Source: a virus
Reading direction: 5' to 3' (one strand)
Virus record (IMG/VR): IMGVR_UViG_3300024265_000206
Span: 1 to 23,509 of that record
Length of the DNA: 23,509 nt
Below the pieces are notes generated by a model. That model worked only from the letters and a program-made list of their open reading frames with translations, was not told where the DNA came from and searched no databases. The position numbers were made by a program, and so were the translations under genes. This document shows positions 1 through 23,509 of the stretch, in pieces (the first letter of the stretch is position 1; each line of letters starts with the position of its first letter).

Positions 1-91
1 CATTGCCGTAGGGTTCCATGAAACTTTCAGCTCCAGACCTAGCTTGTATTTCATCGTCAGCTTTGATTAATAATATTGTTCCTTTATGCAT
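1..91 (-). CDS. hypothetical protein, 3' part cut by window edge
   Basis: A leftward reading frame starts at the ATG whose first base is 91 and runs open through base 1, giving 30 residues beginning MHKGTILLIKADDEIQARSG. An AGGAG ribosome binding site lies about 7 bases upstream of the ATG, which supports the start. The N-terminus looks like a short beta strand followed by a charged helix. I do not recognise the family. It is the most distal visible member of a leftward run of small genes (with 137-295, 367-621 and 800-1075). The rest lies outside the window. Confidence 0.6.
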   Translation of the reverse strand, partial: MHKGTILLIKADDEIQARSGAESFMEPYGN

Positions 92-136
92 GTTTTCAAC
101 TCCTAATAAGTTAATAGTTAAAGCCTTGTTAGGCTG

Positions 137-295
137 TTAGTGTGTGACAATCTCGTACTTAGCGTTCACAATCTCTCTCGTAACAATAGTTTCGGCTGCT
201 TCTGTTACTTCGTGGAATGGGGTTGTCGGTGAACACATGACTGCCACATGAATAATTGCTCCCATGAACTCAACTTTTACTGTTTTGTAGTACAT
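137..295 (-). CDS. small hypothetical protein, 52 aa
   Basis: The leftward ORF starts MYYKTVKVEFMGAIIHVAVM and ends ...AKYEIVTH before a TAA. A clear AGGAG lies 8 bases upstream of the ATG. The pattern of alternating hydrophobic residues near the N-terminus suggests a small beta-rich fold, and a Glu/Ala-rich helix follows. There is no recognisable domain and no signal peptide. It sits in the leftward small-gene block, 45 bases upstream of the next leftward gene (1-91). The ribosome binding site and gene-like spacing are the main reasons to believe it; function is unknown. Confidence 0.6.
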   Translation of the reverse strand: MYYKTVKVEFMGAIIHVAVMCSPTTPFHEVTEAAETIVTREIVNAKYEIVTH

Positions 296-366
296 TATCC
301 AGTCTCCTAATTAAAGTATAGTTATCGGAGAACACCCGCAAGTGCGCTCCCATAAGCATACTAAGG

Positions 367-621
367 TTAAAACGAATACCAAAGTCTACCAGAATCAAAT
401 TCTTTCCACTTATTAGCCATATTAGGCGATTTTAAAGACTTCATGCATTGCCTTGCAAACGTGCGACAAGCAGAATGTTCTCGGTCGGTTCTCGGGATAG
501 ATGGACTTGTAGCCCAATTCCAAGCATTAACAAGTGTCATTATTGTATAGCGTATTGGTGTACCTTTTAACTCTCTTACGTGTTTTCTATACGCTTTGAT
601 GCTTTCTGCTACGTTTTCCAT
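367..621 (-). CDS. hypothetical protein, 84 aa
   Basis: A leftward ORF preceded by AGGGAGTG five bases before the ATG. The product starts MENVAESIKAYRKHVRELKG and is basic and mostly helical, with a Trp-containing middle (residues 34-37, WNWA) and a C-terminus ending GRLWYSF. I see no known motif; it is soluble and has no membrane segment. It is the first gene downstream of the candidate promoter at 659-687 and probably heads a short leftward transcript with 137-295 and 1-91. A small regulatory or takeover protein is one possibility for such a position, but nothing in the sequence shows that. Confidence 0.65.
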   Translation of the reverse strand: MENVAESIKAYRKHVRELKGTPIRYTIMTLVNAWNWATSPSIPRTDREHSACRTFARQCMKSLKSPNMANKWKEFDSGRLWYSF

Positions 622-658
622 TATTTCACTCCCTAAATAAGTATTAAAACGTTAGTTT

Positions 659-687
659 TTTACAAAACCCCTGACACGCATTGTCAA
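659..687 (-). promoter_or_regulatory. candidate leftward sigma70-type promoter
   Basis: On the minus strand there is a perfect TTGACA (plus bases 682-687), a 17-base spacer and TGTAAA (plus bases 659-664, four of six matches to the -10 consensus). The predicted start falls about 30 bases upstream of the ATG at 621, which has a good ribosome binding site. The spacing and the perfect -35 box make this the best promoter in the left part; the -10 box is imperfect. A GGCTTGGA element (688-695) abuts the -35 box. Confidence 0.5.
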
Positions 688-728
688 GGCTTGGAGGGGA
701 TGACGCAACGCGCCAGAGGTTTATATTG

Positions 729-746
729 TTAAGGTTCCAAGCCATA
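729..746 (-). repeat. copy 1 of 18-bp repeat TTAAGGYTCCAAGCCATA
   Basis: This stretch matches 1108-1125 with a single Y (T/C) difference. Its core TCCAAGCC (736-743) occurs inverted as GGCTTGGA at 688-695, next to a candidate -35 box. It lies immediately 3' (minus-strand sense) of the three-way-junction fold at 751-791. A regulator operator or a conserved transcript leader could explain it. Confidence 0.6.
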
Positions 747-750
747 AAAT

Positions 751-791
751 CCCGTTTGCGTTGAAGCAAGCCGCCATTGTCGCGGCACGGG
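751..791 (-). other. compact three-way-junction RNA/DNA fold
   Basis: The sequence is a perfect nested set of inverted repeats with no unpaired bases at the junction. The outer stem is CCCGT (751-755) with ACGGG (787-791). Hairpin one is TTGC (756-759), a 6-base loop and GCAA (766-769). Hairpin two is GCCGC (770-774), a 7-base loop and GCGGC (782-786). In the leftward transcript it begins 8 bases after the stop of the gene at 800-1075 and is followed by ATTTT. It may be a 3' untranslated structure, an atypical terminator or a small structured RNA. The base pairing is seen directly; the role is inferred. Confidence 0.5.
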
Positions 792-799
792 GTTGAGAG

Positions 800-1075
800 T
801 TAAATATCATAAGAAACTGAAACATCGTGGATAAACCCGAAACATCCGCCAAGGTGGTTTAGCCAAATATTGTCAGCACGTGAGATATCAAGCAATGATA
901 AAAGCCTATCAAGGTAGCATTTGACGGTTTCAGCGTTGCTCAGCCTATTAGCACCGAATAAAAGGCGGTTTTCAGACTTAAGTCTGGCAATATCGCCACA
1001 ATAAGAACCGAAGTAAACATAATAACTTGTGTTGCCAGTGTAAGGACTTGTGTAATCGGTGATACGTGTCTTCAT
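800..1075 (-). CDS. hypothetical protein, 91 aa
   Basis: A leftward ORF with AAGGGAA placed about 6 bases before the ATG. The product starts MKTRITDYTSPYTGNTSYYV. An aromatic, beta-like N-terminal half (YYVYFGSYCGD) is followed by a charged middle and an amphipathic helix (CYLDRLLSLLDI), then a Gly/Cys/Phe-rich end. It is 91 residues, cytoplasmic by appearance, with no recognised family. It is the first leftward gene after the divergent control region at 1076-1224 and is probably transcribed from the candidate promoter at 1129-1156. Confidence 0.65.
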   Translation of the reverse strand: MKTRITDYTSPYTGNTSYYVYFGSYCGDIARLKSENRLLFGANRLSNAETVKCYLDRLLSLLDISRADNIWLNHLGGCFGFIHDVSVSYDI

Positions 1076-1107
1076 GATAATTCCCTTAAAAAATAGTTGA
1101 TATTAGT

Positions 1108-1125
1108 TTAAGGCTCCAAGCCATA
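1108..1125 (-). repeat. copy 2 of 18-bp repeat TTAAGGYTCCAAGCCATA
   Basis: This copy lies between the candidate leftward promoter (1129-1156) and the start of the gene at 800-1075, so it would sit at or just after the transcription start. It is the same place relative to the transcript as an operator or a leader element would take. The bases between 1076 and 1224 otherwise hold no gene that I can support. Confidence 0.6.
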
Positions 1126-1128
1126 TAT

Positions 1129-1156
1129 AGTCTACACTATAAATCGGCAAAGTCAA
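1129..1156 (-). promoter_or_regulatory. candidate leftward sigma70-type promoter
   Basis: On the minus strand: TTGACT (plus 1151-1156), 16-base spacer, TAGACT (plus 1129-1134), then an AT-rich TATATA stretch. It is positioned about 50-75 bases upstream of the ATG at 1075. The match is moderate (five of six for -35, four of six for -10). Confidence 0.4.
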
Positions 1157-1188
1157 ATGACTACATGAAAATAAATCTAAAATAGTTC

Positions 1189-1216
1189 TTGCAATGCAGT
1201 GATATTGTGCTAAAAT
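1189..1216 (+). promoter_or_regulatory. candidate rightward sigma70-type promoter
   Basis: TTGCAA (1189-1194), 16-base spacer, TAAAAT (1211-1216; five of six matches to the -10 consensus). It points toward the first rightward ORFs and, with the leftward promoter at 1129-1156, would make 1076-1224 a divergent control region. The predicted start would fall within a few bases of the ATG at 1225. Confidence 0.35.
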
Positions 1217-1224
1217 GCCGTGTA

Positions 1225-1356
1225 ATGAGAGACGGAAAGATCGAACACAAAGAGAAAATCGGCTCAATAACGTGGATAACACGCAAATATCCACCATGCA
1301 CCACTAAAGAGCTTAGAATAAGGGCAGAGCTAAAACGACAGGAAAGTATTAAATAA
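1225..1356 (+). CDS. small basic ORF, 43 aa (uncertain)
   Basis: The ORF begins MRDGKIEHKEKIGSITWITR and ends ...LKRQESIK. It is strongly basic and has a plausible strand-helix pattern, and the reading frame is also open upstream to base 1186 (possible TTG or GTG starts at 1189 or 1207). No ribosome binding site precedes the ATG, so either translation is leaderless from the candidate promoter at 1189-1216 or the ORF is not used. Its stop is immediately followed by another ATG (1357) and it lies 10 bases before the next ORF at 1367. Function unknown. Confidence 0.3.
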   Translation: MRDGKIEHKEKIGSITWITRKYPPCTTKELRIRAELKRQESIK

Positions 1357-1366
1357 ATGTTTAAAA

Positions 1367-1522
1367 ATGGTTACAGAAACTTACAACATCCCGGAAATAA
1401 GACTTTCCTTGACAAGTCAAGGCATAGACGCATTGCCGGATAAGGTGATAACCATTGTAAAAGATGAGATCGAGTACAAGTATGATTTAATTGAGTTTTT
1501 TGATGTGTTAGGAATAGAATGA
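1367..1522 (+). CDS. small acidic hypothetical protein, 51 aa
   Basis: The ORF starts MVTETYNIPEIRLSLTSQGI and ends ...FFDVLGIE. Its TGA overlaps the ATG of the next gene (ATGA at 1519-1522), the typical arrangement for translational coupling. The nearest ribosome-binding-like sequence (GGAAAG, 1341-1346) is about 20 bases away, which weakens the start; a competing ATG at 1357 opens only 28 codons in another frame. The product is acidic with alternating hydrophobic residues. No family recognised. Confidence 0.45.
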   Translation: MVTETYNIPEIRLSLTSQGIDALPDKVITIVKDEIEYKYDLIEFFDVLGIE

Positions 1523-1719
1523 CAATATATTACAAATCAGTTTTAAATGAAGCAATTGCAACTCACAGGCCCGCAAGCAAGTGGATGCTCTTTAAAGCGT
1601 GGTTATTCGGTCAAAGATGTAAAACTGCGGATCGGGAGCATATTGCAATATCCTACAAATATAAAGGGATAGTATACATCACAAGCATAAGGAAGAGATT
1701 TAACTTGAACAGCCAATAA
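1519..1719 (+). CDS. small basic hypothetical protein, 66 aa
   Basis: The ORF starts MTIYYKSVLNEAIATHRPAS and is preceded by TAGGAATAGA, a weak ribosome binding site, and by the overlapping stop of the 51-aa ORF. The middle (KWMLFKAWLFGQRC) is amphipathic and the C-terminal third (YKYKGIVYITSIRKRF) is basic and beta-like. The protein may bind nucleic acid or membrane, but I recognise no family. It is followed after 9 bases by the terminase small subunit and is probably in the same transcript. Confidence 0.5.
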   Translation: MTIYYKSVLNEAIATHRPASKWMLFKAWLFGQRCKTADREHIAISYKYKGIVYITSIRKRFNLNSQ

Positions 1720-1728
1720 AGGAATAGA

Positions 1729-2166
1729 ATGCCATTAACAGCAAAACAAACAAGCTTTATACAATACTACGCTGATCCCACAAGCGAAACACACAACAAC
1801 GCAACGCAATCAGCAATAAAAGCCGGTTATAGCCCAAAAACAGCCAGTAATAACGCAACGCAAATAATGTCAAATCATGGAGTAAGTGAAGGAATAAGGG
1901 TTTATAAGGCAGAAATAGTGGAAAAAGCCGATGTTACACGCAGTGAAGTAATAGATAATGCCCGTTATTTGATCGATATGGGCAAAACAGCCAAGAACGG
2001 TACTGATATTGGCAAGGGCAACGAACAGCTCGCTAAGATCGCCGGTGTATTCTCTGAAAAGCGTGTTATTGAGGAGCAAACGGCCCCTGTGAGCGATGAG
2101 GAGCGTATTATCGTTGAGAAGGCGGCTCGTGAATTGAACATAAAGCTATCTAATACAGGGAGTTAG
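1729..2166 (+). CDS. terS: terminase small subunit (Terminase_2-like)
   Basis: The 145-aa product has the hallmark N-terminus of Terminase_2 family small subunits: T-x-K-Q-x-x-F-I-x-x-Y (residues 4-14), then NATQSAIKAGYSPKTA (24-39), a helix-turn-helix-like DNA-binding segment, and a second helix with NNATQIMSN (41-49). The rest is helical and acidic, including a conserved-looking ARYLIDMGK region, and probably forms the oligomer and contacts the large subunit. The protein recognises the packaging site on concatemeric phage DNA and hands it to the large terminase. AAAGGAATAGA precedes the ATG. Unusually, the large subunit is not next: eleven small genes and 2.6 kb lie between them. The family call is firm; the DNA site bound is unknown, and the heptamer cluster just downstream is a candidate. 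Confidence 0.85.
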   Translation: MPLTAKQTSFIQYYADPTSETHNNATQSAIKAGYSPKTASNNATQIMSNHGVSEGIRVYKAEIVEKADVTRSEVIDNARYLIDMGKTAKNGTDIGKGNEQLAKIAGVFSEKRVIEEQTAPVSDEERIIVEKAARELNIKLSNTGS

Positions 2167-2169
2167 GAA

Positions 2170-2571
2170 ATGGAATGTATTAATAAGTGTGGTAATGAGC
2201 TTACAGGCCGTCAAAGGGAGTTTTGTTCGGATAAGTGTAGGATGCAGCACAAGCGTAACCCGAACAGCAAACCCGAACAAACCAAACCCGAACAGCAATC
2301 TGTTCGCTTTATGACACCCGGCTTTGTTCGGGTTACAGGTGAGGTTTACAAGCGGCCTGCTGTTCGGTATGAGGGTGATAGATATGAGACCAGGCCCGAG
2401 CCACAAGACGCGCACGATCGTCCTTGTGAGAGGAACAGAGGGCGCTACTACAGACAGGACGGGACGGGCTATCAATTCGATGCTGGTGGTAGAGTGTTCG
2501 AGCTTACTAATGGCGTAGTATATGAGACCACTGAACAGGTCAGGGCTTGCTATGAGGAAATATCAGCATGA
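2170..2571 (+). CDS. zinc-finger protein with low-complexity linker, 133 aa
   Basis: An N-terminal treble-clef-like zinc site is formed by Cys3, Cys7, Cys19 and Cys23 (C-x3-C, then C-x3-C followed by basic residues), similar to short zinc fingers found on many phage and HNH-linked proteins. A low-complexity Asn/Pro/Lys/Glu/Gln linker follows (residues 30-43), then a region rich in Arg and Tyr (VRYEGDRYETRPEP) and a C-terminal beta-like part (YYRQDGTGYQFDAGGRVFEL). It starts 3 bases after the terminase small subunit stop, with GGAA before the ATG, and ends in an ATGA overlap with the next ORF. The linker coincides with the heptamer cluster at 2224-2367, so DNA constraint may shape the protein here. 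Likely nucleic-acid binding; exact role unknown. Confidence 0.7.
   Translation: MECINKCGNELTGRQREFCSDKCRMQHKRNPNSKPEQTKPEQQSVRFMTPGFVRVTGEVYKRPAVRYEGDRYETRPEPQDAHDRPCERNRGRYYRQDGTGYQFDAGGRVFELTNGVVYETTEQVRACYEEISA
2224..2367. repeat. CCGAACA/TGTTCGG heptamer cluster (iteron-like)
   Basis: Six exact heptamers occur in 144 bp: CCGAACA at 2260-2266, 2273-2279 and 2288-2294, and its complement TGTTCGG at 2224-2230, 2325-2331 and 2361-2367; TGTTCGC at 2301-2307 is one mismatch away. The longer unit AACCCGAACA occurs at 2257-2266, 2270-2279 and 2285-2294 and inverted at 2325-2334. CGAACAG (2289-2295), four bases and CTGTTCG (2300-2306) form a perfect 7-bp palindromic hairpin. The copies fall in all three reading frames of the host gene, so codon repetition alone does not explain them. 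A protein-binding array (packaging site, origin or operator) is inferred. Confidence 0.6.
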
Positions 2572-2678
2572 TTAATCCCAAACGTATATATGAAGGCGGG
2601 GGGCCCGGATTTGAAAGTGAGGGTGGCGGTAAGTACCTAGTAAACCCCGACTTTTTTCTTTTTGAAAGTGGACTATGA
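2568..2678 (+). CDS. very small glycine-rich ORF, 36 aa
   Basis: The ORF begins MINPKRIYEGGGPGFESEGG and ends ...PDFFLFESGL. Its ATG overlaps the stop of the zinc-finger gene (ATGA at 2568-2571) and its stop overlaps the start of the nuclease gene (ATGA at 2675-2678). This double overlap suggests that it is translated, at least as a coupling peptide that carries ribosomes to the nuclease start. No separate ribosome binding site is evident apart from GAGGAAA at 2554-2560. No domain or similarity is recognised. Confidence 0.5.
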   Translation: MINPKRIYEGGGPGFESEGGGKYLVNPDFFLFESGL

Positions 2679-3304
2679 TTCACGACCCAGACAATCCAGA
2701 TAGAGGTTTATGTTGTGTAGACGGTTGTTTTAATCTACAACGTAATCGTGGCCATAAGAAGTGGGGTAGATTTTGTGGAAAGCATAATAAGTCTAGTGTC
2801 TTTAGAGATGAGCGGGTCAGGTTAACAGATGAGCAAAGAGTTATTTCTAAAGCGGCTACTAAGGAAAGGCAACGGTTGTTATATGCAGAGCGAGCACGGA
2901 TTAACGAGATTAAGATGGCAAAGAAGTCGTTGCTTCCAAGGGTTTGTTCTAAGTGCGGTGAGACCTATCCTGCATCTCATTACATAGGTCGCCGTGGATT
3001 AGTTTGTGAGACATGTAAATCTTCTAGCGGTAAAGAGAAGTTTATGATAAAGAAGTATGGCATAGATTTTAAGCAATATAATTCTATGGTGGCATCTCAA
3101 TGTGGAGTATGTGCGATATGTGGAGTAGAACCTAATGGCAGACCGTTAGTTGTGGATCATTGCCATGACACGGATAAGGTCAGAGGGTTGCTTTGTGATG
3201 CGTGTAATATAGGGATAGGCTGTTTGCGGGATGATTTGGATATTTTGGCATCAGCGTCGTCGTATCTGATTAACAGTAGAACGAAAGCGGTGTATTATGG
3301 ATAA
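2675..3304 (+). CDS. endonuclease VII/HNH-like nuclease with extra zinc ribbons
   Basis: The C-terminal domain (about residues 125-205) matches the recombination endonuclease VII group of the HNH/beta-beta-alpha-metal superfamily: zinc ligands Cys146/Cys149 and Cys174/Cys177, the catalytic strand VVDHCHDT (159-166; Asp161, His162, His164), and VRGLLCDACN (169-178), followed by a short helix with DDLDILASASSYL. The N-terminal half adds Cys clusters at residues 13-18/34 and 91-94/111-114, which look like two more zinc ribbons and probably bind DNA. T4 endonuclease VII resolves branched DNA before packaging, so a nuclease of this type beside terminase genes could trim or resolve packaging substrates. 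It could instead be a free-standing homing nuclease that invaded between the terminase genes. The family is well supported; the role is inferred. Confidence 0.8.
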   Translation: MIHDPDNPDRGLCCVDGCFNLQRNRGHKKWGRFCGKHNKSSVFRDERVRLTDEQRVISKAATKERQRLLYAERARINEIKMAKKSLLPRVCSKCGETYPASHYIGRRGLVCETCKSSSGKEKFMIKKYGIDFKQYNSMVASQCGVCAICGVEPNGRPLVVDHCHDTDKVRGLLCDACNIGIGCLRDDLDILASASSYLINSRTKAVYYG

Positions 3305-3425
3305 TGAAATATATGGTTTGTGTCAGGTTTCCCCAATTTTGCCTGACATTCAGTTTTTTAATACTATTTTGGCTCTTCGTTTAGAGCTTTGGAGTTTGAT
3401 GCCTGATTACGAGAGTATTGAGTAA
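3297..3425 (+). CDS. small acidic ORF, 42 aa
   Basis: The ATG lies 8 bases inside the end of the nuclease gene, and the TAA shares a base with the next ATG (TAATG at 3423-3427). The product (MDNEIYGLCQVSPILPDIQF...) is mostly hydrophobic-helical in its second half (FFNTILALRLELWSLM) and acidic at the end. The helix contains charged residues and is more likely amphipathic than membrane-spanning. Tight overlaps at both ends support translation; function is unknown. Confidence 0.5.
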   Translation: MDNEIYGLCQVSPILPDIQFFNTILALRLELWSLMPDYESIE

Positions 3426-3595
3426 TGGATTTATTTTATCTACAACCTAAGCCTATGACCGGTGCTTATCCCGTCGATTCGGTAGGTGGCTCAATTAACG
3501 GGGTCCATGATGGCAGCTTGGCCGGAGAACAAGCAGAGAGCCTATTTTTTTCCTCTCATTACGAGTACAGGACAAGGGGTATAGACAATGAATAG
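3425..3595 (+). CDS. small hypothetical protein, 56 aa
   Basis: The ORF starts MDLFYLQPKPMTGAYPVDSV immediately after the previous stop (TAATG) and overlaps the start of the next gene by 8 bases. The composition is mixed, with Gly/Ser-rich centre and a Tyr/Arg-rich end (HYEYRTRGIDNE). I see no motif or membrane segment. Its place in an unbroken chain of overlapping ORFs is the main support. Confidence 0.45.
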   Translation: MDLFYLQPKPMTGAYPVDSVGGSINGVHDGSLAGEQAESLFFSSHYEYRTRGIDNE

Positions 3596-3896
3596 ACGTG
3601 CCTTTGCAAAATTGGTTGGTGCTACTCTGCTTGCTCCTGTTTTGCCGCGGAGAGAAGTTTTTGATGTTCATGCGGTTCCGGCTAGATATCGCGGGTATGG
3701 TATCAAGATTATACAGCGTGATGGCGATTTTAAGCGGATACAGGTTACTGATGGAGAGAATCTTGGAATGCTTTATGATTCTATGTGTGAATCTGATGCG
3801 GAGCTTTGGCAACGGATTCGACCGTATCTCGACAGGTCCATAGAACGAAAGGACAGGCAATGGACAATGCCAAGTTATACACGGTTATATCTGTAG
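3588..3896 (+). CDS. protein with Tat-like signal sequence, 102 aa
   Basis: The N-terminus MNRRAFAKLVGATLLAPVLP fits a twin-arginine signal: RR-x-F-x-K is close to the S/T-R-R-x-F-L-K consensus, followed by a hydrophobic stretch and a proline-containing end. After it come RREVFDV and a globular-looking part of about 75 residues (YGIKIIQRDGDFKRIQVTDG...) that resembles a small alpha/beta domain. GACAAGGGGTATAGACA precedes the ATG, giving a usable ribosome binding site. It overlaps the upstream ORF by 8 bases. An exported phage protein made from the terminase-region operon is unusual; it might act in the periplasm against lysis or superinfection, but this is speculation. The hydrophobic stretch is short, so it could also be a weak membrane anchor. 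Confidence 0.55.
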   Translation: MNRRAFAKLVGATLLAPVLPRREVFDVHAVPARYRGYGIKIIQRDGDFKRIQVTDGENLGMLYDSMCESDAELWQRIRPYLDRSIERKDRQWTMPSYTRLYL

Positions 3897-4012
3897 GTTA
3901 TGCGATATTTTTGATGTCTTTGGCTGTTGTTGAGGTATGTCGCAGGTTTTCGATTATGTCTTTGTTGGACCGTAATGAGTTTTGGGACGATTATTATTTT
4001 CCCGGATTTTAG
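3860..4012 (+). CDS. single-pass membrane protein, 50 aa
   Basis: The ATG at 3860 is preceded by AAAGGACAGGCA, a good ribosome binding site; the same frame is open further upstream (ATG at 3806), but that start has no such site. The product has one strong transmembrane helix (about residues 6-26, YTVISVGYAIFLMSLAVVEV) followed by a charged tail ending RNEFWDDYYFPGF. The size and topology would suit a small holin-like or anti-holin-like membrane peptide, or simply a membrane-anchored accessory. It follows the Tat-like gene with a 37-base overlap in another frame. The pairing of an exported protein and a membrane peptide is noteworthy. Confidence 0.55.
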   Translation: MDNAKLYTVISVGYAIFLMSLAVVEVCRRFSIMSLLDRNEFWDDYYFPGF

Positions 4013-4028
4013 TTAGAAAGGAAATAGA

Positions 4029-4193
4029 ATGTTTAAGATGAGTAACAAGAGATCGGTTATACGTTTATGCGAGTTATTGTTTAAGCATAAGGACGTTAAG
4101 GTTCCTCGTCCTCGTCGTATTTCCCTTGATGAGGCTACTAATTTTGTGGACCTTACGGTCGCTTGGCATCAGGAGTGCTATGGCGTTAAGTAA
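4029..4193 (+). CDS. small basic hypothetical protein, 54 aa
   Basis: The ORF starts MFKMSNKRSVIRLCELLFKH after the ribosome binding site GAAAGGAAATAGA, one form of a start cassette that recurs in this window. The N-terminal half is a basic amphipathic helix, the centre is a PRPRR stretch and the C-terminus is acidic-aromatic (VDLTVAWHQECYGVK). No family recognised. It could be a small nucleic-acid or host-protein binder. Confidence 0.55.
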   Translation: MFKMSNKRSVIRLCELLFKHKDVKVPRPRRISLDEATNFVDLTVAWHQECYGVK

Positions 4194-4204
4194 CAGGTGA
4201 TATT

Positions 4205-4393
4205 ATGGCTTTATGTAACGAGTGTAATTTTTATCGTGGTTCTGGCGGTGAGGGCAAGTGTAAGTATGAGGCACCTATCCGCACGGTTCAGGGCGTAAGC
4301 AGTGGTACTGAGGACAGGATAATTAACGGCTGGCCGGTTGTTGATGGTACTTTGGAGAAGTGCGGTCGTTTTGAGAGTGTTGGTCCTCCTTAG
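4205..4393 (+). CDS. small four-cysteine metal-binding protein, 62 aa
   Basis: Cys4, Cys7, Cys19 and Cys53 form a C-x2-C...C...CGRFE pattern with KYEAP after the third Cys and NGWPVV before the last. This arrangement is a recognisable family of small phage and prophage proteins of unknown role that probably bind one zinc ion or an iron-sulfur cluster. AGGTGATATT precedes the ATG. It stands between two small unknowns in the terminase-spacer block. The metal-binding fold is inferred from the Cys spacing; the identity of the metal cannot be told. Confidence 0.65.
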   Translation: MALCNECNFYRGSGGEGKCKYEAPIRTVQGVSSGTEDRIINGWPVVDGTLEKCGRFESVGPP

Positions 4394-4426
4394 AAAGAAG
4401 CTTGCTTCGCATGAAAGGAAATGATC

Positions 4427-4642
4427 ATGGAAGTTATTTTGGTGGACCCGGCTGTTGAGTATTGTCGGCAATTGAAGGATTCAACGGATATTGTGATAGG
4501 CAAGATGTTTGACTTTTGGTACGGGTTGTTCATATGTCTTGGGTATTCCAAGGCTGATGCTTCTTGGTCGGCGATGAGAGAAACCCAGTATGACTTTGAT
4601 AAAGTGGATTTGACAGTGAATTTTGATGGGCCTATGTTTTAG
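4427..4642 (+). CDS. small hypothetical protein, 71 aa
   Basis: Two ATGs lie 6 bases apart (4421 and 4427); the second is chosen because GAAAGGAA then stands at a proper distance. The product starts MEVILVDPAVEYCRQLKDST. A helix follows (TDIVIGKMFDFWYGLFICLGY), hydrophobic and aromatic but with charged residues, then a Ser/Trp-rich segment and an acidic end. It may be membrane-associated. The start cassette is nearly identical to those at 6393-6411 and 10052-10070. Confidence 0.55.
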   Translation: MEVILVDPAVEYCRQLKDSTDIVIGKMFDFWYGLFICLGYSKADASWSAMRETQYDFDKVDLTVNFDGPMF

Positions 4643-4654
4643 AAAGGAAATGAA

Positions 4655-4783
4655 ATGGATGAATTATATGGAATGTCTGGATGGGAACGAGAGCTTAGGG
4701 ATTTGTATGGCGACGATAAAGCTGATGCGATGATTGCTGTTTTTTTCAGTCGTTCCAAGGAGAGTTCTTTACCAAGTGAATAA
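4655..4783 (+). CDS. small acidic protein upstream of terL, 42 aa
   Basis: TTTTAGAAAGGAAATGAA precedes the ATG, a strong ribosome binding site. The product (MDELYGMSGWERELRDLYGD...) is a single acidic amphipathic helix, then a Ser-rich tail. It ends 16 bases before the preferred start of the large terminase. A helper or coupling role is possible; no family recognised. Confidence 0.5.
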   Translation: MDELYGMSGWERELRDLYGDDKADAMIAVFFSRSKESSLPSE

Positions 4784-4799
4784 AGAGATAGAATTAGCG

Positions 4800-6377
4800 A
4801 TGAGTGTTAATTCGATCACGTGGGCGTGTCAGAAACGTTTACAATTGCGTGACGGGATTACGTTTACCATTAAGGATATGCCTTACTTGGTTGACCTGAT
4901 CAACCCTGCTAAGAAGATAATGAACGTCAAGAAGGGTGCCCAGGTTTGTTTGACGACTACGATGTTCATTGACGATATCCATGCGTGTTATCACAAGAAG
5001 TTTCAGCAGGGTATTATGTATATGATGCCTTCGGTGAAATCTGTCGAGAAGTTGTGTAAGGTTTCTTTTGATCCGATCTTTGACCTGAATGTTTTTATAA
5101 AGAAGCGTACAACGTGTAGTAATGCGACGATAAAGACTATTAGCAGTCGTTCAATCGGTTTTGTCGGTGCCCAGCCTAAGACTGTTGGCGGTTCTTCGGT
5201 GAAGGACTCAGATAACTTAAGGTCGTTTCCCTGCGACCGTGTTGACCGTGACGAGGTTGACATAATGGATCAGGACATGGTTTATATGTCCAAACAAAGA
5301 TTGAAGCGTTCGTTGTGGAAACAGGAGCGAAACTTCGGTTCTCCTACTTATCCCGATTATGGGATCGATGCGATGTATGAGAATTCCGATCAGGGCAAAT
5401 GGCAGATAGAATGTCAGTCGTGCGGTAAGTATACTTGTTTGCCGGAGACGTTCCCACAATGTATCTTATTGGTTGGCGGGAGATGGCGCCGGTCGTGTAC
5501 GCACTGCCAGGCGGAGATATTCGTTGCCGATGGGTCGTGGGAGCATGAGTACCCCGATAGGCGTGAGGCGGGGTATTGGGTTGACGGGTTGTTAAGTTCG
5601 TATGCCAATCTTGACGATTATATGTACGATTACAACCATGCTACCGATAAACAAAGAAGCGAGTTTGTACGTTCAACATTGGGTATTGCCACTACCGAGG
5701 CCGAGAACCAATTAACCGAGCAGGACGTTTTGGACAGATGTACCAACCAGCCGATAGATATGTTTTCGTATGGCGAGACTGTTATGGGGGTCGATGTTGG
5801 CAAGACCCTTCACGTAGTGATAGGAATTAGAACTGGAAGGGACACTTACGATATTTGTAATGTTAGTCGTGTTGATTCTTTCGGGGATCTACATCTTTTG
5901 GCCCAGAAAATGAATGTCAGGTTCTGTGTGATAGACGCTATGCCGGAAGACCACAAGACCAAGGAGTTTGCCAAAGAAGAACCTTATGCGGTATACAGGG
6001 CATATTGTTCGGAGCATTACGCTGCGGGAAGACCTAATTGGGACAGCAAGCAAGGTACAGTGAAATCTAACAGGAACGAATGGATGGATAAAGTTCACGA
6101 GGTTGTGGTATCCAAAAAAATTAGAATTCCAAGAAGTTGTCCAGAGACTCAATTGTATTCTGTTTCTATGACCAAGACGGCCAAGAGTGTTATAGAACAT
6201 CCAGAAACGGGAGTAAGAAAACCGAGATGGCTAAAATTAATAGGTTCACCTGGTGATCATTACTATTTATCGACTTTATATTTCTTGTTGGCAGCGTCGA
6301 GGGTGTCACCAAGACGAAGGGATGGACAGGTAGAAAGGCATACAAAACAAAAAACAAGTTTTTCGATGGGAAGATAA
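4800..6377 (+). CDS. terL: terminase large subunit (GpA-like)
   Basis: This is the DNA-packaging motor and nuclease. With the ATG at 4800 the protein has 525 residues and begins MSVNSITWACQKRLQLRDG, as expected for this family; an in-frame GTG at 4776 is an alternative. The ATPase domain shows a Walker-A-like KKGAQVCLTT (about 44-53), where Cys replaces the usual Gly of KGAQVGLT, and an acidic Walker-B-like VDRDEVD (148-154). Cys205/Cys208 and Cys233/Cys236 form a zinc ribbon, common in GpA-type proteins. The C-terminal RNase H-fold nuclease has GVDVG (330-334), CVIDAMPEDH (about 376-385) and GDHYYLS (485-491). The 5' part uses mainly CGT for arginine and T-rich codons, the last fifth mainly AGA/AGG and A-rich codons, which hints at a recombination joint. 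Confident on function; the start is less sure. Confidence 0.88.
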   Translation: MSVNSITWACQKRLQLRDGITFTIKDMPYLVDLINPAKKIMNVKKGAQVCLTTTMFIDDIHACYHKKFQQGIMYMMPSVKSVEKLCKVSFDPIFDLNVFIKKRTTCSNATIKTISSRSIGFVGAQPKTVGGSSVKDSDNLRSFPCDRVDRDEVDIMDQDMVYMSKQRLKRSLWKQERNFGSPTYPDYGIDAMYENSDQGKWQIECQSCGKYTCLPETFPQCILLVGGRWRRSCTHCQAEIFVADGSWEHEYPDRREAGYWVDGLLSSYANLDDYMYDYNHATDKQRSEFVRSTLGIATTEAENQLTEQDVLDRCTNQPIDMFSYGETVMGVDVGKTLHVVIGIRTGRDTYDICNVSRVDSFGDLHLLAQKMNVRFCVIDAMPEDHKTKEFAKEEPYAVYRAYCSEHYAAGRPNWDSKQGTVKSNRNEWMDKVHEVVVSKKIRIPRSCPETQLYSVSMTKTAKSVIEHPETGVRKPRWLKLIGSPGDHYYLSTLYFLLAASRVSPRRRDGQVERHTKQKTSFSMGR

Positions 6378-6408
6378 ATGGAACGAATAACAATGAAAGG
6401 AAATGAAC

Positions 6409-6837
6409 ATGGCAGACGAAAAAGTATTTTGTAGAAAATGTGAAAAAGAAATCCAGATCAACGCGATGAAGAAGTGTTACTGGTGTCCCGATTGCAGGCT
6501 TAGGGACAAAGCCGTTGGCGAGGACGACGTTGTTGAATCGCAGGGCGGGATGACGGTACGGATGGTTAAAGACATCTGCCAGAAGATGATCGATCAGCAG
6601 CTTGGCCCGAAAACACAATTAACCGGGTTAACGGACGAGATTGAAAAAGACTTGAAAGAACCGGAGACACCCGACGATGTTCGTGACGACTGGCGCAAGC
6701 AGGCAAAAGAGCTTGGCATCCCGACCAACCAAGCATCGGGCGGAGCGCGAAAGAAGAAAGATATCATAGCCGATATTCAGGATAGACTAAACGGGAACTC
6801 CAATGTGGACGACCCAGATAAAAGCCCAGTCGAATAG
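6409..6837 (+). CDS. zinc-ribbon and SAP/HeH-like domain protein, 142 aa
   Basis: The ATG at 6409 is preferred over 6403 because GAAAGGAAATGAAC then gives proper spacing. The N-terminus carries a zinc ribbon with Cys8/Cys11 and Cys23/Cys26/Cys29. The C-terminus (Trp95 to Leu127, with AKELGIPTNQASGGARKKKD) has the helix-extended loop-helix pattern of the SAP/HeH group, short modules that usually bind DNA or nucleic-acid-associated proteins. Proteins of this kind are often found in phage head modules, between terminase and portal. A role in packaging or head completion is inferred from position. Confidence 0.65.
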   Translation: MADEKVFCRKCEKEIQINAMKKCYWCPDCRLRDKAVGEDDVVESQGGMTVRMVKDICQKMIDQQLGPKTQLTGLTDEIEKDLKEPETPDDVRDDWRKQAKELGIPTNQASGGARKKKDIIADIQDRLNGNSNVDDPDKSPVE

Positions 6838-6849
6838 GGCGATAACGAG

Positions 6850-6863
6850 CGCGCGAGAGCGCG
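6850..6863 (+). other. GC hairpin with GNRA loop upstream of beta-helix gene
   Basis: CGCGC (6850-6854), loop GAGA (6855-6858) and GCGCG (6859-6863) form a perfect 5-bp stem closed by a stable GNRA-type tetraloop. It ends 19 bases before the ATG at 6882 and just before AAGGAG. No U-tract follows, so it is not a standard terminator; an mRNA processing or stabilising element is possible. Confidence 0.45.
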
Positions 6864-6881
6864 TCATTTAAGGAGCCAATC

Positions 6882-7823
6882 ATGGCAACGTATGCAGCAA
6901 AACTAAGAAGTACAGGTATTGATAACGCCACTGTTAAACTAAACGCAGACGGTCAACTGGTAGCCGGTGGTGCAAGAGAGCCGTTCAGCGCCGCAGGAGG
7001 TTTGATCCCATCGGTTTTCTATGTCGATGGCAATGTGGTAAACTCCGGTGACGGGTTTACATGGGACACCGCTAAGAAGACTTTAGCCGAAGGACTGGCA
7101 GCGGCCCACTTATATCAAACAACGTCGTCTAACAGGGCATGGGCGCATCGAGCTACTGTATATGTTGCCGGTGACGACCTTGACGAAGACTTGACGAAGT
7201 TTGCGGAAAAGACCGACGTTATCGGCGTTGGTAGTGATGATGGTAATAAGGGGCCAAGGATTCTCGGAAATCATGTTCTTGAAGCGGCTACCGAGGATAC
7301 TTATGCTGGATGTCGTTTTATAAACATGACATTCAAACCAGAAGCATCGGGACCGGTTGTTACAATCCCAACAGGCCAGCATGGTATTGAGTTCCACTAT
7401 AGTAAATGGGAATGGGCCGCAGCATCTACGACAGGAATTCTTATCACCGCTTCGCTCGATATGGTTGTTGATAATTGTCGGTTTGTTAAAGGTTCCGGTA
7501 CAGGTTTCTCGACTGGCGCAATTAGTATCGGCGCAGGAGCAGCCAGCCAGACCATTATTACGAATAGTTATATTGACGCAAATGTAGGTATTACGTTAAA
7601 CGCCAGCACGACCGGCGAAGGTATCTTGATACAAAATAATACTGTCATAGCAGTAGGTGTTACGATCGACGACAACTCTGATCTGGCCTACGTGATAGAC
7701 AACAGGTGCATCAGCGAAGGAACTCTTGGCGCAAACTCGTATGATTTTAGTCTTGCAAAGTCTGCTGGTAATATTGTAACCGGTAGTGATAATACTTTAG
7801 ACGTACCAATTAAGGCGGTGTAA
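6882..7823 (+). CDS. right-handed beta-helix protein, 313 aa
   Basis: The ATG follows AAGGAGCCAATC. After an N-terminal segment (MATYAAKLRSTGIDNATVKL) and the motif VFYVDGNVVNSGDG, which resembles the start of phage and secreted parallel beta-helices, the protein shows repeating short strands with Asn/Gly/Thr turns (AGCRFINMTF, MVVDNCRFVKGSG, IITNSYIDANVGI, ILIQNNTVIAVGV, AYVIDNRCISEG). This fits a pectate-lyase-like right-handed parallel beta-helix. No catalytic residues are recognised. It sits between terminase and portal, not with tail genes, so a head fibre or head decoration that binds surfaces is plausible; a tail spike is an alternative. The fold call is fairly firm, the role is not. 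Confidence 0.7.
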   Translation: MATYAAKLRSTGIDNATVKLNADGQLVAGGAREPFSAAGGLIPSVFYVDGNVVNSGDGFTWDTAKKTLAEGLAAAHLYQTTSSNRAWAHRATVYVAGDDLDEDLTKFAEKTDVIGVGSDDGNKGPRILGNHVLEAATEDTYAGCRFINMTFKPEASGPVVTIPTGQHGIEFHYSKWEWAAASTTGILITASLDMVVDNCRFVKGSGTGFSTGAISIGAGAASQTIITNSYIDANVGITLNASTTGEGILIQNNTVIAVGVTIDDNSDLAYVIDNRCISEGTLGANSYDFSLAKSAGNIVTGSDNTLDVPIKAV

Positions 7824-7824
7824 C

Positions 7825-7977
7825 ATGGCTAAAAAAACTAAAAAAGTAAAAGGTTCAACTTCGGGCAGTGTTCAGCGGCAATATCAATGTATGTGCGGCG
7901 AGATATATACAAGGACCAGATTTGAAGAAGATATCTGTCCTTCATGCGGCACAACCGATGGTAAGAGGCTGAGATGA
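7825..7977 (+). CDS. small zinc-ribbon protein, 50 aa
   Basis: The product begins MAKKTKKVKGSTSGSVQRQY and carries Cys22-x-Cys24-Gly and Cys38-x2-Cys41-Gly, a rubredoxin-like zinc knuckle pair. The N-terminus is Lys-rich. AAGGCGGTG precedes the ATG. The stop overlaps the next start (ATGA at 7974-7977). Likely a small nucleic-acid- or protein-binding head accessory; no specific role can be given. Confidence 0.6.
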   Translation: MAKKTKKVKGSTSGSVQRQYQCMCGEIYTRTRFEEDICPSCGTTDGKRLR

Positions 7978-8162
7978 CCCAAAAAGGACCAAGTAAGCCA
8001 AAATTACAGGAACCTGAAAAGACCGAGGACATTCAACGGGTCAAAGAGGATCAATTTAAGGTCGAGCAGCGTGAAAAACGCAGGGCGATCCTTACCGGCG
8101 GCAGGAGAAAGAATATCCTGTCCGGGATACAGACGGTACTTAAACAGAGATTGGGCGACTAA
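7974..8162 (+). CDS. small charged protein preceding the portal, 62 aa
   Basis: A highly charged product (MTQKGPSKPKLQEPEKTEDI...) whose C-terminal half reads RRAILTGGRRKNILSG, then a short helix ending RLGD. Podovirus genomes commonly encode a small protein with a GRR and ILT-like motif just before the portal, and this resembles that group. The N-terminal part is probably a coiled coil or disordered. Both ends overlap neighbours (ATGA at 7974, TAATG at 8160), so it is almost certainly co-translated with the portal. Confidence 0.6.
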   Translation: MTQKGPSKPKLQEPEKTEDIQRVKEDQFKVEQREKRRAILTGGRRKNILSGIQTVLKQRLGD

Positions 8163-9793
8163 TGGCTGTAAGAAAAAAGGCTATAAATACAAACTCAGAC
8201 GTAGAGATGATCCTACAAAGATACGCATCGGCTAAGTCCAAAAAGTCCGAGTCGGATAATCTCCGCGAAGATGCCGGTAAGTATTCATGGCCTACATCAA
8301 GGGATATGTATAAGACCTGCGAACAAAGCGATGGGCTTGAATTTTCTCTCGACGTATTTGATTCTACGACTATTAACGGTTCTTTCAGATTGGCGGCAAA
8401 TATATTCTCATACTTAATGCCGGTAGCTACGGGAACAACGTGGTTTGGCTTTGAAGCGTCAGAATATGAAGATAACAATGACACTGCGATTGCGGAGTGG
8501 CTGTCAAAGGCCACCCGCATCACACACAAGGAAATATGGCGGTCGAACTTCATGCGCGAGATGTTGGCGGCTATAAGGTCTATGGTCGTATTTGGTACGG
8601 GCGTTATATCTGTTGAGAGTGCAAAAAGAACTAAAGAACTGGTATACCGTGCGTACCATGTTGGCGATATATGTTTCCAGGAAAATTCAAAGGGTGTTAT
8701 AGATACGGTGTTCAGGGATATTTGTTACACCGCACGTCAGGCCGTACAGGAGTTTGGTAAAAAGACACCGGCCAAGATCAAAGAAGCGGCGGAAGATGCA
8801 AGCAGGGCCAATAAGAAGTTTGATTTTATTCATTGCGTGCATCCAAACGCCGACTTTAATTCTAAAAAGATAAACTCGTTCAGGTTTAAATCGGTATGGA
8901 TTTACAAAAAGGACAAAGTTGAGGTAAAGACAGAGAACTTTAAATCGAATCCATACTTCGTAATGCGGTTTACGGTCGCTCCGGGCGAACTTTGGGGACG
9001 CGGTCCGATCATCGAGCTTCTTCCTGAGATCAGGATGTTAAACCAGATGCGGGTTGACTATATCGAAGCTTCCGAGCTTGCCAACCATCCACCGATGATA
9101 GTAGAAGACGATGGAGTTATCGGCCAACCGGTCACCGAGGCTCGCGGTGTTATTTACATACGCGCAGGCGCGGAGAAACCCACAGCATGGAATACCGGTG
9201 GAAACCTACCTGTTACCAGACAGGACCTTGAGGATCAACGGGATGTTATCAGAGAAGGGTTATTCCAGAACATCTTCCAGACACTCGAAGGGGTTAAGAA
9301 CGTATCGTCTGCTACCGAGGCGAATATACGCAAACAAGATGGTATGATCATAGTAGCTCCTGTTGTCGGTGCCGTACAAAAAGAAGGGCTTGACCCGATC
9401 ATCGTAAGGTCTTTATCGTTGATACCGGCCAAGAAACTTCCACCGGCTCCGCGTAAGTTTGAGTTTGATATTGTATACCAGGGCAGGCTTGCACTTGCGA
9501 TGAGTGCGCTTACGGCAGATGCGATAGAGTTGTGGATGGCAAAGTGGGCACCTTATGCAACTTTGGGTGTATTCGATAATATAGATATTGACAAGGCTTC
9601 ACGTATCAGTGCATTGGCCGGTTCGGTTCCGGCTGAGGTGCTTGTAGACGAGGAATTAATCAAGGATGAAAGAGCGGAGCGGAAACGTATTGAACTTGAA
9701 ACGATAAACGCTGAGAACGCTAAAAACGCCAGCGTAGCGCTCAAGAACTCAGGCGCTGAAGTTCATCCGACAAGTGTGGCGGCTAATGTATAA
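8162..9793 (+). CDS. portal / head-tail connector protein (T7 gp8-like)
   Basis: The 543-aa protein matches the T7-type head-tail connector family in length and pattern: an N-terminal helical region with W-P-x-x-R (SWPTSRDMY, about residue 42), FDSTTINGSFRLAANIFSYLMP (65-86), a basic centre, the hallmark GELWGRGPIIELLPEIRMLNQM near residue 276, and a C-terminal acidic helical tail. It forms the dodecameric ring at one head vertex through which DNA is packaged and ejected. It is followed by the Bbp19-like, scaffold and capsid genes, as expected for a head module. Its start shares bases with the upstream stop. Very confident. Confidence 0.9.
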   Translation: MAVRKKAINTNSDVEMILQRYASAKSKKSESDNLREDAGKYSWPTSRDMYKTCEQSDGLEFSLDVFDSTTINGSFRLAANIFSYLMPVATGTTWFGFEASEYEDNNDTAIAEWLSKATRITHKEIWRSNFMREMLAAIRSMVVFGTGVISVESAKRTKELVYRAYHVGDICFQENSKGVIDTVFRDICYTARQAVQEFGKKTPAKIKEAAEDASRANKKFDFIHCVHPNADFNSKKINSFRFKSVWIYKKDKVEVKTENFKSNPYFVMRFTVAPGELWGRGPIIELLPEIRMLNQMRVDYIEASELANHPPMIVEDDGVIGQPVTEARGVIYIRAGAEKPTAWNTGGNLPVTRQDLEDQRDVIREGLFQNIFQTLEGVKNVSSATEANIRKQDGMIIVAPVVGAVQKEGLDPIIVRSLSLIPAKKLPPAPRKFEFDIVYQGRLALAMSALTADAIELWMAKWAPYATLGVFDNIDIDKASRISALAGSVPAEVLVDEELIKDERAERKRIELETINAENAKNASVALKNSGAEVHPTSVAANV

Positions 9794-9802
9794 AGGGAAA
9801 TG

Positions 9803-10075
9803 ATGACTGAAAACGACGTAAAAAAGAAACAAAGAGAAGAAGAAGCGGAAAAGTCGGCAGCGGTTGTAAAAGCGGTGCATATTGCTTATGCCACTATATT
9901 CTCTGGCGATAAAGGAAAGTTAGTGCTAGATGATTTAGAGAAGTTTTGCAAAACCGATAATACAATCGTAGCAGCCGGACCAATAGATCCATACAGAGTG
10001 CTGTATAAAAATGGCAAACGAGATGTATGTGATGCAATTAAGAGAATGATTAAGAAAGGAAATGAACATGGTTGA
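9803..10075 (+). CDS. Bbp19-like small structural protein, 90 aa
   Basis: The doublet ATGATG at 9800-9805 follows AAAGGGAA; the second ATG is preferred for spacing. The N-terminal charged coil (KKKQREEEAEKSA) leads into AYATIFSGDKGKLVLDDLEKFCK, then DPYRVLYKNGKRDVCDAIKRMI. The D-L-x-x-F/C ... Y-x-x-G-K-R-D-V pattern is that of the small proteins seen between portal and scaffold or capsid in BPP-1-type and many other phages (Bbp19-like). The molecular role is unknown; a head or packaging accessory is likely. The gene overlaps the scaffold start by 8 bases. Confidence 0.6.
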   Translation: MTENDVKKKQREEEAEKSAAVVKAVHIAYATIFSGDKGKLVLDDLEKFCKTDNTIVAAGPIDPYRVLYKNGKRDVCDAIKRMIKKGNEHG

Positions 10076-10826
10076 TTTTATGAACACAGACGGGACATTC
10101 GGTGATATGTCAACTGCGCCGGAAGCTGTAAGAACATTAGTTGAAAACAAGGGATTCAAAAATGTTGAGGATATCGTACAGATGACTACGAATCTCGAAA
10201 GCATGAAAGGTGCTTGGGCCGATCCTGCCGCTATGAAACTGCCCGACGAACTTTCGCCGGAGAATCTAATTACTATCCACGGTAAATTAGGCGTTCCCGA
10301 AAGTAGAGATGGGTATGTTTACGAAGCACCGGATGGCAAAGAAATACTTGCTAAAGATACATTGGATAAGTTTACGGACTTCGCAAGCGAAAAGAATTTC
10401 TCGAAAGATCAGTTCTCCGGTTCTGTTGATTTCTATAACGATATTCTCACCCAGGCAGAAGCGGCGTTAACCGAATCCGAGACAAAGGCGTTCACCGAAG
10501 CGACGGCGACCCTGAAAACGAAGTGGGATACTGACTTTGAAGCTAACGCAGAGGCGGCGGATGCTTTCAATGTCAAGTCCGGCCTAAGCGAGTTATGGGA
10601 ATTATTCCCCGGCTCGGAGAACCATCCGAAAGTCGTTGAAAAGATGTTCGAACTATCTAAATTGATGGAAGAGGGTACTTTGCCTAATGCTGACCCTGTT
10701 CCCGCTAAAACAAATGAACAAAGGCTAGGAGAGCTTACAAGCGATCCGGCGTATACTAACGCTATGCACCCGGACCACAAGAAGATCATAGCCGAAGTTA
10801 ATAAAATACATGGAATAGCGGGATAA
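10068..10826 (+). CDS. scaffolding / capsid assembly protein (gp9-like)
   Basis: The ATG at 10068 is preferred (GAAAGGAAATGAAC upstream). The 252-aa protein is acidic, helical and lacks Cys, with the typical order: an N-terminal region with VRTLVENKGFKNVEDIVQ and a LGVPESRDGYVYEAP motif (around residues 73-87) common in podovirus capsid assembly proteins, a long Ala/Glu-rich coiled coil, and a C-terminal basic part (PDHKKIIAEVNKIHG) that probably binds the inside of the capsid. Scaffold proteins direct procapsid assembly and leave or are cleaved on packaging. Directly upstream of the major capsid gene, as expected. Confidence 0.8.
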   Translation: MVDFMNTDGTFGDMSTAPEAVRTLVENKGFKNVEDIVQMTTNLESMKGAWADPAAMKLPDELSPENLITIHGKLGVPESRDGYVYEAPDGKEILAKDTLDKFTDFASEKNFSKDQFSGSVDFYNDILTQAEAALTESETKAFTEATATLKTKWDTDFEANAEAADAFNVKSGLSELWELFPGSENHPKVVEKMFELSKLMEEGTLPNADPVPAKTNEQRLGELTSDPAYTNAMHPDHKKIIAEVNKIHGIAG

Positions 10827-10844
10827 CCAGTATGGCCCCGCGAT

Positions 10845-10943
10845 AGTGGTATTCCACTCGTTGACTGAACGTAAAACAGAGTGATTGGCCCGAATAGGAC
10901 AACCTGTTGCGATTAATGAATTTAATTTAACAGGAGTATTATT
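10845..10943 (+). promoter_or_regulatory. structured leader upstream of major capsid gene
   Basis: This 117-base gap holds two hairpins. AGTGG-TATT-CCACT (10845-10858) is a 5-bp stem. CCTGTT (10903-10908) pairs with AACAGG (10929-10934), which overlaps the AGGAG ribosome binding site (10932-10936) of the capsid gene at 10944. The second could damp capsid translation until it is opened. No good promoter was found in the gap. Confidence 0.35.
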
Positions 10944-11876
10944 ATGTCCGATCCTAATTATGAAGATGTATTTGTACTTGCTTATACAAATGGATATTTG
11001 CAAGTACCCCAGGAACGTAAGAACGTTTTTGACGGCCATTTCACGATGTCACCGCTCGAAGGTGAGCAGATGAGATTCGATGATATTGGCACCGGGTCTA
11101 TGACCAAAAAGACCACCAAGTTCTCAAGAGTACAGGTTACCGACAATGAGTTCCGTGCAAGGTGGCTCTTCCCTGAGTTCTACTATGATGCAAAATATGT
11201 AGACAAACAGGATAACATAGCCCAGCACACCGATCCGGCAAGCGCGTATATGCAAAGTATGATATTCGCCCTCGAAAGAGAAAAGATAACCATTGGCCTT
11301 AACGCATTCGACGCTACCGTTACCGGTGGTAAGAATCCGGGCGATACGACTTTCTCGTTCACTAATACAGCGATCAGCAACGCGGCGGGTAGAACTATCG
11401 TACTCGATACGACCAACGATGGAGCCGCCGGTGGAAGCGAGACCGGGCTTACGGTAAACAAGCTTATTCTTATCCGCGAGAAGTTCTCTACTCTCAGTAT
11501 TCCCGATGGGACTCCCATTAAACTTGTAACCAGCTTTAAACAGAAGTCAGATTTGCTTCGTGAAGCTGAGATACAGAGTTGGGATACGTCCGAGGTCAAA
11601 GCATTGGTCAACGGAACTATCAACAAGTATATGGGTATTGAGTTTATCCAGACCAACCAGGTCGTTGAAGGTGCCGCTAACGGTGTTGGCGGACAGGACG
11701 TTTTCGAGTGTTTCGCATGGATTCCAGAAGGTATCGTGATGGCTAACCATCTTAGTCCTAAGTTTAGTGTGGACCGCCTTCCTGAATTGGTTGGCGATAC
11801 ATGGCAGATCAAACTCGACTGGGGTGCAAACGCGATCCGCAGGAACGAAGATATGGTTCTTAAGGTCGAATGTTAA
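10944..11876 (+). CDS. major capsid protein (BPP-1-like, HK97 fold)
   Basis: The 310-aa protein is the right length and position for the capsid, and its pattern resembles the BPP-1 (Bbp17) type: an N-terminal MSDPNYEDVFVLAYTNGYLQ, VFDGHFTMSPLEGEQMRFDD, then FRARWLFPEFYYDAKYVDKQD (about residues 71-91), a Gly/Asn/Thr-rich middle (residues 130-160) that may be an exposed loop, KLILIREKFSTLSIPDGTP and KSDLLREAEIQSWD, and a C-terminal GDTWQIKLDWGANAIRRNED, where the W-G-x-x-x-R element is typical. Coat protein of the icosahedral head. An AGGAG lies upstream; the leader can pair with it. Confidence 0.85.
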   Translation: MSDPNYEDVFVLAYTNGYLQVPQERKNVFDGHFTMSPLEGEQMRFDDIGTGSMTKKTTKFSRVQVTDNEFRARWLFPEFYYDAKYVDKQDNIAQHTDPASAYMQSMIFALEREKITIGLNAFDATVTGGKNPGDTTFSFTNTAISNAAGRTIVLDTTNDGAAGGSETGLTVNKLILIREKFSTLSIPDGTPIKLVTSFKQKSDLLREAEIQSWDTSEVKALVNGTINKYMGIEFIQTNQVVEGAANGVGGQDVFECFAWIPEGIVMANHLSPKFSVDRLPELVGDTWQIKLDWGANAIRRNEDMVLKVEC

Positions 11877-11912
11877 TTCTGAACCTAGAATATTAATTTA
11901 AGGAGATTTAAA

Positions 11913-12359
11913 ATGGCAGCAATAACAACAGCTAACGGCGTTGAACAAACCAAATTCGCCGCAGGCGGTATCGCTAATATGGTCAGCAAGGTGTGGAATA
12001 ACGCACCTATGGTTATGTATGAAAAGTACACACTCCCGTCTACCGATACAGCGGCGGCAGGGTTCGCTATTTCTATGGGCCGAATTCCTATCCATGCGAT
12101 AGTCCTGGGATTTTACTGGACATCAACTGCGATGGGCGCTGCGATGACTGCCGATGTAGCTATCGGCGGAGTAGCGGCAACTACGGCAGAGGCATTTACT
12201 AATATGACATCGGCGACAACTCAGTTTGTAGGCTCTACGGGTGTATTTCCGTATACGCCTTTGACAGCAGATTCACAGGTATTGGTCACTACGGCGGCAC
12301 AGGCATTCGCGCCAAGTGCGACAGTAACGCTTGCAGTGATATATGTAATGGATAAGTAG
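11913..12359 (+). CDS. probable head decoration / cement protein, 148 aa
   Basis: AAGGAG stands 7 bases before the ATG. The protein is small, nearly neutral and rich in Ala, Thr and Met, with repeated beta strands (AIVLGFYWTSTAMGAAMTADVAIGGV, VTLAVIYVMDK) and few charged residues. Directly after the major capsid gene in BPP-1-type and related phages lies a protein of about 140 residues that cements the capsid; this one fits in size, place and composition. I infer a jelly-roll-like decoration protein. It ends the head module just before the hairpin at 12377-12403. No signal peptide. Confidence 0.6.
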   Translation: MAAITTANGVEQTKFAAGGIANMVSKVWNNAPMVMYEKYTLPSTDTAAAGFAISMGRIPIHAIVLGFYWTSTAMGAAMTADVAIGGVAATTAEAFTNMTSATTQFVGSTGVFPYTPLTADSQVLVTTAAQAFAPSATVTLAVIYVMDK

Positions 12360-12403
12360 CATTTCCTTTCTAAAATAGGCGACCTCCATCGTGGGGGTCG
12401 CCT
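12360..12403. terminator. 11-bp hairpin with inverted start-cassette, module boundary
   Basis: AGGCGACCTCC (12377-12387), loop ATCGT and GGGGGTCGCCT (12393-12403) form an 11-bp stem with one G-U pair. On the plus strand no T-tract follows (GAATTGAGG), whereas on the minus strand ATTTT follows. Just left of it, 12360-12375 is an exact inverted copy of TTTTAGAAAGGAAATG found at 4637-4652. It may slow or stop transcription between head and tail genes or protect transcript ends; a terminator is likely but unusual. Confidence 0.45.
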
Positions 12404-12418
12404 GAATTGAGGTGACAG

Positions 12419-13192
12419 ATGGCGTTAACGGAAGAAGAGACGATCTATAATCTGGCTCTTGGTCATATAGCTGATTACGAGGTTATAGAAGGTCAGACTA
12501 ATACAAAACAGTATAAAATATGCCAAAGGTATTACGAAAATGCCCGGCAGCGGACGCTAAAGGCTCATCCGTGGAACGAGTCTACAACGCGGGTCATAAT
12601 CGTACAAGAGACCTTTGGGCCTATCTTTGAGTTTACCAACAAATATGCGCTGCCATCCGACCATCTTTTGATCAAGTCTATCAATGAAAAAGGGATTGAC
12701 CTTTTGTTATGGGAGGTCGAAAGTGAATTCATAAAGACCGACGATGGACAGACACCCCAGATTTGGAGCGACGACAGTATTCTGTATTCAGCCGGAGAAT
12801 ACGTCAGTTTGTCCAGTATTACTTATTTGTGTAATGCCAACAATACATCCGCAACAGCTAACTCACCGGCTACTGACACGACTACATGGACAACTCAGGG
12901 TGGTGACCTCGAAGTAATATTCGTAAGGTATATATGGAACAACACCGACCCGACAACATATTCGGAAGACCTTAAAAATGCTATCGCGATGCAGCTTGCG
13001 ATCCTCATATCGACAAGGTTGACGAATGATGTTAAGACAAAGAACTCTCTTATACAGGAGTTTGAACAAATAACAATGCCCAAAGCGCGTTCCGTTGATG
13101 CGCAAGAGGGAAAGCCAAGAAGGTATTTTAACAGTAAATGGATAAGAGCAAGGCGAAGTTTTTCGTCACGCCGTTTAAGGAGCACGTTATGA
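12419..13192 (+). CDS. tail tubular protein A-like (gp11-like adaptor) with insert
   Basis: GAGGTG before the ATG is a strong ribosome binding site. The 257-aa protein begins EEETIYNLALGHIADYEVIE (from residue 5), continues with C-x-x-YYENARQRTLKAHPWN (35-53) and FEFTNKYALPSDHLLIKSIN (70-89), and ends with PRRYFNSKWIRAR, all typical of the T7 gp11 adaptor that joins portal and nozzle. Between the first domain and the last helices is an insert (about residues 116-158: WSDDSILYSAGEYVSLSS... ending TTTWTT) with Trp, Gly, Tyr and Cys spacing like small carbohydrate-binding (ChtBD3-like) modules. That similarity is by eye. The stop overlaps the next start (ATGA). Confidence 0.82.
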   Translation: MALTEEETIYNLALGHIADYEVIEGQTNTKQYKICQRYYENARQRTLKAHPWNESTTRVIIVQETFGPIFEFTNKYALPSDHLLIKSINEKGIDLLLWEVESEFIKTDDGQTPQIWSDDSILYSAGEYVSLSSITYLCNANNTSATANSPATDTTTWTTQGGDLEVIFVRYIWNNTDPTTYSEDLKNAIAMQLAILISTRLTNDVKTKNSLIQEFEQITMPKARSVDAQEGKPRRYFNSKWIRARRSFSSRRLRSTL

Positions 13193-13758
13193 AGATTGCA
13201 AGAAAGTATTTGAGTGTATTGGTTGTATTGGCGGTTTTTTGTATGGCTCCTACTACAACTACAAAGGTTTTGGGGTATAAAAACCTGTTGGTATCAGCCG
13301 CAGGCGCTGAGACTGACCTGGTAGCCGCTACCGGATACACAGTAGGGATACCCACCGCTGCGAGTACGGCATTGGGGCCAAAAAGACTGATAAAACAGTT
13401 TGGAGCAGGACAGGAGACTTACGCCAACGTGACAGAGTTGCTATGTTATGCAACGGCCAGCGATAATAATAATGTCGATATTTCAATATACGGAGGTCAT
13501 GGCAGCGGACCGCCGGAATATCTCGGCAATTTCTTCTGGACGTTTGGCACCGCGATCCGGTCATCTGGTGTCAGGTGGGCGGATAGTTGCGTAGTAACCG
13601 GAACCCATATTAAAACTATTGCCGTAGCTGACAGCGGTAATGACAGGGTGGTAAAAGTTGCTTTTGACGCTATTGGATACGAATACCTTTACGCTATAGC
13701 CCATACGACTACTACCGGAGCGGCTACGAATATAACAGTAATAATGAGACCTTTTTAA
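13189..13758 (+). CDS. virion-module protein with signal-like N-terminus, 189 aa
   Basis: The ATG at 13189 follows AAGGAGCACGTT and overlaps the upstream stop (ATGA); the frame is open to an ATG at 13138, which lacks such a site. The first 20 residues (MKIARKYLSVLVVLAVFCMA) are a clear signal-peptide or membrane-anchor sequence. The rest is beta-rich with Gly/Ser/Thr turns (VDISIYGGHGSGPPEYLGNF, HIKTIAVADSGNDRVVKVAF, AATNITVIMRPF). It lies between gp11- and gp12-like genes, where no exported protein is expected. It may be a membrane-bound assembly factor or a tail part that touches the envelope. No family recognised. Confidence 0.55.
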   Translation: MKIARKYLSVLVVLAVFCMAPTTTTKVLGYKNLLVSAAGAETDLVAATGYTVGIPTAASTALGPKRLIKQFGAGQETYANVTELLCYATASDNNNVDISIYGGHGSGPPEYLGNFFWTFGTAIRSSGVRWADSCVVTGTHIKTIAVADSGNDRVVKVAFDAIGYEYLYAIAHTTTTGAATNITVIMRPF

Positions 13759-16206
13759 ATGTCTGACAGACTGATAAAAAACTCTTATAACTCTGGCGAA
13801 CTATCTCCATTGATAGACGGGCGTACTGACCTTTCCAAGTATTATAACGGATGCTCAAAGATAGCCAACGGTCTTCCTTTGTCGTATGGCGGTATTATTA
13901 AGCGTTCCGGTACGGAGTTCATTGCACAGGCTAAAACAAAGTGTAAGTTGTTTGAGTTTGAGTTCTCGGCCAACGACACCATGATAATTGAGATGGGAAA
14001 TCTTTACGCGAGATTTTATCAGGATGGGGCAAGGATACTCGAAGATGCTGTTACTGTAACAGGGATTACGATAGCCGACCCCGGCGTATTTACTTCAGCA
14101 GGGCATACGCTGGTCGATGGTGATTGGGTAGTCGTAACCGCCGCCGATATGCCTGAGATCGACGGCAAAACGTTTGTCGTAGATGATTCTGCCGCTCCGA
14201 CTTTCACTCTTGATACGATACAGGGCGACGATGTTGAGATAACATCAACATTCTCATCCGCTACCGTCGAAAGGGTTTATGAGATAGTAACCCCTTATTC
14301 GTCTACGGAAGTATTCGATATCCACTTTACGCAGTCTGCCGACGTTCTTTATATGGCACACACAGATATCCATCCTCAGAAGATGTCCAGATTTGCGGTT
14401 GATAACTGGACTATTGCCGATATTGATTTTACCGGCGGGCCTTTTCTTACTGAAAATATAGACGACTCCAAAACGTTAACCTTTACACACGATGAGGTGG
14501 CCTTTGAAGCGCCTTGGTATCATTTAGCCGGTGCAGAAGGAATCCTGACCTCAACGGGACATACACCGTTCCTTGCGGAGCATGTAGGAAGTTTGTGGGA
14601 GATAACAAAAACACGAACAGGCGATGTTACTATATCTCAAATAACAGCCGGAACATCTGTTTCTATAAGGGTCAAAGGCGACTTTTCTTTGTCTACTACC
14701 GGATTTGCTGGAAGTGATTCTGTAACCATACAAAGAAAAGAAGGGCTGGGTGAGTTTCAGGATTACAGAACATTTACAGCGGCCTCGTCGTTCTCTGCCA
14801 CAGAGTTATTTGATGATGTTTTTTACAGACTTGTAACCGTCGGGACTTTGGATAGTGCTATGTTTACAGCTAAGGAACAAATTCAGCATGGCGTGGTTCA
14901 TGTTGATTCGTTTAATAGTACATCGTCGGTTAACGTTACAGTAGTCAACGATGTTTACCATGACAACTCCGACCCCGTATCTATTGCAGGACTGACTGAC
15001 GGCGGTACAGCGGCAGCGGCGGGCGATGTAAATGTAAGAACCGCAGCAGTGCATGGTCTATCGACAGGAGATGCAGTATTCCTGGAAGGCATAACAGATG
15101 CCCAATACGATGTATTAAACACTGATGGGACTAATGATACTACTTTTGTTATAACTGTTCTGGACGTTAATAACTTTACTTTAGACGGAACGGATGGGAC
15201 AGTACCGAGGGTTGCCGGGGTTGAGGTTACTGTTGGAGTCGGTTCATTTGTACTGCTCTCTCCGACAACAACAACCGCTATGTGGGCAGAGGGGTCATGG
15301 TCCTCCGCTAAAGGTTATCCGGTATCGGTAACATTCTTTGAGTCAAGATTGTGGTGGGCGGGTACGGATAATCAGCCACAGACGTTATGGGGATCCAGAA
15401 CGAACGACTTCGAGAACTATACAAGAGGTACATTAGCAGACGATTCGGTTATAATAACTATCCAGGATAACAATTTGTCGGCGATAGAATGGATCGCGGC
15501 AAGAAGGTCTCTTGTTGCAGGCACCGCCAATAAAGAGTATGCGATACGTGCTAATAATATTGACGATCCGATTACTCCGGCGGACATAAAAGCTTCTCCG
15601 CAATCGACTCACGGTTCCGACCACCTGCAGCCGCAGACATTGAATGACGGTCTTTTTTATATTCAGCGGTCAGGCCGTAAGATGTGGATAATGAAATTTA
15701 GTTTTGCCGACGAAGAGTTCAGGTCTACTGACGGCACTTTGCTCTCAGAACATTTACTGGAATCGGCACCTACCGATATAGCTACACAAGGTGTTCCAGA
15801 ATCGGTTATCTGGCTTACCAGCACTGACGGGGTTTTGTTGTCGTTTACTTATAACTCGGACGAAGAGGTTGCGGCATGGGCAAGGCATTTAACGGGAACA
15901 ATGACATCCGATCTATTGAACGGCAAGTCTTCGCCGGACGCTTTATATGAATCGGTGGCAGTTATAGCAGGTGATGTGGAAGATGATGTTTATGTCTCGG
16001 TTCAAAGAATAGTAAACAGTAATACCGTAAGGTATATTGAAAAGTTCAGTACGAGGGTCTTCGATCAGCTTGACGAGGCAAATATGCTGGATTCAGCGGT
16101 TACAAACTTATCTGGCGAGGTGTCAGGTATTTTAATATTAGCAAGTGATACAGTAAGATTCGGAAGCGGGCTATTTGGTTCATCTTTATTTGGAGGTTCG
16201 ACATAA
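13759..16206 (+). CDS. tail tubular protein B-like nozzle protein (gp12-like), N-terminal part
   Basis: The 815-aa protein begins with the gp12 nozzle pattern: LIKNSYNSGELSPLIDGRTD (5-24), KYYNGCSKIANGLPLSYGGI (27-46), KRSGTEFIAQAK. Small beta modules of the E1 FCCH type follow (GHTLVDGDWVVVTAAD near residues 115-130, HGLSTGDAVFLEGITDAQYD near 430-450). Later come ESRLWWAGTDNQPQTLWGSR and QPQTLNDGLFYIQRSGRKMW, then RYIEKFSTRVFDQLDEANML near the end, and a Gly/Phe-rich tail RFGSGLFGSSLFGGST. It forms the conical tail nozzle. Typical relatives continue into a GLDHLEG domain that here is on a separate gene (16655-17341), so the protein ends early. Firm on family. Confidence 0.85.
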   Translation: MSDRLIKNSYNSGELSPLIDGRTDLSKYYNGCSKIANGLPLSYGGIIKRSGTEFIAQAKTKCKLFEFEFSANDTMIIEMGNLYARFYQDGARILEDAVTVTGITIADPGVFTSAGHTLVDGDWVVVTAADMPEIDGKTFVVDDSAAPTFTLDTIQGDDVEITSTFSSATVERVYEIVTPYSSTEVFDIHFTQSADVLYMAHTDIHPQKMSRFAVDNWTIADIDFTGGPFLTENIDDSKTLTFTHDEVAFEAPWYHLAGAEGILTSTGHTPFLAEHVGSLWEITKTRTGDVTISQITAGTSVSIRVKGDFSLSTTGFAGSDSVTIQRKEGLGEFQDYRTFTAASSFSATELFDDVFYRLVTVGTLDSAMFTAKEQIQHGVVHVDSFNSTSSVNVTVVNDVYHDNSDPVSIAGLTDGGTAAAAGDVNVRTAAVHGLSTGDAVFLEGITDAQYDVLNTDGTNDTTFVITVLDVNNFTLDGTDGTVPRVAGVEVTVGVGSFVLLSPTTTTAMWAEGSWSSAKGYPVSVTFFESRLWWAGTDNQPQTLWGSRTNDFENYTRGTLADDSVIITIQDNNLSAIEWIAARRSLVAGTANKEYAIRANNIDDPITPADIKASPQSTHGSDHLQPQTLNDGLFYIQRSGRKMWIMKFSFADEEFRSTDGTLLSEHLLESAPTDIATQGVPESVIWLTSTDGVLLSFTYNSDEEVAAWARHLTGTMTSDLLNGKSSPDALYESVAVIAGDVEDDVYVSVQRIVNSNTVRYIEKFSTRVFDQLDEANMLDSAVTNLSGEVSGILILASDTVRFGSGLFGSSLFGGST

Positions 16207-16655
16207 TGGCAACAAGACCAGTAACAGGAAATACAGGTTGGGGTACAACCTACGATACGTATGAGGAAGTTTCTCATAATTTAGACGGAACATTAAAATT
16301 GATAGGTAGCGAAAGTGATGGACACGTTTCGTCGATAATAACGGGGTTTCAGTTTTTTAATATAAACGGAGTATCGACTAAGGTTTATACAAAATACTTA
16401 ACAGGGACAAAAACCCCAGGTTCTAGTTTTAATAGTGCGCATGGACTTGACGATGCTGATAATATTTTACACGTAAGTTCTGCGGTAGAGAGTGATACTG
16501 GAATTTATCTAGTATATGACTATAGAGATGATGTAAATGCAACTAATCAATACGCATTAACTTATGATGACACTAATGTTATCCTTGGTTCTCTTGGTAG
16601 CCAGATAGATGGAGCAACCAAATATAGAATTAAAATAGAATACATAGGTCCATAA
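16206..16655 (+). CDS. probable small tail fibre-like protein, inserted in nozzle gene, 149 aa
   Basis: The gene shares its first base with the previous stop (TAATG) and its last with the next start. It is visibly more AT-rich than its neighbours. The product begins MATRPVTGNTGWGTTYDTYE and is beta-rich, with NSAHGLDDADNILHVSSAVE, then YDDTNVILGSLGSQIDGATK and a closing YRIKIEYIGP, a pattern resembling the C-terminal beta domains of tail fibre proteins that end in an I-x-Y motif. It lies where the nozzle gene appears to have been split. Likely a tail appendage or receptor-contacting protein; by-eye inference only. Confidence 0.5.
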   Translation: MATRPVTGNTGWGTTYDTYEEVSHNLDGTLKLIGSESDGHVSSIITGFQFFNINGVSTKVYTKYLTGTKTPGSSFNSAHGLDDADNILHVSSAVESDTGIYLVYDYRDDVNATNQYALTYDDTNVILGSLGSQIDGATKYRIKIEYIGP

Positions 16656-17341
16656 TGCCAGATTTAATATGCTATATACCTAATCATGGATACGCAGACG
16701 AAACGCCTGTATTTGTTTCGTGGCTTGGCGGTAACTTCTTTATCCATGATCCTGACCAGGACTCTTTCAAGCTGGAAGAGGCTGTCGATGGGGTTGTTGT
16801 TCAGTTCACCGAAACGATAACCAATGGGTTTGTAAGAGAAGATGCCGAAACTCCTATATCAACCATTGCCGGACTTGACCATCTTGAGGGCGAGACGGTC
16901 ACAGTAACTTCCGGCGGAGAGGTGATAGGCTCGTTTGTTGTGTCAAATGGCATTATTACTTTAAGTAGTGAACTTACAACCTATCAGGCAGGACTTCCGT
17001 ATACGTGTAAAATACGTTCTACCAGAATAGCTTCTCCGCAGATCGGAAATGCCCTACAGGGTCAGATCAAGAATATTAACAGGCTGACAACTCGATATGT
17101 CAAGACAAAAGAGGGTAAGGTAGGCGTAGAGTATCCGGTAACATCGAATTCCGATGAAGAAGTTATGACTGAATTCCTACAGGATATGAACGCGGTGTTC
17201 GATACTGATTCAAGAGACGTTAAAAGACCGGCGGACGGCGGAATGAATACTGACGGGTACGTTGTTCATAAGTCGGAGAAACCGTTCCCAATGACTATAA
17301 TAAGCAATGTTGTCGAACTTACGATAGAAGAAACCAGATGA
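16655..17341 (+). CDS. gp12-like nozzle protein, separate C-terminal part, 228 aa
   Basis: An N-terminal small beta module (NHGYADETPVFVSWLGGNFF, DSFKLEEAVDG) is followed by ISTIAGLDHLEGETVTVTSG (68-87), VVSNGIITLSS, YQAGLPYTCKI and, near the end, KPFPMTIISNVVELTIEE. The GLDHLEG...GLPY...PFPMTI series is the hallmark of the C-terminal part of T7-type tail tubular protein B homologues, normally in the same polypeptide as the N-terminal half found here at 13759-16206. It therefore probably completes the nozzle as a separate subunit. Start overlaps the upstream stop (TAATG); the stop overlaps the next start (ATGA). Confidence 0.65.
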   Translation: MPDLICYIPNHGYADETPVFVSWLGGNFFIHDPDQDSFKLEEAVDGVVVQFTETITNGFVREDAETPISTIAGLDHLEGETVTVTSGGEVIGSFVVSNGIITLSSELTTYQAGLPYTCKIRSTRIASPQIGNALQGQIKNINRLTTRYVKTKEGKVGVEYPVTSNSDEEVMTEFLQDMNAVFDTDSRDVKRPADGGMNTDGYVVHKSEKPFPMTIISNVVELTIEETR

Positions 17342-17763
17342 TAACGATTCGTAAATATAAAGATGGAGATATCGAGGCCATAGGCGAGGTCATTGAGCCT
17401 TTAGTAACCGAAGGCGTTAAAGAATACGCCGACCATAGTTTGTATTTAACAATGGATGTCAATGGAAAACCTATGGCATCCGGTGGATTAGTAGCATTAG
17501 ACGAAGAAACCGCCGAGGGTTGGGTGGCTATATCCAAGAACATGTGCAAAGAAAGTATATTTGTCAGAATGGGTTTACTAAGGGCACTGAGGGAGGCACT
17601 TGACGTTATTAATGAACATCTTGGTTTTCCGATGACTTTTGTCGGCGTGTTAGAAGGGTTCACCGATGGTGTGAAACTTGCAGGATTTCTTGGTTTTAAG
17701 AAGACGGATCAGACATTTACGAAAGACGGTCTTCTATATCACTATTATAAGGAAGTACGATGA
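17338..17763 (+). CDS. GNAT-fold internal virion protein A-like (gp13-like), 141 aa
   Basis: The product begins MITIRKYKDGDIEAIGEVIE and shows the GNAT strand-helix order: NGKPMASGGLVALDEETAEGW, VRMGLLRALREALDVINEHL, then AGFLGFKKTDQTF and HYYKEVR. The length and place match T7 gp13, an internal virion protein with a GNAT-like fold. The usual acetyl-CoA loop (R/Q-x-x-G-x-G/A) is not seen, so acetyltransferase activity is doubtful. Both ends overlap neighbours (ATGA at 17338 and 17760), so it is co-translated with nozzle and ejection genes. Confidence 0.68.
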   Translation: MITIRKYKDGDIEAIGEVIEPLVTEGVKEYADHSLYLTMDVNGKPMASGGLVALDEETAEGWVAISKNMCKESIFVRMGLLRALREALDVINEHLGFPMTFVGVLEGFTDGVKLAGFLGFKKTDQTFTKDGLLYHYYKEVR

Positions 17764-18200
17764 CATTACAAATACTAGCCGCTAAAGAGGAAAAGGAAAC
17801 AACAAAAGCGCGTGGTCGTGCAGAACAACGGATCGCAGAGTTTAATGCGAAACAAAAAGAACGCGAAGCACGTTCCGCTCAGGAGGCCGCAACCGCCGAA
17901 GAGGAACAGATTTCCCTACAGGAAAAGAAGTTTAAGGCCAGACAAAGGGTTCGCGGCGCAAAGGGCGGTATAAGTATATCTGAAAGTTCGACTATTGAGG
18001 TATTGGCAGAGACCGCAGGGCAGTTTTCAAGGGAACGTGCATTGACATTAAGAGCGGGTCTTGTAAGGTCTAATTTCTTAAGGTCTCAGGCTAGTCTTTT
18101 ACGTGCAAAAGGCAAGCTTTCTAAAGATTTTGCAAGGGTGGAAGCACGTAGTACATTTAATAGAAGACTGTTAACTTTAGCGACATCAACCCCTACATGA
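17760..18200 (+). CDS. small ejection protein (gp14-like internal virion protein B), 146 aa
   Basis: The N-terminal half is a long charged Ala/Glu/Lys/Arg coiled coil (KARGRAEQRIAEFNAKQKER). It is followed by RVRGAKGGISISESSTIEVL, RERALTLRAGLVRSNFLRSQ and a short basic tail. The RA-x-x-x-GI-x-x-S-S-x-x-x-VL pattern after a coiled coil is typical of small podovirus ejection proteins, which leave the virion during infection and form a channel in the outer membrane. It starts at an ATGA overlap and lies between the gp13- and gp15-like genes, as in T7. Confidence 0.72.
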   Translation: MTLQILAAKEEKETTKARGRAEQRIAEFNAKQKEREARSAQEAATAEEEQISLQEKKFKARQRVRGAKGGISISESSTIEVLAETAGQFSRERALTLRAGLVRSNFLRSQASLLRAKGKLSKDFARVEARSTFNRRLLTLATSTPT

Positions 18201-18210
18201 CAGGAATAAT

Positions 18211-19869
18211 ATGCCAGAAGTACCAAACTTTATATCGCAAAAAGCAGTGCCAATAGAAAGGGCTGTTCAGGCACCGGAATCACTTGCAAGGCAACCAAGG
18301 GATACCTTGTTGGGAGATATTGCCGCCGCCGGGGTTAAATTGTCAAGGGACGAGCTAAAAAGACGCAAAGAGCAGAAGAAACTCGATGCAATACTGGCTA
18401 AGAAGAACCGTGACGCTGTCGATACAAATTCTAAGGTAACTGCTAATTCGTTCTATACGGTCGCCGAGGAAAAACTGAAAGCATTTAAAGAGACCAATCC
18501 GCCGAGCGACTGGCCTGCTAAACAGGCCGAATTTTACAAAGAGGCTGACGGCGAAGCTGCCAAGCTTGATCTGTCTGACGAAGCGAGGGCGTCGGTAGTA
18601 GCCAGAGGGCTGGCAGACGCTTCTATATCGGCTCAAGAGACGAATACCCAGATGACAGTAGCGAACGTAGCTTCGGCAACCATAGCCACTGGCGCTGCTC
18701 TGGAAGCCGCTATAGTGGACGGTGGGGATGTCGATGCTGAGTCCGCCGAATATCTGGAAGCCGCTACTGTACAGTTTGGCGAGGAAAAGGCCAAAGTAAT
18801 GCTCAAAGAGAAGACGGAGAAGTCGGAGAAAAAGAGGGTTGATGCCGCCAATGCTGCACAACAGGACTTATCGGCAGCGAATCCAACGGGAAGAATGACG
18901 GCTATCGAGGCGGAAGAGGAATCAAGAAAACAGGGTAACGATCCGTCTTTGGGGTGGGAGGATATAGACGACTCAGACCTAAAGAGCATTAAGTCCTATA
19001 CGCAGACATTGATCGGTAAGCAAAAAACTCAATCAAAGGTTAACATGGAAGCTGCGTTGGTCGATAGTTACGATGCCATTCGTAACGGGGCTACTAATAT
19101 TGACAAGATGATAGATGTTAATAATGCCGATCCTGACCAGACCGACGAAGAAAAAATACAGTATGCCGAGAAAATACCAACATATTTTAACAAGATAAAT
19201 TCGACTGTTGTTCCGACGCAGACTAACGAGGATGTATATGATTTATTGACCGTTGCATCCGAGGCCGTTGAAAGAGGGGCGATGTCACCCAATGCTTTTG
19301 AAGAACTATTTGCAGATAATCGAGACCAGCTTGAGCCGGAGGACAGGCGAATATTACGCAGTAGGGATATCGTTGCCACAAGAACCATGCAGAACAGGTC
19401 GTTTACGGATGCTACCACAGAATCTAAAGCTGTGTTAGTTCAGGCGACAGAAGATGAGATAAGCGCAATGGAAACAGCCAGAAAGGTTGCTGAGCAGGCC
19501 GAAGATATTGACAAGGTTAACATCTTTAACGCCGCACTCACCAAGCACAGCGCCCAGATATGGCAGCAGAGTGTGTTGAGGAAAGAACTTCGGTCCATGA
19601 TCTCCCAGAATGAGAACTGGTCTCAGAAAGACATATTCACCGCCGGAGAGATACTTACAGGCCAGCTTGACATCCCTGACGAACAGCTTATAAGGATTTA
19701 CAGCAAGGCAAGGCCGGAACTTGACATACTTGGCAAATCGCCGATCCCAGCTTTGGATGATATATGGAAAGATATAAGCGAAGAGGACAGGTCTTTGATA
19801 CTTAATCTGAAACTGCAAGGGGCACCCGATAGCGATATAATACAGGAATTTGAAAGCGAACAGCCGTGA
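18211..19869 (+). CDS. internal virion protein C-like (gp15-like), 552 aa
   Basis: CAGGAATAAT precedes the ATG. The protein is almost entirely helical, acidic and Ala/Glu/Asp/Lys-rich, with several coiled-coil-like stretches (KRRKEQKKLDAILAKK near residue 50; ETARKVAEQAEDIDKVNIF near 425). It begins MPEVPNFISQKAVPIERAVQ, resembling the common N-terminus of podovirus ejection proteins (VP...QKA.P). There is no enzyme domain that I can identify. By position and shape it is the analogue of T7 gp15, forming the periplasmic part of the DNA-ejection conduit. It ends in a GTGA overlap with the next gene. Confidence 0.7.
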   Translation: MPEVPNFISQKAVPIERAVQAPESLARQPRDTLLGDIAAAGVKLSRDELKRRKEQKKLDAILAKKNRDAVDTNSKVTANSFYTVAEEKLKAFKETNPPSDWPAKQAEFYKEADGEAAKLDLSDEARASVVARGLADASISAQETNTQMTVANVASATIATGAALEAAIVDGGDVDAESAEYLEAATVQFGEEKAKVMLKEKTEKSEKKRVDAANAAQQDLSAANPTGRMTAIEAEEESRKQGNDPSLGWEDIDDSDLKSIKSYTQTLIGKQKTQSKVNMEAALVDSYDAIRNGATNIDKMIDVNNADPDQTDEEKIQYAEKIPTYFNKINSTVVPTQTNEDVYDLLTVASEAVERGAMSPNAFEELFADNRDQLEPEDRRILRSRDIVATRTMQNRSFTDATTESKAVLVQATEDEISAMETARKVAEQAEDIDKVNIFNAALTKHSAQIWQQSVLRKELRSMISQNENWSQKDIFTAGEILTGQLDIPDEQLIRIYSKARPELDILGKSPIPALDDIWKDISEEDRSLILNLKLQGAPDSDIIQEFESEQP

Positions 19870-22800
19870 GTTTACAATCTTTACTAGACGAATATACTGA
19901 CAGAGATACAAAGCTTCCGGCCAGCCCGATGGCCGAAGAGGTTGCTCGTGCCGAAAAGGTATGGACTACTTCTGTCAAGAATAATACCACTACCACCGTA
20001 GCGGACGATGTAGTAACGGCGGAACAACTACAACTCCACGTAAGCTCTTTAAAGAATAGACCGGCATTCGAGAACATTGACCTTTTGGTTGACGAACGCC
20101 CATTCGATCCTGCAGAACCGCCATCTCTTGAAGGTGAACCGCCGTCTGATCCTATGGGAGATTTATTAAAGGCCGAGATTACAGCCATTACAGAACCCGT
20201 CAAGTGGGCATTTAAGGCTATGAATTTTGTGTTTTCGCCGTTTAATCGGGGTATGAAGTTTCTGGCTAACGCTATGCTTCTTGACCCGTTGAGCAAATCG
20301 GCAGCCGGTCCGGTTAAAAAAGCGGCATTGGCTACATCCATAAGATTCGAGAAAATAAGAAGATGGAATAAGTGGCGAGACGATAATGGGCTTGGAAGAG
20401 ACGAGGAGATACCGGAAGACGTTGCCGAGCAGATAGACAAAGATGTCCGTGGCCTTGCGTCTGGTTTAATATCAAGGGTTAATAGCGAGGAAGTAGAGGG
20501 GGCGGATATTGGTGATTTCGGCAAGTCTGCGTTCGACGCTGCAAAAGCTCTGGTTCCGTGGCCGGGTATAGCAGACGATGTGAATACGTTTGGCGAGATA
20601 CAGGCGAATTCTTTTGAAAGGATCGTAGGCAGAGATGCGCCGTGGTTCTATGCCCCAATAGCCGATATTGCAATGGATACACTTGCTTTTTCAGGTATTA
20701 CAAAGATGGCAATGTCATCGCAGCTCGCCGATGAACCGGCGATGATAGCACGCGCCGCCAAGCTCACTAAAAACGAACGCAAGGCCATTAAGAGGGCGCA
20801 CAAGTTAGCGTCACAGGCAAAACCCGAAAAGGCAATATCGGCTACTGTTCCCACTGCCAACACAGCAGAGATGGCTAAGCTAAAACTTGTCAATCTGATA
20901 AAGGAGGCTAAGCCCTTAAAGACTGAAAAAGCTCGTTTACTAAGGCTGGACAGGCGGGATAAAGCTAAAAAACTCATGCAAGTCCAAAGGAATGTCAAAG
21001 GGGAGAAGCTTGTAGGTGCGACAAAAGGTGCATTGGCCGGGAAATCTCCTTTACCAGACTTCACTCCGCTGAACACATCCCTTACGACAAAAGAAATTGA
21101 CATCCTTTTCAACAGCATAAACACTTCCCCGGTAAGGTCCGGGTTTGATAAGGGCAGGGCTTTTCTTGCGTTAGACGAACTATTAAAAGGTAAGATCATC
21201 AGCAAAAGCCAGATATCTAATCTCGAAACGGTGTTTGGTAAAGAGTTAACTAAGGCTCTTGCCGGAAAGCGGGGTATTGGCGAAGTGATAAGCGATTTAT
21301 CGTTTGAAATTATAAACCTGCCACGGGCGGTTATGGCTTCGTTCGACCTGTCGGCCCCTCTTCGTCAAGGGGTTATATTTTCGGTATCGCATCCGGTCGC
21401 GTCAATGAAAGCTTATGGACGTTCGGTTAGGGCGGCGGCAAGTTTGAAATACGCAGACGACATTGAACGGGTCACATTGAGCTCTAAGTTCGGCAAAATG
21501 GCCGACGAGTTCGGTGTTCATTCATCGCCTACCGGGTTTACCGCGAAGCTGGCTGGAAAAGAAGAACAATATATGTCCCGTATCGCCGAAAAGATCCCCG
21601 GTGTGGCCGCTTCTGAGCGAGGGTTTACTACATTCTTAAACCAACAGAGAAGAGAGGTCTTCGCTATCCAGGCAAAGAAATGGATCAAACGAGGCATAAC
21701 CCCGGATTCTGACCCTAAAACCTATGAACAATACGCTAAGTTTGTAAACCATGCAACCGGAAGAGGCTCTTTCGAGAATATGAAGCCGGGAGCATTGACG
21801 GCATTAAACGCATTGTTTTTCTCACCAAGATTTCAGGTGTCAAGGGCGCAGGTCGTCGGAGATTTAATAAACCCCAGAACCACCATGCACGTTAGAAAAG
21901 TTGTAGCAAGAGACCTTGCTGAATTTTACACAACCGGCATGGGGATTATGGCTGTAGCAAGAGCGGGCGGCGCAGAAGTCGAGATGAACCCAACATCATC
22001 CGATTATGGTAAGATTACAGTCGGCAACACTAGATATAATTATTGGGGTGCTTTTCAACCACTCGCCACGTTTGCGGCCAGAGTTGCTACCGGTAAGATC
22101 AAATCGACTGGAACAAAAAAGACAAAAGACAAGAGCAGGGCTTCGATAGTAGGAAGCTTCCTGAGAACAAAACTTGCTCCTGTTCCCGGCGGCATTGCCG
22201 ATGTGTTTATTGGTGAGACGATGGCGGGTGATCCCGTCGAGGCAACGGGCGAATTCGTTGGGAAAAAGGCTTTTGAATCGTTGACACCTTTATTTATACA
22301 GGATATGATAGATGCGTTCAAGTTCCAGGAGATTGACGGCCAATTACCTATCAGTGCCGGGCTTGCCTTCCACGGCATAGGTGTACAGACGTGGGAACTT
22401 GCCCCATTTGCCGAGCTTGAGCTTGAAAAAGACTCACTATCCAGACAGACCTATGGTGTTGATTATGAAGATTTAACATGGTCTCAGGCTACTACTCTTG
22501 ACAAAGATATTCTTATTAATCATCCCGGAATGGTTGAGCTTGAAAGACAGATTAAATTCGAGCAAAATAGTGTAAACTTTGCACGAAAACAAATGTTGGA
22601 TGCTAGGAAATCGGAACGCCTGATCATGAAGAAAATGAGCAAGGATTTATTGGGCGACTTCGAGGAGATGAAATTACGGGTTGGCGGTGTCGATAGGAAT
22701 GTAGGCCAATGGAGACTGAACGACGAGCAATACAAGCGGTATCAAGATTTGGTGGCAACGAGTATAAACGAACTATTTGAGTCAATGAGGCCGGTATGGG

Positions 22801-22907
22801 ATAGGACGAATATAGACAATTATTCTAAATACGAAATGGCAAGCACTATATTGAGACGTGCTAAACTAAAAGCATCGAGAGAGATGCGTATTGGCGAACC
22901 AGAATAA
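19866..22907 (+). CDS. internal virion protein D-like (gp16-like), 1013 aa
   Basis: It starts with GTG at 19866, overlapping the upstream stop (GTGA); an ATG at 19929 is the next option. The protein is large and helical. Near residues 480-800 it carries a pattern shared with big podovirus ejection and polyvalent proteins: SFDLSAPLRQGVIFSVSHPV, ERGFTTFLNQQRREVFAIQA, FVNHATGRGSFENM, NALFFSPRFQVSRAQVVGDL, NPTSSDYGKITVGNTRYNYW and a following FGIE-like MAGDPVEATGEF region. I see no lytic transglycosylase motif (no E-S with G-L-M-Q) such as T7 gp16 has. It should form the inner-membrane part of the ejection apparatus. Followed by a lysis-like cluster. Confidence 0.75.
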   Translation: MSLQSLLDEYTDRDTKLPASPMAEEVARAEKVWTTSVKNNTTTTVADDVVTAEQLQLHVSSLKNRPAFENIDLLVDERPFDPAEPPSLEGEPPSDPMGDLLKAEITAITEPVKWAFKAMNFVFSPFNRGMKFLANAMLLDPLSKSAAGPVKKAALATSIRFEKIRRWNKWRDDNGLGRDEEIPEDVAEQIDKDVRGLASGLISRVNSEEVEGADIGDFGKSAFDAAKALVPWPGIADDVNTFGEIQANSFERIVGRDAPWFYAPIADIAMDTLAFSGITKMAMSSQLADEPAMIARAAKLTKNERKAIKRAHKLASQAKPEKAISATVPTANTAEMAKLKLVNLIKEAKPLKTEKARLLRLDRRDKAKKLMQVQRNVKGEKLVGATKGALAGKSPLPDFTPLNTSLTTKEIDILFNSINTSPVRSGFDKGRAFLALDELLKGKIISKSQISNLETVFGKELTKALAGKRGIGEVISDLSFEIINLPRAVMASFDLSAPLRQGVIFSVSHPVASMKAYGRSVRAAASLKYADDIERVTLSSKFGKMADEFGVHSSPTGFTAKLAGKEEQYMSRIAEKIPGVAASERGFTTFLNQQRREVFAIQAKKWIKRGITPDSDPKTYEQYAKFVNHATGRGSFENMKPGALTALNALFFSPRFQVSRAQVVGDLINPRTTMHVRKVVARDLAEFYTTGMGIMAVARAGGAEVEMNPTSSDYGKITVGNTRYNYWGAFQPLATFAARVATGKIKSTGTKKTKDKSRASIVGSFLRTKLAPVPGGIADVFIGETMAGDPVEATGEFVGKKAFESLTPLFIQDMIDAFKFQEIDGQLPISAGLAFHGIGVQTWELAPFAELELEKDSLSRQTYGVDYEDLTWSQATTLDKDILINHPGMVELERQIKFEQNSVNFARKQMLDARKSERLIMKKMSKDLLGDFEEMKLRVGGVDRNVGQWRLNDEQYKRYQDLVATSINELFESMRPVWDRTNIDNYSKYEMASTILRRAKLKASREMRIGEPE

Positions 22908-22917
22908 GGAGAATAGT

Positions 22918-23277
22918 ATGGCAAAAGAACAAATACATAACTATCTTAGGACAGGCATTATACTGGCTACTATCATCTTTGCCGGGGGAGGATGGACATG
23001 GCAGATCAAAGGGAATACTCTTAAGATTGCCGAGGTTAAGACCGAAAGCGTCTTGGCGGATAGAACTATCGCTAAGAAAGTCGATAAGGCGGCAGAAGAT
23101 ATTCACCGAATCGAACTTAACGCCAAGGACACACATGCTCTGGCTGCGACGGCGGCTAGTGCTATGGTGTCTATTGATTCAAAATTCACCACAATACAAA
23201 CTCAATTAAACAACCAGGCTATTATTCAGGCCACAAACAGCGAAAAACTTAAAACCCTCACTAAGGACAAGGAGTAA
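22918..23277 (+). CDS. single-helix membrane protein, spanin- or holin-like, 119 aa
   Basis: The ATG at 22918 has AAGGAG at 6 bases; an in-frame TTG at 22891 is rejected. One transmembrane helix lies at about residues 10-28 (LRTGIILATIIFAGGGWTW). It is followed by a long helical, charged and heptad-like region (VKTESVLADRTIAKKVDKAA, IDSKFTTIQTQLNNQAIIQA). An N-terminal membrane helix plus a periplasmic coiled coil is the topology of an inner-membrane (i-)spanin; it could instead be a small holin or a membrane-anchored virion assembly factor. No partner lipoprotein gene is visible. Confidence 0.55.
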   Translation: MAKEQIHNYLRTGIILATIIFAGGGWTWQIKGNTLKIAEVKTESVLADRTIAKKVDKAAEDIHRIELNAKDTHALAATAASAMVSIDSKFTTIQTQLNNQAIIQATNSEKLKTLTKDKE

Positions 23278-23280
23278 ATT

Positions 23281-23409
23281 ATGCCATTACACACAGCAGC
23301 AAAAAAGAAAAAAAATAAAAAGAAAACAAAAGCTAAAGTCCGTAAGGTCAAAGTAAGGGTTCGTAAAGTGAAAGTGAAAGTCAAAAAGCATAAAGTAAAA
23401 AAAAAGTAA
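23281..23409 (+). CDS. extremely basic Lys/Val peptide, 42 aa
   Basis: The AAGGAGTAAATT before the ATG is a strong ribosome binding site. The product starts MPLHTAAKKKKNKKKTKAKV and continues with alternating basic residues and valine (RKVKVRVRKVKVKVKKHKVK). By hand count, 23 of 42 residues are Lys or Arg, with no Asp or Glu. Alternating Lys/Arg and Val suggests a beta-forming amphipathic strand, as in some membrane-active or nucleic-acid-condensing peptides. Because it follows a membrane protein and precedes an exported one, a role in lysis or DNA condensation is possible. No known family recognised. Confidence 0.6.
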   Translation: MPLHTAAKKKKNKKKTKAKVRKVKVRVRKVKVKVKKHKVKKK

Positions 23410-23426
23410 ACCGCAAGCATCGCGGT
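23410..23426 (+). other. small hairpin between basic peptide and last gene
   Basis: ACCGC (23410-23414), a 7-base loop and GCGGT (23422-23426) form a 5-bp stem directly after the peptide stop. No T-tract follows, so it is not a standard terminator. Confidence 0.3.
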
Positions 23427-23442
23427 AACGGGAAGATGTAAC

Positions 23443-23509
23443 ATGAAAAAGATAATACTATTATTGATGGTTTTGTTTACCTGTCAGGCGTTTGCTGCTG
23501 ACTGGTATG
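23443..23509 (+). CDS. exported protein, 5' part only
   Basis: The first 22 codons are seen: MKKIILLLMVLFTCQAFA, then ADWY at the window edge. This is a textbook Sec signal peptide (Lys-Lys, Leu/Ile-rich core, AFA-A cleavage site). The Cys in LFTC does not fit a lipobox well, so secretion is preferred to lipoprotein. GGAAGATGTAAC precedes the ATG. It could be an exported endolysin, a lysis partner or a host-surface protein; the mature part is outside the window. Confidence 0.55.
   Translation, partial: MKKIILLLMVLFTCQAFAADWY

Follow-up and report, generated by a model that had tools for sequence, protein, structure and literature searches.

Which protein reads a compact array of a seven-base DNA motif within a small gene directly behind a terminase small-subunit gene, and for what function, is the question raised by the window considered here, namely the whole stretch of 23,509 nucleotides of the IMG/VR virus record IMGVR_UViG_3300024265_000206. 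In this window, the terS gene encoding a terminase small subunit of 145 aa (1729..2166, plus strand) was recognised by Pfam Terminase_2 (PF03592, E=2.4e-16) and phrog_51 (7.1e-17), and it is followed by an open reading frame of 133 aa (2170..2571, plus strand), which bears the array and whose ATG lies 3 bases past the terS stop. Further downstream are located an endonuclease VII gene (2675-3304), several small ORFs, and the terL gene of a GpA-type large terminase (4734..6377, plus strand; GpA_ATPase, 4e-12; phrog_675, 7.7e-61). The endonuclease VII gene sits inside the packaging operon, and fragments related to it were also found near terS in loci L009 and L006.

The initial annotation had described six exact copies of CCGAACA/TGTTCGG and one single-mismatch copy within 144 bp, in both orientations, with which a recount agrees. 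Four copies are extended to an exact ACC-CGA-ACA, three of them on the plus strand at 2258..2266, 2271..2279 and 2286..2294 (heptamers from 2260, 2273 and 2288) and the inverted fourth on the minus strand at 2325..2333. The three partial copies, all on the minus strand, are the exact CCGAACA at 2224..2230 and 2361..2367 and the mismatched GCGAACA at 2301..2307. The first copy, which 58 bp separate from the terS stop, coincides with the conserved zinc-finger codons F-C-S-D. The 10-mer AACCCGAACA occurs four times as claimed (2257, 2270 and 2285 on the plus strand, inverted at 2325), and the heptamer copies occupy three reading frames of the gene relative to its start at 2170. The perfect 7-bp palindrome noted amid the array was located at 2289-2306, where the copy from 2286 and the mismatched copy together make CGAACAG-CAAT-CTGTTCG, and the arms of a perfect inverted repeat of 12 bp, GTAACCCGAACA/TGTTCGGGTTAC, lie at 2255-2266 and 2325-2336, the latter including the inverted ACC-CGA-ACA.

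Against the 6 copies observed, no 7-mer occurred more than 4 times per 150 bp when the window underwent 300 block-wise dinucleotide shuffles. The 133-aa protein was also recoded synonymously 3,000 times: with the codon usage of the genome every 7-mer likewise remained at 4 copies or fewer, and with that of the array gene itself at 5 or fewer; CCGAACA never exceeded 4. Since two orientations and three frames are combined with these recoding statistics, protein repetition does not account for the array, in agreement with the initial annotation, and the array is confirmed as a real feature at the DNA level. Neither is the heptamer equally dense elsewhere, with a single further exact copy, at 6006, in the 23,509 bases; as the record represents only part of a phage genome, "elsewhere" covers this half of the genome and the relatives in which it was counted.

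The product of the array-bearing gene is built of an N-terminal CxxxC...FCxxxC zinc-finger-like module (with FCSDKC), a linker filled by the array, and a C-terminal part that matched no known family. The protein gave a weak treble-clef match to DUF2116 (E=0.028, under the curated cut-off) and weak matches to HNH-associated zinc-finger phrogs, and no relative was found in IMG/VR or the phage collection. The N-terminal matches were rejected as true relatives, being generic treble clefs beside methyltransferases, and no arrays were noticed beside them in the sequences read. AlphaFold2 of the window protein alone and a Foldseek search with the model of a relative returned nothing usable.

A comparison of the slot between terS and terL was made in twenty TerL relatives with a TerL identity of 50-61%, a repeat cluster being defined as one 8-mer occurring three times in 200 bp. 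Such clusters were found at 0.39/kb between terS and terL versus 0.03/kb elsewhere (7 versus 4 clusters), and their motif changes from phage to phage, with CCGAACAG in L194, GGTTCGACA in L009, GGGTTCGAC in L201 and GGTATGAC in L197. L194 has three CCGAACA copies in the slot but no gene recognisable as their reader, an observation that counts against a reading of the array by the product of its own gene. No array was detected in L005, L002, L006, L198 and L199, in which the same TerL and the G-rich element described below are present, implying that the array is dispensable for packaging in some relatives. No comparable bidirectional arrays were seen in 80 general TerS loci.

Several of these slots are peculiar in themselves. 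A single gene of L196 (2-505) harbors three successive arrays, GGTATGAC five times, GGCGTTAC three times and TCGGACA five to six times, which resembles a record of motif turnover. L193 carries three perfect DnaA boxes (191-246) where its relatives carry the array, and L002 possesses a replication-initiator-like HTH_36 gene (1640-2073; Pfam, 4.7e-9) between terS and the G-rich element, with two GGTCAATTTGAGCC repeats upstream of it. Two relatives, G004 (45.9 kb) and G009 (46.8 kb), are probably complete, with end repeats of 77 and 144 bp; no helicase, primase or polymerase was recognised in either, and the GC-skew minima of the complete relatives were uninformative.

The G-rich element occupies 2594..2665 (plus strand) of the window, 230 bp downstream of the array, with AAGTACCT and a block resembling CCCCGA/TCCCTGAAAT behind it. 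Between terS or the array and terL, this element with AAGTACCT...TCCCTGAAAT is conserved at the DNA level in 14 loci among the TerL relatives, which have different or no reading frames there; examples are L005 5316-5390, L227 1766-1842 and L228 4374-4450. It is a candidate cos or packaging cleavage region, and it resembles in reverse complement the reported 20-mer cos of PaP3 (PMC9611059).

The array-gene proteins of L201 and L197 were then used as queries in a scan by protein similarity, which was not conditioned on TerS or terminase. It revealed 22 loci with 18 distinct genes, all 18 in a terminase operon and 17 directly 3' of terS, often with a start codon that overlaps or abuts terS; the exception, L237, lies after terL. 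Like all the sequences compared here, these loci come from uncultivated contigs. The upstream TerS proteins belong to Terminase_2, to GP3_package, to a type with weak TerS matches only, and to others, and the TerL proteins fall into at least three PHROG groups (phrog_675, phrog_2 and phrog_24361). The genes of this class are constructed of an N-terminal module, which is a YKDKDKQRE... basic region or, in L228 and L237, a zinc finger, an array-bearing linker, and often a conserved RGKDIKCF... C-terminus. For a relative and its family, AlphaFold2 predicted a helix at the N-terminus (residues 4-24), disorder in the linker at the array and a folded C-terminal piece. The class array genes matched no initiator family and nothing in NCBIfam, gave weak matches only in Pfam and PHROGs, and returned nothing better than E>=0.019 in a PDB sequence search.

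The window gene resembles this class in its place directly 3' of terS (stop 2166, ATG 2170) and in a bidirectional, fixed-centre motif that is confined to the gene apart from one copy. Its N-terminal module is of the same CxxC...CxxxC type as those of L228 and L237, with the same weak phrog matches. Its BLASTP alignment with L237 covers only 13 aa (E=0.063), and the RGKDIKCF C-terminal domain is absent from it, as it is from L009, L246 and L247, so that members of the class can lack this domain. The window gene, having no sequence homologue, is assigned to the class by position, module type and motif form.

Two members of the class invite separate remarks. In L266, the array gene and a GpA terminase share a contig of 4 kb that was assigned to a Heimdallarchaeota MAG; it is probably a misbinned phage contig, a real link to that host being less likely. 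The basic region of L197 (1677-1750), NRLAAKEYRDNRRK, conforms to the basic-region pattern of eukaryotic bZIP proteins, and the array motif there has ATGAC, a bZIP half-site. This likeness is possibly a coincidence, and membership in the bZIP family was rejected at a Pfam bZIP_2 value under the cut-off (E=0.005), leaving a lead only.

The motifs of the class follow a simple code. Genes with a basic module carry GG(Y)-NNN-AC, in which each phage keeps to a single centre (TCG, ATG, GTT, ATT, ATC, GTG, ACT and ATA were found), as in the sites GGTATTAC of L233 (ATT) and GGCGTTAC of L238 (GTT). Genes with a zinc finger carry ACC-NNN-ACA, with the centre GTA in L237 and CGA in the window; L228 has the same ACCGTAAC core as L237, that is, ACC-GTA-ACA-type sites. 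Codon shuffles rendered the array significant at P<=0.001 in 15 of 19 genes, with P=0.024 in L236, and synonymous recoding did so at <=0.004 in 9 of 15 relatives and at P<1/3000 in the window. Beyond the array gene itself, 10 contigs hold the motif at roughly background frequency, G015 having one extra copy 66 bp before its gene.

The identity of the putative reader is suggested by what the motif centre varies with. Gene pairs with the same centre showed a similarity of 0.70 in the N-terminal module versus 0.35 for other pairs, which was reached in 0 of 10,000 permutations (P<1e-4) after removal of near-identical loci, by statistics that are not tree-aware. Basic-region codons are overlapped by the first site in three groups (GTT, GTG and TCG); with the codons or residues under sites masked, the covariation remained at P 5e-5 to 2e-4. 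L266, found after this test, combines the centre ATC with an ATC-type basic region and fits the pattern. The N-terminal module and the array are adjacent on the DNA, so co-inheritance could mimic or inflate the covariation; the C-terminus, equally near the array, does not covary with the centre (P=0.55). Neither does TerS (P=0.57, 15 class loci).

These results bear directly on the initial annotation, which had taken the array for a packaging site, possibly bound by the neighbouring TerS. Its view of a binding-site array at the packaging locus is upheld in that DNA-level arrays recur at one locus, in the terminase operon, across unrelated phages; the adjacent TerS as the binder is unsupported, because the centre tracks the N-terminal module of the array gene and not TerS. 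Judged from sequence, the array probably docks the product of its own gene (2170-2571). With about an even chance, and hence tentatively, it is read as a cluster of cis-sites for this DNA-binding product which most likely serves as an element of packaging initiation. The packaging function named earlier is still the favoured one, solely for the position of the gene directly after terS and just upstream of the conserved G-rich element and terL; what finds no support is a specificity that resides in TerS. In the proposed mechanism, the N-terminal module, zinc-finger-like in the window and a basic helix in relatives, would read the short motif, and its three central bases would act as a phage-specific address, provided that its analogues with a basic module or a zinc finger are a valid guide to the window gene. 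Sites within the linker of the reader's own gene would keep site and reader together, and the protein-array complex would most likely flag the genome to be packaged, in the manner of an initiation element of the pac/cosB kind, the sequence specificity being supplied by the accessory array-gene protein instead of TerS.

The same heptamer also forms arrays in unrelated phages. A motif-directed scan yielded 67 loci with CCGAACA arrays, 16 of them with at least 5 copies in 200 bp, versus 30 loci and 1 such locus for the reversed heptamer. These arrays are mostly away from terS and several lie by AAA_25 genes, so that the scan leaves the function of the array undecided, and the AAA_25-adjoining ones count against the favoured reading. 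At or just past the 3' ends of AAA_25 helicase/primase genes, bidirectional arrays were located in L104 (1579-1686), L108 (1115-1173), L112 (2354-2413) and L118 (9650-9793), which may possibly be replication origins. L152 contains CCGAACA 62 times in 9.8 kb, with up to 19 copies in 200 bp.

The main rival to the packaging reading is a replication origin of the lambda-O type, where a small initiator gene carries iterons in its own linker, as the origin of phage lambda (oriLambda) lies inside gene O (PMC5043065). The anatomy is alike, with a DNA-binding N-terminus, an iteron-bearing linker and a C-terminal part, and the covariation of N-terminus and iterons seen in the class follows the same logic, the window contributing the anatomy only. 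The replication-initiator-like gene and the DnaA boxes in the slots of L002 and L193 point the same way, as do the AAA_25-adjoining arrays of unrelated phages and the two probably complete relatives, in which any origin must recruit host machinery for want of recognised replication enzymes. Nevertheless, an origin is unlikely, as no AT-rich region was found near 19 arrays, whose local AT maximum within 300 bp was equalled or exceeded in a mean of 0.81 of random stretches; in the window itself the maximum is 0.70 in 60 bp, a value that 60% of random stretches equal or exceed. Moreover, the constant neighbour across unrelated terminases is terS rather than replication genes, and the array genes match no initiator family.

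A classical pac or cosB site bound by the neighbouring TerS itself would suit an array directly after terS, since pac sites have been located within or next to this gene (P22, PMC9611059), and the candidate cleavage element follows downstream. It is nonetheless improbable, because the motif does not follow TerS. The centre GTT is shared by the unrelated type-B and GP3_package-type TerS, and L239 and L244 have closely similar TerS N-termini but different centres (ATT and GTG). The closest TerS relatives of the window, L200 and L005 (35% identity), lack the array and L204 (40%) has a single copy, whereas the three copies of L194 accompany the least window-like TerS of that type (26%). Autoregulation, in which the protein would bind within its own coding region and repress or attenuate transcription of the terminase operon, is a shade less probable still. 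It would agree with an array that stands self-contained at a single locus, within the gene of its reader, and with the operon position between terS and terL, but the sites lie 50-200 bp inside the gene instead of at a promoter, no enrichment was seen upstream of the operon except for the one copy in G015, and the constant terminase association would be left unexplained. Most improbable by far is an artefact of coding sequence, through repetitive peptides (KPEQ, VR) or chance: forward copies are in frame in many relatives, encoding Gly-X-Thr, and two window copies share a frame, but the two orientations, the three frames and the recoding values speak strongly against it and, for the window, refute it statistically.

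Compared with known systems, the favoured packaging element shares with P22/SPP1-type pac a recognition site in or next to the terminase genes and a genetic linkage of site and reader. It differs in its linked reader, which seems to be a small DNA-binding protein in its own right, and in the multi-copy, bidirectional array of 8-9-mers whose centre varies independently of TerS. Lambda cosB, with its R sites for gpNu1 next to cosN, is similar in having repeats near a GpA-type terminase, here with a candidate cosN-like G-rich element, whereas the present motif does not track TerS and the array occupies a gene of its own, on the opposite flank of terS. With lambda O and its origin, the locus has in common that the array lies in the linker of a gene whose product begins with a DNA-binding module and that this N-terminus covaries with the sites, and it departs from them in lacking an AT-rich region, in belonging to a terminase and not a replication operon, and in showing no initiator homology. 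Cluster O mycobacteriophages contain a 17-bp repeat, TGTTCGG-N3-CCGAACA, as more than 30 perfect dyads dispersed genome-wide (PMC4351075); its heptamer half-site is identical to that of the window, which in contrast holds a compact half-site array at one locus.

Packaging specificity is usually credited to TerS proteins. In the class described here, motif and reader change together while TerS does not, which suggests that specificity comes from a distinct factor. Reports on several pac phages describe the in-vitro binding of TerS as weak or independent of sequence (PMC9611059). A doubtful extension is that the gene may be a portable packaging-address cassette, with a swappable DNA-binding head and an array in its own gene that bears a three-base address, whose TerS-independent specificity would fit the unrelated terminases. 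If so, phages sharing a host could discriminate their own DNA. The recognition code from the N-terminal helix to NNN is open to direct test, and even if the function were replication or regulation, these genes would still constitute an uncharacterised family of self-targeting DNA-binding genes.
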